64,000 bases of DNA from Oscillospiraceae bacterium (GTDB taxonomy: Bacteria; Bacillota; Clostridia; Oscillospirales; Acutalibacteraceae). This document shows positions 1 to 64,000 of the stretch, piece by piece. Position 1 is the first letter of the stretch. Every line of letters begins with the position of its first letter. The DNA lies in the NCBI GenBank assembly GCA_009779995.1, contig WRDW01000001.1:17299-81298 (forward strand), in the 5' to 3' direction. The position numbers were made by a program, and so were the translations under genes. A model generated the notes under the pieces. The model was not told where the DNA came from and did not search any database. It saw only the letters and a list, made by a program, of their open reading frames with translations.

Positions 1-2
1 CC

Positions 3-104
3 ATCCATGCCGGAGACGACATCTATGTCATCGACGCGGACACCTGTATCGACTGCGGCGCCTGTGCCGGGGTGTGCCCGGTGGCCGCCCCCAACCCGGC
101 GTAA
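3..104 (+). CDS. 4Fe-4S ferredoxin, C-terminal fragment (5' end outside window)
   Basis: Frame from nt 3 gives ...IYVIDADTCIDCGACAGVCPVAAPNPA*, a CxxCxxCxxxCP 4Fe-4S motif. Confidence 0.85.
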   Translation: MHAGDDIYVIDADTCIDCGACAGVCPVAAPNPA

Positions 105-124
105 GGCCGATTCTCAAAGAGGAC

Positions 125-156
125 AGCGCCCCGCGTTCGCGGGGCGCTGTTTTTGT
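125..156 (+). terminator. Rho-independent terminator after ferredoxin
   Basis: agcgccccgcgttcgcggggcgct hairpin followed by gtttttgtt. Confidence 0.85.
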
Positions 157-214
157 TGGGGGCTTTTTTTCATTGCGATTGCGATTCCTGCTCTGAAAGA
201 GATGCGCTGCTATG

Positions 215-345
215 CCTCTTCCGCCGAAAGCGGCCAGTCGCTCACCCGGAACCCCCTCTGCCCCTGCGGGGCAGAGGGGGTTTCCTTACGGCCCAAAAGG
301 CCATAGGGGCCGTGCGGAGCGGCTGACCGCTTTCGGGGAAGCCTG
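215..345. repeat. Palindromic intergenic repeat element (family A)
   Basis: Outer arms ccgaaagcggccagtcgctcacccggaa / gcggagcggctgaccgctttcgg; same arms recur at 56455-56660. Confidence 0.7.
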
Positions 346-350
346 TGCCT

Positions 351-1268
351 CTACCCGCCCTGGATTGCAGTACGCCGCCGCACAAAAGCCCGCCCCAAAC
401 AAACCCCGCCCCAAACTACCAACAGCCCCGCCGCCATCCACAGCAGATCGAAGCGGAGCATTGCCGCGACGATCGCCGCCATGGGCGCGAGCCCCCGCAG
501 GGGGGCGCGCAGGCAATCGCGCACGCGCGCCCAGGGGACCTCCTCAAAGGCCGCGAAGATCAGCACCATGGAGAGCGCGGATACCGGCACGCGGCCGAAG
601 AAGGGCAGCCACGGGGCGAGCTCCGCCACGGCGCTGCGCAGCGGGTCTGGGTTGAGGAGGAAATTCAGCGCCGTGACGGCGGCCAGGCCGACGAAGCTCC
701 CCGGCAGCGCCTTGGAGAGCCGCTTGAATTTGCGCGGCCAGGTGATCAGGATCACCAGCATAATCGTCGAAAACAGCACCGTGCGCCAGTTGGCGTGGAA
801 GCCCAGGCCCCGGTAGCTCCTGAGTAAATCGGGGATGCCCACGCCGCTGGCCCCCACGGCGAAGTAGCCGCTGCACTGGTAGAGCGCCATCATCACCGCC
901 GCGCCCAAAGAGACCCCGGGGTAGAGCGCGCGCGGGGCCTTGAACCTCTCCCCCAGCCGCGCCAGCTTCTCGCTTTGCCCGCGCTGCGCGTAGAGCAGCA
1001 GGGCCTCCCCGGCCAGGCAGGCGCACAGCAGCGCCGCCGGGCCCGCCCACGCGCCGCCGCGGCGCAGGGCAACGTCCTGCAGGAGGATCAGCACGGGGCC
1101 GACGAGGCGCAGCCCCGCGCGCTCCATGGGCCACCACAGCGCCGCCAGGCCCAGCGCCATCACGGGGCCGCGGGGGTCCATCACCAGCGCGGCCATCACC
1201 AAAGGGAGCAGCGTCAACACGCTGCCCAGGAGCTTTGTGAATTTCTTGGGTTTTGTCACTTGTTTCAT
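351..1268 (-). CDS. Multi-pass membrane protein, possibly SulP-permease-related
   Basis: 305-aa ORF, many hydrophobic segments; ILITWPRKFKRLSKALPGSFVGL resembles SulP transmembrane-domain motifs. Confidence 0.55.
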   Translation of the reverse strand: MKQVTKPKKFTKLLGSVLTLLPLVMAALVMDPRGPVMALGLAALWWPMERAGLRLVGPVLILLQDVALRRGGAWAGPAALLCACLAGEALLLYAQRGQSEKLARLGERFKAPRALYPGVSLGAAVMMALYQCSGYFAVGASGVGIPDLLRSYRGLGFHANWRTVLFSTIMLVILITWPRKFKRLSKALPGSFVGLAAVTALNFLLNPDPLRSAVAELAPWLPFFGRVPVSALSMVLIFAAFEEVPWARVRDCLRAPLRGLAPMAAIVAAMLRFDLLWMAAGLLVVWGGVCLGRAFVRRRTAIQGG

Positions 1269-1485
1269 GGGTTTCCCATTGTATAGATTGGTAGACTGCT
1301 TTGCGCCCCGCCCGAATATCTCTAAGTAACTATTGTCGGTGGCGCACAGCCATTATAATCCATCCCAACAAAAAAAGCAAGAAAAAAGGTAGGCTCCCGA
1401 TACAATCCCCTAGCTCCCTCGTGAGGGAGCACGGCCCCGCAGGGCCGGGGGAGCATCGCGGAGCGACCATGAAAGGAGTTTTCCC

Positions 1486-2355
1486 ATGCGCCTTTTCGAC
1501 CTCCACTGCGATACCCTCACCGAATGCATCAAGCGGGGCGAGTGCCTCGCCGCCGCGGGCGGCCACATCTCCCTGGAGCGCGGCATGAACTGCGAGCGCT
1601 GGGCACAGGTGTTCGCCGTGTTCGTGCCCGAAACCCTGCGCGGCTCCGCCGCCGCAACCTACGCGAACAACGCCCTGGATTTCTTCGAGTGCCAGCGCGG
1701 CGACGTCCTGCGGGCCTGTACGCCGGTGCTGGCCATCGAAAACGGCAGCGCCCTGGGGGAGGACCTCGCCAACCTGGACTATTTTCACGCGCGCGGCGTG
1801 AAAATCATCACGCTGACCTGGAACGGCGCGAACGCGCTGGGCCACGGCAGCCGCTGCGGCCCCTCCCTGGGCCTGACCGACTTCGGCAAGAGCGCCGTGC
1901 GGCGCATGTTTGAGCTCGGCGTCGTCCCCGATGTCTCTCACCTGAATGAGGCGGGCTTCCGGGACGTGGCCGCGCTGGCAAGCGAACATGAAAAGCCCTT
2001 CTGGGCCACGCACTCCAACTGCGGCGCCATCCGGCCCCACCCCCGGAATCTGAGCGACGAGCAGATCAAGGCCATTTTTGAAAACGGGGGGCTGGTGGGC
2101 CTGACGCTGTTCGTCGATTTCCTCGGCGGCGCGGGCACGGCCCTGGACGCCGCCCGCCACCTGGAGCATATGCTCGAGCTCGGCGGAGAGGACCATGTGG
2201 CCCTGGGCAGCGACTTCGACGGCTGCGGCATCCACCCCTCCCTGGCGGGAATAGATAAAATGGAAATTTTCGACAGCGAGCTGGAGCGCTTCGGCTTCAG
2301 CGGCGAGCAGCGGGAAAAATTCTTCTGGGCCAATGCGGCGGGAAAGCTATTATAG
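1486..2355 (+). CDS. Membrane dipeptidase (peptidase family M19)
   Basis: MRLFDLHCDTLTE..., PDVSHLNEAGF, ATHSNCGAIRPHPRNLSDEQIKAI, LGSDFDG motifs. Confidence 0.92.
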   Translation: MRLFDLHCDTLTECIKRGECLAAAGGHISLERGMNCERWAQVFAVFVPETLRGSAAATYANNALDFFECQRGDVLRACTPVLAIENGSALGEDLANLDYFHARGVKIITLTWNGANALGHGSRCGPSLGLTDFGKSAVRRMFELGVVPDVSHLNEAGFRDVAALASEHEKPFWATHSNCGAIRPHPRNLSDEQIKAIFENGGLVGLTLFVDFLGGAGTALDAARHLEHMLELGGEDHVALGSDFDGCGIHPSLAGIDKMEIFDSELERFGFSGEQREKFFWANAAGKLL

Positions 2356-2461
2356 TCATTCACAAATTCTTTCTTATTTGGCAGGCAAAACCCCTTGCAA
2401 AGCCCTCAAAAATTTGCTATTATATATAATTGAATCACTATGACGAACACGGAGGGCTTTC

Positions 2462-3679
2462 ATGAAAGACATTTCCCGGTTACAGGAAGAATATCGCGCA
2501 ATCCAGGCGAAGCAGCTGAAACTTGACATGTCCCGGGGCAAGCCCGGCGCGGATCAGCTCGCCCTATCGGACGGCATCCTCGACGCGAAGTGGGTGACGC
2601 CGCCCAAAGCGGAAAACGGCTTCGACTGCTGCAACTACGGCCTGCTCGAGGGCATCCCCGAGGCGCGCCGCCTGTTCGCGCAGCTGCTGGATGTGCCCTC
2701 CGACTGGGTGCTCGCCTGCGGCAACGCCAGCTTGAACCTGATGTACGACTACCTGGCCCAGTGTATGCTCTTCGGCGCGGGCGGCGAGCCCTGGTCAAAG
2801 CTCGGCAAAGTCAAATTTTTGTGCCCCGCGCCCGGCTACGACAGGCACTTCGGTATTCTTGAATTGCTGGGCATAGAGATGGTCAGCATCCCCATGCTGG
2901 CCGATGGCCCGGACATGGATCGGGTGGAAGCCCTCGCGGCTGACCCCGCCGTCAAGGGCCTGATCTGCGTGCCGAAATACTCCAACCCCGAGGGCAAGAC
3001 CTACAGCGAGGCCGTCGTCCGGCGCTTTGCCTCCATGCAGACGGCCGCCCCGGACTTCCGCGTCATCTGGGACAACGCCTATCTTGTGCATGATCTGTAT
3101 GAAGAGACCGATCCCCTGCTGAATATTTTCGAGGCCGCCAAGGCGTTCGGCACGGAAGACAGGTTCATCGAAGTCACTTCGTTCTCCAAGATCACCTTCC
3201 CCGGCGGCGGCGTGAGCTGTATCGCGGCCTCGCCTGCAAATCTGAAGCAAATCCTGAAGAGAATGACCATACAGACCATAGGCCCGGATAAGCTCAACCA
3301 ATTGAGACATGCGCGTTATTTCGAGAATCTGGACGGCATCAAGGCGCACATGCAAAAACACGCCGAAATCCTCCGGCCCAAGTTTGAGGCCGTGCTGGAG
3401 ATTCTGGAGCGCGAGCTCGCGGACATCGCCGCCTGGACGGCGCCGCGCGGGGGCTACTTCATCAGCCTGGACCTCCCCGCGGGCTGCGCGAAGCGCACGG
3501 CGGCGCTTTGCAAGCAGGCCGGCGTGGTGCTCACCCCCGCCGGGGCCACCTACCCCTACGGCAACGACCCGGAGGACAAAAACATCCGCATCGCGCCCAC
3601 CTTCCCGCCGATAGACGAGCTGATCGCCGCCACAGAGCTGCTGTGCCTGTGCGCGAAAATGGCGGCGGCGGGGATGTAG
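2462..3679 (+). CDS. Aminotransferase class I/II-fold PLP enzyme (aspartate aminotransferase subgroup Ic-like)
   Basis: MKDISRLQEEYRAIQAKQLKLDMSRGKPGADQLALSDG..., EVTSFSKITFPGGGVSC Lys motif. Confidence 0.88.
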   Translation: MKDISRLQEEYRAIQAKQLKLDMSRGKPGADQLALSDGILDAKWVTPPKAENGFDCCNYGLLEGIPEARRLFAQLLDVPSDWVLACGNASLNLMYDYLAQCMLFGAGGEPWSKLGKVKFLCPAPGYDRHFGILELLGIEMVSIPMLADGPDMDRVEALAADPAVKGLICVPKYSNPEGKTYSEAVVRRFASMQTAAPDFRVIWDNAYLVHDLYEETDPLLNIFEAAKAFGTEDRFIEVTSFSKITFPGGGVSCIAASPANLKQILKRMTIQTIGPDKLNQLRHARYFENLDGIKAHMQKHAEILRPKFEAVLEILERELADIAAWTAPRGGYFISLDLPAGCAKRTAALCKQAGVVLTPAGATYPYGNDPEDKNIRIAPTFPPIDELIAATELLCLCAKMAAAGM

Positions 3680-3682
3680 CGC

Positions 3683-3860
3683 CCTCCTGGACCCCCCCGG
3701 CCCAGCGTCTCCTGCGGGAGCCGCGCGGCCACCCCCCTCGCAAGCGATGGGGGCTTTAAATGGGTGCTTATATGAATCTTTACTGCTTAGCTGAACCCTA
3801 AGCCCCCTTCGCTTGCGAGGGGGAAGGCGCACGTCCCCACAGGGGACGCGCGCCGGGGGA
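3683..3860. repeat. Palindromic intergenic repeat element (family A)
   Basis: cacccccctcgcaagcgatgggggctt ... aagcccccttcgcttgcgaggggg inverted arms. Confidence 0.7.
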
Positions 3861-3887
3861 TGTCCATGAGATATAAGGAGTGATGAC

Positions 3888-5174
3888 TTGGAAAAAATCT
3901 TCATCAACGGGGGCAGGGCGCTGCGGGGCGGCGTGCATATCGGCGGGGCGAAGAACGCCGTGCTGGCCCTGCTGGCGGGCACCATCCTCGCCAAGGACGC
4001 CTGCCGCATCGACAACATCCCCGAAATCAGCGACGTGGGGGCGATTCTGCATATCCTTCACCAGCTGGGCGCCGAGGTGCGCCGGGTGGGGAAATATACC
4101 TACGACATCAACACCAGGTACTTCGATTCCGGCGAGGTGCCCTACGAGCTGACAAAGCACTGCCGGGCCTCGTACTACCTGCTGGGCGCGCTGTTCGGCA
4201 GGTTCGGGCACGCGCGGGTGGCGCTGCCCGGCGGCTGCGACATCGGCGTGCGGCCCATCGACCTGCACATACGCGGCTTTGAGCAGCTGGGCGCGCTGTA
4301 TAAGTTCGAGGAGAACGCCATCATCTCCCTCCAGGCCGAGCAGCCCAGCGGCAGCGTGGTGAACATGAAGAGCTCCGTGGGGGCCACCGTGAATATCATG
4401 CTGGCCGCCGTGCGGGCGCGGGGCGTCACCGTGATCGAGACCCCCGCCAAGGAGCCACACGTGGTGGACCTCGCCAACTTCCTCAACGCCTGCGGCGCGG
4501 ACGTGCGCGGCGCGGGCACCGACGTGATCAAAATCCATGGGGTAAAGGAGCTCCACGGCTGCGAGTACGCGGCCATCCCCGACCAGATCGAGGCAGGGAC
4601 CTACATGGCCGCTGCCGCCGCCACCCACGGGCGCGTGCTGGTGCAGGGGGTCATCCCCAAGCACATGGAGTGCATCACCTCCCCGCTCATCGAGTGCGGC
4701 GCGCACATCGAGGAATACGACGACGCCATCCTCGTGGAGGCCCCCGAGCGCCTGCAGCGCTGCAAGATCAAGACCATGCCCTACCCCGGCTTCCCCACGG
4801 ATATGCAGCCCCAGTTCGGCGCGCTGCTGTGCACCGCCGAGGGCGCCAGCATCCTCAACGAGAGCATACACGACAACCGCTTCCGCTACATGGAGCAGCT
4901 CACCCGCATGGGCGCGCAGCTCAAGGTGGACGGAAAGGTGGCCGTCATCGAGGGCGTGGAGCAGCTGCGCGGCGCGCCCGTCAAGGCGTATGATCTGCGC
5001 GCGGGCGCGGCGATGGTGATCGCGGGCCTGTGCGCCCAGGGCATCACCGAGATAGAGAACATCGAGTTCATCGACCGGGGCTTCGAGAACCTCGTGGGCA
5101 AGCTCAAGGGCCTGGGCGCGGATATCAAGCGCAAGGAGGTCAGGGAATACGGCGCGGAATTGATGGCGGGGTAA
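3888..5174 (+). CDS. murA: UDP-N-acetylglucosamine 1-carboxyvinyltransferase
   Basis: MEKIFINGGRALRGGVHIGGAKNAVLALLAGTILA..., TTG start; full length 428 aa. Confidence 0.95.
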   Translation: MEKIFINGGRALRGGVHIGGAKNAVLALLAGTILAKDACRIDNIPEISDVGAILHILHQLGAEVRRVGKYTYDINTRYFDSGEVPYELTKHCRASYYLLGALFGRFGHARVALPGGCDIGVRPIDLHIRGFEQLGALYKFEENAIISLQAEQPSGSVVNMKSSVGATVNIMLAAVRARGVTVIETPAKEPHVVDLANFLNACGADVRGAGTDVIKIHGVKELHGCEYAAIPDQIEAGTYMAAAAATHGRVLVQGVIPKHMECITSPLIECGAHIEEYDDAILVEAPERLQRCKIKTMPYPGFPTDMQPQFGALLCTAEGASILNESIHDNRFRYMEQLTRMGAQLKVDGKVAVIEGVEQLRGAPVKAYDLRAGAAMVIAGLCAQGITEIENIEFIDRGFENLVGKLKGLGADIKRKEVREYGAELMAG

Positions 5175-5177
5175 AAG

Positions 5178-5222
5178 AATGCTGAATTATGAATGCTGAA
5201 TGCTGAATTATACAATTCATCC
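5178..5222. repeat. Heptameric tandem repeat (GCTGAAT-type)
   Basis: atgctgaattatgaatgctgaatgctgaattata, ~5 degenerate 7-nt units. Confidence 0.75.
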
Positions 5223-5235
5223 ATTGGAGGTTCCC

Positions 5236-5583
5236 ATGATAACCAAATCAAGTGACCTACAGACAGAACGCCGCGAGAACATGCGCGGCGGCGCGGGCAC
5301 GGTGCAAATCGCCCACGCGGCGGCGAAGGGCGCCCTGCCCCCCGGCCTGCGCTTGCACGCGAAGCTGACCCTGCCCCCGGGCGCGGGCATAGGCGAGCAC
5401 GCGCATGAGAACGAGACGGAGCTCTTTTATGTCCTGCAAGGCCAGGGCGAAATGCTCGACGGCGGCGTGTGGGCGCCGCTCTTCCCAGGCGACGCCACCA
5501 GCACCGGCGGCGGGCAGTCCCACGCCCTGCGCAACACGGGCGAGGCCGATTTCGTGGTGATGGCGACGATCGTGCTGCAATAG
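5236..5583 (+). CDS. Cupin-domain protein
   Basis: PPGAGIGEHAHENETELFYVLQGQGEMLDGG...HALRNTGEADFVVM; start chosen at ATG after ggagg. Confidence 0.85.
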   Translation: MITKSSDLQTERRENMRGGAGTVQIAHAAAKGALPPGLRLHAKLTLPPGAGIGEHAHENETELFYVLQGQGEMLDGGVWAPLFPGDATSTGGGQSHALRNTGEADFVVMATIVLQ

Positions 5584-5643
5584 AAAGAGGTATATATGGC
5601 TAAATCGGTGCAGAAGGCGTATAATGTCATCGGAGGTGACGTT

Positions 5644-5865
5644 ATGCGGACATTTCATTTCGTGATTCGCCCGGGCGATGCGGACGAAGGCGGGTATTGG
5701 ACTTCGCTGGATACGGTTGACGGCGGAATCAACACGCAGGGCGAAACGCTTGACGAGATCATTTGGAATCTGTCGGAGGCGGTCGCGTGTCATTTGGGCC
5801 TAGAGGATAACGAACCGTTGGACGAAGCGGCAGTCCAGATTACGTATGAGGTATCGAATGCCTAA
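5644..5865 (+). CDS. hicB: HicB-family antitoxin, copy 1 (alternative in-frame start at 5596)
   Basis: MRTFHFVIRPGDADEGGYWTSLDTVDGGINTQGETLDEIIWNLSEAV; overlaps hicA start. Confidence 0.88.
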   Translation: MRTFHFVIRPGDADEGGYWTSLDTVDGGINTQGETLDEIIWNLSEAVACHLGLEDNEPLDEAAVQITYEVSNA

Positions 5866-6094
5866 GATGCCTGTATTGCGCGCGAAGGATTTCCTTGCCT
5901 GGCTTTTGAAATACGGCTGTGAGGAAATTCGTGTTCGCGGTTCGCACCATCAAATTTTCAACCCGGATACGGGCCGCATATCGACGGTCGCGATTCATGG
6001 CGGTCTGGATGTCAAGCGAGGGGATATAGCCGGAACCCTGCGCCAGCTCGGCATCGACGTGGACGAGTTCCTGGCGTTCATCAAGAACAACTGA
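5858..6094 (+). CDS. hicA: HicA-family mRNA interferase toxin, copy 1
   Basis: LKYGCEEIRVRGSHHQIFNPDTGR...VAIHGGLDVKRGDIAGTLRQLGI. Confidence 0.9.
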   Translation: MPKMPVLRAKDFLAWLLKYGCEEIRVRGSHHQIFNPDTGRISTVAIHGGLDVKRGDIAGTLRQLGIDVDEFLAFIKNN

Positions 6095-6160
6095 GTGAAA
6101 GAGGTATACACAATGGCTAAATCGGTGCAGAAGGCGTATACTGTCCGTGGAGGTGGTACT

Positions 6161-6367
6161 ATGCCGATTCGCGTGTTGATTCGCCCGGACGAAGAGGGCG
6201 GGTATTGGGCCGAAGCGCCGATGCCCGGCGGCGGCTGCGTCGCGCAGGGCGATACGCTGGACGAAGTGAAAGAGGAAATGCTGCGGGCCGTCGCATGTTT
6301 CCTGGAGATGGGCGAATCCGAGGAGCTTGACCCGGCCATGCTGCTGTTCGAGGTGGTGTATGCCTGA
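6161..6367 (+). CDS. hicB: HicB-family antitoxin, copy 2 (alternative in-frame start at 6113)
   Basis: MPIRVLIRPDEEGGYWAEAPMPGGGCVAQGDTLDEVKEEMLRAVACFLE. Confidence 0.88.
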   Translation: MPIRVLIRPDEEGGYWAEAPMPGGGCVAQGDTLDEVKEEMLRAVACFLEMGESEELDPAMLLFEVVYA

Positions 6368-6596
6368 CATTCCCGTGATGCGCTCGAAAGACTTCCTGAA
6401 ATGCCTGCTGAGATTTGGCTGCGAGGAGATACACGTTCGCGGCTCGCACCACAAGCTCTATTACCCGGAAACGGGCCTCGCGGCGCCGGTTGCCGTGCAT
6501 GGGGGGAAGGACATAACGAAAGCGGTCTTTATCGGAACCCTGAAGCAGCTTGGCATCGACGTGGACGAGTTCCTGGCTTTCATCAAGAAGAACTAA
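6360..6596 (+). CDS. hicA: HicA-family mRNA interferase toxin, copy 2
   Basis: MPDIPVMRSKDFLKCLLRFGCEEIHVRGSHHKLYYPETG...VAVHGGKDITKAVFIGTLKQLGI. Confidence 0.9.
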   Translation: MPDIPVMRSKDFLKCLLRFGCEEIHVRGSHHKLYYPETGLAAPVAVHGGKDITKAVFIGTLKQLGIDVDEFLAFIKKN

Positions 6597-6605
6597 GAAT
6601 TTCTG

Positions 6606-6640
6606 CATTCTCATTTCTCATTTCTCATTTCTCATTTCAA
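6606..6640. repeat. Heptameric tandem repeat (TCATTTC)n
   Basis: ttctcatttctcatttctcatttctcatttca. Confidence 0.75.
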
Positions 6641-6652
6641 ATCGGAGGCCCC

Positions 6653-7417
6653 ATGGCCAAGCTAGTCCCCCTCTTCTCCGGCAGCGGCGGCAACAGCACG
6701 TACATAGGCGGGGCAAGCGGCGGCGTCCTGATCGACGCCGGCGTGCCCGCGAAGCGGCTCGGCCTCGCCCTGGCGGGCATAGGCGTCGATCCGGGGCGGA
6801 TTGCCGCCGTGTTCGTCACGCATGAGCACGGCGACCATGTCAAGGGCCTGCGCGTGTTCTGCGAGAAGCACGGCGTGCCCGTGTTCGCCACCGAGGGTAC
6901 CCTGCGCGCCCTGGAGCGCCTGGGCGCGGTCAGCGCCAAAATGCGGGCCGAGCCCCTGCCCCCGGACGGCGTGGAGGCGAACGGCCTGCTCCTGCGCTGC
7001 TTCGCCACCTCGCACGACGCCGCCGAGCCCTGCGGCTACACCTGCGAGGCCGGGGACGGCGAGAAATACGCGATTGCCACAGATATGGGCTGCGTGACGC
7101 GCGAGGTCAGGCAGGCCCTGCGCGGCTGCGACACCGTGATGCTGGAATCCAACCATGAAATAACCATGGTGCAAAACTGTTCCTACCCTTACATTACAAA
7201 GCGCCGCATTCTGGGTGACATGGGCCACCTGAGCAACGCCGCCTGCGCGGATTTTCTCCCCGGCCTGCTGGGAACCGGCGCGGGGCGCTTCTTTTTGGCG
7301 CACCTGAGCCGCGAGAACAACACCCCGGCGCTGGCCTACGCCGCCGCCAGGGCCGCGTTCGACATGGCCGGGGCCCGCGAGGGCATCGACTACGAATTGC
7401 GGGTATGCGCGCCGTGA
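6653..7417 (+). CDS. MBL-fold metallo-hydrolase (YycJ/WalJ-like)
   Basis: MAKLVPLFSGSGGNSTYIGG...GVLIDAG...FVTHEHGDHVKGL. Confidence 0.9.
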   Translation: MAKLVPLFSGSGGNSTYIGGASGGVLIDAGVPAKRLGLALAGIGVDPGRIAAVFVTHEHGDHVKGLRVFCEKHGVPVFATEGTLRALERLGAVSAKMRAEPLPPDGVEANGLLLRCFATSHDAAEPCGYTCEAGDGEKYAIATDMGCVTREVRQALRGCDTVMLESNHEITMVQNCSYPYITKRRILGDMGHLSNAACADFLPGLLGTGAGRFFLAHLSRENNTPALAYAAARAAFDMAGAREGIDYELRVCAP

Positions 7418-7440
7418 AATATCCATAAAGGAGAATCCCC

Positions 7441-8565
7441 ATGAAAAAACGCATTCTTTCCATCTTCCTGAGCGCCCTGCTGATACTGACGCTCCTGGCC
7501 CCCGCCGCCATCGCGGAGGACCGCCCATGGCCCACGCGGGAGTTCGTCACAGGCGAGCGCATACCCCTGCGCAAGGCGCTCGCGCTGGAGGCCTTCTGTG
7601 TGCGTGACGCCATCGCCGACGGCAACGTGTTCACCGACAGCGTGCTGGTGCTCCATAAGGGCGAGATCGTCTACGAGCGCCACGCGCGCGGCTGGGACGC
7701 CGAAACCCGCCATCAGATGTACTCCGTCACAAAATCCGTGCTCTCAGCCCTGGTGGGCGTGGCCATCGCAGACGGCAAAATCCAGAGCGTGGAGCAAAAA
7801 GTCATCGAATTTTTCGATGATCTCACCATCCCCGCCGGGCAGGAGGCCAAGAACGGCATCACCATAGAGCACCTGCTGCGGCAGACCAGCGGCCTGCCCG
7901 GGGACGGCGACAGGGAATCCGAGGCCGTGGAGTGGTGGGCCGCCGAAGACAGCGGCAAAGCCTGCTTCCTGTTCCCGCAGATGGCCGCGCCGGGCGAGCG
8001 CTTCGCCTACAGCAGCGCCGCCGGGATGCAGACCCTCTCCGCCCTGCTCGCCATCGCCGTGGGCGGGGATCTGTTCGACTACGCCAAGAGCAAGCTCTTC
8101 GGCCCCCTGGGCATGACCTCCGTCACCTGGGACGCCGCGGACGACGGCGTATACTACGGTGGTTTCGGCTTTTCCATGTCCCCTCGCGATATGGCGCGCC
8201 TGGGTTATCTCTACTTAAATCATGGCAAATGGGACGGCGTGCAGATCATACCCGCCGAGTACGTCGCCGCCACCCCGCCCCCCGCCGGAATGAACTACGG
8301 CTACCTCTTCTGGGGCTTCTCCGACAAAGAGGGCTATGAGAACGCCTACGGCGCCAACGGCGCGTTCGGGCAGCGCATCTGGATCCTGCCCGGCCAGGAC
8401 GCGGTGATCGTGCGCACCGGCAGCGCGGGCCCGCTCACCACCGCCGTGCGCAACGGCGCGCAGCGCAACGACCTCGTGCTGTGGCTGTTCATGAATGTCG
8501 TCTACCCCTTCGTGCCCCTCAAGGGCGTGCCGCTGCATTATTTTATGGAGACGCTGGGGACGTAG
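7441..8565 (+). CDS. Serine hydrolase, beta-lactamase class C family, with signal peptide
   Basis: N-terminal signal; YSVTKSVLSALVGVAIADGKI (SxxK), YSSAAGMQTLSALL (YxN-like), C-terminal RTGS. Confidence 0.88.
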   Translation: MKKRILSIFLSALLILTLLAPAAIAEDRPWPTREFVTGERIPLRKALALEAFCVRDAIADGNVFTDSVLVLHKGEIVYERHARGWDAETRHQMYSVTKSVLSALVGVAIADGKIQSVEQKVIEFFDDLTIPAGQEAKNGITIEHLLRQTSGLPGDGDRESEAVEWWAAEDSGKACFLFPQMAAPGERFAYSSAAGMQTLSALLAIAVGGDLFDYAKSKLFGPLGMTSVTWDAADDGVYYGGFGFSMSPRDMARLGYLYLNHGKWDGVQIIPAEYVAATPPPAGMNYGYLFWGFSDKEGYENAYGANGAFGQRIWILPGQDAVIVRTGSAGPLTTAVRNGAQRNDLVLWLFMNVVYPFVPLKGVPLHYFMETLGT

Positions 8566-8575
8566 GGGGAACCAA

Positions 8576-8785
8576 CGGAGTGCTCCGCACCACCCCCTCG
8601 GCGCACCGTCTCCTGCGGGAGACGGATGCACCGGCCCCCCAAGGGGGGCATCCTGACGAAGCGATAAGCCTATGTTGAAACGACCAGCACTACTTTCCGA
8701 TCTGTCAAGATGCCCCCCGTGGGGGCCGGTGCATCCGTCTCCCGCAGGAGACGGTGCGCCGAGGGGGTGGTGCGGAGCACAAATA
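8576..8785. repeat. Long palindromic intergenic element (family A)
   Basis: gtgctccgcaccaccccctcggcgcaccgtctcctgcgggagacggatgcaccggcccccc ... and its near-perfect reverse complement ~60 nt downstream. Confidence 0.85.
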
Positions 8786-8804
8786 AATCCTATGGAGGCC
8801 CCCC

Positions 8805-9581
8805 ATGCTAACCTGGCTGAAAAAATACAAAATCATCTTCGAAACCCTCGTGGCGGCCTCGCTCACCGTCATGGGTGTGCTGGTCAGTATCGCGGCGATG
8901 AATGTCAGTAAAAAGGCGAACGAAGCGAACAAATTAATCGTTCGGCAAAACGAACTGGTAGAACAGCAGTACGAGCTGGAACGGTATGGCGCGGAGCCGG
9001 TGTTCGATGTGCAATGGGAGATAGGCGAAGATGGACTGCCCTACTATGTCGTTAGAAACATTGGCGCGGAAATACACGACTTATGGTGTACCGTCACTTC
9101 TATCCTAAGCGTTTCATGCTATGACGATATTGATTTTGGTTTTCTTATTAAACGTGTTTGGAAAAGCGGAGGTGAATACGGGCAGTCCTCGCATTGGCGC
9201 ATTCCGATAGATCAGGAAGAGTTGCCTCTTGTTTTGCGCGTTATTGAAGAAGTTGATGGTATTTATCCTAGTTTTCCTTATTGGTTAGTATTTGAGTTGT
9301 CCTATAGAAATTATCGCAACGAGGCTTGTAGTAGTAAAATACGTGTCATTCCTTTAGGAAACATGATGCCTCGCAAAAATGGCATAGACTATGTTGAGCT
9401 TTTCCCATGGGGTCGTCTTAGCATTCAATTTGATTATAGCAATATTAAGTATTTCTTCAATGATTTAAGTGAACGTTTTTTATCGGAGCGTGAATTCGAC
9501 ATCACTATCTCTTATGTTCACGATGCTGAAGAAATTCGCGAAAAAGTTCAAGGAACAATAGCCAATTATTTTAGCAACTAG
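8805..9581 (+). CDS. Hypothetical protein with N-terminal transmembrane anchor
   Basis: [37 protein letters not shown]...; ORF intact, visibly AT-richer than flanks. Confidence 0.7.
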
Positions 9582-9592
9582 GAGGCCACCCC

Positions 9593-11509
9593 ATGACCAC
9601 CCAAACCCTAACCACCGCCCAAGCCCTGACAAAATTCCTCGACAACCAATACATATCCTTCGACGGCCAAGAAGAAAAATTTGTCCACGGCGTGGCGACG
9701 ATTTTCGGGCACGGGATCGTGCTCGGCCTCGGCCAGGCGCTTGACCGCGACCCCGGCGGGCTCGTCTATTACCAGGGCAAAAACGAGCAGGGCATGGCCC
9801 ACATGGCCGCGGGCTACGCCAAGCAGAACAACAGAAGAAAAATCATCGCGGTGGCAAGCAGCATAGGCCCGGGCGCGGCCAATATGGTTACGGCGGCGGC
9901 CTGCGCCAGCGTGAACAACATCCCCCTGCTGCTGCTCCCGGGCGACACCTACGCCACCCGCCAGCCCGACCCCGTCCTCCAGCAGCTGGAGCAGGAGCAC
10001 GACGACTCGATCACGACAAACGACGCCTTCCGGCCTGTTTGCAAATACTGGGCGCGCATCAACCGGCCTGAGCAGCTCATGAGCGCGATGATCCACGCCA
10101 TGCGCGTGCTCACCGACCCGGCCCAGACCGGCGCGGTGTGCATCGCCCTGCCCCAGGACGTCCAGGGGGAGGCCCATAACTTCCCTGAGAGCTTTTTCGC
10201 CAGGCGCATGCACAGGATCGACAGGCCCCTGCCCACCGGTTGGGCCCTCGTGGAAGCCATTGAGCTGATCGAAGCGGCGAAGCGCCCCCTGATCATCTGC
10301 GGCGGCGGCGTGCGATATTCAGAAGCTGGCGAAGCCCTCACAGCCTTCTGCGAGACATGTAAAATTCCCTTCGCGGAGACTCAGGCGGGCAAGAGCGCGG
10401 CCCCGGCGAGCAGCGCGTACAATCTGGGCGGCATAGGCGTCACGGGCAACAGCGCGGCGAACACGCTTGCCAAGCAGGCCGACCTGGTGATCTCGATTGG
10501 CTCACGCCTGTCTGACTTCACGACGTCGTCAAAGTGGCTTTTCAATGAGAATTGCAAATTCCTGAACATAAACCTGAGCAAGTTTCACGCGCAGAAGCTG
10601 GACGCAGCTTACTTAATCGGCGACGCGAAAACCACCCTGTGTCAATTGCGGGCATCGCTTGAGGGCTATCAGGCCCAGTGGGGAGAGGCCATCGCCCAGG
10701 CCAAGTCAAACTGGAAAGACGAAATGCAGCGCCTGGCCGATTACAAATATGATGAGGACTTTAAAACACTCGTTGAGGCCCAAAACCCCGCCAGCATCGA
10801 AGAGTTTATGCGCGATTTGGGCGGCACCCTCACGCAAACTGAGGCTATATGCGCGATCAGAGAGCACATCGCCCCGGACGCCATTGTCGTGGGCGCTTCG
10901 GGCAGCCTGCCAGGCGATTTGCAGCGCATGTGGGAAACCGACGCAAAAGACAGCTATCACATGGAGTACGGCTACAGCACCATGGGCTACGAAGTCGCCG
11001 CGACGCTGGGCTGCAAGCTGGCCGACCCCGCAAAAGAATGCTACACCATGCTCGGCGACGGCAGCTTTTTGATGCTGCACAGCGAGCTTGTCACGGCTAC
11101 ACAAGAAAACAAAAAGATTAATTTGCTGCTGTTCGACAACGCGGGCTTTGGCTGCATCAACAATCTCCAAATGGGCAGCGGCGTGGGCAACCTGGGGACT
11201 GAGTTCAGATATAGAGACGCAACCGGCCTGAACGGCGCATTTTTAAACATTGACTACGCCGCCATGGGCGAGGCCATGGGCGCCGTGGGCTACCGGGTGA
11301 AGACGAAAGCCGAGCTCATTGCCGCCCTCAAAGATAGCAAGCTGCAATCGAAGTGCACGATTATCGACATGAAGGTGCTCCCAAAAACCATGACAGACGG
11401 CTACGGCGGCTGGTGGCACTGCGGGTTGGCTTCGGTAAATGCCAGCGAGGTTGGGGCAAAGGCCTATGAGAGCAAAGAGGCCGAGTTGAAGAAGGCACGC
11501 CAGTATTAA
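9593..11509 (+). CDS. iolD: 3D-(3,5/4)-trihydroxycyclohexane-1,2-dione acylhydrolase (ThDP-dependent)
   Basis: 638 aa; [56 protein letters not shown] ThDP region. Confidence 0.93.
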
Positions 11510-12087
11510 GAGTGCAAATCCTTCCAATCCCCGGCGTTTCCCAGCACTTTGGGTTCCACCGGAAAATATGGCCCGTTGTCGGTAGCCAGCCACACCACAG
11601 GCGCGGCCAGTTTCACACGCTCCTCCACGGGAATGCTTTCGTCCATGAGCCGCTGGTCAACTAGCGTGTTGCGGATTTTGCACAGGAAAACGGTGTTGCC
11701 CATCAGCGGGATAGTCTTTTTGACCTCGAGTTCGTAAACCCAGGGGCTGTCCGCCAGCACGGGGACATCCAGCACCGCGCCGCGCGCTATGGCCATGGGG
11801 GCCTCCATCTTGTTGGAGGAGCGCCCGGGGTGGTTGCCCAGGTAATCAGCCAGGGGCAGGAGAGGTTCTGTGACGAGATTGGCTGAAAAGATTTTCTCTT
11901 TTTTGATGCGGTCATGGGTCTCCTTTCCGCCGCCTATGCTGGCCATCACGCCCATCTTCAGGTCCCAACAGTAGCTGAACCAGGTGAACGTGCCGAAGTT
12001 GGGGCTGCCGTCCTTCTTGTTTGTGCCATACATGAACACCGCCTGGGGGCAAAAGCCGTTGCGCGCCTCGATTGAGATTTTTTCCAT
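11506..12087 (-). CDS. Flavin reductase-family protein
   Basis: [53 protein letters not shown]...[10 protein letters not shown]. Confidence 0.82.
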
Positions 12088-12090
12088 TGG

Positions 12091-12537
12091 TTATGCTCCT
12101 TCGTTCTCAAGATTTTGAATGATTTTTCGCAGTTGGTTCTCGAACGCCGTGATCTCGTCATCTGAAAAACCCCGGTAAAAAATTTCGCTCATCCTGTCCG
12201 ATATCCAGTCGTATTTTTCGCGGTATTCATGCGCCTTTTCCGTCGCCTCGATGAAGATTTGCCGGCGGTTCTCCCTGTCCGGGATGCGCCGCGCCAGGCC
12301 CCCGGCCTCCATGCGGTCCAGCATGCTCGTCAGGGTCGTCTTCGCCAGCGATGTCAGCTGCCCCAGCCGCGTGATGGTCATGCTCCCGTGCTCCCACAGC
12401 ACATAGAGGATGCGCCCCTGCGCGCCGTTGAAGACTTCCACGCCGCACTCTTTCAGCAGCGTTTCGCCCACCCGCCCGCTCAGGTGCCGTATTCGGGACA
12501 TCAGGAACCCGCCGTAGGTTTTCATCATACGCATCAC
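12091..12537 (-). CDS. MarR-family transcriptional regulator
   Basis: winged-helix: GRILYVLWEHGSMTITRLGQLTSLAKTTLTSMLDRMEAGGLARRIPDRENRRQIFI. Confidence 0.9.
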   Translation of the reverse strand: MMRMMKTYGGFLMSRIRHLSGRVGETLLKECGVEVFNGAQGRILYVLWEHGSMTITRLGQLTSLAKTTLTSMLDRMEAGGLARRIPDRENRRQIFIEATEKAHEYREKYDWISDRMSEIFYRGFSDDEITAFENQLRKIIQNLENEGA

Positions 12538-12549
12538 CTCCTATATAGA

Positions 12550-12578
12550 ATAGTACCATATAGAATTATAATTGTCAA
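12550..12578 (-). promoter_or_regulatory. Promoter of the MarR gene overlapping the iolE start region
   Basis: Minus strand TTGACA (12578-12573) - 17 nt - TACTAT (12555-12550); plus-strand TATAAT at 12567-12572. Confidence 0.7.
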
Positions 12579-12590
12579 GGAGAAATTTCT

Positions 12591-13481
12591 ATGGCTTTCA
12601 AAAATGTGCAACTCGGCATCGCCCCCATCGCCTGGACCAACGACGACATGCCCGATCTCGGCGGCGAGAACACCTTCGAGCAGTGCGTGAGCGAGATGGC
12701 CCTGGCGGGCTTCACCGGCTGCGAGGTTGGCAACAAGTACCCCGCCGACAAAGCCGTTCTCAAAAAGGCCCTCGACCTGCGCGGCCTGACCATCTGCAAC
12801 CGCTGGTTTTCGAGTTTTCTCGCGAGCAAGCCATTTGAGGAAGTGGCCAAAGAGTTCGAAGAGCAGCTGGACTTCCTGTCGTATCTCGGCGCGAAATGCA
12901 TCGGGGCCTCCGAGCAGAGCTTCAGCGTCCAGGGCACAGGCAAGGCCGTTTTCGCCGAAAAGCCCGTCCTTGACGACGCGGGCTGGGATCGCCTGTGCAC
13001 AGGCCTGAACATGCTCGGCGAAATCGCCGCCGCGCGCGGCATGAAATTGACCTTTCACCACCACATGGGCACGGTCGTCCAAACAGAAGACGAAATCGAC
13101 AGGCTCATGCAGGGCACCGACCCGGCGCTGGTCAACCTGCTGTTCGATTCCGGGCACCTGAGCTTCGCCGGTATCGACCCTGTCAAAGTCCTGCGAAAGC
13201 ATGTGCATCGCGTGGCCCACGTGCACCTGAAGGACATCCGGCCTGCCATCGTGCAGCGTGTGCGTGATGAAAAGCTCAGCTTTTTGCAGGCGGTGCGCCT
13301 GGGCGCGTTCACCGTCCCCGGGGACGGCAGCGTGGACTTCGCCCCCCTGTTCGCGATTCTCGAAGGCGCGGGCTACGAGGGCTGGTTCGTCGTGGAGGCC
13401 GAGCAGGACCCCGCCCTGGCCAATCCCTTCGAGTATGCGCTGAAGGCCAGGAAGTATATCAGGGAGACGGCGGGGCTGTAG
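12591..13481 (+). CDS. iolE: Myo-inosose-2 dehydratase
   Basis: [61 protein letters not shown]. Confidence 0.93.
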
Positions 13482-13618
13482 GGGCGGCAACCTGCCGCCC
13501 TGGTCATAAATAAACAGCATTGCGTCTTTGTCATAATGTTCTGCGGGCGACAGGTGGGTTAGGATGCGACCGAAGAGGAAGCATTCTCCCACAACGCCTT
13601 AGCGTTGCCGCCCCTACA
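13480..13618. repeat. Intergenic inverted repeat (family B, tgtaggggcggca ... tgccgcccctaca)
   Basis: tgtaggggcggcaac ... gttgccgcccctaca arms ~140 nt apart. Confidence 0.75.
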
Positions 13619-13627
13619 AAGGACCCC

Positions 13628-14524
13628 ATGAAAATTTCCTTTTTCACTTACCTGCAATACGCCTGGGGCAACCGGAAATCCATCGCCTCCCACGAGGGCT
13701 ATGTCGATTATACGCGGCGCTGCGCCGCAAGGCCTGCCGCCGCCTATTGGACGCAGAACAGCGCCCGCGCCGGGGCTTTTCCCGGGAGCGACAGCGGCTG
13801 GCGCTATGTGTTTGAACGGCTGCCCGTACATGACAGGCTGCTACAAGAATATGGCCTGAACGAAATCGCGGGGCAGGGAAATGCATTCGACCGCTCGTTG
13901 CGCCTGATGGACTGGCTCACGGCGCACAGCTGTTATAATGGCATGGAGATCCGCGCCTGCTATCGCTTCCAGGGCAAAAAAGAGGACAGCCTGCGCATTT
14001 TGCGCTATGCCTATGGCGGGGGTTTTCGGCGCGCGGTCAATTGCAGACATAAGGCCTATGTTTTCGCCGATTGCCTTATTGCAGCCGGCATTCACGCCAT
14101 TCCCATCGGCATGGAGAGCCGCACCTGGCGCCCGGACGAGGATACAGTGACCCCGACGCCCTGCCATTTTGTCGTGCACGTTTGGCTGCCGGAAGAACAG
14201 CGCTGGGTGATGTTCGACCCCTCGTTCAATTCCTATATCACAGACAAGGCAGGCCGCACGCTGGATTTAATCGAAATTCATGAATTGCACCGGCAGGGCG
14301 AAGCAATGAACGCGGCGCGGTATGATTTCAACGGCACGCAGGACTGCCGGGCGAGCTATCTCAATGGCTTCATCCTGGGCAGCTTGCTGGAAATCCAAGC
14401 CTGGGACGGCAGTGACCGCAAGGGCGGCCTGCGCAATTATCTTTTGCCCGAGAATGTGCCAAAGACAAACAAAGACACCCGGGCTATCACAACAACGGAG
14501 CTATTGGCGGAACCGATTATGTAG
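13628..14524 (+). CDS. Transglutaminase-like domain protein
   Basis: NCRHKAYVFADCLIAAGIHAIPIG...CHFVVHVWLPEEQRWVMFDPSF: Cys/His/Asp triad pattern. Confidence 0.8.
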   Translation: MKISFFTYLQYAWGNRKSIASHEGYVDYTRRCAARPAAAYWTQNSARAGAFPGSDSGWRYVFERLPVHDRLLQEYGLNEIAGQGNAFDRSLRLMDWLTAHSCYNGMEIRACYRFQGKKEDSLRILRYAYGGGFRRAVNCRHKAYVFADCLIAAGIHAIPIGMESRTWRPDEDTVTPTPCHFVVHVWLPEEQRWVMFDPSFNSYITDKAGRTLDLIEIHELHRQGEAMNAARYDFNGTQDCRASYLNGFILGSLLEIQAWDGSDRKGGLRNYLLPENVPKTNKDTRAITTTELLAEPIM

Positions 14525-14602
14525 GGGACGGCCTCCTGGACGTCCCTGGCCATTAAAATGAAGCTTTTGCTTGGGGCGTCGGGGACGCCGCCCCCTACAC
14601 AA
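14521..14602. repeat. Intergenic inverted repeat (family B)
   Basis: gtaggggacggcctcctggacgtccctggcc ... ggggcgtcggggacgccgccccctac. Confidence 0.7.
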
Positions 14603-14624
14603 TAAACACATAAGGAGAACTCAC

Positions 14625-15629
14625 ATGCTAAACATCGGTATCATCGGCGCGGGGCGCATCGGCAAAGTACATACCCAGTCCATCGCGAATTATGTCCGCA
14701 CGGCAAAGGTCGTCGCAATCGCTGACCCATTTCTGCCGGACGAGACCATCCAGTGGGCGAAGAATCTCGGCATCGCGAAAATCACGAAGGATCACGCGGA
14801 CATCATCAACGATCCGGCCATCGACCTGGTGCTCATCTGCTCGAGCTCCGACACCCACTCGCAGATCTCCCTGGAGGCCATCGCGGCGGGCAAGCACGTG
14901 TTCTGCGAAAAGCCCATCGACCTTGACGTAGATCGCATCAACGCCGTGCTGGCGGCCCTCGCGGCCAAGCCGGCGCTCAAGTACACCGTAGGCTTCAACC
15001 GCAGGTTCGACCACAATTTCCGGGCCCTGCGCAAGGCCGTTGAGAATGGGAAAATCGGCAAAGTGGAGCTGGTGAAGGTCACCTCCCGCGACCCCGCCCC
15101 CCCCAGCGCGGAGTACGCGGCGCGCTCCGGCGGCATCTTCATGGATATGACCATCCACGATTTCGACATGGTGCGCTATCTCTCCGGCGAAGAAGTCGAG
15201 TCGGTGTTTGTACAGCCCGCGGTTCTCGTCGACCCGGCCATAGGCGAAGCCGGTGACTTCGACAGCGCGGTGATCACCATGAAGCTGCGCAGCGGCGCCC
15301 TGGCCGTGATCGACAACAGCCGCCGCTGCGCCTATGGCTACGACCAGCGCGCGGAGGTCTTCGGCTCCCTGGGCGCGGCCGTGAGCGGCAACGACGCCGC
15401 CTCCAACGCCCAGGTGTGGAGCGGCGCCGGCGTCACCGGGGAAAAGCCGCTCTATTTCTTCCTGGAGCGCTATATGCAAGCATTTGCGACTGAAGTTGAG
15501 GAGTTCATCGAGGCCGTGGTGAACGATACCCCCGTCCCCGTGGACGCCTACGCGGGCCTCGCGGCGGTGCTGATTGCCATCGCGGCGACAAAGTCGGCGA
15601 AGACGGGTCTGCCGGTGGTGGTGGGGTAA
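14625..15629 (+). CDS. iolG: Inositol 2-dehydrogenase (Gfo/Idh/MocA family)
   Basis: MLNIGIIGAGRIGKVHTQSI, HVFCEKPIDLDVDRI, YTVGFNRRFDHNF, GGIFMDMTIHDFDMVR. Confidence 0.92.
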   Translation: MLNIGIIGAGRIGKVHTQSIANYVRTAKVVAIADPFLPDETIQWAKNLGIAKITKDHADIINDPAIDLVLICSSSDTHSQISLEAIAAGKHVFCEKPIDLDVDRINAVLAALAAKPALKYTVGFNRRFDHNFRALRKAVENGKIGKVELVKVTSRDPAPPSAEYAARSGGIFMDMTIHDFDMVRYLSGEEVESVFVQPAVLVDPAIGEAGDFDSAVITMKLRSGALAVIDNSRRCAYGYDQRAEVFGSLGAAVSGNDAASNAQVWSGAGVTGEKPLYFFLERYMQAFATEVEEFIEAVVNDTPVPVDAYAGLAAVLIAIAATKSAKTGLPVVVG

Positions 15630-15800
15630 CGCACCCCCCCGGCGCTTCGCGCCACCCGGAGAACACCCCCCGGCGCTTCGCGCCACCCCCCTCAAAAGAG
15701 GGGGGCTATATGTGGACGATTGCAACATTTTGATAGAAGCACCCAAAGCCCCCCTCTTTGAGGGGGGTGGCCCCGAAGGGGCCGGGGGGTGTATGCGGAG
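15630..15800. repeat. Palindromic intergenic repeat element (family A)
   Basis: ccccccggcgcttcgcgccacccccctcaaaagaggggggc ... gcccccctctttgaggggggtggccccgaaggggccgggggg. Confidence 0.85.
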
Positions 15801-15807
15801 GCGCCCT

Positions 15808-16617
15808 ATGCAGGAATTCGGCTACCCGATGTTCAACGCGCAGTGCGTTATGCCCTTGACCAACACGATTGACCTCTACCCCAACATGTTGATGGACATC
15901 ACTGTGCATCGTCTGGGCTTTGGCGAGAGCGTTTCTTTTCACCTGCCGGACCAGGAGCTGGCCATAGTCTTAATTGAGGGCGAGGTGCAGTTCGATTGGG
16001 ACGACGGCTTTGCGCCGAAGATGGAGCAGGTGAGACGACCCAGTTGCATTGATGATCCGAGTTATTGCCTGCATGTGCCCAAAGGCGTGCGGGTGAGCGT
16101 GAGCGACATTAGCTCTTGGGAAGACAAAGACAGCGGCAAAACCAGTGAAATCCTTGTCCAATCCACAGAAAACAAAAATTCTTTCGAGCCCAAATTCTAC
16201 ACCCCGGAGAACACCCGCCGGGAGACCTTCGGGCAGGGGCAGTTCGAGGGCAAGGCAGAGCGCACCGTGACCACCTTTTTCGATTACGAATCCGCGCCAT
16301 ATTCCAACATGGTGTGCGGCGAGATTCTCATCCCCCAGGGCGGGTGGAGCTCCTACCCGCCCCACGAGCACCCCCAGCCGGAGGTGTATTACTATCGCTT
16401 CGGCCACCCGGCGGGCTTCGGCGCGTGCTTCATCGACGACAACGTGTATATGATCAAAGACCGCTCCTTCGCGGCGATCCCGGGTGGTAAGTACCACCCC
16501 CAGGTGAACGCCCCTGGCTATGCCATGATGTACGTGTGGATGATCCGCCACTTCGACGGCTATCCCTGGACGGAGCGGAATTTTAAGCCGGCGCATCAGT
16601 GGTTGCTGGAGGGGTAG
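15808..16617 (+). CDS. iolB: 5-deoxy-glucuronate isomerase
   Basis: KuI/IolB cupin fold: PHEHPQPEVYYYRFGHPAGFGACFIDD...GKYHPQVNAPGYAMMYVWMIRH. Confidence 0.9.
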   Translation: MQEFGYPMFNAQCVMPLTNTIDLYPNMLMDITVHRLGFGESVSFHLPDQELAIVLIEGEVQFDWDDGFAPKMEQVRRPSCIDDPSYCLHVPKGVRVSVSDISSWEDKDSGKTSEILVQSTENKNSFEPKFYTPENTRRETFGQGQFEGKAERTVTTFFDYESAPYSNMVCGEILIPQGGWSSYPPHEHPQPEVYYYRFGHPAGFGACFIDDNVYMIKDRSFAAIPGGKYHPQVNAPGYAMMYVWMIRHFDGYPWTERNFKPAHQWLLEG

Positions 16618-16794
16618 CAGTGGGCTTTTTTGGAGCAGGATCAATCAGGGCTTTCGAAGGGGGCGTCCAAAAAAAATCTTATAATTCTTATACTGTTTAC
16701 TTTTGCTGTGTTCTGTGGTATGCTGAAGGGCGGGGACCCCTAGTTCCCGCCCTCTTGCTTTCCGCTCATCCCCCACGGGCTTCGCGGGTTTTGG

Positions 16795-16974
16795 TTACGC
16801 GATGGCCTCGATCACGCCGCCCACGGTTTTGAGTACCCTGTTCAGGCTCCTCTTCGCCTGGCGCGCGTACTTGGGCTCGGCCATCGCGCCGCCCACGGCG
16901 CCCAGCGCGCCGCCCACGGCCAGGCCGATGCCTACGCCCTTGGCGATGGTCACCGCCTGATGCTTCATCGTCAT
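16795..16974 (-). CDS. Small Gly/Ala-rich hydrophobic protein, 59 aa (not in supplied ORF track)
   Basis: Minus-strand ATG..TAA: MTMKHQAVTIAKGVGIGLAVGGALGAVGGAMAEPKYARQAKRSLNRVLKTVGGVIEAIA*; preceded by aaaggggatt. Confidence 0.7.
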   Translation of the reverse strand: MTMKHQAVTIAKGVGIGLAVGGALGAVGGAMAEPKYARQAKRSLNRVLKTVGGVIEAIA

Positions 16975-17079
16975 GTTGGAGAATCCCCTTTCAAAATTTT
17001 GAATGCGTCTTACGCTTCATGCGTTTTAACGCATTGTTATTATGGCCCCGCCGGGAAGCATTAATCGGAGGCGCGCGAA

Positions 17080-17568
17080 TTGGAAATATCTTATCAACTG
17101 AATCTCGTGCTGGTGGAGCCCGAGATCCCGCAGAACACCGGCAACGTGGCCCGCACCTGCGCCGCCACGGGCGCGCGGCTGCACCTGGTGGAGCCCATGG
17201 GCTTCCGGGTGGACGACGCCAAGCTCAAACGCGCGGGCCTGGACTACTGGCATATGCTGGACATCACGTATTACCCAAGCTTGCAGGCCTTTTTTGCGCA
17301 AAATAACGGCCCGTTTTTCTTCTTTTCAACCAAAGGCGCAAAAATTTACACCGAGCCCGCCTATCCACCGCAGGTCTATCTCGTCTTCGGCAAGGAGACC
17401 GCCGGCCTGCCCGAAGATTTATTGCGCGCGAATCTCGATCACGCCGTGCGATTGCCCATGCGCGAAGGCGCGCGCAGCCTGAACCTGTCCAACAGCGTCG
17501 CCGTCGGGGCCTTCGAGGTGCTGCGGCAGTGGGGGTTTCCGAATTTACAGAGGGAGGGCGTTTTATGA
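17080..17568 (+). CDS. trmL: tRNA (cytidine(34)-2'-O)-methyltransferase (SPOUT)
   Basis: LNLVLVEPEIPQNTGNVARTCAATGARLHLVEPMGF, YLVFGKETAGLPEDLL, RSLNLSNSVAVGAFEVLRQ. Confidence 0.93.
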   Translation: MEISYQLNLVLVEPEIPQNTGNVARTCAATGARLHLVEPMGFRVDDAKLKRAGLDYWHMLDITYYPSLQAFFAQNNGPFFFFSTKGAKIYTEPAYPPQVYLVFGKETAGLPEDLLRANLDHAVRLPMREGARSLNLSNSVAVGAFEVLRQWGFPNLQREGVL

Positions 17569-18584
17569 GAAAACTGTTTGCTGTGCTGCTTATCCTGGGG
17601 GTGCTGGGGCTTGGCGGATGCGGGGTTGGGGAGGTGCCCACGACCGAGCCCAGCACCGCGCCAACTACAGAACAGGCCACCGAGGAACAGCTCACCACGG
17701 AGGAGGTCACGACCACAAAGGTTTACCCGCCGCCGGTGCCGCCGGAGGTGGTGAATACGGAGTATGTGTTCACGACCTCTTGGGCGAAGACGCCAACGCA
17801 TTTCTATGCGACATCATTCACGTCGGTTGATGACGACTTGAAATGGGTTATGCTGCGCCGTGTTCCACTGAGCGATATATCCAAACCAGAGGAGCTTTCG
17901 CTTCCTAAAGAGTACAGAGGACATAAGCTTGAAAGAATAGATGTGTGCGGCATCACTGAACAATGGCTGTTTATTGATTGCCGATACGAAAAGTGGGAAG
18001 GCGATAGAATTGAAGACTATACTTGGTCGGACATACATGCATTGTTTCGCATTTCACTTGAAACACTTGAGGCAGAAGTAATAAGGGATGATGACGATTA
18101 TCATGGCAATACGTGGTATAACGCAGGGAGCAATTCGCTTATATTTTACTATAGCTATGATGAGAATTTTGAAGCCTTGCGGTTAGACACTGGTGAGCGC
18201 ATTGTGATTGAAAGGCCTGCTTTATACGGCGGGTTTTGGCACAACACGACAGACGGATTGATTGTCCGTGGGCTGGAAGGCGGAGACGGCTACGACGATG
18301 CTGCTGAAGTTATCGTTATCGACAGCAAGAACAATGCCACAGTTATGCCGTTCAAGGAGCTAAAGCTTATACCGCGTCCATGGGAAAGGGAATCCGAAAT
18401 CAAGGTGCCGCTCAATGACAAGGTAAAGAAAATGCTGGATTGGGACGACGACCAAGGCAACAGTACGTCCGGCTTGCAATCAATGGACGATATGATACTC
18501 GTTCTAGTGTGGGGAATCTACGGAAACTACGATGGCTACTTCCACGCCCTCTACGACCCCGCCACCGGCGCGGTGTTCCAATAA
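17565..18584 (+). CDS. Hypothetical lipoprotein
   Basis: MRKLFAVLLILGVLGLGGCG lipobox followed by Thr/Glu-rich linker; overlaps trmL stop (ATGA). Confidence 0.8.
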   Translation: MRKLFAVLLILGVLGLGGCGVGEVPTTEPSTAPTTEQATEEQLTTEEVTTTKVYPPPVPPEVVNTEYVFTTSWAKTPTHFYATSFTSVDDDLKWVMLRRVPLSDISKPEELSLPKEYRGHKLERIDVCGITEQWLFIDCRYEKWEGDRIEDYTWSDIHALFRISLETLEAEVIRDDDDYHGNTWYNAGSNSLIFYYSYDENFEALRLDTGERIVIERPALYGGFWHNTTDGLIVRGLEGGDGYDDAAEVIVIDSKNNATVMPFKELKLIPRPWERESEIKVPLNDKVKKMLDWDDDQGNSTSGLQSMDDMILVLVWGIYGNYDGYFHALYDPATGAVFQ

Positions 18585-18637
18585 AACTTCGCTTGGGGCG
18601 TCGGGGACGCCGCCCCCTACCATACAAGGAGGCCCCC

Positions 18638-19750
18638 ATGCTAAAATCCCTCGCCCGCCGCACCCTCGCGGCCCTGTTCGCGCTGTGCCGCGTGTTCCCC
18701 GTGCGGAAAAACAAAGCCGTGCTCCTGCGGGGCTTCCCCCACTGGGGGGCGCTGGAGGCCATGGAGCGGGCCCTGCTGGCCGACGGGCGCTTCCGGGTGG
18801 TGAAAATCGCGGATTGGCGGCGGCCGGGCACGCTGTACCACCTGGCCACGGCCGAGATGATCTTCCTCAACAACAACTTCAGCCCGCTGGCGCATTTGAA
18901 ATTCTCGAAGAAGACCAAGCTGGTGCAGCTCTGGCACGGCGACGGCGGCTGGAAGCGCTGGGGCCACAGCGTCTCCTCCGGAGCCGCAGACGTTTCCTTC
19001 GGAAACTCTCGTACTCCAAGCGCGCCCAAAATCCCCTATGACTATGCCATCTGCAACTGCGAGAGCGTGCGGCCTTTCTGGGCCGAGGCTTTCGCCCTGC
19101 CGGAGGCGCGTGTGCTGCCGCTGGGTTCGCCCCGGCTGGACGCCCTCACCCGGCCCTATGATAAACAGGCCCTGCGCATGAAATTGGACGCCCAATACCC
19201 CCAGTGCCGGGGCAAAAAGCTCATGCTCTATGCCCCGACCTTCCGCGAAAACCCCGAGGAGAACCGGGCGCTGCTGTCGCACTTCGACTTTGACGCATTT
19301 CAAGAGCGCTTCGGCCAGGAGGCCGCCCTGCTGCTGCGCCTGCACCCCAAAATGCACGGGCAGTATGACCTGGGCAATGCCGATGTAATTGACCTCACCG
19401 GCCAACCTGACCAAGATAATCTCATGCGGGTGATCGACCTGTTGATTACAGACTATTGCTCTCTCTGCTTTGATGCCGTAGCCCTGGACATCCCTGTGCT
19501 TATCTACGCCTTCGACGAGGCATCCTACATGAACAAAGACCGTGGCTTCTACAAGCCCCTGCGCGAGCTTCCCCCCGGCCCCATCGCGAACGATTTCCCC
19601 GCCCTGCTGGCGCACCTCGCCGCCCCGGACGCCTATGCCGAACAGCGCGCGGCCTTCGCGGCGTTCCATCTGGGGGCGGTGGACGGCGGGGCGTGCGGGA
19701 GGATAATTTCAATGCTTGAGAAAGGACTTGCAATACATCCGGGAAAGTAG
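18638..19750 (+). CDS. CDP-glycerol glycerophosphotransferase (TagF-like) family protein
   Basis: KLVQLWHGDGGWKRWG, LMLYAPTFRENPEEN, DLLITDYCSLCFDAVALDIPVLIYAFD. Confidence 0.88.
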   Translation: MLKSLARRTLAALFALCRVFPVRKNKAVLLRGFPHWGALEAMERALLADGRFRVVKIADWRRPGTLYHLATAEMIFLNNNFSPLAHLKFSKKTKLVQLWHGDGGWKRWGHSVSSGAADVSFGNSRTPSAPKIPYDYAICNCESVRPFWAEAFALPEARVLPLGSPRLDALTRPYDKQALRMKLDAQYPQCRGKKLMLYAPTFRENPEENRALLSHFDFDAFQERFGQEAALLLRLHPKMHGQYDLGNADVIDLTGQPDQDNLMRVIDLLITDYCSLCFDAVALDIPVLIYAFDEASYMNKDRGFYKPLRELPPGPIANDFPALLAHLAAPDAYAEQRAAFAAFHLGAVDGGACGRIISMLEKGLAIHPGK

Positions 19751-19755
19751 TATAA
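19728..19755 (+). promoter_or_regulatory. Sigma70-type promoter
   Basis: TTGCAA - 17 nt - TATAAT at the end of the TagF-like gene. Confidence 0.65.
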
Positions 19756-19775
19756 TGGGCCTAGGAGGGCATGAT

Positions 19776-20284
19776 ATGACAGGCTTTGATGAACGCGGCA
19801 TGGCGCATGGGCTGCGCAAGCTCTCCATCTCGTTGCTGACAGAGGACGAAATCGCGTTCATCAGGAAAGAGATTGAGGCAATTGAGGCCGATGAGAGCGT
19901 GTTCAGGTTTGACCGGATCGGCAGCACGGGCTATCTGGATGAGTTGGACTATATCGCGTGGGCCGCAATGTGTTTCCGGATTTTGATTCCAGTTCGGTGC
20001 ATCCTACGGATTTGATGAGCGAACGCGCCGTGCTTGCCCACGAGTATTACGGTCACTATCGGCACAGAAGAACCATGCTCCCGAAGGGAAGCTGGAACGA
20101 CGAGTTCCGCGCCAGCTACGCTGCCGCCAGTCTTTCGCCCGGGTTTTCCGACACGGACAGGCGATACCTGATCATGGACGCGATGGACCGCGCGAAAACA
20201 GCAGGCGTGACAATCATGCCCAACCGATTTATGAAGGAGGTGCTCTACGGTGAAGAGTACGAGAGAAGAAGCTTTGATTCTTGA
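19776..20284 (+). pseudogene. Frameshifted gene for a HEYYGH-motif protein of unknown function
   Basis: Frame 1 MTGFDERGMAHGLRKL...YLDELDYIA continues in another frame as RVGRNVFPDFDSSSVHPTDLMSERAVLAHEYYGHYRHRRTM...; single-base shift near 19951-19960. Confidence 0.65.
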
Positions 20285-20435
20285 CCAGGCCGACCAGGAG
20301 ATTAAGCAACATGGCAAAACCAACTTGAAATGCCCGCGCTGCGGCGGCGGCTTCGCGTATGACGGCAACGACACCACATACACATTTCATTGCGTCATAC
20401 CCGGCTGTACGTCCATCACCTTCCGCGGGCTGTAA
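20250..20435 (+). CDS. Small zinc-ribbon protein
   Basis: NLKCPRCGGGFAYDGNDTTYTFHCVIPGCTSITF; Cys4 pattern. Confidence 0.7.
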   Translation: MKSTREEALILDQADQEIKQHGKTNLKCPRCGGGFAYDGNDTTYTFHCVIPGCTSITFRGL

Positions 20436-20447
20436 AACTGTACTCAA

Positions 20448-20480
20448 AAACCGACCGCCCCGTGACAGGGGCGGTTTTTC
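20448..20480 (+). terminator. Rho-independent terminator
   Basis: accgaccgccccgtgacaggggcggtttttcccc. Confidence 0.85.
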
Positions 20481-20483
20481 CCC

Positions 20484-20512
20484 TTGACAACCCCGCCCGC
20501 CTGCTGTATGAT
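20484..20512 (+). promoter_or_regulatory. Consensus promoter directly abutting the start codon
   Basis: TTGACA (20484-20489) - 17 nt - TATGAT (20507-20512), ATG at 20519. Confidence 0.8.
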
Positions 20513-20518
20513 TGTACC

Positions 20519-21208
20519 ATGACATACAACACATGGGTTCGCGAAACCCTCGCGGCCCACGACATCGCCCTCATCGGCTTCGCGGATTTAAGCGAAATCG
20601 ACGAGGACGCGCGCAGGGGGGTTCGTTATGGCGTGAGCGTCGCCATGGAGCTGACCGTGCTGCCCAGCACATCGGAGGAGGCATCCCTCGCGTACTACGA
20701 CGAGTATCGACGCGTGAGCGCGGCGCTGCGCGAGGCCAGCGCCTTTCTCGCGGAGCAAATCCAGGCGCGCGGGTACAGCGCCCGGTCCCTCTGGCTCCTC
20801 GACAAACAGGATGAGGACTTCAGAACGCCGCTCCCATTTAAAACCCTGGCGACGCGGGCGGGGCTGGGGTGGATCGGCAAGTCGGCGGCGCTGGTCACCA
20901 GGGTGTACGGCAGCGCGGTCCGGCTGGGCGGAGTGCTGACGGACATGCCCTTCGAGACAGGCGCGCCCATCAATGAATCGCTGTGCGGCGACTGCATGGA
21001 GTGCGTGCGGCATTGCCCGGGAAACGCCATCAAGGGCAACCATTGGAGCCTGCACACCGACCGTGACGTCCTGCTGGACGCCCACGCATGCAAGCGGGCC
21101 GTCGTCGAGCGGGGCAAAGCGCTGGGCAAAACCGAGGGCGCCTGCGGCATCTGCATTGCGGTGTGTCCTTTTACAAAAAAATACTTTTCTGGGAGGCAAG
21201 TATCATGA
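20519..21208 (+). CDS. Epoxyqueuosine reductase-like 4Fe-4S double-cluster protein
   Basis: TRAGLGWIGKSAALVTRVYGSAVRLGGVLTDMP...CGDCMECVRHCPGNAI...CGICIAVCPF. Confidence 0.85.
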   Translation: MTYNTWVRETLAAHDIALIGFADLSEIDEDARRGVRYGVSVAMELTVLPSTSEEASLAYYDEYRRVSAALREASAFLAEQIQARGYSARSLWLLDKQDEDFRTPLPFKTLATRAGLGWIGKSAALVTRVYGSAVRLGGVLTDMPFETGAPINESLCGDCMECVRHCPGNAIKGNHWSLHTDRDVLLDAHACKRAVVERGKALGKTEGACGICIAVCPFTKKYFSGRQVS

Positions 21209-22176
21209 CATGGCTTTGGATCGCGTTGATCTGCCTGGCGGCGCTGTTCGCGCTGATCTTTTTCGTCGGCGGCTACATAGGCTTCCGCGGTTCGCTGCGG
21301 CGGCGCAAGGTGAAGGGGGCTTCCTCCCGGATGCAGACCCCCGACCCCAACCTGCAAATGCGCCACGACATGGAGGCGGCGGGGCGGGCCTGGCTCTTTG
21401 GGCAACACCCCGAGGAAGTCGAGCTGACGGCCTACGACGGGCTGACGCTGCGGGGGTATTTCCTCCCGGCGGCGCGGCCCTCGGACAAGCTGGTGGTGTG
21501 CGCCCACGGCTACAGCTACAACGGGCCGGACCAGTTCGGCGCGCTGCTGCCGTTCTATCACGACGACCTGAACTACAATATCCTCCTGCCCGACCAGCGC
21601 GCCCACGGCCGCAGCGGCGGCGACTGGATCGGCTTCGGGGCGCTGGAGTGGCGGGACATCCTGGACTGGGCGGCGGCCTTCGTGGAGCGCCTGGGGCCGG
21701 AGACGCAGGTGGTGCTGCACGGGATCTCCATGGGCGGGGCCACCGTGATGAACTGCAACGCCCACAACCCGCCGGACTATATCAAGTGCGTGGTGGAGGA
21801 CTGCGGCTACACCAACGGCTACGAGATGATCGCCCTGGTGGCGAAACGCGACTTACAGATCATCATACCGCCCATGGTCTGGGGGCTGGCGTTCTGGTTC
21901 CGGGTGTTCCAGCATAGCTCCCTGCGCAAAGACGCCGACCCCTACGGGAACATCGCCAAGTGCAAGCTGCCCACGCTGTTCATCCACGGTGCCAACGACC
22001 GCTTCGTCCCCGCCGAGATGGGCCAACGCTGCCATGATGCCGCCGCCGTTGAAAAAGAGCTGCTGCTGGTGGAGGGCGCGGGGCACTCCCTGTCGTTCTT
22101 CGTGGCGCAGGAGGAATACGAGGCGAAGGTGAAGGCCTGGCTGGAGCGGTGGATGGGGGAAAAGATTGTGGCATAA
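21205..22176 (+). CDS. Membrane-anchored alpha/beta hydrolase
   Basis: VVLHGISMGGATVM nucleophile elbow; FIHGANDRFVP; GAGHS. Confidence 0.9.
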   Translation: MTWLWIALICLAALFALIFFVGGYIGFRGSLRRRKVKGASSRMQTPDPNLQMRHDMEAAGRAWLFGQHPEEVELTAYDGLTLRGYFLPAARPSDKLVVCAHGYSYNGPDQFGALLPFYHDDLNYNILLPDQRAHGRSGGDWIGFGALEWRDILDWAAAFVERLGPETQVVLHGISMGGATVMNCNAHNPPDYIKCVVEDCGYTNGYEMIALVAKRDLQIIIPPMVWGLAFWFRVFQHSSLRKDADPYGNIAKCKLPTLFIHGANDRFVPAEMGQRCHDAAAVEKELLLVEGAGHSLSFFVAQEEYEAKVKAWLERWMGEKIVA

Positions 22177-22180
22177 AAGG

Positions 22181-22322
22181 ACACCCCCCTACCCCCCCTC
22201 GCAAGCGAAGGGGGCTATCTGTGCTTCATCCAAAGCTTTTGTAGAGAGCAAAAAAAGCCCCCCTCGCGCGCGAGGGGGGCTAGGGGGGGGTCCTGCGGGC
22301 GGCAAGAATGCCGCCCCTACAG
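22181..22322. repeat. Palindromic intergenic repeat element (family A) with family B tail
   Basis: acccccctcgcaagcgaagggggctatctg ... aaaaagcccccctcgcgcgcgaggggggct; gggcggcaagaatgccgcccctaca. Confidence 0.8.
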
Positions 22323-22329
22323 CCATGTG

Positions 22330-23565
22330 CTATACCCCCGCCGCCTTCAGCGCCTCCACCCGGTCCAGCCTCTCCCACGGCAGGTCGATGTCCGTCCTGC
22401 CCACGTGGCCCAGGGCCGCCAGCTGGCGGTAGATGGGGCGTCGCAGGTCAAAGGCGTTGATGATGGCCGTGGGCCGCAGGTCGAACACCCCGGCCACCAG
22501 CGCGCCGAGCTGCGCGTCGGGCAGGATGCCCGTGCCGAAGGTGTCGCAGCGCACGGAAACCGGGTGCGCCACGCCTATGGCGTAGGCCAGCTGGATCTCG
22601 CAGCGCCTGGCGAGGCCCGCGGCGACGATGTTCTTGGCCGCGTGGCGCGCCGCGTAGGCCGCCGAGCGGTCCACCTTGGTGGGGTCCTTGCCGGAGAAGC
22701 TGCCGCCGCCGTGCCGCGCCGCGCCGCCGTAGGTATCCACGATGAGCTTGCGCCCGGTCAGGCCGCTGTCGCCCACGGGGCCGCCGACGACAAACCGCCC
22801 GGTGGGGTTGACGTAGTAGGTCGTCTCCTCGTCCAGCAGATGCGCCGGGATGATGGGACGGATCACCTTTTCAATCACATCCGCGCGGATCGTCTCCAGC
22901 GAAATCTCGGCGGCGTGCTGCGTGGAGACCACCACGGTATCCACCCGCACGGGCCTGTCGTTTTCGTCGTACTCCACGGTCACCTGAGATTTGCCGTCGG
23001 GCCGCAGGTAGGGCAGCGTGCCCTCCTCGCGCAATTTGGTCAGCTGGCGGGCGAGCGCGTGCGCCAGGGCGATGGGCAGCGGCATGAGCTCGGGCGTCTC
23101 GTCGCAGGCGTAGCCGAACATCAGCCCCTGGTCGCCCGCCCCACCACCGGCGGGGCTCCCTCCGGTCGTGTCGGCATTCGCCGAGCAGTCGGCTTCGCCG
23201 CAGTCTCCGCTGGTTTTGTCTTCAAGGCTTTTGTCCACGCCCAGGGCGATGTCGGGCGACTGCTCGTCGATGGCGGCGAGCACGGCGCAGGTGTGGCCGT
23301 CGAAGCCCATGGCCGGGCTGTCGTAGCCCGCCTCAATGATCACCTGCCGCGCGATCTTCGGGATGTCCACGTAGCAGGAGGTGCTGATCTCGCCCATGAT
23401 CCACACCACGCCCGTGGTGCAGCAGCACTCGCAGGCCACGCGGCCCTGCGGGTCTTTCGCCATGATGGCGTCCAGCACGGCGTCGGAAATCTGGTCGCAC
23501 AGCTTGTCCGGGTGTCCCCCGGTGACGGATTCGGATGTAAGGAGCTTGCGGTTTTGAGCTGCCAT
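22330..23565 (-). CDS. metK: S-adenosylmethionine synthase
   Basis: [75 protein letters not shown]. Confidence 0.95.
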
Positions 23566-23595
23566 GACTGTTTTCCCCCTTGTGATTGAGTTTAA

Positions 23596-23628
23596 AAACT
23601 CGCCTCCGGCACAGCCGAAAGCGAGGTG
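23596..23628 (-). terminator. Terminator hairpin of the SAM riboswitch
   Basis: Minus strand CTCGCTTTCGGCTGTGCCGGAGGCGAGTTTTT. Confidence 0.8.
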
Positions 23629-23631
23629 AAA

Positions 23632-23746
23632 GCCTTATCTTTCGGACTCGCGCCGCGCGCGTTTTACACCGCCAGGAATTAGCACCTTGCAAACGCAGGT
23701 TGCCGGGCATCATAGAGCCTGTTCTCTCCGCCGCTCTCAATAAGGT
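23632..23746 (-). ncRNA. SAM-I (S-box) riboswitch
   Basis: Minus strand CTTATTGAGAGCGGCGGAGAGAACAGGCTCTATGATGCCCGGCAACC...GGTGCTAATTCCTG...GAAAGATAAG; upstream of metK. Confidence 0.93.
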
Positions 23747-23891
23747 GATATTCAGTTTTGCCTATTATAGCACGGAGGGAGGGGGATGTCAAGGGGCAAT
23801 TTCGCGGCCGGCCGCATGGACGAAAAAATATTCTTGCCATTTCTGCAAAAACGTGGTATGATAAGGAAAAGAAAATCGTGAAAGGTATGCC

Positions 23892-25004
23892 ATGCTTCAA
23901 TTCGAGGAGCTCCGCCTCCAGCTGCTGGGCCAAAAAGAAAAGCTGAACGAGCTGCGCGAGGCCCTGGGCCTGGCCGCGGCGGCGGCGGAGATTGCCGACC
24001 TGGAGGCAAGCTGCGCCAACCCGGGCTTCTGGGACGACCCTAAGAGCAGCCAGGTGGTGCTGCAGCGCATCTCGAAGCTCAAGGCCAAATGCGAGGGCTT
24101 CGACAAGCTCGCCGCAAATTACGAGGATGCCCTCGCGATGATAGAGCTGGCCAATGAGGAGGGCGAGGAGGCGCTCTTCGGCGAGTGCAAGGGCAGCGTG
24201 GATAGCTTCATCGCCAAGCTGGCGGAGAGCACCCTCTCCACCCTGCTCACCGGGGAATACGACGCCAACAACGCCATTCTGGCCTTCCACGCCGGCGCCG
24301 GGGGGACGGAGGCCCAGGACTGGAACGAGATGCTGGTGCGCATGTACGGCCAATGGGCCAATCGCCACAACTTCAAATGCGAGATGGTCGATTTTCTCGA
24401 CGGCGAGGAGGCCGGGCTGAAAAGCGCCGTCTTAATTATTCAGGGCGAGAACGCTTATGGCTTCCTCAAGAGCGAAAACGGCGTGCACAGGCTCGTGCGC
24501 TGCTCGCCCTTCGATTCCAGCGGGCGCAGGCACACCAGCTTCGCCTCCCTGGAGGTGATGCCCGAGATCGCCGACGACGCGAATATAGACATCAGCCCGG
24601 ACGACATCAAGATGGACGTCTACCGGGCCAGCGGCGCGGGCGGCCAGAAGGTCAACAAAACCAGCTCCGCCGTGCGCCTGACGCACATCCCCACGGGTCT
24701 TGTCACCTGCTGCCAGATCGAGCGCAGCCAGCACCAGAACAGGGAAGTCGCCCTGCGTATGTTAAAAAGCAAATTGATTGAGATCAAAGAGCGCGAGCAC
24801 CTGGACAGGATCGAAGATATAAAGGGCGTCCAGATGGACATCGCCTGGGGCAGCCAGATACGCAGCTACGTCTTCATGCCCTACCAGATGGCGAAGGACC
24901 ATAGAACGAACTACGAAAACGGCAACATCCCCGCCGTGATGGACGGGGATCTGGATGGGTTTATCAATGCGTATTTGAAGATGCAGGCAAATTTCAATGC
25001 TTAA
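23892..25004 (+). CDS. prfB: Peptide chain release factor 2 (no frameshift site)
   Basis: AGAGGTEAQDWNEMLVRMY, YRASGAGGQKVNKTSSAVRLTHIPTGL (GGQ), SQHQNRE; continuous ORF. Confidence 0.95.
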   Translation: MLQFEELRLQLLGQKEKLNELREALGLAAAAAEIADLEASCANPGFWDDPKSSQVVLQRISKLKAKCEGFDKLAANYEDALAMIELANEEGEEALFGECKGSVDSFIAKLAESTLSTLLTGEYDANNAILAFHAGAGGTEAQDWNEMLVRMYGQWANRHNFKCEMVDFLDGEEAGLKSAVLIIQGENAYGFLKSENGVHRLVRCSPFDSSGRRHTSFASLEVMPEIADDANIDISPDDIKMDVYRASGAGGQKVNKTSSAVRLTHIPTGLVTCCQIERSQHQNREVALRMLKSKLIEIKEREHLDRIEDIKGVQMDIAWGSQIRSYVFMPYQMAKDHRTNYENGNIPAVMDGDLDGFINAYLKMQANFNA

Positions 25005-25028
25005 TTCTGAATTCTGAATGCTGAATTG
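24999..25028. repeat. Heptameric tandem repeat (AATTCTG / AATGCTG)
   Basis: aattctgaattctgaatgctgaattgg. Confidence 0.7.
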
Positions 25029-25593
25029 GGGGGCGGATGTGAAACGCGCCTTTGACATCGCGGCGAGCGTAGCGGCCCTTTTCCTGCTGTCGCCCCTGCT
25101 GGCGATGGTCTCGCTCCTCGTGTATTTCGACGACGGCGCGCCCGTGGTGTTCAAGCAGGACAGGGTGGGCAAACACAACGAGATTTTCAAAATATACAAA
25201 TTCAGGACTATGCGCCGCGAGACAAGGAACACGGCCCAGAGCGAGCTGCGCGGCGGGGAGTGCCTCACGCGCTCCGGCAGGCTCCTGCGGCGGCTGAGCC
25301 TGGACGAGCTGCCGCAGCTGCTGAACATACTGGCCGGGCAGATGCGCTTCGTGGGGCCCCGGCCCCTGATTCCCGAGGAAACGGAGATACGCGCGCTGCG
25401 CCTTGCGGCGGGCGTCTACGCCGTGCCGCCGGGACTGACCGGCTGGGCACAAGTGAACGGACGCGCCAGTGTGATGGACGACGAAAAGGTCGCCCTGGAT
25501 AAGGAATACATAGCGAGGCAGTCGTTCTGGTTAGACATGAAAATACTCGCAATGACCGCAGGGCAGGTCATCACGAGCAAAAATGTGGAGTGA
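25018..25593 (+). CDS. Bacterial sugar transferase (undecaprenyl-phosphate glycosyl-1-phosphate transferase type)
   Basis: VKRAFDIAASVAALFLLSPLLAMVSLLV, FKIYKFRTM, LSLDELPQLLNILAGQMRFVGPRPLIPEE, PGLTGWAQVNGR; GTG at 25039 is an alternative start. Confidence 0.92.
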   Translation: MLNWGADVKRAFDIAASVAALFLLSPLLAMVSLLVYFDDGAPVVFKQDRVGKHNEIFKIYKFRTMRRETRNTAQSELRGGECLTRSGRLLRRLSLDELPQLLNILAGQMRFVGPRPLIPEETEIRALRLAAGVYAVPPGLTGWAQVNGRASVMDDEKVALDKEYIARQSFWLDMKILAMTAGQVITSKNVE

Positions 25594-25732
25594 CGCCCCC
25601 CGGCGCTGCGCGCCCCCCCCTCAAAGAGGGGGCTATGGGCGGGATTCCATAGGACAGCAAAATGCTATGACAGAAGCACAAAAAGCCCCCCTCTTTAGAG
25701 GGGGGAGCCCCGAAGGGGCGGGGGGTGTTCAT
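25594..25732. repeat. Palindromic intergenic repeat element (family A)
   Basis: gccccccggcgctgcgcgcccccccctcaaagagggggct ... aaagcccccctctttagaggggggagccccgaaggggcgggggg. Confidence 0.85.
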
Positions 25733-26631
25733 TGAAGCCCCAGGTATTCCTCCAGGCACTTGCCGCTTTGCTTCATCTCGGTGGCAGGCCCAACCCCCAC
25801 ATAGCGCCAGTGCCAGGGCTCGTAGGCGACGCCCGTGACGGTCTCCTTGCCCTGCGGGTAACGCAGGATGAAGCCGTAGTCGTGGGCGTGGTTCATCAGC
25901 CAGTTGAATTCCGGCGTGCCGTGGAAGCCGGGGTCCGTGCGCCACACGCCCTTGCGGGTGAGGTCTATGGCGAGCCCCGTCTCGTGCTCGCTGCAGCCGG
26001 GCGGCTGTATGCTCCGCATGGCCTGCCCGATGGCCTCCGTGCGCGTGTACCCCGCTGAGATCATTTCATTGATTTCCCGGTCGAAGTTCTCCTTCTGCTG
26101 CGCGGTGCTCCTATAGGCCGAGAAGGGGATAAGCTCGATGCCATCCTCCAGTGCCGCCTCGTACATCTCCCTGAATCGCGCCGCCGCCCCGGCCTCCATG
26201 CGCCGGTTCTCCGGGTAAACCGTCACGCACACCTCGGTCTCCACGGCGTAGTTCGCGGGCAGGGCGAGGCTGCGGTTGACGCAGACGAGGTACTTATCGC
26301 CCGAGATTTTCGCCTCCCCCGGATAGAGCCCGTATTCAACGGCGTAGGCGTAGCTGCTGTCCGGCTTTGTGGTGACTGGAGGCGGCGCGGCGGTCACGGT
26401 TGTCTGCGCGGCGGGCTGCGTCACCAGGGAGCCGCATTTCGGGCAGAACTTCATGCCCGGGGGGTGCGTGTGACCCTCCCAGTTGGTCTCCCACAGCTCC
26501 GCCAGGGTGGAGGCGGCGGTGTTCCCCGGCAGCCTGGCGATGCCACCCGTATAGGCGAAGTACAGCCCCGTGCCGGCAGCCAGGATCAGCACCAGCACGA
26601 AGATAGTCCCCGCCCTGCTTCTTCTCTGCAT
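25729..26631 (-). CDS. VanY-like D-alanyl-D-alanine carboxypeptidase, membrane anchored, with CPxCG motif
   Basis: SAYRSTAQQKENFD, PPGCSEHETGLAIDLT, GVAYEPWHWRYVG metallopeptidase motifs; FCPKCGSL near N-terminus. Confidence 0.88.
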   Translation of the reverse strand: MQRRSRAGTIFVLVLILAAGTGLYFAYTGGIARLPGNTAASTLAELWETNWEGHTHPPGMKFCPKCGSLVTQPAAQTTVTAAPPPVTTKPDSSYAYAVEYGLYPGEAKISGDKYLVCVNRSLALPANYAVETEVCVTVYPENRRMEAGAAARFREMYEAALEDGIELIPFSAYRSTAQQKENFDREINEMISAGYTRTEAIGQAMRSIQPPGCSEHETGLAIDLTRKGVWRTDPGFHGTPEFNWLMNHAHDYGFILRYPQGKETVTGVAYEPWHWRYVGVGPATEMKQSGKCLEEYLGLQ

Positions 26632-26728
26632 CGCGTTTTCCCCCGCATCGACAATTTACGCTCCTATTTTACGTGGAATTTTTTGATTTGTCAAGCAAAA
26701 TCAATCGACATAGGGAGGATGATGACCC

Positions 26729-28030
26729 ATGACGGCAAGGCAATCGATCAAGGGCTACGAATCCAGGGTGCGGGAGTACAGCAACTTCGCGGTGCGGGGC
26801 GTAAAAAAGGTGTGCAAGGAGTGCGGCCCGCGCCCCCCATGCAGCCCCGAGGAAAAAAAGGCCCAGGAGATGATGCGAAAGGACCTGGAGACCTGCTGCG
26901 ACGAGGTGCGCATGGAGCCCTTCAAGGCGGCGCCGGCGGCGTTCATGTTCTGGGTGCGCCTGGCGGTGGTGCTGGGCTTCCTCGGCGCGTTGGCCTACAA
27001 CCTGGGCTACGCCGTCGTCAGCGCGGCGTGCATTCTCACCGCGCTTGTGTTCATGGTGCTGGAGTTCATCATGTACAAGCAGGCCCTGGACGTCTTCCTG
27101 CCCAAGAAGGGGTCACAGAACCTCATCGGCGTGCGCAAACCGGCGGGGGAGGTCAAGCGGCGCATCATCCTGAACGGCCACGCCGACAGCGCCAACGAGT
27201 GGACCTACACCTACCTCGGCTACAAGCATTTCAAGAAGCCCGTGCTGCTGATGCCCGTGGTGATCGCCTCCGTGGTGGGGATGCTATTTATCTTAGGCGT
27301 CAGCGCCGCAGCTGTGATTGCAGGGCAGGGCTGGGTGGGCTTCAATGGGCTGGGCACGCGCAGCGGCGCGTTTGCCGTGCTGGGCTGGGTGGCCGCCGCG
27401 CTGTGCCTCCCCATGGTGTTCGCCTGGTTCTTCGAGCAGAAAAAGCGCCCGGTGATGGGCGCCAACGACAACCTCTCCGGCTGCTTCACCGCCATGGCCG
27501 TGGCCAAGCTCATGGGCGACCTGGACCTGCGCCTGGAGAACACCGAGCTCATGGTGGTGTGCGGCGGCTGCGAGGAGATCGGCCTGCGGGGCGTGAAGGC
27601 CTTCTGCAAGGCACACAGGGGCGAGTTCGACGACGTAGAAACGGCGTTCATCGCCCTGGACACCATGGCGGACATGGAGTGGATCAAGGTGATGTGCCGC
27701 GACCTGAACGGCACCGTGAAGCACGACAGCGCCGTGTGCGCCCTGGTCAAAGAGGGGGCGAAAACCGCCGGGCACGACATCAAATACGGCAGCGTATTCT
27801 TCGGCTCCAGCGACGCCTCGGCCGCCACCCAGGCGGGCCTGCGCGCCTGCCTGCTCTCCGCCATGGACGAGGCCCCGGCGGACTACTACCACACCCGCCT
27901 GGATACCGTGGAGCGCCTGCAGCCCAAAACCGTGGAGGCCTGCCTGGACATCCTCATGGAGACCGTATACCAGTTCGACCGCACCGGCCTCGCCCCCTTC
28001 GATGGGGTTGAGGTGAAGGTGGGGGGGTAG
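26729..28030 (+). CDS. M28-family peptidase-like membrane protein
   Basis: IILNGHADSANEW, GANDNLSGCFTAMAVAKLM, VVCGGCEEIGLRGVKAF, FFGSSDASAATQAGL. Confidence 0.85.
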   Translation: MTARQSIKGYESRVREYSNFAVRGVKKVCKECGPRPPCSPEEKKAQEMMRKDLETCCDEVRMEPFKAAPAAFMFWVRLAVVLGFLGALAYNLGYAVVSAACILTALVFMVLEFIMYKQALDVFLPKKGSQNLIGVRKPAGEVKRRIILNGHADSANEWTYTYLGYKHFKKPVLLMPVVIASVVGMLFILGVSAAAVIAGQGWVGFNGLGTRSGAFAVLGWVAAALCLPMVFAWFFEQKKRPVMGANDNLSGCFTAMAVAKLMGDLDLRLENTELMVVCGGCEEIGLRGVKAFCKAHRGEFDDVETAFIALDTMADMEWIKVMCRDLNGTVKHDSAVCALVKEGAKTAGHDIKYGSVFFGSSDASAATQAGLRACLLSAMDEAPADYYHTRLDTVERLQPKTVEACLDILMETVYQFDRTGLAPFDGVEVKVGG

Positions 28031-28105
28031 AGGCGGCCCTCGTGCGATTCGATGGCGGCTGTATTTTATATAAGCAATTAATACATTATTCTCAGGAGGT
28101 TCCCT

Positions 28106-29044
28106 ATGAAACTCAAGTCCTTGCTCGCCCTTGCCCTGGCCTGCGTCCTGGCTCTCGGCCTGTTCGCCTGCGCACCCGATGTGCTGGAGGAACAGGAGCA
28201 GGCGGCCCAGATCACCCTGGCCGTCGCGCAGAGCGACCCCCTGGCGTACCTCAACGCGCTGATCACCCTGGCCGCGCAGGCCGATACCTTCCACATGGAG
28301 ATCCCCTACGGCATGGACGACATCCAGGCCGGCAACGAAACCCTCCAGGCCGCCCGTGACGTGGTCAAGGGCTACGTCACCTCGTTCATCAATAAGTCGG
28401 CCGGCTATGAAAAAGAGAAATTCGAGGGCGATTTCGCCGCCAGCTTCCCGGCGCTGATGTATACCTTCACGCAGGAGGACTTCCCGGAGGGCCTGACGAT
28501 CAGCGACGTGCTGGAGCTGCGCGTGGCCGGCCGCCTGGAGACCCTGGAGGTGGACATCGCCGAGAACCGCAACACCGCCATGAAGGGCAAGAGCGACGCC
28601 GAAAAGCGCAAATACGTTCTGGAGCAGATGGGCGAAAACGCGGTGCGGGACGCCTCCAGGCTGTTCCAGATCGAGGGCGTGCTGTCCCTGGAGGCCATCG
28701 ATAAGCTGTTCCCCGAGGCCGATAAGGCGGCCATCCTGGCGGAGCTGGCCAAGGCGGAGGACTACGCCGTCATAGGCGGCTATGCCGTGGCGCCCACGGC
28801 GCTGACCCTCTTCGCCACGGTGAACAAGAACTTCGTGGACGCCGACAGGCTCGAAGAGCTCCAGGTGGTTGACCCCGCGCAGTCCCTCGACCGCATCCGC
28901 GAGATCGCCTTCACCCAAAAGGCCGGCCTCACGGCCGACGCCAAGGGCGTGGGCGCCTTCGCCGGCGCGGGCGACTTCACCATCGCCCTGACGCTCACCA
29001 AAACGCTGCGCTACAAGGACTTCGACTGGAAGGCGGCGGGGTAA
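28106..29044 (+). CDS. Hypothetical lipoprotein
   Basis: MKLKSLLALALACVLALGLFACAP lipobox. Confidence 0.8.
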   Translation: MKLKSLLALALACVLALGLFACAPDVLEEQEQAAQITLAVAQSDPLAYLNALITLAAQADTFHMEIPYGMDDIQAGNETLQAARDVVKGYVTSFINKSAGYEKEKFEGDFAASFPALMYTFTQEDFPEGLTISDVLELRVAGRLETLEVDIAENRNTAMKGKSDAEKRKYVLEQMGENAVRDASRLFQIEGVLSLEAIDKLFPEADKAAILAELAKAEDYAVIGGYAVAPTALTLFATVNKNFVDADRLEELQVVDPAQSLDRIREIAFTQKAGLTADAKGVGAFAGAGDFTIALTLTKTLRYKDFDWKAAG

Positions 29045-29049
29045 AAGAC

Positions 29050-29337
29050 GTGTCCGAAGGCAAGCTGCGGGGGGACGCTCTTTCCCCCCGCGTAAAAGCT
29101 GCGGTTCCGAGAGATGACTACGCCCTGCTGCTCACCTTCAACAACGGGGAGCGGCGCATGTTCAACGCGAAGCCGCTGCTGGCGCTCCCGGCCTTCCGTC
29201 CGCTGAAAAATCCCGATTTTTTCCGCCTGGTGCAGGTGTCCTATGGTTCCGTGGCGTGGCCGCGCGACATTGACTATTGCCCGGACACACTCTACGCGGA
29301 AAGCGTGCCTATTGACGCAGGAGGTTCCCATGCGTGA
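29050..29337 (+). CDS. DUF2442-like protein
   Basis: YALLLTFNNGERRMFNAKPLLALPAFRPLKNPDFFRLVQVSYGSVAWPRDIDYCPDTLY. Confidence 0.8.
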   Translation: MSEGKLRGDALSPRVKAAVPRDDYALLLTFNNGERRMFNAKPLLALPAFRPLKNPDFFRLVQVSYGSVAWPRDIDYCPDTLYAESVPIDAGGSHA

Positions 29338-29983
29338 CGCGATCATAGCGCAGATCCTGGAGAAAAAAATCATCGCCATCGTGCGCGGGCTGCCGGAGGC
29401 GCAGGCCGTGCCGCTGGCGGGCGCGCTGCTGGCCGGTGGCATAGAGCTCATCGAAGTGACCTTCAACCAGGCCGCCCCCGACAGCTTTCAATGTACAGCC
29501 GGGGCCATCGCGGCGATCAAAGCTGCCTGCGGGGACAAAATGCGCGTGGGCGCGGGCACGGTGATGACCCCCGCGCAGCTGCGCCTGGCCCATGACGCCG
29601 GGGCGGGGTTTGTCATCTCGCCGAACGTGGACGAGGCGGTCATAAAAGAAACCCGCGCGCTGGGGCTGGTCTCCCTGCCCGGCTGCATGACCCCCTCCGA
29701 ATGCGCCGCAGCCCACAGCTACGGAGCTGATTTTATAAAAATATTCCCCGCGGGCGTGCTGGGGCCGGGGTATTTCACCGCGCTGCGCGCGCCGCTCAGT
29801 CATTTAAAATTCCTGGCCGTGGGCGGGGTGGACTGCGCGAACATCCCGGATTTCCTGCGGGCCGGGGCGCTGGGCTTCGGCATAGGCGGCAGCCTGGTGA
29901 ACAAGGACTGGATCGCCGCCGGGCGCTTCGACCTGATCACAGCGGCGGCGCGGGAATACGTGCGCGCGGCCAATTTTGCTTGA
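29330..29983 (+). CDS. eda: 2-keto-3-deoxy-6-phosphogluconate / 4-hydroxy-2-oxoglutarate aldolase
   Basis: IIAIVRGLPEAQAVPLAGALLAGGIELIEVTFNQ, VGAGTVMTPAQLRLAHDAGAGFVISPN, DFIKIFPAGVLGPGYFTALRAPL. Confidence 0.92.
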   Translation: MRDAIIAQILEKKIIAIVRGLPEAQAVPLAGALLAGGIELIEVTFNQAAPDSFQCTAGAIAAIKAACGDKMRVGAGTVMTPAQLRLAHDAGAGFVISPNVDEAVIKETRALGLVSLPGCMTPSECAAAHSYGADFIKIFPAGVLGPGYFTALRAPLSHLKFLAVGGVDCANIPDFLRAGALGFGIGGSLVNKDWIAAGRFDLITAAAREYVRAANFA

Positions 29984-30008
29984 CAGCTCACCCCAAGCAT
30001 GTTATAAT
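29980..30008 (+). promoter_or_regulatory. Consensus promoter for the ApbE gene
   Basis: TTGACA - 17 nt - TATAAT; -35 overlaps the eda stop codon. Confidence 0.85.
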
Positions 30009-30075
30009 AAAATCAGGCGCACGCCGGCTTTTTCTGGCCGCCGCGCGCCATTTTTTGATTTCCTTGGAAGAGAAA

Positions 30076-30999
30076 ATGAAGAAGCGTTTCCTGCTCATCG
30101 CGGCGGCGGTTGTTATGATAGTCGCTGCTCTTTATGGCATTTTACTGTTCTTTCAGAATGCCCCCTATGCGCCAAAGACCTCAACCGACTTCGCCATGGG
30201 AAGTGTTCTGACGCAGACGTACTGGACAAATTGGGTATCGGGAAATGTTCGCAAAGCAATTGAAGAGCTTGAGGAAGAACTGCTCAGTGCGACCGAAGCG
30301 CCCGCTCTGGCTCTGGAAATCATGGAGGCCAGCAATGGCGCATTCAACCCCTATCTCGGCGCGCTGGTGAAGCTGTGGGATGTCGATGGGCAGAAATATG
30401 TGCCTACACAGGAAGAAATCGAGCAAGCCCTGGAGGCAAAAGAGCTTGACCTCGGCGCTTACGGCAAAGGCGCGGCCTGCGATGTAGCGCTGCGCATAAC
30501 AAGCTACAACCGGGGGTATCCCCCTGTGCAGGGCGCGGTAGTGAACTTTGGCGGGAATATATTCACATACAAGCAAAAAACCTGGTGGCAGCCCTTCAAA
30601 ATCGCCCTGCGCGACCCCCTTGGCGGGCCGAACGACACCATGGGGGTGTTCACCCTGCGGGGGACGCACTTCATCAGCACCAGCGGCTCGTATGAAAAAT
30701 ATTTTGAGCGCGACGGCGTAAAATATCACCATATCTTCGACCCGGAGACGGGGTATCCGGCCTGCCGCGACCCCGGCCTGGTGAGCGTGACGGTGATCAC
30801 CGGCGCGGAGGGATACGAAGCGGGGGGCCTCTCCACAGGCGGCGCGATTGGCGACATGGTCTCCACGGCGTGCTTCGTGCAGGGCTACGAGGCGTCGCTG
30901 GAGCTGCTTGCGCAATACAGCTGCGACGCGCTGTTTGTCTACGAGAATGGCGATGTGCGCCCTGTGGGGCGCGTGATGGAGTATTATGAAGCGCGGTGA
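30076..30999 (+). CDS. FAD:protein FMN transferase (ApbE family)
   Basis: FAMGSVLTQTYW, DLGAYGKGAACDVALRI, VNFGGNIFTY, HHIFDPETGYPA, STACFVQGYE. Confidence 0.92.
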   Translation: MKKRFLLIAAAVVMIVAALYGILLFFQNAPYAPKTSTDFAMGSVLTQTYWTNWVSGNVRKAIEELEEELLSATEAPALALEIMEASNGAFNPYLGALVKLWDVDGQKYVPTQEEIEQALEAKELDLGAYGKGAACDVALRITSYNRGYPPVQGAVVNFGGNIFTYKQKTWWQPFKIALRDPLGGPNDTMGVFTLRGTHFISTSGSYEKYFERDGVKYHHIFDPETGYPACRDPGLVSVTVITGAEGYEAGGLSTGGAIGDMVSTACFVQGYEASLELLAQYSCDALFVYENGDVRPVGRVMEYYEAR

Positions 31000-31300
31000 C
31001 ATCCTGATTGCCCTGGCCCTGCTGGCCCTGGCGGGCCTGGCGCTGCTGCTGCGGCCAAGCGGCGCGGGCGGGGTGTATGTCAACGGCGAGGCCGTGAGCG
31101 GGAGCGTGACGATCAACGAAGTCGTCATCGAGGTCGATGGCAGCAGGGCAAGGGTGACTGATTCCCCGTGCAGGGATAAACTCTGCGTACACGCGGGCTG
31201 GCTCGATCGCCCCGGCGACGTGGCCGTGTGCCTGCCGCAGCGGGTGATCGTGGAGATACGCGGCACGGCAAGAAGGCAGGTGGACGGCGTTGCGGGATAA
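30986..31300 (+). CDS. NusG domain II-containing membrane protein
   Basis: Single TM then GGVYVNGEAVSGSV...VIEVDGSRARVTDSPCRDKLCVHAGWLDRPGDVAVCLPQRVIVEI. Confidence 0.88.
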   Translation: MKRGDILIALALLALAGLALLLRPSGAGGVYVNGEAVSGSVTINEVVIEVDGSRARVTDSPCRDKLCVHAGWLDRPGDVAVCLPQRVIVEIRGTARRQVDGVAG

Positions 31301-31847
31301 GAAAACCTGTAGGGGCGGCATTCATGCCGCCCGCCGCCCTCTCACGCCCGCCCAGAAAGCCGCTCACTGGGGCATATTGTCCGCCCTGGCGCTGGCGCTC
31401 AGTTGGGCGGAGAGCTTCCTGGCCCCGTTCCTGAACCTCCCCATGGGTGTGAAGCCCGGGCTTTCCAACATCGCGGTGATGATGGCCTGCGCCGCGCTGG
31501 GCCTGCCCGCCGGCCTGGCCGTGGCGGCGGCGAAGGCGGTCTTCGCGGGCCTCACGCGCGGCCTGACGGCCATGCTCCTGAGCGCCTCGGGCGGCATCGT
31601 GAGCGCGCTGTTGGTGGGCTTGCTCCTAAAATTCAGCATTCAGCATTCAGCATTCAGCATTACAGAGACCGGCGTCGGGATGCTTGGCGGGGCGGCGCAC
31701 AACATGGCGCAGCTGGCCGTGGCCGCGCTGCTCATGGGCACGCCGGGGGTGTTCTGGGCCGCGCCCTGGCTGCTGATTTGCGGGGCCATTGCCGGTGCCG
31801 TTACGGGCACGGCGGTGCGGCTGATACGGAGGCATGTGAGACAATGA
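31290..31847 (+). CDS. Gx transporter family membrane protein (heptaprenyl diphosphate synthase component I-like)
   Basis: GVKPGLSNIAVMMACAALGLPAGLAVAAAKAVFAGLTRGLTAMLLSASGGIVSALLVG; overlaps NusG-II gene. Confidence 0.85.
   Translation: MRDKKTCRGGIHAARRPLTPAQKAAHWGILSALALALSWAESFLAPFLNLPMGVKPGLSNIAVMMACAALGLPAGLAVAAAKAVFAGLTRGLTAMLLSASGGIVSALLVGLLLKFSIQHSAFSITETGVGMLGGAAHNMAQLAVAALLMGTPGVFWAAPWLLICGAIAGAVTGTAVRLIRRHVRQ
31631..31663. repeat. Heptameric tandem repeat (ATTCAGC)n inside the Gx transporter CDS
   Basis: attcagcattcagcattcagcattcagcatt. Confidence 0.9.
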
Positions 31848-32449
31848 CAGAGAACGAATACGACGCCAAATATAAGAAGCCGATTCGCAATTTTGCGCTG
31901 TTGAAGATTGAGCGGGAGCAAAAGAAGTTTTTGCTTCGCAAGGAGACATGGCTGGTCGTTGCGGGCATCGCCGTGATTGTACTTGTGCTTTTGCTCGCTG
32001 CAAGTGTGTATGGATTGAGCGCAGCATGGGGCGCCGTTGGTTTGGTGGTGCAAATTATCTATGGTTTGTCATTGGCCGCCGGAATAATGCTGATATGTAT
32101 ACATGGGAGAAGCATCCATAGGCGACGTTGGAGTTACGTTTTTTCTCTCGTGCTCTGTGCGGCGTTGTCAATCGCCATGTTTATGTATGTTTCCCTGCCC
32201 GCGGTTCGCGACATCGGCGCAAAACCCGTCACGGGGACCTTCCGCGTTGTGGATTTCACATATCGCCGCCGCAGTCTCTCCAGCGACATGACCGCCGTTG
32301 AAATCAACACGGGCCGGATTGAAAAATTCCCTGTTTCAGAATTTTCCCGCGATGGGAAACGCCTGCGCGAAGAGCTGAAAATTGCCGAACCCGTCGTCGT
32401 TATCACCTACTACCCGCACAGCAAGGTGCGCACGCATTTGGAGTATTGA
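31844..32449 (+). CDS. Hypothetical membrane protein
   Basis: Three-TM protein MTENEYDAKYKKPIRNFALLKIERE... Confidence 0.7.
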   Translation: MTENEYDAKYKKPIRNFALLKIEREQKKFLLRKETWLVVAGIAVIVLVLLLAASVYGLSAAWGAVGLVVQIIYGLSLAAGIMLICIHGRSIHRRRWSYVFSLVLCAALSIAMFMYVSLPAVRDIGAKPVTGTFRVVDFTYRRRSLSSDMTAVEINTGRIEKFPVSEFSRDGKRLREELKIAEPVVVITYYPHSKVRTHLEY

Positions 32450-32453
32450 ATCC

Positions 32454-33899
32454 ATGAAGAAAAAAAGCTCGCGCCTGTTCCGGAAATACTTTGTGGCCTT
32501 TATGGCCATCCTGCTGGGGAGCTTCGCTTTCCTCGGCACGGCCATGCTCGCGCTTTCGGGGCAGTTCTGGATCAAGGACAGGCTCGCGCCGCTCGAGGCG
32601 GGCGCGAAGCAGGCGGCGGCGGCGATCACGGGCCTCTACGTGCCGGGCTACGAGGGCGACCGGCTGGAGGCCCTCGTCGGCGTGCTGGCGGCCCGCGAGG
32701 CCGCGCTGGATGCCGAGGCGCTCCTGTTCGACGCCCGGGGCCGCGTGGCGGCCTGCGCGGAGATGACGCCGGAGGGCGCGCTCTGCGAGCGGCACAGCGC
32801 CATGCGCGCGCCGCCCAATATCTATAGCGTGGCCCTGTTCGGCCCCCTCGCCCTGGCCGGCGCCTTTGACGGCCTGTTTGACCGCCGGATGCTCGTCGCG
32901 GCGGAGCCCTTCTTCATCGGGGGCGGGGCGGCGGGCTTCGTGCTGGTGGCCCAGCCCTTCTTCTCCGACCATCTGATCCTGTACCTCGGCGGGATCTTCC
33001 GGCTGTTCCTGCTCTCCGGCGCGGCTGCGCTGGCGCTGGCCTTCCTGGTGGTGTATTTCATCAGTTATCGTTTGGTCCGTCCCCTGGGCGATATGGCGCG
33101 CGCCACCCGGCAGTACGCCTTGGGGAATTTCGGCTACCGCGTGCAGGCCAAGGGTGATAACGAGCTGTGCCAGCTGGCCGACGCCTTCAACTCCATGGCC
33201 ATCGGCCTGGCCACCCTGGAGGGCTCGCGCCGCAGCTTCGTGGCGAACGTCTCCCACGAGCTGAAGACCCCCATGACCACCATAGGCGGCTTCATCGACG
33301 GGATGCTCGACGGCACCATCCCCGCCGCGCAGCATAAAAAATACCTGGCGCTGGTGAGCGAGGAGGTCAAGCGGCTCTCGCGCCTGGTGACAAGTATGCT
33401 GAACCTATCAAAAATCGAAGACGGCGAGCTCCAGCTCAACGTAAAACCCTTCGACGTCAACGAGCTGCTGTTCACCACCATCCTGCGCTTCGAGCAGATC
33501 ATCGGCCGCAAGCAGCTGGAGCTGCTGGGCCTGGACGCTCTGGAGCCCGTCGTGCTGCCGGGGGACAGGGACATGCTCACCCAGGTGTTCTACAATTTAA
33601 TAGATAACGCTGTGAAGTTCACCCCGCCCGGCGGCCGCCTGGAATTTTCCGCTGTCGCAGACAAAGAGAATTACACCTTCACCCTGCGCAACACGGGCGC
33701 GGGCATCCCCTCGGAGGAGCTCTCCCGCATCTTTGAGCGCTTCTATAAAACCGATAAATCCCGCAGCTTCGACGTGAAGGGCGCAGGCCTGGGGCTGTAC
33801 CTGGCGAAAACCATCGTGACGATGCACGGCGGCGCGATCTCCGCCGACAGCGACGGGGAAAGTTTCGCGCAGTTCAGGGTGGAGCTGCCGGTGGGGTAG
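32454..33899 (+). CDS. Sensor histidine kinase (HAMP, HisKA, HATPase)
   Basis: [29 protein letters not shown]-box; [15 protein letters not shown]-box; [19 protein letters not shown]-box. Confidence 0.95.
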
Positions 33900-33904
33900 C
33901 AGAG

Positions 33905-33986
33905 CCTGTAGGGGCGGCATTTTTGCCGCCCGGGCTAACCGCCTACGTAAAATTCGGGTGGCAAGAATGCCACCCCTACAGCCCGG
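33905..33986. repeat. Intergenic inverted repeat (family B)
   Basis: ctgtaggggcggcatttttgccgcccgggc ... gggtggcaagaatgccacccctacag. Confidence 0.8.
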
Positions 33987-34000
33987 AGGAGAACATTAGA

Positions 34001-35392
<1,392 letters not shown>

Positions 35393-35394
35393 AA

Positions 35395-35420
35395 GCAAAA
35401 AACGGAGCGTTGGCTCCGTC
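35395..35420 (-). terminator. Rho-independent terminator (minus strand)
   Basis: Minus ACGGAGCCAACGCTCCGTTTTTTGC. Confidence 0.8.
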
Positions 35421-35529
35421 AATTGCTGGACTCCTCGATTGCTTGCTGGTCTGTTTCGGTTTCCGGCGGTTCCTCTGTGAACAAACCGGAAATGTCGATC
35501 AATTCCATTCCATCAAAAATCACAGTCAA
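35419..35529 (-). CDS. Candidate small protein, 36 aa, acidic C-terminus
   Basis: Minus TTG start: (M)TVIFDGMELIDISGLFTEEPPETETDQQAIEESSN*; AGAAAGGAACG upstream; promoter and terminator flank it. Confidence 0.5.
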   Translation of the reverse strand: MTVIFDGMELIDISGLFTEEPPETETDQQAIEESSN

Positions 35530-35585
35530 ACGTTCCTTTCTAGGCGCAGTGGCTATAAGCAAACATGAACCTTCCTACTAATTAT

Positions 35586-35614
35586 AGTATACCATACCCA
35601 AATAAAGAATACAA
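35586..35614 (-). promoter_or_regulatory. Promoter for the small gene
   Basis: Minus TTGTAT (35614-35609) - 17 nt - TATACT (35591-35586). Confidence 0.7.
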
Positions 35615-35621
35615 CATAATT

Positions 35622-36404
35622 TTATACTTTTTTCGGAGTTTTAGGATCCATTTCTGCCTTTTTCTTCTTGTCGCTTTGCAATCTGTCGCGCCACGTGTTA
35701 AACAGTTGAATTGCATTGACGAAAAACTTGTCGTATGATGTTTTATTCCGGGACGCAATTGGAAAATACATAAAAATCATCGCATCGAAGAAGCTCTGGT
35801 GGAGAGACTGATAAACAACGTCTTCGTCAGCGACATTCTGTTGGAAAGCCATGCTGAAGTATTCGAGTTTGTTCATGAAGAATTTTATTAGCTTTTTCAT
35901 CTCGGTCTGTGTCCTTGCTGCCATGTACTCGCTGTTTGCCTGCAATTCAGGCGGCCCAAAGTCAATGGCGCGGCCCCACAAAGCAAAACAACATTGTACG
36001 GCTTGAACCGAAACACCGCTGAAATTAAAATAAAACCCCTCCAGATTTTTTCGCTCTTCTTCGGTAAAAACTTCTTCAACTTCTTCTGAATTAAACTGGC
36101 TTGGCATCGTAGCATTGGGCTTTAGGCGTCGCACTATTGCTTTAATTTCGGGATGCTGTTCGATGATTTCATTGATCAGGGATATATCGGGGATGAGTTC
36201 CTCCGCGTAGAATTTTGCCATGTCCAGCGCAATGGAAATGCGTTCAATGTTGTCATCGCGCTCGTTGCGTTTCGTCTCGAGTCTTTTTGTCTTCCAGATC
36301 GTAAACACAAGTGCGCCTAAGCTGATAAGTATCGGCACAGCGTTCAGCACTATCTCAAGCCAATCCAAGTTTTTCCACCCCTCTCTCAGTGTATATGATA
36401 CCAT
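35622..36404 (-). CDS. Hypothetical protein with N-terminal transmembrane segment
   Basis: LDWLEIVLNAVPILISLGALVFTIWKTKRLETKRNERDDNIERISIALDMAKFYAEELIPD; AT-richer than flanks. Confidence 0.7.
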   Translation of the reverse strand: MVSYTLREGWKNLDWLEIVLNAVPILISLGALVFTIWKTKRLETKRNERDDNIERISIALDMAKFYAEELIPDISLINEIIEQHPEIKAIVRRLKPNATMPSQFNSEEVEEVFTEEERKNLEGFYFNFSGVSVQAVQCCFALWGRAIDFGPPELQANSEYMAARTQTEMKKLIKFFMNKLEYFSMAFQQNVADEDVVYQSLHQSFFDAMIFMYFPIASRNKTSYDKFFVNAIQLFNTWRDRLQSDKKKKAEMDPKTPKKV

Positions 36405-36470
36405 ATGCTTCGCTGAGATGCAAGCACTTTTTCACACAGAAACCGATTAATTTTCCTTGCTGCTTAACCT

Positions 36471-36499
36471 TGTCTTTCGGTGTTATCTGTGGTACAATA
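36471..36499 (+). promoter_or_regulatory. Promoter for rarA
   Basis: TTGTCT - 17 nt - TACAAT. Confidence 0.6.
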
Positions 36500-36532
36500 A
36501 TGACAAACCTTCCCCTCGAAAGGAGCCCCCCC

Positions 36533-37792
36533 ATGCCCGCACCCCTTGCCGAGCGCCTGCGCCCGCAAACCCTGGACGATATGGCCGGCCAGCCCCACCT
36601 GCTGGGACCTGGCCGCGCCCTGCGGGGCATTATACAGTCCGGCGAGCTGCCAAATTTGATTTTTTACGGGCCCTCCGGCGTGGGAAAGACCACCCTGGCG
36701 CGCATCATCGCACGTCAAACAGATCGATATTTCACCAGCCTCAACGGCACAACTGCCGGAACGGCGGACATCAAGCAGGCCATCGCGCAGAGCGCGTCGC
36801 TCATGGCCCCGAACGGCGTATTGCTATATCTCGATGAAATTCAATACTTCAACAAAAAGCAGCAGCAGACCCTCCTTGAGTGCATCGAAAGCGGCGCGGT
36901 GACGCTCATCGCGTCCACTACAGAGAATCCCTATTTTTACGTCTATAACGCCATTTTGAGCCGCTCTACCGTGTTTGAATTCAAGTCTTTGACGCCCGAG
37001 GACGCACTTCCGGCTGTGGAGAGAGCGTTTGCGTTTTTGCGGGACGAAAAAAACGAGAACGTCGCAATCGAGGACGGCGTCGTTGCCCATATCGCCCGGG
37101 CCTGCGGCGGGGACGTCAGGAAGGCCATCAACGCGGCGGAGCTGTGCTGGTTATCTGCTCCGATTGGGGAACCGCGAAAAATTTCATTGGCCCTTGCCAA
37201 AGAATTGACCCAGCGCAGCGCCATGCGTTACGACAAAGAGGGCGACGAGCACTACGATATTATCTCGGCCTTCCAGAAATCCATGCGCGGCAGCGACCCC
37301 GATGCGGCGCTGCACTACCTCGCGCGGCTGCTGGAGGCCGGGGATATGCCAAGCGCCATGCGCCGCCTCATGGTCTGCGCCTGCGAGGACGTGGGCCTGG
37401 CCTGGCCGCAGATTATCCCCATCGTGAAGGCCGCCGTGGACGCCGCGCAGATGGTGGGCCTGCCCGAGGCGCAGCTGCCCCTGGCCGACGCCGTGGTGCT
37501 GGTGGCCACCGCGCCGAAGTCCAACAGCGCGGCGGAAGGCATCTGGGCCGCCATGGCGGATATACAGGCGGGCAAGAGCGGGCCCGTGCCGAGGCAGCTG
37601 CAAAACAAGCACTACGACGGCTCGGATAACAGCAAGCCCGGCCAGAACTATCTCTACGCGCATTCGTACCCCAACCACTGGGTGGCGCAGCAATACCTGC
37701 CGGACGCCCTCGCCGGCGCGCAATATTATAAATTTGGGGATAACAAGGCGGAACAGGCCGCCAGGGCCTACTGGGAGAGGATAAAGGGGTAA
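36533..37792 (+). CDS. rarA: Replication-associated recombination ATPase RarA/MgsA
   Basis: LAERLRPQTLDDMAGQPHLLGPGRALRGIIQSGELPNLIFYGPSGVGKTTLARIIA; LYLDEIQYFNKKQQQTLLE. Confidence 0.93.
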   Translation: MPAPLAERLRPQTLDDMAGQPHLLGPGRALRGIIQSGELPNLIFYGPSGVGKTTLARIIARQTDRYFTSLNGTTAGTADIKQAIAQSASLMAPNGVLLYLDEIQYFNKKQQQTLLECIESGAVTLIASTTENPYFYVYNAILSRSTVFEFKSLTPEDALPAVERAFAFLRDEKNENVAIEDGVVAHIARACGGDVRKAINAAELCWLSAPIGEPRKISLALAKELTQRSAMRYDKEGDEHYDIISAFQKSMRGSDPDAALHYLARLLEAGDMPSAMRRLMVCACEDVGLAWPQIIPIVKAAVDAAQMVGLPEAQLPLADAVVLVATAPKSNSAAEGIWAAMADIQAGKSGPVPRQLQNKHYDGSDNSKPGQNYLYAHSYPNHWVAQQYLPDALAGAQYYKFGDNKAEQAARAYWERIKG

Positions 37793-37871
37793 AGACCAAG
37801 TAGGGGACGGCGTCCTCGACGTCCCTGGCCAAAAAGTATTATTGAGGCTCTTAGCTTCAGGGGGAGTGAGC

Positions 37872-39263
37872 ATGTTCGAAAAAAAAGCAAAAATAGAAGA
37901 AGAAAACCCCGAGGTGGAGAACACGCCCGCCTACTATAAATATACCGCCGACCTCCTGCGGCCCTTTGAGGCCTCGGACGACGCGCCGCAGCCCGGCGCG
38001 TCGCCGGAGGACGGCGGCGGCGCGCCCGCGCCTGCGGCCACACCTATATCCGCGCCTGAGTCAACGCCCGCGCCTGTTATTGTGCCTGTGCTTACGCAAA
38101 AGCCCGCGCTCTCGCAGAGCGAACGGGAGTGGCAGCTGAAGCTTGACCGGGAGAGCAGGAGGCGCTCGGGCGCGAAGCTGCAGCTGGTGAAGCCCGCGCC
38201 GGGCCCGCTGAAAAAACTGCGGCTGCCGCGGATCAATATTCCTTGGCCGAAGCCAAGGCCGCGGCGGCCCGCGCGGCGGGAGCCGGTCCCCGCCGAGGTT
38301 TCGCCCGGACAAGCCTCGCCGGGGCCGTCGGCGCGGCCCGCGCAAAAAGCGGCGCGGCGCTTGGACGGTGCCGCCTGGGCGGAGGCGGCGGCGCAGATCG
38401 TCCCCTGCGCCGTGCTTCTGCTGGCGGCCCCCCTCATCAGCGGGGCGGCGGGGTTCTACATACTGGTGCTGCTCACGGCCGTGCCCGCCGTTGCGGCGCT
38501 GCTCCTGCTGCGCCCCCTGGGCCGCTGGAGCTGGCCCGCGCGCGCCCTGGCCCCGCTGCTGCCTGTGGAGCTCTGGTTCGCGCTGCGCATTTTCGCCTGG
38601 GAGCCCGCGCTCACGCTGGTGCTGTTTGGGATTTTCGCGCTGGTGGGCTCTATGTGCTATCTCTTCCTCCGCGCCAAACTGCCCACAGAAGACAATCGGA
38701 AGAAAAACAAGGTTCAGCGGCGCTTTTTGCTGTTCATCGTGCCGCTGCTGGGCGTTTCGCTGCTGGTTCCCGCCCTGCTGGGCCTGCGCCTGGAGCTCTA
38801 CCGGCCTAGCCCGAACGAAATATCGGCCTTCGAGGAACAGTCCAAGCACAGCGAAGAGGACATGACGCGGCGTATGCTCATCGCCTACGGGGCGCTGCTC
38901 CCCGAGGGCTGGGCCAAGCTGAAGGGCCGCGGCGAAAAGCTGGAGGCCCTGCAAAACCTGCTGGACGTGGAGACCGACAGGATGGAGATCCCCCGCTTTG
39001 ACCTGCGCGACCCCATGGTCTCCGCCTGCGTGGGCGGCGCGGGCCACACCGGCGTGCCCGCGGCGCTGCTCTCCGGGAACGCGAAGGCGGAGGTACGCGT
39101 GCGCGCCATGTGCCACCTGGCGTTCCACCTCAAGCAGCTGACGATCGCCGCAGACGTGAACCTGCGCGGGTTCGAGGACCTGGCCAAGAAATACGAGGAT
39201 CATCGCTATCAGGATTACGTCCTGAAATGGGAGAACCAGCCGGTGGAGGTGGACCATGAGTGA
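37872..39263 (+). CDS. Hypothetical membrane protein with Pro/Ala-rich N-terminus
   Basis: 473 aa; Pro/Ala-rich region then several TM segments. Confidence 0.8.
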   Translation: MFEKKAKIEEENPEVENTPAYYKYTADLLRPFEASDDAPQPGASPEDGGGAPAPAATPISAPESTPAPVIVPVLTQKPALSQSEREWQLKLDRESRRRSGAKLQLVKPAPGPLKKLRLPRINIPWPKPRPRRPARREPVPAEVSPGQASPGPSARPAQKAARRLDGAAWAEAAAQIVPCAVLLLAAPLISGAAGFYILVLLTAVPAVAALLLLRPLGRWSWPARALAPLLPVELWFALRIFAWEPALTLVLFGIFALVGSMCYLFLRAKLPTEDNRKKNKVQRRFLLFIVPLLGVSLLVPALLGLRLELYRPSPNEISAFEEQSKHSEEDMTRRMLIAYGALLPEGWAKLKGRGEKLEALQNLLDVETDRMEIPRFDLRDPMVSACVGGAGHTGVPAALLSGNAKAEVRVRAMCHLAFHLKQLTIAADVNLRGFEDLAKKYEDHRYQDYVLKWENQPVEVDHE

Positions 39264-39831
39264 CGGCAGTTTCCTCTCCGCCGGGGTGCCGCCGGGGGGC
39301 CTGCACAGCCGGGAGGAGATCCGGCTGCTGCTGTGCTGGCTGGCGGCCAATCTCGCGCGGCCCCTCACCGAGGCGCTGGCCGAGCAGGTCTTCGCCGGGG
39401 AGGGCTTTACGAACTATTTTGAATATACGGCGGCCCTGCACGCGCTGCTGGAGGCCGGGCAGCTGGTGATGGCGGGCGCGCCCGGCGAAGCCGTTTTGCG
39501 CCTGGACGCCAAATACGCCCGCGCCGCCGAGGAGCTGGCCCGCGAGCTTCCCCGCCGGGTGAAGGAAAGGGCGCTGCGCGCCGCCGAGCGCCTGCAGGCG
39601 CAGGATCGCCGTGAACTGGAGAACGGCGTCACCATTTACCCGGCGGGCGACGGCGATGCTGCCGGCAGCGTCGGCTGCTACATGACCTTCCGGCAGGGCC
39701 GCGGCGCGGACATGCTCATGAGCGTGACGCTCTACGCCCCGGACAGGGAGACCGCCGAGGCGATGCGGGCCAAGTTCCTCGAAAACCCGGGCCGCGTGTA
39801 TTCGGCGGTGATAGAATCTTTCAATGCGTAG
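39256..39831 (+). CDS. DUF4364-like protein
   Basis: SREEIRLLLCWLAANLARPLTEALAEQVFAGEGFTNYFEYTAALHALLEAGQLV. Confidence 0.7.
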   Translation: MSDGSFLSAGVPPGGLHSREEIRLLLCWLAANLARPLTEALAEQVFAGEGFTNYFEYTAALHALLEAGQLVMAGAPGEAVLRLDAKYARAAEELARELPRRVKERALRAAERLQAQDRRELENGVTIYPAGDGDAAGSVGCYMTFRQGRGADMLMSVTLYAPDRETAEAMRAKFLENPGRVYSAVIESFNA

Positions 39832-39847
39832 TCTGGAGGAAGCCAGT

Positions 39848-40444
39848 ATGCCAAATCATAGCTTTTTTGCGATGCTTTCACGAATGAAATATATTTCGAG
39901 ATGGGCCCTCATGCGCAACGCCACCAATGAGAGCCTCAGCGAACACACCCTGGAGACCGCCATCCTGGCCCACGCCCTGGCCACGCTGCACAACGCGCGC
40001 TTCCTGGGCGAGGGCGACGCTCCCGTCCCCGCCGAGCGCGCGGCGACCCTCGCCCTGCTCCACGACGTCCCCGAGGTCCTCACCGGCGACCTGCCCACCC
40101 CCGTGAAATACCACAGCGAGCATTTACGCGCAGCGTATAAACAGGTGGAGGCCAGCGCCAGCGCATCGCTGCTGCGCTTACTTCCCGACGACCTGCGCGA
40201 TACCTACACAAGCCTGCTTATCCCAAACAGGGACGAGCTGCACCTGTGGTGCTATGTCAAGGCGGCGGACAAGCTCAGCGCGCTGATCAAGTGCATGGAG
40301 GAGCGCAAGGCGGGCAACCGCGAATTTATCCGCGCCGAGGAGAGCCTGGCGAAAATGCTTAGGGATATGCGCATGCCCGAGGTCGACTGCTTCATGGAGG
40401 AGTTCCTGTCGGCCTACGAGCAGCCGCTGGACGGGATGATGTGA
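39848..40444 (+). CDS. yfbR: HD-domain 5'-nucleotidase YfbR
   Basis: SFFAMLSRMKYISRWALMRNATNESLSEHTLETAILAHALA, LLHDVPEVLTGDLPTPVKY. Confidence 0.92.
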   Translation: MPNHSFFAMLSRMKYISRWALMRNATNESLSEHTLETAILAHALATLHNARFLGEGDAPVPAERAATLALLHDVPEVLTGDLPTPVKYHSEHLRAAYKQVEASASASLLRLLPDDLRDTYTSLLIPNRDELHLWCYVKAADKLSALIKCMEERKAGNREFIRAEESLAKMLRDMRMPEVDCFMEEFLSAYEQPLDGMM

Positions 40445-40617
40445 GGGGGTGGCCCGCAGGCCGGGGTGGTTGTGCGGAGCACCATCGCGGAGCGACGCAT
40501 CCTCGTGCGATTTTCCCCAACTGTAGGGCGGCACTTTTGCGAACCTTAGTTGCGCAAAAGTAGTTGCCGCCCGTGCAATAAAAACAACAAACAAAAATTT
40601 GAAAGGCGGATGAAAAG

Positions 40618-40911
40618 ATGGATTTCATGGGGTTCTTGCTTATCGCGGCAATTGTAGCATTTATCGCTGGCATAATTGCACTTCTAATTTGGGGGAACAA
40701 GAAGATTAATCGGACATTCAAGCAGGCGGAAGAGCAGGTGCAAACACAGCTAATAGAGCCGGAGCGAATGCAGCTGGTGCACAACGGCAACGGTACGGCG
40801 GTCTACCGGGACGCGCAAACCGGCGTACAGTATTTGATGGTCGCCAAGGGCTGGCACGGCGTGGCAATCACCCCCATGTTCGACCGCGACGGAAAACCGC
40901 TGCAAGGCTGA
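40618..40911 (+). CDS. Small membrane protein, DUF6440-like
   Basis: N-terminal TM; GTAVYRDAQTGVQYLMVAKGWHGVAITPMFDRDGKPL. Confidence 0.72.
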   Translation: MDFMGFLLIAAIVAFIAGIIALLIWGNKKINRTFKQAEEQVQTQLIEPERMQLVHNGNGTAVYRDAQTGVQYLMVAKGWHGVAITPMFDRDGKPLQG

Positions 40912-40925
40912 AGAAGGAGAAACAC

Positions 40926-41492
40926 ATGAACTGGCAAGAACTCGAAACCCAATGCAAGCAATGCATGGCCTGCGACCTCGGCGCAACCAGAAAAAATCTC
41001 GTTTTCGGCGTGGGCAACCCCGAGGCCGAGGTGCTCTTCATCGGCGAGGGCCCCGGCGAACAGGAGGACCTCAGGGGCGAGCCCTTCGTGGGGCGCTCGG
41101 GCCAGCTGCTGGATAAGTACCTCGCCGCCATAGACCTGGACAGGCACAAAAATATTTACATAGCCAACATGGTCAAGTGCCGCCCCCCCGGCAACCGCGA
41201 TCCCAAACCCGAGGAGCAGGACGTCTGCCTGCGCTGGCTGACGCGCCAGGTGAAGCTCATGCGGCCGAAGATCATCGTTTGCCTCGGGCGCATCTCGGCC
41301 CAGCGCATCATCGGCAAGGACTTCAAGGTTACCAGGGAGCATGGGAAATTCCATGAGCACAACGGCATCCTTCGCATGGGGACCTACCACCCGGCCATGC
41401 TCCTGCGCAACCCCAACCTCAAGCCCGAGGCCCTGGAGGATTTCCTGGCCCTGCGGGACAAAATAAAAGAGGTCTGCGAGCGGACGTATTGA
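40926..41492 (+). CDS. Uracil-DNA glycosylase, type 4 Fe-S family
   Basis: CKQCMACDLGATRKNLVFGVGNPEAEVLFIGEGPGEQEDLRGEPFVGRSGQLLDKYLA; GTYHPAMLLRNP. Confidence 0.95.
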   Translation: MNWQELETQCKQCMACDLGATRKNLVFGVGNPEAEVLFIGEGPGEQEDLRGEPFVGRSGQLLDKYLAAIDLDRHKNIYIANMVKCRPPGNRDPKPEEQDVCLRWLTRQVKLMRPKIIVCLGRISAQRIIGKDFKVTREHGKFHEHNGILRMGTYHPAMLLRNPNLKPEALEDFLALRDKIKEVCERTY

Positions 41493-41517
41493 CAATGTGA
41501 CAATAACTAATAAGTGA

Positions 41518-41546
41518 TTGACAACGCGGCTGAGATGGTGTATACT
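41518..41546 (+). promoter_or_regulatory. Promoter of the HigBA-like module
   Basis: TTGACA - 17 nt - TATACT. Confidence 0.8.
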
Positions 41547-41550
41547 ATAG

Positions 41551-41949
41551 ATGAGCGGGGGCAATGCGGTGTACAAGATTTTTCTCTTTCAAAAAAACAA
41601 CGGCGAAGTGCCGCTGCTGGACTACTTGAATGAATTGTCCCAAGGCGGCGGCAAAGACAATCGGATTAAGCTTAAAAAAATTCTTGAATACGTCCGCGCG
41701 CTGCGCCAATATGGAACGGCCTTGGGCGAGCCGTACATCAAGCACCTGGAGGGTGAACTGTGGGAATTGAGGCCGTTGCGAGGCCGCATAGTATTTGTAG
41801 CCTGGGTGGACGACAGTTACGTGCTGCTGCACCACTTTATAAAAAAGACGCAGAAAACGCCCGTCAGGGAAATTGAACAAGCCAAGCGTGAACTTGCCGA
41901 ACTGAAGGAAAGGAGAATGGTGCATGAGCTACAGCATGATCGGCCCTAG
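41551..41949 (+). CDS. RelE/HigB-like toxin (Gp49 family); alternative GTG start 41569
   Basis: YIKHLEGELWELRPLRGRIVFVAWVDDSYVLLHHFIKKTQKTPVREIEQAKREL. Confidence 0.88.
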   Translation: MSGGNAVYKIFLFQKNNGEVPLLDYLNELSQGGGKDNRIKLKKILEYVRALRQYGTALGEPYIKHLEGELWELRPLRGRIVFVAWVDDSYVLLHHFIKKTQKTPVREIEQAKRELAELKERRMVHELQHDRP

Positions 41950-42211
41950 GTGGGAGGACGTGGAAAAAACTCTCTTCACCCCCGAGGAAATAGCCGAGAG
42001 CGACCTTCGGGTGGCGCTGATCGGTGAACTCATCAGGGCCAGGCAGGAGAAGGGCCTGAGCCAGAAGAAGCTCGAGGAGCTCAGCGGCGTGAAGCAGCCC
42101 ATCATCGCGCGCATGGAAAAAGGCAGCACCACGCCGAATCTCGGCACGGTGCTCAAGGTGCTGGCCCCCCTGGGGAAAACGTTGTATATCGGCGACCTGC
42201 CGCAGGTCTAA
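41924..42211 (+). CDS. XRE-family HTH antitoxin (HigA-like)
   Basis: IRARQEKGLSQKKLEELSGVKQPIIARMEKGSTTPNLGTVLKVLAPLGKTL; overlaps toxin gene. Confidence 0.9.
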   Translation: MSYSMIGPRWEDVEKTLFTPEEIAESDLRVALIGELIRARQEKGLSQKKLEELSGVKQPIIARMEKGSTTPNLGTVLKVLAPLGKTLYIGDLPQV

Positions 42212-42226
42212 TAAAAGGAGAAGAAA

Positions 42227-42805
42227 ATGCGAAAACCTGTGCCCATCGAGACATCCGCGCGGCACGTCCACCTGACGCGCGAACACCTGGACATCCTGTT
42301 CGGGGCGGGCTACGTGCTCACGCCCATGAAGCCGCTCTCGCAGCCGGGGCAATACGCCTGCGAGGAGCGCGTGGCCGTTGTGGGCCCCAAATCCACCTTC
42401 CCGGGGGTCTCCATCCTCGGACCCGTGCGCCCGGCCAGCCAGGTGGAATTCGCCATCACCGACGCGATCAAGCTGGGGGTTTACGCCCCCGTGCGCGAGA
42501 GCGGGGACGTGGCCGACAGCGCGGCTTGCAAGCTGGTGGGCCCCGCGGGCGAGGTGGAGCTGGCCGAGGGCGTCATTGTTGCCAAGCGGCACATACACGT
42601 CACCCCCGCCGACGCCGACGCCTACGGCCTGGAGGACCAGCAGATTGTGCAGGTGCGCTGCGAGAGCTTCGAGGGCCGCGCGCTGGTGTTTGGCGACGTG
42701 GTGGTGCGCGTACACCCGAATTTCTCCCTGGCCATGCACATCGATACGGACGAATCCAACGCGGGCATGGTGCACAGGGGGACGATGGGGGAGATACTGG
42801 AGTGA
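42227..42805 (+). CDS. pduL: Phosphate propanoyltransferase
   Basis: VPIETSARHVHLTREHLDILFG, EERVAVVGPKSTFPGVSILGPVRPASQVEFAITDAI, AKRHIHVTPADAD. Confidence 0.93.
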   Translation: MRKPVPIETSARHVHLTREHLDILFGAGYVLTPMKPLSQPGQYACEERVAVVGPKSTFPGVSILGPVRPASQVEFAITDAIKLGVYAPVRESGDVADSAACKLVGPAGEVELAEGVIVAKRHIHVTPADADAYGLEDQQIVQVRCESFEGRALVFGDVVVRVHPNFSLAMHIDTDESNAGMVHRGTMGEILE

Positions 42806-42863
42806 ACGCACCGCAAAGAGATGCTATAATAGGCGCAATCCACAGAAAAGGGGAAACGCACCG

Positions 42864-45398
42864 ATGACCGCAACAAAACTATTCGCCTGTATTCTCACGG
42901 CGCTGCAGCTGCTGTTCCTGAACGTCTCCTACGGCTCCTGGGGCACACCGGCCGGGCCGGGGACGCCGCCCTCCCCGCCGGGCAACGACATCCGCGGGGA
43001 CAGCGCGCTCTCGCCCTCGGTGCTCTACGCCGCCGAGATGCAAAATTTGCCGCAGGGGTTCTACAACAGCGCCGAGCGGGAACAGTACACCGTGCGCAAC
43101 GCCGATATATCCCTCACCCACGAGCTGGCCGCAAGTAAGCTGGCCACCCTGTGCGCCCCCTCCGGCGGGGTGTATCTCGAGGACACTTTTGATGTCTTCT
43201 ACACCGCCGGGGGCAAGACCTGGTATGCCGCGCAGTCCGCCAAGCAGGGCCGCGTCAACGCAATCCGGCTGGGGACCTACTACCTGGAGGCGCATGTGCG
43301 CGATTTGAACTTCCCCGCGGCCTCCGGCGGGGCCTTCTGGGCGGACAAGGCCTACCACGTCTACGGCGACAGGCTCTACCAGGAGCTGATCCTCTACGCC
43401 GCCGCGCCCAGTACGGCGCTGCAGAGCTTCGGCCTGGAGGCGAAAATCCCCGCCGGCCGCGTGGCCTCGATGGAGCAGACAGAGGGCTACGCCGCCTTCG
43501 ACATCAAGGATGTCGGCGTGGTGGGATTTATCATTCCCTCGGACGGCTCCTCCGGCACAGTGACTGTGACGGAAGAGAGCGGCAATTACATCTTCCGGCA
43601 GATGGCGAATTACGCCCCCGGCACGGCCATAAGAGGCAATGACGAGAGCGGCGACGGCCTCTACAACGTGCGCTTCGGCAACCGGATCTACACCGACACG
43701 ACGCACGATTTCGCGGGTATCGCGGCGGCGGCAGAGGAGGAGCGCAGCCCCCTGACAGAGATCGCCGTGGAGGGCGGCAACGCCAACGCGCGCTTTATCG
43801 GCTACGAGGCGCTGCGGGGCTGCTACCTGTTCCAAATGGACGGCACGGGCTTCAACGAGGCCTGGGCGCAGCCCGACATGCGCTTCGAGGCGCCGCTGCG
43901 CTTCACCGGCGCGGACGGCAGGGACATCTGCGTGCGCATGAACGGGGCCTCCGGCGGCCTGGAGGCGGCGGCCATCCTGGACGAAAACGGGCAATTGGCC
44001 CCCATCCCCGTGCAGGTGTGCAAAAACTTCCAGGGCGACGGCGGAGAGCCCTTCTACAGCGTGAAGGACTGGATGTACGGCGACAGCTTCTTCCCGCTGC
44101 GCCTGGCGAAGGACGAACCCCTGCGCCTGACATTGCTCAACCTCTACCAGAACTGGGGACGGCATCCGCTCAAGCAGCTGTCCTCCATCGAGTTCTTTAT
44201 TTCGTATTATCACCTGTCCACCGGGGTGACGGAATCCAACTGCATCGCGCCCTACTTCGTCTTCGGGCGCGACGGCTGGATCCTGCCCGATTTCCGGGGC
44301 TGCTCCGGCACGATGTGGGCCGAGCAGCCGCAGTTCAACTCCGTGGGCAGGCTCTACGGCCCGGCGTACCAGCGCTCCCCGCGCAAGAAGCTTTTGAGCG
44401 AATACCTGGCCACGCGCATCGACAGCGCGGGCCTGAGCTACGCCGACGTCACCACCTTCTATCGCAGCGACTGCGGGAGCTACGACTACAGCCTGCGGCA
44501 CGTGGAGTTCCCCCAGGCGGACGAGAACCGCACCTACTACACCCTCGACCTCACCTTCAACCGCGACATGACCTTCAAGAACGCCCGGCGGGACTTTCTG
44601 CTGTTCTCCTTCGACGGCCGGGACGTGCGCTTCGGCAAGGCGGGCTGGCTGGACGAGAACAACCAACCGCAGGTGAAGAGCCTCTCGCTGCCGCTGCTGC
44701 CAATCCTGGCCCGCCCCGAATATATCTCCCTGGGGGACGACTGCCCCTATTTCGGCTACTTCGACATGCGGCGGCCCGACAACGTGGACATCCACATGGG
44801 CATGAACCTCGCGCTGATCGTGAAGGACAGCGAAATCACCCTGGGCGGCGCGCCCTATGAGGGCGGCTTCGCCTTCAAGAACAGCGCCGACGGCAGGACC
44901 AACACCGGCGCGCTGGTTCTGGACGCCAAGTGCCTGCAATTCAAGGCGGGCGACCGCGTCCGCGTGGACTTCATCCTGCTGCCCTGGGGCACCGGCCTCG
45001 AGCCGACCGACGCCAATGTCCTGGCCGTGCGGGAGGACAGCGCCCTGCACCCCCTGGCGATCGAAAGCGGGCCCGGCAGCCTGATGATGGCGGCGGGCCG
45101 CGTGATCCCGGACGCCTATTTGCCTATTATCGAGTGCGAGGACGGGCGGGGGGGCTTCCTGCTCTCGGGCGGCGGCGGGCGCAGCGCCGTGCGGGTCAAC
45201 GGTTTTACGCAGAGCGAATGCCCCAAAATCGAACGCAGTGTGGAGTTTCTTTGGGAGCCGGTGGAGCTGGCCAGCGACGCCCACGGCGACGACGGCTATA
45301 CGGTGTTCTACAACCCGGAAACGGGGCTGTACGACTTCGCCTTCGTGCTGGAGACGGACGGCGGCGCGCGGGAGTACAGGGTGGGGGATTGGCGCTAG
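42864..45398 (+). CDS. Large secreted protein of unknown function (844 aa)
   Basis: Signal peptide MTATKLFACILTALQLLFLNVSYGS...; single continuous ORF; no family recognised. Confidence 0.85.
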   Translation: MTATKLFACILTALQLLFLNVSYGSWGTPAGPGTPPSPPGNDIRGDSALSPSVLYAAEMQNLPQGFYNSAEREQYTVRNADISLTHELAASKLATLCAPSGGVYLEDTFDVFYTAGGKTWYAAQSAKQGRVNAIRLGTYYLEAHVRDLNFPAASGGAFWADKAYHVYGDRLYQELILYAAAPSTALQSFGLEAKIPAGRVASMEQTEGYAAFDIKDVGVVGFIIPSDGSSGTVTVTEESGNYIFRQMANYAPGTAIRGNDESGDGLYNVRFGNRIYTDTTHDFAGIAAAAEEERSPLTEIAVEGGNANARFIGYEALRGCYLFQMDGTGFNEAWAQPDMRFEAPLRFTGADGRDICVRMNGASGGLEAAAILDENGQLAPIPVQVCKNFQGDGGEPFYSVKDWMYGDSFFPLRLAKDEPLRLTLLNLYQNWGRHPLKQLSSIEFFISYYHLSTGVTESNCIAPYFVFGRDGWILPDFRGCSGTMWAEQPQFNSVGRLYGPAYQRSPRKKLLSEYLATRIDSAGLSYADVTTFYRSDCGSYDYSLRHVEFPQADENRTYYTLDLTFNRDMTFKNARRDFLLFSFDGRDVRFGKAGWLDENNQPQVKSLSLPLLPILARPEYISLGDDCPYFGYFDMRRPDNVDIHMGMNLALIVKDSEITLGGAPYEGGFAFKNSADGRTNTGALVLDAKCLQFKAGDRVRVDFILLPWGTGLEPTDANVLAVREDSALHPLAIESGPGSLMMAAGRVIPDAYLPIIECEDGRGGFLLSGGGGRSAVRVNGFTQSECPKIERSVEFLWEPVELASDAHGDDGYTVFYNPETGLYDFAFVLETDGGAREYRVGDWR

Positions 45399-45411
45399 TC
45401 CCGCACACCAT

Positions 45412-45450
45412 AAAAAGAAACAGGCCGGGTGTCGCAAAACACCCGGCCTG
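45412..45450 (-). terminator. Strong Rho-independent terminator (minus strand)
   Basis: CAGGCCGGGTGTtttgcgACACCCGGCCTG followed by TTTCTTTTTA on minus strand. Confidence 0.9.
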
Positions 45451-45503
45451 CCCGTTCAGAAAGTAATTGCCCTCCCCCGATGGCGTACCCAGTCCGAACG
45501 GAC
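45412..45503 (-). ncRNA. Candidate structured small RNA with own promoter and terminator
   Basis: Minus TGGTATACT extended -10 (AGTATA at 45510-45515); predicted pairing GTCCGTTC / GAACGGGC; ends in terminator hairpin. Confidence 0.45.
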
Positions 45504-45560
45504 AACTACAGTATACCAGAAAATGGTGCGATTCAAGAAAAATTTTTTTGATTTACTATT

Positions 45561-46340
45561 TTATCGCCGCACCACGATGCCGCGCGCCTCCAGGTAGTCC
45601 TTCACCTGGCCGACGGTGACGATGCCGAAGTGGAACAGCGTGGCCGCCAGCACGGCGTCCGCCTTGCCCTCCACGATGGCCTCGTAAAAGTGCTCGAGCG
45701 CGCCCGCCCCGCTGGAGGCGATCACCGGCACGGGCACGGCCTCGCTCACCGCGCGGGTGAGCGCCAGGTCGTAGCCCGTCTCCTGCCCGTCGCGGTCCAC
45801 GCTGTTGAGCAAAATCTCCCCCGCGCCGCGCCGCGCGGCCTCCACGGCCCAGGCCACGGCGTCTATGCCCGTGGGCAGCCTGCCGCCGTTGATGACCAGC
45901 TCCCAGCGCCCCGCGGGGCCGTCCGGCCCGTCCGGGAGGGCTTTGGCGTCGATGGCCAGCGCCACGCGCTCGCTGCCGAAGCGCAGCGCCGCCTCGTCGA
46001 GCAGCGCCGGGCGGCGCACGGCGGCGGAATTCACGCACACCTTGCTCGCGCCGGCATTCAGCAGGGTTTCGAAGTCCTCCGCGCTGCGCACGCCGCCGCT
46101 CACCGTGAGGGGGATGTGGACAGCGCCCAGCACCCGCTCTACCACGTCCAGGGTGGTGCCGCGCCCCTCGTGGGTGGCGTTGATGTCCAATAGGCACAGC
46201 TCGTCGGCCCCGGCCTTCTCGTAGGCCCGGGCGCATTCCACGGGGTCGCCCGCGTCGCGCAGATTCATGAAGCTGATGCCCGTCACCACGCGCCCGTCCT
46301 TGATGTCCAGCGCGGGAATGACCCGTTTTGCTTGTGGCAT
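45561..46340 (-). CDS. hisF: Imidazole glycerol phosphate synthase cyclase subunit
   Basis: RVIPALDIKDGRVVTGISFMNLRDAGDPVECARAYEKAGADELCLLDINATHEGR, ILLNSVDRDGQETGYDL, IASSGAGALEHF. Confidence 0.92.
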   Translation of the reverse strand: MPQAKRVIPALDIKDGRVVTGISFMNLRDAGDPVECARAYEKAGADELCLLDINATHEGRGTTLDVVERVLGAVHIPLTVSGGVRSAEDFETLLNAGASKVCVNSAAVRRPALLDEAALRFGSERVALAIDAKALPDGPDGPAGRWELVINGGRLPTGIDAVAWAVEAARRGAGEILLNSVDRDGQETGYDLALTRAVSEAVPVPVIASSGAGALEHFYEAIVEGKADAVLAATLFHFGIVTVGQVKDYLEARGIVVRR

Positions 46341-46428
46341 AAATATTTCTCCAATCTCAAGGCTGAATGCAGCGTAGCTATCTCACCACGCCCGCAAGGA
46401 AACACCATAGCTATGGTTAAAATGCAAA

Positions 46429-47232
46429 TTATTGCGGTGCAAGCAATTGCTCAATGATGGCTTCGAATCGTATTCGGAGAATGGTCGAGTTTCTTTGAAA
46501 AAAACCAGCAAGGTCATAGCCAACAACATCCGAAAAGAAGCGATATGTACTGTTATCACCGTTGAGAATACCAAGCATCATGTGAAGCCTTTGATCGCGG
46601 TATCGATGAAATACAGCATAATTCACTTGGGTAGAAACAATCACAATGACTGGCAAAAGAGAGTCGTCGGATCTTGCGCGCATACCAAAACGGAGGTCGG
46701 CATTTTGTCTTTTCGAGTCGGCGCTTTTGTACCCTTGCCTAATCTCAAATACCGCCCCATTTAAGGCATTAATATTGGATTGTGCGTAGTTCATGCTATG
46801 TGCTGTAGCAATCAGCCAGCTGTAAAACCTTTCTCTTTTTTCGCTCTCTTTGATGTCATTCGTCTTGATGCAAGCGTCCAGCGTGTGAGTCGCTAAAGTC
46901 CCATTTCCTTTGTCGTATGTATAAGACCAAGCAGCTTGTGTGTTGTCTAGTTCATATTCATCTTGTATAATCCGACGTAGCAGACGCTCACATCCAATCC
47001 CAAGCTGTCTGTATATGGATGTCATTGCGCCCGCGGCTTTGTGAGCGGCATACATGAGGTCGGAATCAAGACCAACCCAATGATACAGAGGGTCATTCCC
47101 ATACATTTCTCGGAACTGCTCAATGCTAATTCCTCTTGGGTCACTGCGCCCGAATGCAGGTTGGTGATTTGCGCATTCAACCAAAGGTTTTAGCAGTAAT
47201 TCCAAATACAATGCATCTTGCTTCTCAACCAT
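46429..47232 (-). CDS. Unknown protein coupled to C5-MTase; candidate type II restriction endonuclease
   Basis: Start ATG overlaps MTase stop (tATGgttga); MVEKQDALYLELLLKPLVECANHQPAF...VFEIRQGYKSADSKRQNADLRFG. Confidence 0.6.
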   Translation of the reverse strand: MVEKQDALYLELLLKPLVECANHQPAFGRSDPRGISIEQFREMYGNDPLYHWVGLDSDLMYAAHKAAGAMTSIYRQLGIGCERLLRRIIQDEYELDNTQAAWSYTYDKGNGTLATHTLDACIKTNDIKESEKRERFYSWLIATAHSMNYAQSNINALNGAVFEIRQGYKSADSKRQNADLRFGMRARSDDSLLPVIVIVSTQVNYAVFHRYRDQRLHMMLGILNGDNSTYRFFSDVVGYDLAGFFQRNSTILRIRFEAIIEQLLAPQ

Positions 47233-48376
47233 AGGCCGCCTCCTTGAAAAAGCTGATTTGCTCACAGTTATAAGCTGTACTCATATTGTCTAAGATTTTT
47301 TCCCCATGTTCCAACAGTTCGATGTAGTCTGATATAGTCGACGCTATGGCATGGCCAAGAATGGGCGGCACGGCGTTACCGATTTGCGTCATATTACTCA
47401 TTGCGGCAAATGGAAAGACAAATTCATCAGGGAATGATTGAAGGCGGGCGCATTCTCTTACAGTAAGCCTTCTATCAAGCGCATAGTGGAATTGAATCCG
47501 CGCTTTTGCGTTTGCTCTTATACAATATGCCAACATCCCTCGCTTATTTGTATGGTCGCCTTGCCCGCCGCCCGAAGTAGCTTTTGTCGCTATAAAATAT
47601 TGGCTTTGGTTTGGAACAGATTCGTCAGATATTGTTTCAAGATCACCAATTGCGTGTTCGATAGGCAGGTAGCCAGATAAATATTTCGGTTTCGGAGCGT
47701 CCGGCGGGAACCCTAAATCCATTCTTACAGCGACAATTATCAACCTTCTTCTGCTCTGGGATAGACCGAAAAGCGGAGCAAATAAATCCCACACAACAAC
47801 ATGATAACCAGCAGCCTTAATATCCTCCAAAATCAGGTTTAGATACTTTCCCCCATGTAATGTTGCAAGATGCGGGACATTTTCGCCTATGACAATATCC
47901 GGCTTATGTGTTTTCATATAGGCTATCATTGGCAAATACAGTTGTCCTCGCTCGCCTGCGAAACCAACCTTGGGACCTGACGATGAAAAATCTTGACAGG
48001 GAAACCCGCCGATCAGGATTCTCGCCTTTGGTAATTTGCAGGGGTCAATGCTTGTCAAGTCCCCGACTTCACCATGCTGAGAAATGTTGAGGTTATACGT
48101 TTGGATCGCTTTTTCGTCTATGTCAATAGCTTTGACTATATTGAACGGTAAAGCTTTGTATTCTTTCCCCAAATATCTAAACCCGCCTAAAAAGCCTAAG
48201 TCAAAACCTCCACAACCACTATACATGGACATGATGGTAGTACCATTAGGATATTCTTGACCTATCATATTGGGGTGTGCAATATCACGATTCGCGGGGT
48301 TGTCTTTTAAACCGCATTCAAATACGGGTTTATTCCTCAGCGCCTTTCGTTTTGGCAATCCAGTTTTCGGTCGCAT
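47225..48376 (-). CDS. DNA (cytosine-5-)-methyltransferase
   Basis: MYSGCGGFDLGFLGGF (I), GGFPCQDFSSSG (IV), GENVPHLATLHGGKYLNLI (VI), QSRRRLIIVAVR (VIII), TVRECARLQSFPDEF (IX), QIGNAVPPILGHAIA (X). Confidence 0.96.
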   Translation of the reverse strand: MRPKTGLPKRKALRNKPVFECGLKDNPANRDIAHPNMIGQEYPNGTTIMSMYSGCGGFDLGFLGGFRYLGKEYKALPFNIVKAIDIDEKAIQTYNLNISQHGEVGDLTSIDPCKLPKARILIGGFPCQDFSSSGPKVGFAGERGQLYLPMIAYMKTHKPDIVIGENVPHLATLHGGKYLNLILEDIKAAGYHVVVWDLFAPLFGLSQSRRRLIIVAVRMDLGFPPDAPKPKYLSGYLPIEHAIGDLETISDESVPNQSQYFIATKATSGGGQGDHTNKRGMLAYCIRANAKARIQFHYALDRRLTVRECARLQSFPDEFVFPFAAMSNMTQIGNAVPPILGHAIASTISDYIELLEHGEKILDNMSTAYNCEQISFFKEAAYG

Positions 48377-48404
48377 ATACTCCCTCGCTGTTGTTTATTG
48401 GGCC

Positions 48405-48436
48405 GTGTAAATTGTGCGTTGTAAATTGTGCATTGT
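48405..48436. repeat. Short tandem repeat (gtaaattgtgcgtt / gtaaattgtgcatt)
   Basis: taaattgtgcgttgtaaattgtgcattgt. Confidence 0.65.
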
Positions 48437-48438
48437 CC

Positions 48439-49620
48439 TCACCCCAGCCGGTATCCTCTCTCCACCAGCAGGCGCTGTATCCTGTCGGCCGGGTTGAGCA
48501 GCTTGGAGAGCGACATGTCGTGGTTGAGGGTGTCGATGAGGTAGGCGATGTACTTCGACATGCGCACCGAGACGTGCCAGGGGCGCTCGAGCAGATCCGG
48601 CGGGGTGTAGATCATGTCGCCGGTGAAAATGAGGTCGAACAGGCCCGCCTTGTAGGCGGCGTCCATGCGCTCGAGCCCCATGGAGAACAGCCCGAAGGAG
48701 GCGCACACGAACACCCTGTCGGCCCCGAGTTCCTTGAGCTTCGAGCATACATCGATGATGCTGTCGCCGGAATCGATCATGTCCTCCACCACGATGACGT
48801 CCTTGCCCTCCACGTTGCCGCCGAGGAACTCGTGGGCGCTGATGGGGTTGCGCCCATCGCGCACCACGCTGTAGTCGCGCCGCTTGTAGAACATCCCCAG
48901 GTCCACCTGGAGCATATGGGAGTAGTAGATGCTGCGCTTCATGCCGCCCTCGTCGGGGGTGATGATCATCAGGTGGTCCTTATCTATGTTGATGTCCTGC
49001 ACGTTGTTGACGATGGCCTTGATCATCTGGTAGGCGGGCGGCACGCTCTCGAAGCCGCAGTTGGGGATGGCGTTCTGCACGCGGGGGTCGTGGGCGTCGA
49101 AGGTAATGATGTTCTTCACCCCCAGGTGTACCAGCTCCTGCAGCGCCACGGCGCAGTCCAGGCTCTCCCGGCCCGAGCGCCAGTGCTGCCTGCCCTCGTA
49201 GAGCATGGGCATGATCACGTTCAGGCGCAGTTCCTTGCCCGCCGCCGCGCTGATCACGCGCTTTAGGCTCGCGAAGTGCTCGTCCGGGCTGGTGCGGCGC
49301 ATCTCGCCGTTCATATTGTAGCGCACGCCCCAGTTGAAGCAGTCGCACAGCAGGAACAGGTCGTAGCCCCGCACGGACTGCGTGATGACGGCCTTGGCCT
49401 CGCCGGTGCGGAAGCGGTCGATGCGCGCCTCAATGAGGTAGCTGTCGTTCACGTAGCGGCGCAGGATGTCCCCTTTGGGCCGCGCCTTCACGAATTCCTT
49501 GCGCCAGCCCGTGATGTAGGCGTCCACCTGCTGCGCCATGCGCTCGCAGCCCGGCAGCGCGATGATCCCCAGCTGGCCGTGCGGTACTGATTCTTGATAA
49601 TCCCCCGGGTTCTCCGCCAT
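48439..49620 (-). CDS. prs: Ribose-phosphate pyrophosphokinase-like protein
   Basis: KNIITFDAHDPRVQNAIPNCGFESVPP, GKDVIVVEDMIDSGDSIIDVCSKLKELGADRVFVCASFGLF. Confidence 0.9.
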   Translation of the reverse strand: MAENPGDYQESVPHGQLGIIALPGCERMAQQVDAYITGWRKEFVKARPKGDILRRYVNDSYLIEARIDRFRTGEAKAVITQSVRGYDLFLLCDCFNWGVRYNMNGEMRRTSPDEHFASLKRVISAAAGKELRLNVIMPMLYEGRQHWRSGRESLDCAVALQELVHLGVKNIITFDAHDPRVQNAIPNCGFESVPPAYQMIKAIVNNVQDINIDKDHLMIITPDEGGMKRSIYYSHMLQVDLGMFYKRRDYSVVRDGRNPISAHEFLGGNVEGKDVIVVEDMIDSGDSIIDVCSKLKELGADRVFVCASFGLFSMGLERMDAAYKAGLFDLIFTGDMIYTPPDLLERPWHVSVRMSKYIAYLIDTLNHDMSLSKLLNPADRIQRLLVERGYRLG

Positions 49621-49799
49621 GAAATCCCCTCCTTAATTTTGGTTAAAGTCAGGTTCGTCAGGGTGTTTTAGTCGGCTGAATATATTATATCACAGCTTTT
49701 CCGGTTTGAACAGCCCCAAAGGGGCTTTTGCATAAATATTGTATAGTTTGGGCGCATTGTTGAAAATCAGGCGCTACAGGTTGTGCAATGTGCTGTTTG

Positions 49800-49990
49800 C
49801 GGGGACACCCCGGCGCTTCGCGCCACCCCGCCTGCGTGGACACCCCCCGGCGCTTCGCGCCACCCCCCTCTAAAGAGGGGGCTTTTGCTGCTTCAATCGA
49901 AACTTTCGTAGAGAGCACAGAAAGCCCCCCTCTTTAGAGGGGGGACAGCTTCAGCGCTCCACAGGAGCGCTGAAGCAGGGGGGTTCCACG
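49800..49990. repeat. Palindromic intergenic repeat element (family A)
   Basis: caccccccggcgcttcgcgccacccccctctaaagagggggcttttgctgcttc ... gtagagagcacagaaagcccccctctttagagggggg. Confidence 0.85.
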
Positions 49991-49993
49991 GGC

Positions 49994-52147
49994 CTATCCC
50001 GCCTGAAAGCGCACCGTGAAGTTGTGCGAGCGCAAATTCCCCGTGCCGAAGAAGTAGAGCCGCGCCTCGCCGCCGGTGAGGACCCTGTCGCCTATCTGTA
50101 TCTGCTCCACGTAGCCGTAGGCGTCCGTGCGCAGGACTTTTATCCACTGGGAGGCGTCGCTGCCCAGGGTGATGGCCTTGCCGGGGTACTTGCCGTTGTA
50201 GGCGCTCACGAGGGACTTGATCTGGTCCGTGGTGAGGCTCGCGGTGCTGCGGGCGACGGCCTCGGGGCTGGCCACGCCGCCAGTGAGGTAGGGCAGCGGG
50301 GGATTGCCGCCCCAAGCGTACTGCGCGCTGGCGGTGTAGCCCGCGCAGGAGGCGAAGTAGAGCGTCTCGGCCGTCTGTCCGTTGTAGGCGGCGTATTTGC
50401 CCAGCACGCTGGCGGCCAGGGCGAGCATCCCCTCGTGGTACTGCTTGCAGAAATTGGAGTTCCAGTCCCCGGAGGCCATGAGCACCTGGTTGGTGTTGGT
50501 GGTGCTGAAATTGTTGCGCTTGGCGATGGTGTAGGCGCAGATCATTTGGGCCTTGATGGCCTCATCCGGTACGCCGCCCGCCCCGCAGCGCCCGATCTCC
50601 GCGTAGGCCACCCGCGCCAGGTACTCCTTCAGCTCGTAGCTCGGGCCCCCGTGGTTCACCGTGGCCGGGCGGTTCGCGTCGGTTGAGACCGCCACGCCGG
50701 GGTAGTAGTGCTGTATGATCTGCTCATAGCTCTTGCCCTGGTTGGCCAGCACGATGGCGCCCTCCTGGCTCATGCCCACGCCGTGCCCGTAGCCCGCCGC
50801 CGAGAAGCTGTACGTCCCCCTGGACGCGGGTGAAGGGGCGGTGGTTGTGGTCGAGGTTGTAGTTGTTGTTGTGGTCGAGGTTGTAGTTGTTGTTGTTGTT
50901 GTAGTCGAGGTCGAGGTCGAGGTTGTTGTGGAGCCTGCCGTCGATTGCGCCGTAGACGTGGGCAAGGCCGTGGGCTGCACCGGCGGGGACGTTGTTGGGG
51001 GCGTCTCAGGCTGCACGATAACGTCCTGGAAGGCCCGCAGCAGGTCCAGCAGCCACTGGATGAAGTCCAGCAGCAGCTGGCCGAAGTCCAGCTCGTAGGA
51101 CGGATCCAGCGGGTTGACGCTCAGGGGCAGGTCCGTCTCCGCGACGGCCTGCAGGGCCATGGCGGCCACGGCCTGCACAGCCTGCCTGGCCTCGTCCTCC
51201 TGCGCTTGCCCTGCCAACAACAGGGAAGAGACAATCACAGGCGGCGTCTCCGCGGCGAGGTTCGCCGCATCGCCGGGATCCGCCGCGTCGGCGTTCAATG
51301 CGGCTGCGGCCGCGGTGGTTGTGGTACTCAGCAGCGCGGATTCCAGGCGCAGGGCGTCGCCCGCCTGATACTGCGCGCGGCTGGCCTGCCGCTCCTCCGA
51401 GGCGGCGGCCATGCGCCCCGCCAGGAGGAACATCCCGCCCGCCGCGAAGAGCGCCGCCAGCCCCCCCGCGAAGGCCCGCCTGGCGCGCCTTGCCGCGCGC
51501 ACGCGGCGCGGTTCCATTTGGGGCGCAGGCAGCCTCTTGGTTGGTGACTGCACAGGCCGCAGCTGCGGCCCGGCCAGGGGCACGATGGCGTCCGGCGTGA
51601 GGGGCGCTATGGGTTCGTAGGCGCTCAGCCGCGCGAACACGTCGTCCACGCTGCTGCGCGCCGGGGCCCTGTCCGCCCGCGCGCCCGCCGCAGCCCGCAG
51701 GTACTGCGTAAGCTGCGCCTCCATGGCCTCCAGCAGGTCCATGCGCAGGGGGAGCACCAGCATGTGCTGTCTGCCGCAGCGCATGGCGAAGCCGTTCCAG
51801 CGCAGGTCCGGCGTGGCAAACACAGCCGCCCCGGCAGGGAACAGCGTGTCCTCCGGGTATTTTTTTTGTAACGCCGCGATGCCCTCGTCCGCCTGCGCCG
51901 GCAGGCCCAGGGCCTCCAGCAGGCGCTCCTTGAGGCTATAAAACTGCCGGGGCTGCGCCGCCACGATAATCAGGTCGCACTGCTTGATGCGCGCCGCCAG
52001 GGCCTCCAGCAGCTGGGGAAGCACCCCCACCGCCACGGCCGCCGGCTGCGCCATGCCGGGGATGGCCCGCGCCGCCGCGCCCCTGAGCCATTCGCACTCG
52101 TGCAGGAATGGCCCGTCCTCCAGAATAAATAAACCCGCTCGCTTCAT
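49994..52147 (-). CDS. SpoIID/LytB-domain protein with N-terminal degenerate CinA/MoCF-like domain, TM segment and Thr-rich linker
   Basis: C-term SFSAAGYGHGVGMSQEGAIVLANQGKSYEQIIQHYYPGVAV...; N-term CDLIIVAAQPRQFYSLKERLLEALGLPAQADEGIAALQKKYPE... Confidence 0.85.
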   Translation of the reverse strand: MKRAGLFILEDGPFLHECEWLRGAAARAIPGMAQPAAVAVGVLPQLLEALAARIKQCDLIIVAAQPRQFYSLKERLLEALGLPAQADEGIAALQKKYPEDTLFPAGAAVFATPDLRWNGFAMRCGRQHMLVLPLRMDLLEAMEAQLTQYLRAAAGARADRAPARSSVDDVFARLSAYEPIAPLTPDAIVPLAGPQLRPVQSPTKRLPAPQMEPRRVRAARRARRAFAGGLAALFAAGGMFLLAGRMAAASEERQASRAQYQAGDALRLESALLSTTTTAAAAALNADAADPGDAANLAAETPPVIVSSLLLAGQAQEDEARQAVQAVAAMALQAVAETDLPLSVNPLDPSYELDFGQLLLDFIQWLLDLLRAFQDVIVQPETPPTTSPPVQPTALPTSTAQSTAGSTTTSTSTSTTTTTTTTTSTTTTTTTSTTTTAPSPASRGTYSFSAAGYGHGVGMSQEGAIVLANQGKSYEQIIQHYYPGVAVSTDANRPATVNHGGPSYELKEYLARVAYAEIGRCGAGGVPDEAIKAQMICAYTIAKRNNFSTTNTNQVLMASGDWNSNFCKQYHEGMLALAASVLGKYAAYNGQTAETLYFASCAGYTASAQYAWGGNPPLPYLTGGVASPEAVARSTASLTTDQIKSLVSAYNGKYPGKAITLGSDASQWIKVLRTDAYGYVEQIQIGDRVLTGGEARLYFFGTGNLRSHNFTVRFQAG
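50836..50940 (-). repeat. Low-complexity Thr/Ser codon repeat inside SpoIID gene
   Basis: gttgtagttgttgttgtggtcgag-type repeats encode TTTTTTSTTTTTTTSTTTT. Confidence 0.9.
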
Positions 52148-52194
52148 TATTTTACACTTCCTTTTGTTTTTTTACGTCCTTGTTTTGTTGTTCT

Positions 52195-52390
52195 TGTTTA
52201 AGGCCCAAAAGGCTATAGGGGCCTTTTTACGTCCTGTTTGGGTCAAAGGGGTTCTTGGGTTTTCGGCCGACCGAAGGTCTGCCCTACGGGGATACGGCCC
52301 GAGGCCGGGATTTTTCCCGTAGTCTTGTTGGATATTCCACGGCCTTTGGCCGCATCCCCGTAGGGCAGAGCTTCGGTCGGCCGTGAACCC
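52195..52390. repeat. Long imperfect palindrome between srtB and SpoIID genes
   Basis: ttcggccgaccgaaggtctgccctacggggatacggcc ... ggccgcatccccgtagggcagagcttcggtcggccgtgaa. Confidence 0.85.
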
Positions 52391-52409
52391 ACCTGTCAAT
52401 TGTCAGCTC

Positions 52410-53498
52410 CTACGACGGATACCATCTTTCCGCGTCCGCGTAGGGGTTGGTCTGCTTTAGCTTGTCGTAGAGCGCCTGGGGATGGCGCGGGCTGGGGTTG
52501 GCCTTCACGTTGGGGACGGATGTGCTCTCGCCCTCGCGCACCAGGCGGCCGATGACGTAGAGGAACTCGTAGTCGAAGTCGTAGATACAGGTCTGCAGCG
52601 AGATGAGCTGGTCGCCGTACCGCACGTCCACGCCGGTATCCACGTAGCTGCGCTGCTTGATCTGCCGCACGTAGCCGTCGAAGCTCGCCTGGCTGCCGAA
52701 CTCGGGCGTGTTGACGGCGAAAACGTAGCCGTTGTCGTCCGGCCCCCTGCTTTTGTCGTCCTCCGACCTGCCGTTGATGGCCAGCACCGAGACGATCTTG
52801 TAGCGGTTCACGGTGCCGTCGGGCAGCTCCAGGGTGATGAGTGGGCTGTTCTTCACTGTGCCGGCGTTCTTGTAGCGCGTCAGGTACGTGAAGATGGTGC
52901 CGTTGCTCATGTGGTGGCCGTAGATAATGATGTTCGTGGGGTTCTTCATGTCCACGCGGCAGTCCACGAAGGGGTTGCCGTACTTCGAGGGCCTGCGGTA
53001 GAAGTCCCGCTTGAGGTAGTAGCTGTTGTCCGCCGTCTGCACGATGGGCAGGCTGATGTCCGCGCCGGGGGCCCGCAGCCAGCCCTTGTAGTCGCGGTTC
53101 CTTTCCAGAAGCTCGGGGTGTGTCAGAGGCCGCGTTACAATGATGGATGTCGTCGTGGGCGGGATGGCCGGGGAGCCGTCGTCCGGCTTCGTGGCCTCGG
53201 TGTAGGGCTCGGATATCTCGGTGCCCTGGTTGTAGAGATCCTCAAGCTCCCCGAAGAGCCGCTTCGAGTTCCACGGGTCGATCACCACCACCCAGGAGAG
53301 CACCAGCAAGCACACGAACATCACCAGCAGGCAGCTGTCGAAGATCACCTTGCGGCGCTTGATCCGTGCGCTGTCGCCCTTCAGGGGGATCATGTTCTTC
53401 TCGAAGAAGTTCTTTTTGCGCCGCTTGGGCGGCATATTCACCACGGCCTCCAGGGCCTCCAGCGCGTCGTCCGATTCGGGCCTGCGGTTGTTGTCCAT
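52410..53498 (-). CDS. Class B sortase
   Basis: YGHHMSNGTIFTYLTRY (catalytic His), LISLQTCIYDFDYEFLYVIGRLVRE (catalytic Cys and Arg), N-terminal TM. Confidence 0.92.
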   Translation of the reverse strand: MDNNRRPESDDALEALEAVVNMPPKRRKKNFFEKNMIPLKGDSARIKRRKVIFDSCLLVMFVCLLVLSWVVVIDPWNSKRLFGELEDLYNQGTEISEPYTEATKPDDGSPAIPPTTTSIIVTRPLTHPELLERNRDYKGWLRAPGADISLPIVQTADNSYYLKRDFYRRPSKYGNPFVDCRVDMKNPTNIIIYGHHMSNGTIFTYLTRYKNAGTVKNSPLITLELPDGTVNRYKIVSVLAINGRSEDDKSRGPDDNGYVFAVNTPEFGSQASFDGYVRQIKQRSYVDTGVDVRYGDQLISLQTCIYDFDYEFLYVIGRLVREGESTSVPNVKANPSPRHPQALYDKLKQTNPYADAERWYPS

Positions 53499-53534
53499 CG
53501 TTCAGTTCCCCTTTCGCTTGTGTACTTATTTCCT

Positions 53535-53690
53535 TTTATCAGGCAGAGCGGTCAGCCTCTCACGCGGAACTACTCCGGCGCTGCTTGCCTCCCTCCGGTC
53601 GTGTCGGCTACGCCGAACCCCTCCACGGAGGGGAATGATTTTCTTTTCGCCAGCCACCAGCCTGCGCGCCTTGCTTCTCAGGGCGGGGGC
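53535..53690. repeat. Palindromic intergenic repeat element (family A, degenerate)
   Basis: gagcggtcagcctctcacgcggaa ... gcctccctccggtcgtgtcggctacgccgaacccctccacggaggggaa. Confidence 0.6.
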
Positions 53691-53805
53691 AGTATCAGCG
53701 CCTATTATACACTATTCTCCCGCGCGATGCAATGGAATTGCTGTGAATTTTCTGCGGAACCGCCCAAAATTGGGGCGTTTTGGGAAAAGCTGTGAGCGCT
53801 TTCTT

Positions 53806-55038
53806 TTACAAAAGTAAATCTCTTGCCAGCGCCAAGGCAATTTTTGCCGCGATCGCCCGGTTGTAGCCCCGGTCGCAGCGCCCGGTTTCCAGCTTTTCCC
53901 CTATGATGCGCGCGCCGTCCGTGGCGCCGAAGTAGATCAGGCCGGCGGGCTTGTCCGTGCCTTCCGCAGAGGGCCCGGCGATGCCCGTCACCGCGACCGC
54001 GACGTCCGCGCCGGAGCGCTTCCTTGCGCCCACGGCCATCTGCCGGGCGCATTCGGCGCTCACCGCGCCAAAGCGAGACAGCACGGAGGGCTTCACCCCA
54101 AGCATAGCCGTTTTCGCTTCATTGCTGTAGGTGACGAAAGAGCACAGGAAGGCCTTCGACGCGCCGGGGAGGTCCGTGAGCCGGGCCGCGACGCCCCCGC
54201 CGGTGCAGCTCTCCGCCAGGGCGAGGGTCTTCCCCTGCGCCGTGAGCAGGTCCAAAACGACCTCTCCCAGCTCTTTGTCGACGGAGTAGACCGAAATTCC
54301 TAACATTTTTTTTAATTTTTTTATCACGGGGTCGCAGAGGGCCTCGGCGGCCTCCCTGTCGGCCCCGTGGGCGCTCACCCGCAGGTAGGCCTCGCCCTCC
54401 TTGGCGTAGGGCGCTACAGTGGGATTCTCCATGTCCAGCAGTTCCCCCGCGAGCTCCGCCATGCGGCTCTCGCCCAGGCGAACGGTTCTCACGTAGTGCG
54501 AGACGATCACGCCGCTGCCGTAGGGCCGCAGCAGGGGCAGCAGGCTCTGTTCCAGCATGGGCAGCAGCTCGCGCGGCGGCCCGGGCAGCAGCGCGACGGC
54601 CTTCCCTTCCCCTGTTTGAATGAAGCACCCCGGCGCCGTGCCGTTGTCGTTGTAGAGCACGGTGCAGCCCTCGGGCACGAGGGCCTGCTTCATGTTGCTC
54701 TTCGAGCAGGGGTAGCCCCTGCGCCTGAAAAACGCCTCGATGCGCTCCTTCTGCGCCGCGTCCTCCGCCAGGGGCAATCCCAGCGCCTCGGCCACGACTT
54801 CTTTCGTCAGGTCGTCCGCCGTGGGCCCGAGGCCCCCTGTCAGAATGACGATGTCGCTGCGCCCCAGGGCCAGCAGGAAGTCCTCTTTTAAGCGCCCGGG
54901 GTTGTCCCCCACGGTCATGGCCCGCCGCACCGAGATTCCCAGCGCAGCCAATTTTTCGCAGAGGATCTGCGCGTCCCGGTTGAGGATCTCCCCCAGCAGC
55001 AGCTCCGTGCCCACGTTGATGATTTCGCACAGTTTCAT
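53806..55038 (-). CDS. cinA: CinA-family protein (MoCF domain plus nicotinamide-nucleotide amidase domain)
   Basis: MKLCEIINVGTELLLGEILNRDAQILCEKLAALGISV, ILTGGLGPTADDLTKEVVAEALGLPL, LALAESCTGGGVAARLTDLPGASKAFL. Confidence 0.95.
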   Translation of the reverse strand: MKLCEIINVGTELLLGEILNRDAQILCEKLAALGISVRRAMTVGDNPGRLKEDFLLALGRSDIVILTGGLGPTADDLTKEVVAEALGLPLAEDAAQKERIEAFFRRRGYPCSKSNMKQALVPEGCTVLYNDNGTAPGCFIQTGEGKAVALLPGPPRELLPMLEQSLLPLLRPYGSGVIVSHYVRTVRLGESRMAELAGELLDMENPTVAPYAKEGEAYLRVSAHGADREAAEALCDPVIKKLKKMLGISVYSVDKELGEVVLDLLTAQGKTLALAESCTGGGVAARLTDLPGASKAFLCSFVTYSNEAKTAMLGVKPSVLSRFGAVSAECARQMAVGARKRSGADVAVAVTGIAGPSAEGTDKPAGLIYFGATDGARIIGEKLETGRCDRGYNRAIAAKIALALARDLLL

Positions 55039-55099
55039 GGAGTATACCTCTCTTGATTGGAGACGCACTGCCGTGCGTCTCTTATAAAGAATCATTGGA

Positions 55100-55215
55100 A
55101 TCGAAAGCTCCAATGCCCGATCTGCCAAGGGTCTCCCCTTGGGAGGACGCGAAGCGGGGGTGGTGCGGAGCACAGCCCCGCCGCAGCGGCGCGTCCTCGT
55201 GCGGCTCTCCCCAAC
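55100..55215. repeat. Intergenic repeat element (family A half)
   Basis: aatgcccgatctgccaagggtctccccttgggaggacgcgaagcgggggtggtgcggagcac; near-identical to 56566-56620. Confidence 0.75.
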
Positions 55216-55216
55216 C

Positions 55217-56392
55217 TCATTCCCCATCCACCCCATAATACCGCGCCCCCGCCACGGCTTCTTCAATGAGCCTGTCCATCTCCAGCGCGGCCTCGGCCTT
55301 TTCCAGCATCCCGGGCCGGGGCTTCGTCCTCGGGTGGCGCGGGGTGAACACCGTGCAGCAGTCTTCAAAAGGCAGGATGGAGGTCTCGAACGTGCCTATC
55401 CTGCGCGCCAGCGTGACGACCTCGTCTTTGTCCGTGCCAATCAGGGGGCGGAAGACCGGCATATGCGCGACTGCGTCCGTACAGGCCAGGGCCTGGAGGG
55501 TCTGGCTGGCCACCTGGCCCAGGCTCTCCCCGGTGATGAGCGCGCCGCAGCTCTCCCTGCGTGCGATTTGCTCCGCGCAGCGCATCATGGCCCGGCGCAT
55601 GATGAGGGTGAACAGGTCCTCGGGGCATTTCTCTTTGATCTCTTCCTGTATCTTCGTGAAGGGCACCACGAACAGGCGTATCCGCCCCGCCCAGCCCGCG
55701 ACGATGGAGAGCAGCTTGTGGACTTTATCTTCGGCGCGGGCACTGGTATACGGCGGCGAGGCGAAGTGCACCGCCGTCAGGCGCAGGCCGCGCCGGGCCA
55801 TCTGCCAGGCGGCCACGGGGCTGTCGATCCCGCCGGAGACCAGCGCCACGGCGTCCCCGGCGGTGCCCACGGGCAGGCCGCCCGCGCCCTTTTGCTGGTC
55901 GGCGTGGAGGAAGGCGTGCTGGTCGCGTACCTCGATATAGAGCGTAACCTCCGGCTCCCGCACGTCGACTTTCAGGTGGGGGAAGGCCTCCAGCAGCGCC
56001 CCGCCGGCTTCGGCGCAAATTTCCGGCGAATTGAGGGGGAATCTCTTGTCTGATCTTTTGGCCTCGCACTTGAACGTACCGGCAAACGCGAGGGTGTCCC
56101 GGAAGTACACCGGGGCGGCGGCCAGTATCTCCTCCATGGTTTTGCCCACCCGGGCTGAACGGCTCCAGCCGGAGATGCCGAACACCCGCGAGGCGCGCGC
56201 CGCGGCCTCGTCCATGTCGGTATTCTCATTTTGCGGTACGGCCTGGAGGGCGGACTGGTTCATACTGAAGCTCCAGTCACCCAGGGGGTTCAAAGCCCGC
56301 CGCAAATTCCTGATCAATTGATCCTCGAACGCGCGGCGGTTGAGCCCCTTGAGCGCCAGCTCCCCCATTTTGATCAGCAGGACTTCGGTCAT
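55217..56392 (-). CDS. thiI: tRNA 4-thiouridine sulfurtransferase
   Basis: VALVSGGIDSPVAAWQMARRGLRLTAVHFASPPYTS; THUMP-type N-terminus. Confidence 0.95.
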   Translation of the reverse strand: MTEVLLIKMGELALKGLNRRAFEDQLIRNLRRALNPLGDWSFSMNQSALQAVPQNENTDMDEAAARASRVFGISGWSRSARVGKTMEEILAAAPVYFRDTLAFAGTFKCEAKRSDKRFPLNSPEICAEAGGALLEAFPHLKVDVREPEVTLYIEVRDQHAFLHADQQKGAGGLPVGTAGDAVALVSGGIDSPVAAWQMARRGLRLTAVHFASPPYTSARAEDKVHKLLSIVAGWAGRIRLFVVPFTKIQEEIKEKCPEDLFTLIMRRAMMRCAEQIARRESCGALITGESLGQVASQTLQALACTDAVAHMPVFRPLIGTDKDEVVTLARRIGTFETSILPFEDCCTVFTPRHPRTKPRPGMLEKAEAALEMDRLIEEAVAGARYYGVDGE

Positions 56393-56444
56393 GGACCCTC
56401 TGTTGTTAAATCATACTATTCTCGCTCTAAAAGAACCCACTGCA

Positions 56445-56660
56445 ACGCCTCTTCCTCCGAAAGCGGTCAGCCGCTCGCGCGGAACCCCCTCGGTGCTTCG
56501 CACCGGCCCCCCAAGCGGGGGCATTCTGACGAGGAGGCAAGATTCATTCTAAAATGAGAGCAAAAATGCCCGATCTGCCAAGGGTCTCCCCTTGGGGGGA
56601 CGCGAAGCGGGGGAAGTGCGGAGCACCTTCCGCGGAGCGGCTGACTGCTTTCGGCGGAGC
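56445..56660. repeat. Palindromic intergenic repeat element (family A, full length)
   Basis: cctccgaaagcggtcagccgctcgcgcggaa ... ttccgcggagcggctgactgctttcggcggag, ~200 nt span with internal hairpins. Confidence 0.85.
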
Positions 56661-56667
56661 GCCGTCC

Positions 56668-57798
56668 CTATTTCCTCGCCAACGAAACCCGCGCCTCGCC
56701 CAGCGCGAACAGGAATGCGTCGATCTCCTCCCAGGTGGTGAAGCGCGACAGGCTGATGCGCAGCGCCCCGGCTATGTCCTGCTCGGCTAGGCCCATGGCG
56801 TGCAGCACGCGGCTCTTTTTCCCCTTGGCGCAGGCCGAGCCCGCCGAGACGTACACCCCGCGCTCCGAGAGGAAGTTGACCATGGTTTCGCTCTGCAGGC
56901 CGGGCAGGGAGATGTTCGTGAGGTACGGCAGCGCGTCGGGCGGGGAGTTGAGCTTCACGCCCTCCGTGGCGGAAAGGCACTGCACCAGGCGGTCCCGCAG
57001 GCCGGTGACATAGGCCAGGGACTGCTGCAAATCCGGGATGGCCCGCGCGGCGGCGGCGAAGCCCGCGATGGCGGGAACTGCTTCCGTCCCCGGGCGTAAT
57101 TTCTGCTCCTGGGAGCCGCCGTACAGGATGGGGCTGATGCGCACGCCCCGGCGCACGAACAGGGCCCCCGCGCCCTTGGGCCCGTGGATTTTGTGGGAGC
57201 TCACGGTGAGCAGGTCCACGCCCAGGCGCTGGGGGTTCACCGGCAGCTTGCCGAAGGCCTGCACGGCGTCGCAGTGGATGAGGGCGGGCGCGTTGGTTTG
57301 GCGCAGAGCGCGGCGCACCGCGTCGATGGGCTGCACCGTGCCGACTTCATTGTTCACAGCCATCAGGCTGACCAATATCGTGTCTTTCGTGATCAGGCGC
57401 TGCAGTTCTTGCTCGGAGACGCGGCCCTGGGCGTCCACGCCGAGGTAAACCACGTCGAAGCCGCGGTTTTGCAGCTCGGCGGCGCTTTCGGCGATGCTGG
57501 AGTGCTCCACGGCGGAGGTAACGATGCGCCTGCCGCGGCGGCCCAGCGAGGCGGCCGCGCCGAACAGGGCCAGGTTGTTGCCTTCCGTCCCCCCGCTGGT
57601 GAAGACGACCTCGGCCGGGCTGCAGTGCAGCCCGGCGGCCACGTCCGCGCGGCAGCGGGCCAGCAGGCGCTCGGCCTCGAGCCCCAAACGGTGCAGGGAG
57701 GAGGGGTTGCCCCAAAAGCGCCCGATGGCCTCCTGCATGGCCCCGGCGGCCTCGGGGCACAGGGGCGTGGTCGCGCTGTTATCCAGGTAGGCCTCCAT
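56668..57798 (-). CDS. Cysteine desulfurase (NifS/IscS family)
   Basis: MEAYLDNSATTPLCPEAAGAMQEAIGRFWGNPSSLHRLG, SSHKIHGPKGAGALFVRRG, GSACAKGKKSRVLHAMG. Confidence 0.95.
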   Translation of the reverse strand: MEAYLDNSATTPLCPEAAGAMQEAIGRFWGNPSSLHRLGLEAERLLARCRADVAAGLHCSPAEVVFTSGGTEGNNLALFGAAASLGRRGRRIVTSAVEHSSIAESAAELQNRGFDVVYLGVDAQGRVSEQELQRLITKDTILVSLMAVNNEVGTVQPIDAVRRALRQTNAPALIHCDAVQAFGKLPVNPQRLGVDLLTVSSHKIHGPKGAGALFVRRGVRISPILYGGSQEQKLRPGTEAVPAIAGFAAAARAIPDLQQSLAYVTGLRDRLVQCLSATEGVKLNSPPDALPYLTNISLPGLQSETMVNFLSERGVYVSAGSACAKGKKSRVLHAMGLAEQDIAGALRISLSRFTTWEEIDAFLFALGEARVSLARK

Positions 57799-57937
57799 CA
57801 CGCAAGCACCCCCCGGGCCCGGTGAACTATATGATAATACATGTTTGTATTCTCTCCCATTTTGATGGAAAATCAAATGCCAAAAGCAGGCAGCCTGCTT
57901 CCGTTCCAGTATATGCGCGGACAGGGATCGGGACACA

Positions 57938-57988
57938 GGGGCAGGGGTTGGGGGACGGCGTCCATCCCCCAACCCCTGCCCCCGTTTT
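57938..57988. repeat. Strong inverted repeat/terminator-like hairpin
   Basis: ggggcaggggttgggggacggcgtccatcccccaacccctgcccc followed by cgtttt. Confidence 0.8.
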
Positions 57989-57996
57989 CACAGCGC

Positions 57997-58245
57997 CTAA
58001 TCCTCCAGCCCCAGCAGCCAGTCCACCTTCACCTCCAGCGCCAGGGAGAGGTACTTCAGCTCCGCGTCGGTGACAAGGCGGTATTGCCCCTCCAGCTTCG
58101 AGAGCCCGGAAGCGTTGAGGTCCACGCCGCTGATCTGCAGCCGCGTGAGCAGGTCCTTTTGCTTCATATGCAGTTCGCGTCGGCGCTGCTCCACCCTGGC
58201 GCCCACGATATTGCGGTCCCCGGGGGCCTGCTGCCGCGTCCTCAT
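57997..58245 (-). CDS. XRE-family HTH regulator
   Basis: VEQRRRELHMKQKDLLTRLQISGVDLNASGLSKLEGQYRLVTDAELKYLSLALEVKVDWLLG. Confidence 0.85.
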   Translation of the reverse strand: MRTRQQAPGDRNIVGARVEQRRRELHMKQKDLLTRLQISGVDLNASGLSKLEGQYRLVTDAELKYLSLALEVKVDWLLGLED

Positions 58246-58634
58246 CCCCTATCCCCCCATTCACGCGCGACGTATTGCGACCCTTCACAACCCTGTCTGC
58301 TTAGTATAGCAAATTCTTCTCCGCTTTGCAAGGGGTAAACAGAGAAATTTACATAAAACTGTAAATTTTTTTAGCAAACGGCTGAGGGTTGCGCGGGCGC
58401 CCCCCGGCGCTTCGCGCATCCTCCCTCGCAGGCGAGCCATAATGATTTGGGCACGTCTCACCAGGTGTACGCTGTGCTCGCCGCCTTTCAGAAACTTAGT
58501 CAACTCGGGCCTTTTGAGGGCAATAGGGCATTTCCGCGCGGGTTCGCGCTGTTGTGCGGGCCGGGAATTTCCGGGGTTTTTGGGCTCGTCATTTTATACA
58601 AAGAAGAAGCGCGCAGCGGGCTGCGCAGCGGCAG

Positions 58635-60488
58635 TCACAGCGCACCCGTGCGCACATTTTTGATGAAATACACCCGCTCGGCCACGGGCTCCTCCACGCC
58701 GGGCATGTCGGGGGTCTCGGGGTAGATGTCGTAGTGGGGCGTGTGCCGCCTGGATTTCGTTCGTATGACAAGACGTTCGACGTCATTGACTTTATGCACC
58801 AGCCGGGAGAGGCCGAAGGAAAAGTCGTTGTCATTGAACAGGATTGCATATGTGTTGTCGGCGCAGTCGATACGGAACTCCAGGCGATGCCACATGGGCT
58901 GGGCGGGGATCATGAAGGCGTCCTCGGTGTTTGCGCCGTATTTCACGCGAAGCCAGCCGCCGCCGAAGCTGACCCAGCAGGCGGGGGTTCCCCTGCCGTC
59001 TGCGGCCTCAATCTCGAGGCAGTCCCCGTACTGCCCGGCGGCCATGAGGTCAAGCGAAATTGAGATTTGTTTGGCTCTAGGGAAGATACGCATGGCCCGG
59101 GCGTAGTCGCAGGGGTCCCTGTCGGCGATGCGCATACAGGGGTCGGTGCCGTACATCGTGTAGGGCATGACATTCGCCCATTTCGTGCTGTAGACGTTCC
59201 AGTCCGGGATGTAACCGCCGGGGCAGGAGGCGAACGTATCACTGATGTGCTCCACGACCTCCAGGCGCACGGGCACGGGAACTCGCGTGACGAAAATATC
59301 CTCTTTGTTCATGCTGTGGGTGAGCCAGAACGCGCCTTTCGGATACTGCGCGTGGCCCTCGCAGATGCCTCGAATATATTGCGGCCCGAAGTCTTTATAG
59401 ATGCCCTCGTAGCGCCGTGGGGGCACCTCGCCGCAGACACAGGCCATGCCGCCGAACTGTACGCCATCATCGGAAGTCACGGCCACCAGGGGATAGCGGT
59501 GCTCGCTGGAGAGGCTGTTGACATAGGCGATGGCGTAGCGGCCATCCTGCGTCTTCTGTCCCCAGGATTTCGCGCCCGAAGTCGCGAAGCTGGGCTCGTA
59601 GTTGATGCTGAAGCTTTTGCCGCCGTCCTCGCTGCGGCCCACGCGGCCCTGCTTCCACAGCCCCATTACAGTTTTTTCATCAACATGGTACCAGCAGAAG
59701 CTCGACGCGCTTTCAAACGGCGAATTGGCCGCGATGCCCTGGCGCTTGCCCACCTTGGGCATCTCCACGCCGATCTGCTCGTCGCGCCAGCCGTGCTCCT
59801 CGCGCCACTGCTGGGTGACAAGGTGGTCGGCCAGCAGCTCCTCGCAGGCGGCGACAAAGCTTGCATCCCCGCTGCGCTTGTAATACGGGAAGGGCAGCTT
59901 TTCCTCCGTCCAGCCGGAGTAATCCAAAAATCGAATGAAGTGAATGGGCCCCATCGCGCCGTCCTCGAAGACCTCGCGCACCGCGCGGCCCATGCCGAAG
60001 CTCTGCCAAGGGCAGATGTCGTGGTGCGGCGCGTGGCCGTAAAACCCGCTGACCAGCAAGCGATCGTCACTTGTGTGAAAAAAGCCCATGCGCTGGTGCA
60101 TGAAGGCGCACTTGTCCTCCGGCACTTGAATAACAGTGCCGTCATGGCACTCGTAACGGCCCGCCGGGATTGTAATCTCCGGGAAGCAGACCTGGGGCTG
60201 CGCCCAGTCCATGCCGTCCGCAGATTTCACAAGCAGGGAGCAGCCGGGGCCTACATGCTCGTCCACGGGGACGGACAAATACTCCAGATAGAAGTGATCT
60301 CTCCAGTAGGTGAGCATGGGGCCGTGGTTGTAGGTGTAGCCGAGATCCTCTGCCCATTCGGGGTGCTTTCTGTTGGCGCGCAGCACCTGGTAGTTCGACG
60401 CACCCACGGCGTGGGGCAGCGCGCCGTCGTGGCGGAGGAGGTCGGCGAAGGCGTCGCCGGTGTAGTGGGGGGTGAGTTTTTCAGGCAT
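58635..60488 (-). CDS. Sialidase/BNR-type beta-propeller protein (putative glycoside hydrolase)
   Basis: Repeated Ser/Asp-type propeller segments (SADGMDWAQPQVCFPEI, RVGRSEDGGKSFSINYEPSF, VTSDDGVQFGGMACV). Confidence 0.65.
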   Translation of the reverse strand: MPEKLTPHYTGDAFADLLRHDGALPHAVGASNYQVLRANRKHPEWAEDLGYTYNHGPMLTYWRDHFYLEYLSVPVDEHVGPGCSLLVKSADGMDWAQPQVCFPEITIPAGRYECHDGTVIQVPEDKCAFMHQRMGFFHTSDDRLLVSGFYGHAPHHDICPWQSFGMGRAVREVFEDGAMGPIHFIRFLDYSGWTEEKLPFPYYKRSGDASFVAACEELLADHLVTQQWREEHGWRDEQIGVEMPKVGKRQGIAANSPFESASSFCWYHVDEKTVMGLWKQGRVGRSEDGGKSFSINYEPSFATSGAKSWGQKTQDGRYAIAYVNSLSSEHRYPLVAVTSDDGVQFGGMACVCGEVPPRRYEGIYKDFGPQYIRGICEGHAQYPKGAFWLTHSMNKEDIFVTRVPVPVRLEVVEHISDTFASCPGGYIPDWNVYSTKWANVMPYTMYGTDPCMRIADRDPCDYARAMRIFPRAKQISISLDLMAAGQYGDCLEIEAADGRGTPACWVSFGGGWLRVKYGANTEDAFMIPAQPMWHRLEFRIDCADNTYAILFNDNDFSFGLSRLVHKVNDVERLVIRTKSRRHTPHYDIYPETPDMPGVEEPVAERVYFIKNVRTGAL

Positions 60489-60521
60489 GGGGCCTCCTTT
60501 AAATTTGGTGTGCCGGGGAAA

Positions 60522-61169
60522 TCAGATGACCCCCAGCGGGATCAGCACCGCCAGCAGCAGCGCGTTGAGCCCCGCCAGGCCGCCGATGAAGAGCTTCTGC
60601 GTCTTGGGCTTGGCGTCGGGGATGAGATAGGCCGCCAGGAAGAAGGGGATGTAGACCGCGATGGTGACGGGAATCGCGCCCCACCAGGGGTACACCCAGA
60701 TGAACGCGGGCGTCCCGGCCAGGAAGATCTCCACCGCGCCGAATAAAATGGCGTTGCCCAGGGCGAAGGCAATCCTGTTGTTGATCCCCAGAATTTTGGC
60801 TTTCGGGTCCTCGGGCAGGAGCATGTGGATGCCCAGGCCCGCCACGGAGAACATCATCGAGAGCTCCCAGCTCACGCCCACCAGCAGGATGAAGCTGGTG
60901 CTCTCCGGCGAGACCGTCCACAGGGCGTAGCCCGCGGCGGACTGGATGACGGCGTTCATGATCTCGTAGAACCAGTGGACCATGTACAGCGACAAGCCCG
61001 CCGCGATGGCCTTGTAGTTCTTGTTTTTGATGGCCGTGGCGTAGATGTACACCACGAAGGCCAGCAGGGCGATGAAGGTCCAGTGAAAGTTGGCGGTGCT
61101 GCGCACGGCGGCGTTGGCGAGGTCTGCCATGGGTTTGAGGGCTTCGGTTCCGAACAGCATGAAAAGCAT
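60522..61169 (-). CDS. Multi-pass membrane protein of unknown function
   Basis: 215 aa, about six hydrophobic segments, FHWTFIALLAFVVYIYATAIKNKNYKAIAAGLSLYMVHWFYEIMNAVI. Confidence 0.8.
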   Translation of the reverse strand: MLFMLFGTEALKPMADLANAAVRSTANFHWTFIALLAFVVYIYATAIKNKNYKAIAAGLSLYMVHWFYEIMNAVIQSAAGYALWTVSPESTSFILLVGVSWELSMMFSVAGLGIHMLLPEDPKAKILGINNRIAFALGNAILFGAVEIFLAGTPAFIWVYPWWGAIPVTIAVYIPFFLAAYLIPDAKPKTQKLFIGGLAGLNALLLAVLIPLGVI

Positions 61170-61226
61170 CTCCTTTGTGTGATTATAGCAGGGGGCGGCG
61201 TCCCCGACGCCCCGGCAAAGCTTGTG

Positions 61227-61583
61227 TCATATCAACGGCGCGCCGCAGCGCGAGCAGAACCTGCCCGCGTTTGCCCGCGCGCCGCACCTGCCGCAGAAGT
61301 TTGACCGCGGCGATGGGGCGATGGACGGCGGCGGCGGGGCAGGCACGGATGGCGGCCTGGGCGCGGGCGGCGGGGGCGGGGGCGGGGGAATCGTCGATGC
61401 GCCTGCGGCCATATCGGGCATGGGCGTGTTGACAAGAGGCCCGTCCATGAAGGCGCCGTCCAAAATGGATACATCGCCGGGCAGCCTGAACATATCCTTG
61501 GCCTTCTTCGGGCTCTGCGGCGCGCCGCAGTGGGGGCAGACGCTCTCCCCGGCGGTGTACCAGTGGCAGGTGTCGCAGAACAT
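61227..61583 (-). CDS. Double zinc-ribbon protein with proline-rich linker
   Basis: MFCDTCHWYTAGESVCPHCGAPQ ... PPPPPPPPAPRPP ... FCGRCGARANAGRFCSRCGAPL. Confidence 0.85.
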   Translation of the reverse strand: MFCDTCHWYTAGESVCPHCGAPQSPKKAKDMFRLPGDVSILDGAFMDGPLVNTPMPDMAAGASTIPPPPPPPPAPRPPSVPAPPPPSIAPSPRSNFCGRCGARANAGRFCSRCGAPLI

Positions 61584-61593
61584 GGGGGCCTCC

Positions 61594-62658
61594 TCACCAC
61601 TTATTATGATACTTCTCCACGAAGCCCATGCGGTCAACGAGGTCGATGGCCGTGCCGTCGTCGAGGATCGCGCGGCCCGTGAATTTGCCGAACACCTGGT
61701 GGCCGCTCATGCAGATCACGCCGAAGTCGTTGATATTCGCGTTGTCGTAGACCGGCGCGAAGTCCATCTCCAGGCGGCCGTCGCTGGAGGTGAATTTCCA
61801 GGGGGCGAGGAAGTCGTCCTTGCCGTCCTTTTGCGGCAGATGGAACGTCACTTCGTCGAGTTTATGTGCCTTGCCGTTGTGGAAGAGCATGTTCTCGCTG
61901 GCGGCGGTGGTGTCGCCGAAGCCGTAGCCGAGGTTCCAGCCGAAGGAGGAGCCGTCGGGCAGGGCGGTGTTCAGGCTGGACCACAGCCAGGTGTTGTCGT
62001 AGGTCCACACGCCGCGGCCCCAGTCGAGCGTCGCAAACGTATCCGAAGGGTCGAAAGCCTGCCAGACCTCGCCGCCCAAAGTCACGCTGCCGCCCACGCG
62101 CATACAATTGATCTTCTGGTTGTAGTAGAAATGCCCCGGCTTGCCCAGGGGCGTGGCGATGACCGTGGTCTCCTTGGGCAGGTCGGTGAGGGTGAGGTCG
62201 ATGCGCAATTCCTGCTTCGTGGGGCCGAAATTTTGCACGATGCCCCGCAGCACGCGCTTGCTGCCTCCATGATAAAAGCCCAAATTGAGATCGCCGAAGC
62301 GGCGCTCCACGTGGCCCGTCTCGGAGGTGCTCGGCAGGTTCCAGCGCCCCAGCGGGAAGGGCGTGATCGCGGTTTTGGTGGTGGTCGTGCCGGCGTGGAA
62401 GTCGATCAGGCTCACGAACAGGTTGCCGACCATACCGCTGTCGCTGATGATGATCACCATGCCGACATCCTGGTTGTTGACGACATAGCAGTCCCACTCC
62501 TTGATGCGCCAGGCGGGCACGGTGATGTCGCTGCGGTCATACAGCCAGTAGAGCTGCTTGGCATAACCAGGCTCGGCGATGTCGCCGCCGACGAGCAAGC
62601 GCCGGTGCGCGGTGATCTCGTGCTGGCGCGCGGATGGGATGTAGGGGGTGGTGGACAT
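61594..62658 (-). CDS. DUF2804-like protein
   Basis: GDIAEPGYAKQLYWLYDRSDITVPAWRIKEWDCYVVNN; FGWNLGYGFGDTTAASENMLFHNGKAHKLDEVTFHL. Confidence 0.8.
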   Translation of the reverse strand: MSTTPYIPSARQHEITAHRRLLVGGDIAEPGYAKQLYWLYDRSDITVPAWRIKEWDCYVVNNQDVGMVIIISDSGMVGNLFVSLIDFHAGTTTTKTAITPFPLGRWNLPSTSETGHVERRFGDLNLGFYHGGSKRVLRGIVQNFGPTKQELRIDLTLTDLPKETTVIATPLGKPGHFYYNQKINCMRVGGSVTLGGEVWQAFDPSDTFATLDWGRGVWTYDNTWLWSSLNTALPDGSSFGWNLGYGFGDTTAASENMLFHNGKAHKLDEVTFHLPQKDGKDDFLAPWKFTSSDGRLEMDFAPVYDNANINDFGVICMSGHQVFGKFTGRAILDDGTAIDLVDRMGFVEKYHNKW

Positions 62659-62676
62659 GGGTTGGCCTCCTTTAAA

Positions 62677-63192
62677 TCATTCTTCCAGGTATTCGCCGCC
62701 CCACACGATCTCTTTATTTTGATAGGACGCGATGTGGGACTGCATATATTGCGCATAGGCGGGGTTCCGAAACATCCTGTGGTAATAATCCTTCATCAGT
62801 CTCAAGTCATCCATGTATTTGGGGACATCCATCGCAAAAACGCGCATGAGCAATAGCCTGTCCAGTGACACCACGAAGACGACGCCCTCATCAACCGCGT
62901 CCTTTATATAAAAATCATAATCCAGGAGCATGATGCAGCGCCATATCTCGAAAGGCCCAATCACGACGCCCAGGTCTCCCCAGATGTCTTTTCTCTTATC
63001 AGGGTATTTTGACGCAAGCGCCTGATAGTCCTCCTCACAAATTACCAGGTCGATATCGGCGCCGGCCTTGCGCATCCCATAGTATTCCATGGCCATGCCG
63101 CCGATCAATATCGGTTTTTTTGCAAAACGTAAGCCCGCTTTGTTTATCTGTTTATCCAGTTGTCGTATAACGCCCTGAGCATCCTTTGTCAT
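62677..63192 (-). CDS. Nucleotidyltransferase-fold protein
   Basis: FAKKPILIGGMAMEYYGMRKAGADIDLVICEEDYQAL matches GG..A...YG.R...DIDL NTase pattern. Confidence 0.75.
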   Translation of the reverse strand: MTKDAQGVIRQLDKQINKAGLRFAKKPILIGGMAMEYYGMRKAGADIDLVICEEDYQALASKYPDKRKDIWGDLGVVIGPFEIWRCIMLLDYDFYIKDAVDEGVVFVVSLDRLLLMRVFAMDVPKYMDDLRLMKDYYHRMFRNPAYAQYMQSHIASYQNKEIVWGGEYLEE

Positions 63193-63212
63193 ATCGGAGT
63201 TCTCCCCTTTCT

Positions 63213-64000
63213 TCACCCCAGCACCGCCTGCTTTGCCGGGCTGCCCCGCCCCTCGATGTCCGGCCAGCGGCGCTCGATGGCGGCAAGGGCGATCTCCACG
63301 TCCTCGTGGACCTCGCGGGCGTTGTGCGCGCCGAGGGTCACCATGTCGCAGGGCCGGATGGTGTTGTAGACGAAATTCAGCCCCACATAGGGCGTGCAGC
63401 GCCCGGCGGCCATGGGCTTGATGGTCATCACGGGCTTTTTGGCGTGGTGGATGAGCTTGGCCACGCTCTCGATCTCCACCTGCATCATGAAGCCCAGGGG
63501 GTTGTAGATCTGGATGTAGGTCTCCACGTCGTAGCCGTTCCAGTCGCTGTACTGCACCAGCTCCGGCATGTGGCACGACAGGCCGGGGATCATCCCGGCG
63601 GCGCGGATCATCTGCGTGTAGTCGTCCAGGCGCTCGATGGTCCCGTGCAGCTTGCTGACGAGCTGCTCCACGCTGCTGTGGTGCGGGAAGCAGAAGGTGC
63701 TCCCCTGTGCCGCGCTCCACTGGAAGTAGTCCTCGCACTCCTCCCGGGCCTCGGGGTCGTCCTCCACGTCCAGGATGGGGGTATCGATGATGATGAGCTT
63801 GCGGCCAAGCTTCTCCTGCACGTAATCGAGCGCCGGGGCGATGGCCAGCAGGGGGGCCACCACGGCGTCGATGCCGTAGCTGAGGTAGGCCTCGAACACG
63901 GGCAGGAAGTCCTCGGGCTTGGCGAAGGCGGCCTTGATTTGCGCGTCGGCGGCGGGGGAGCGGTGGCTCCAGCCCAGCAGCCAGTTGGTGCCGATGAGCA
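63213..64000 (-). CDS. TIM-barrel-type hypothetical protein (N-terminus outside window)
   Basis: Open frame to window edge: LIGTNWLLGWSHRSPAADAQIKAAFAKPEDFLPVFEAYLSYGIDAVVAPLL...KPVMTIKPMAAGRCTPYVGLNFVYNTIRPCDMVTLGAHN. Confidence 0.7.
   Translation of the reverse strand, partial: LIGTNWLLGWSHRSPAADAQIKAAFAKPEDFLPVFEAYLSYGIDAVVAPLLAIAPALDYVQEKLGRKLIIIDTPILDVEDDPEAREECEDYFQWSAAQGSTFCFPHHSSVEQLVSKLHGTIERLDDYTQMIRAAGMIPGLSCHMPELVQYSDWNGYDVETYIQIYNPLGFMMQVEIESVAKLIHHAKKPVMTIKPMAAGRCTPYVGLNFVYNTIRPCDMVTLGAHNAREVHEDVEIALAAIERRWPDIEGRGSPAKQAVLG

Follow-up and report, generated by a model that had tools for sequence, protein, structure and literature searches.

The window, a stretch of 64,000 nucleotides from an Oscillospiraceae genome, carries two overlapping genes that we read, with a probability of about 0.8, as a functional, acquired Type II R-M cassette, whose restriction endonuclease (REase) lineage switched the chemistry of its methyltransferase (MTase) and was phage-borne at least once. 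The arrangement on which the Type II assignment depends, i.e., adjacent genes for a DNA MTase and an endonuclease, is present, with the endonuclease recognized by homology only. The kind of system is ordinary, the combination of partners is unusual. The unusual part is the partner MTase (M) and not the REase (R). The features concerned are the following.

46429-47232, minus strand: R, predicted Type II restriction endonuclease, 267 aa from its ATG, PADLOC PDLC03512
47225-48376, minus strand: M, C5-cytosine DNA methyltransferase, 383 aa, intact, PF00145 and TIGR00675
47225-47245, minus strand: translational coupling element, with AAGGAGG at 47239-47245, a 6-nt spacer, the R ATG at 47230-47232 and the M stop codon TGA at 47225-47227
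46350-48420, no strand: AT-rich, probably acquired island, approximate extent, drawn from composition (GC about 0.44 vs 0.60-0.71 in the flanks)
45561-46340, minus strand: hisF-type histidine biosynthesis gene, flank, outside the system (PF00977, E=6.3e-75)
48439-49620, minus strand: PRPP-synthetase-like gene, flank, outside the system (PF13793, E=1.8e-11)

M is the canonical m5C MTase that a first-pass annotation of this DNA had taken it for. The protein matches PF00145 in Pfam (E=1.5e-59) and TIGR00675 dcm in NCBIfam (E=3.9e-56), and its nearest solved structures are M.HaeIII (1dct, E=1.2e-31) and M.HhaI. The motifs that characterize PF00145 enzymes are all readable, being motif I (SGCGGFDLGF), IV (GGFPCQDFS, containing PCQ), VI (ENV), VIII (QSRRRL, of the form QxRxR), IX (RRLTVRECARLQSFPDEF) and X (QIGNAVPP). 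A second m5C methyltransferase is encoded in the same genome at G000:C11:24107-25015 (L046).

The two genes overlap by 8 nt (ATGGTTGA), with the R start codon lying inside the last codons of M (junction AAGGAGGCGGCCTATGGTTGAG). R has a Shine–Dalgarno sequence of its own, AAGGAGG, 6 nt ahead of the ATG. The overlap by translational coupling claimed in the first-pass annotation is borne out by these elements, and synthesis of R would be coupled to translation of M, starting from the end of M. The mechanical ORF list places the R start at a GTG 11 codons upstream of the ATG, giving 278 aa.

Relatives of R were collected by scanning 84,980 species genomes with short peptide patterns, a procedure that underestimates their true number; 15 loci were found. 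A full-length or nearly full-length R is present in 14/15 of these loci, which belong to Pseudomonadota, Planctomycetota, Spirochaetota, Elusimicrobiota, Actinomycetota and Chloroflexota. IMG/VR contributed three further loci. In the relatives L002-L017, from six phyla and one viral contig, R shows 41-47% identity and is directly followed by an amino-methyltransferase of ~410 aa with the motifs DPFxGTxTT and TSPPY. This holds for 16/16 relatives, a count in which the contig of L003 ends inside the MTase, the motif of L014 reads WVRLTPAYS and L016 contains only a stretch of R. The two genes mostly overlap by 4 bp. TSPPY is typical of N4-cytosine enzymes, and the chemistry of these partners is probably N4-cytosine methylation; it may also be N6-adenine methylation.

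Window R lacks the usual downstream TSPPY amino-MTase of its family and has an upstream m5C MTase as its partner. By contrast, all other PDLC03512 members examined that have an MTase partner, apart from L018, have the downstream amino-MTase, which is a typical trait observed in these members and not part of the PDLC03512 definition. A blastp comparison of window M with the amino-MTases of L002-L017 gives no meaningful match (best E 0.73). Only two examples of an m5C-paired R were found, i.e., the window and the metagenomic viral contig L018. Two other loci differ in further respects. In Elusimicrobia, R lies in an open frame of 579 codons (L007:4065-5804), whose ~312 extra N-terminal codons are possibly a mere ORF extension in high-GC DNA. 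A diverged R homolog with 36-40% identity and its core residues kept is found on a 407-kb contig of the viral collection (L019:3929-4738), where it adjoins a large serine recombinase; no methyltransferase is present within 4 kb, and the nearest m5C MTase is ~21 kb away.

L018 (IMG/VR 3300041964_000036) is a viral contig of 43.7 kb, in which an m5C M precedes R as in the window, a little over a kilobase before the terminase genes. M and R are 59% and 58% identical to their window counterparts, respectively. The cassettes differ in that M and R are separated by a 5-nt gap in L018 and share an 8-nt overlap in the window, in that L018 R carries a 12-residue acidic insert, and in their setting, near the terminase genes of a phage genome as opposed to between hisF and the PRPP-synthetase-like gene. 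They are alike in their m5C M-then-R order and in their R genes, which form one clade in an unrooted tree (support 100/99). The next branch, joining L008 of Micromonospora, is weak (84/62), and L019 is long-branched. At four-fold degenerate sites, the window and L018 differ in 81% of the positions in R and 70% in M. As these differences stand against an amino-acid identity of 58-59%, purifying selection acts on both genes, and their divergence has run in parallel. Moreover, because both have full-length homologs and conserve their amino acids relative to L018 despite near-saturated synonymous sites, the two ORFs are far beyond chance. Directly ahead of motif IX, the two M proteins are almost the same (NQSQYF...IRANAKARIQFHY), which suggests that they have one target in common. 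The large terminase subunit of L018 is split over three reading frames (L018:6352-7626), perhaps due to sequencing errors or to decay of the phage.

These comparisons bear on the possibility that M and R are unmatched, in which case the m5C MTase would be an accidental neighbour and R would be orphaned, inactive or otherwise protected. All other relatives do use a different methyltransferase, and the diverged R of L019 stands without one nearby, which counts in favour of an accidental pairing. However, a well-diverged phage cassette has this M beside this R, both genes have diverged equally under purifying selection, the region before motif IX of M is almost identical in the two cassettes, and the genes are translationally coupled in the window. 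An unmatched pair is therefore unlikely.

In the preferred reading, a functional cassette, M would methylate carbon 5 of cytosine in a short site, and R, as a PD-(D/E)XK-fold enzyme, would cut the same site if unmethylated, M and R presumably sharing one site. Unmodified invading DNA would thus be cut and the host spared. In the lineage shared by the window and L018, the downstream TSPPY amino-MTase would have been replaced by an upstream m5C methyltransferase. As the tree is unrooted, the direction is chosen for simplicity: since nearly all relatives carry the amino-MTase, it would be simpler for the m5C enzyme to have taken its place. L019, long-branched and with no MTase nearby, gives no guidance on this point. 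A more specific version has in our estimate an even chance of being right: a single exchange of partners, perhaps on a phage, would have left one REase family protected at an unchanged site by either of two unrelated methylation chemistries (amino-methyl in most lineages, C5-methyl in the window and L018), and the REase would work with a non-canonical D...E-x-R...K core. The case lends itself to asking how a lethal nuclease outlives a change of protector: either both marks blocked R, or R changed along with the swap. L018 adds a phage-borne vehicle for such R-M cassettes.

The first-pass annotation had presented R as a candidate new REase. The prediction of a REase stands, but the novelty does not, because R matches two REase models of PADLOC-DB (2023). 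The model PDLC03512, "Type II restriction enzyme", a name that reflects how its members are annotated and not an assay result, matches R residues 5-264 with E=8.8e-69, covering residues 10-273 of the 276 in the profile, almost its full length. The second model, PDLC03406, matches with E=2.3e-13. R of the Micromonospora locus L008 is recognized by PDLC03512 as well (E=1.5e-135). Homology therefore supports the view that R is a restriction endonuclease, and by profile match it belongs to an already catalogued family, with relatives in six phyla beside methyltransferases, hence not to a new one. Elsewhere, R passes none of the curated thresholds of Pfam and is not matched in NCBIfam, and the PDB sequences contain no credible relative, whether searched with R alone or with a profile. 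As far as tested here, the PDLC03512-type REases are structurally uncharacterized, and neither Pfam nor NCBIfam has a model for them. A sub-threshold Pfam 'Clc-like' match (E=0.003) and PDB matches to cathepsin and glycerol dehydrogenase were dismissed as chance.

Residue conservation in R was taken from alignments of 15 and 18 homologs, using the numbering of window R. Never varying among the 18 aligned sequences are D119, E163-x-R165-Q166, K169, D172, K174-R175-Q176 and D179. All of these except D119 fall inside the segment NGAVFEIRQGYKSADSKRQNADLRFG, which the first-pass annotation had singled out as resembling a nuclease-core strand and which is among the best-conserved stretches of this multi-phylum family. 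The AlphaFold model of window R (pLDDT 88.3, pTM 0.87) and the separately run model of L018 R (pLDDT 89.4) both consist of a helix, three strands, a helix and a strand; D119 maps to the second strand and E163 to the third. This predicted order fits the alpha-beta-beta-beta-alpha-beta core of PD-(D/E)XK nucleases, with Foldseek E>0.001 throughout. The singled-out segment, with its invariant E163, K169 and K174, lies in the predicted nuclease core, in agreement with the earlier view. At the position of the (D/E)xK signature, R reads E163-x-R165, the invariant lysines being displaced to K169 and K174. The models are consistent with a nuclease of the PD-(D/E)XK type whose lysine is displaced, with E-x-R on the strand and K169 or K174 after it, all catalytic residues being putative.

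Foldseek searches with the two R models gave no match with E<0.001, and a search of a viral fold library gave nothing significant. Below significance, the best folds for both models are mainly PD-(D/E)XK nucleases (Card1, Can2, EcoRII, Ecl18kI and EndoMS); the window R model additionally retrieved Cfr10I, Bse634I, EcoO109I and PspGI. Unrelated folds, such as APOBEC, are also among the top matches. The CCGG/EcoRII-type enzymes EcoRII, Ecl18kI, Cfr10I, Bse634I and PspGI thus recur among the best matches, with Foldseek E-values of 0.2 and above and no sequence match. Like these REases, R has an invariant lysine and arginine beyond the third core strand, in the loop and helix that follow it. Unlike them, it has its conserved acid on the strand as E163-x-R165, and the likeness observed is one of predicted fold, not of CCGG specificity.

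The non-canonical active-site motif could also point to an effector that reads the mark set by M, such as a modification-dependent (Type IV-like) nuclease. Such a role is very improbable, since the family carries a Type II REase annotation, nearly all of its members adjoin a DNA methyltransferase of one of two chemistries, and a nuclease cutting the product of its partner would kill the host. The annotation's proposal, taken as a wholly new REase family or fold, is equally hard to credit: the lack of Pfam, NCBIfam and PDB sequence matches and of a significant PDB fold match is outweighed by PDLC03512 (E=8.8e-69) and PDLC03406 (E=2.3e-13), and in both models the order of elements and the nearest folds favour PD-(D/E)XK.

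The cassette was probably acquired horizontally. R and M have a GC of 0.445 and 0.442 and a GC3 of 0.43 and 0.42, respectively, while the neighbouring genes have a GC of 0.63-0.71 and a GC3 of 0.87-0.93 (0.93 in the hisF and PRPP-synthetase-like flanks). A search of the other 97 related genomes detected no R, and samples of the class (391 genomes) and the phylum (399) contained none besides that of the window. Low GC and absence of R from related genomes and from the class and phylum samples together support horizontal acquisition, as the first-pass annotation had proposed from the AT-richness relative to the flanks. No R homolog occurs in collections of plasmid and phage records. A search of IMG/VR with window M retrieved nothing, and one with L018 M retrieved only its own contig and two distant MTases (33%). 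At the upstream edge of the island (window 48408-48437), a short tandem-like repeat is present (TGTAAATTGTGCGT / TGTAAATTGTGCAT); a repeat search around the island revealed no target-site duplication. An empty-site comparison gave no clean result, because sibling species do not preserve the surroundings of the PRPP-synthetase-like gene.

Precedents for a differing partner MTase exist in other REase families. DraR1 of Deinococcus radiodurans has an m4C instead of an m5C partner when compared with related or same-site REases (PMC10855626), and the same applies to CbeI compared with HaeIII (PMC3425538). However, DraR1 is a GIY-YIG nuclease recognizing CCGCGG and CbeI is a HaeIII-like enzyme recognizing GGCC; window R belongs to another REase family than either. 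Moreover, in contrast to these precedents, the m5C partner is the rare state in the R family. The R.Nph3I-M.Nph3I pair of the temperate phage NrS-3 is a complete Type II R-M system that is active in vitro (PMC10734518). Its site is given as RGATCY/GGATCC, a different one, and its likeness to L018 consists in being a phage-borne Type II R-M system.

Palindrome avoidance was compared across 441 kb of the own genome, two sibling species, three genomes that carry relatives of R, and L018; no single site emerged. In the own genome (window and L052-L070), GCATGC (12 observed vs 119 expected) and ACGCGT (9 vs 66) are depleted relative to the two siblings. L018 and the hosts of relatives are short of other palindromes than the own genome. 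Because the depleted palindromes differ and M is not the only m5C MTase of the own genome, the M-R pair cannot be linked to any one site. In the sibling species G012 (L091-L110), GGCC occurs 285 times vs 1954 expected, a depletion that the own genome does not share and that suggests a past or present GGCC system in G012.
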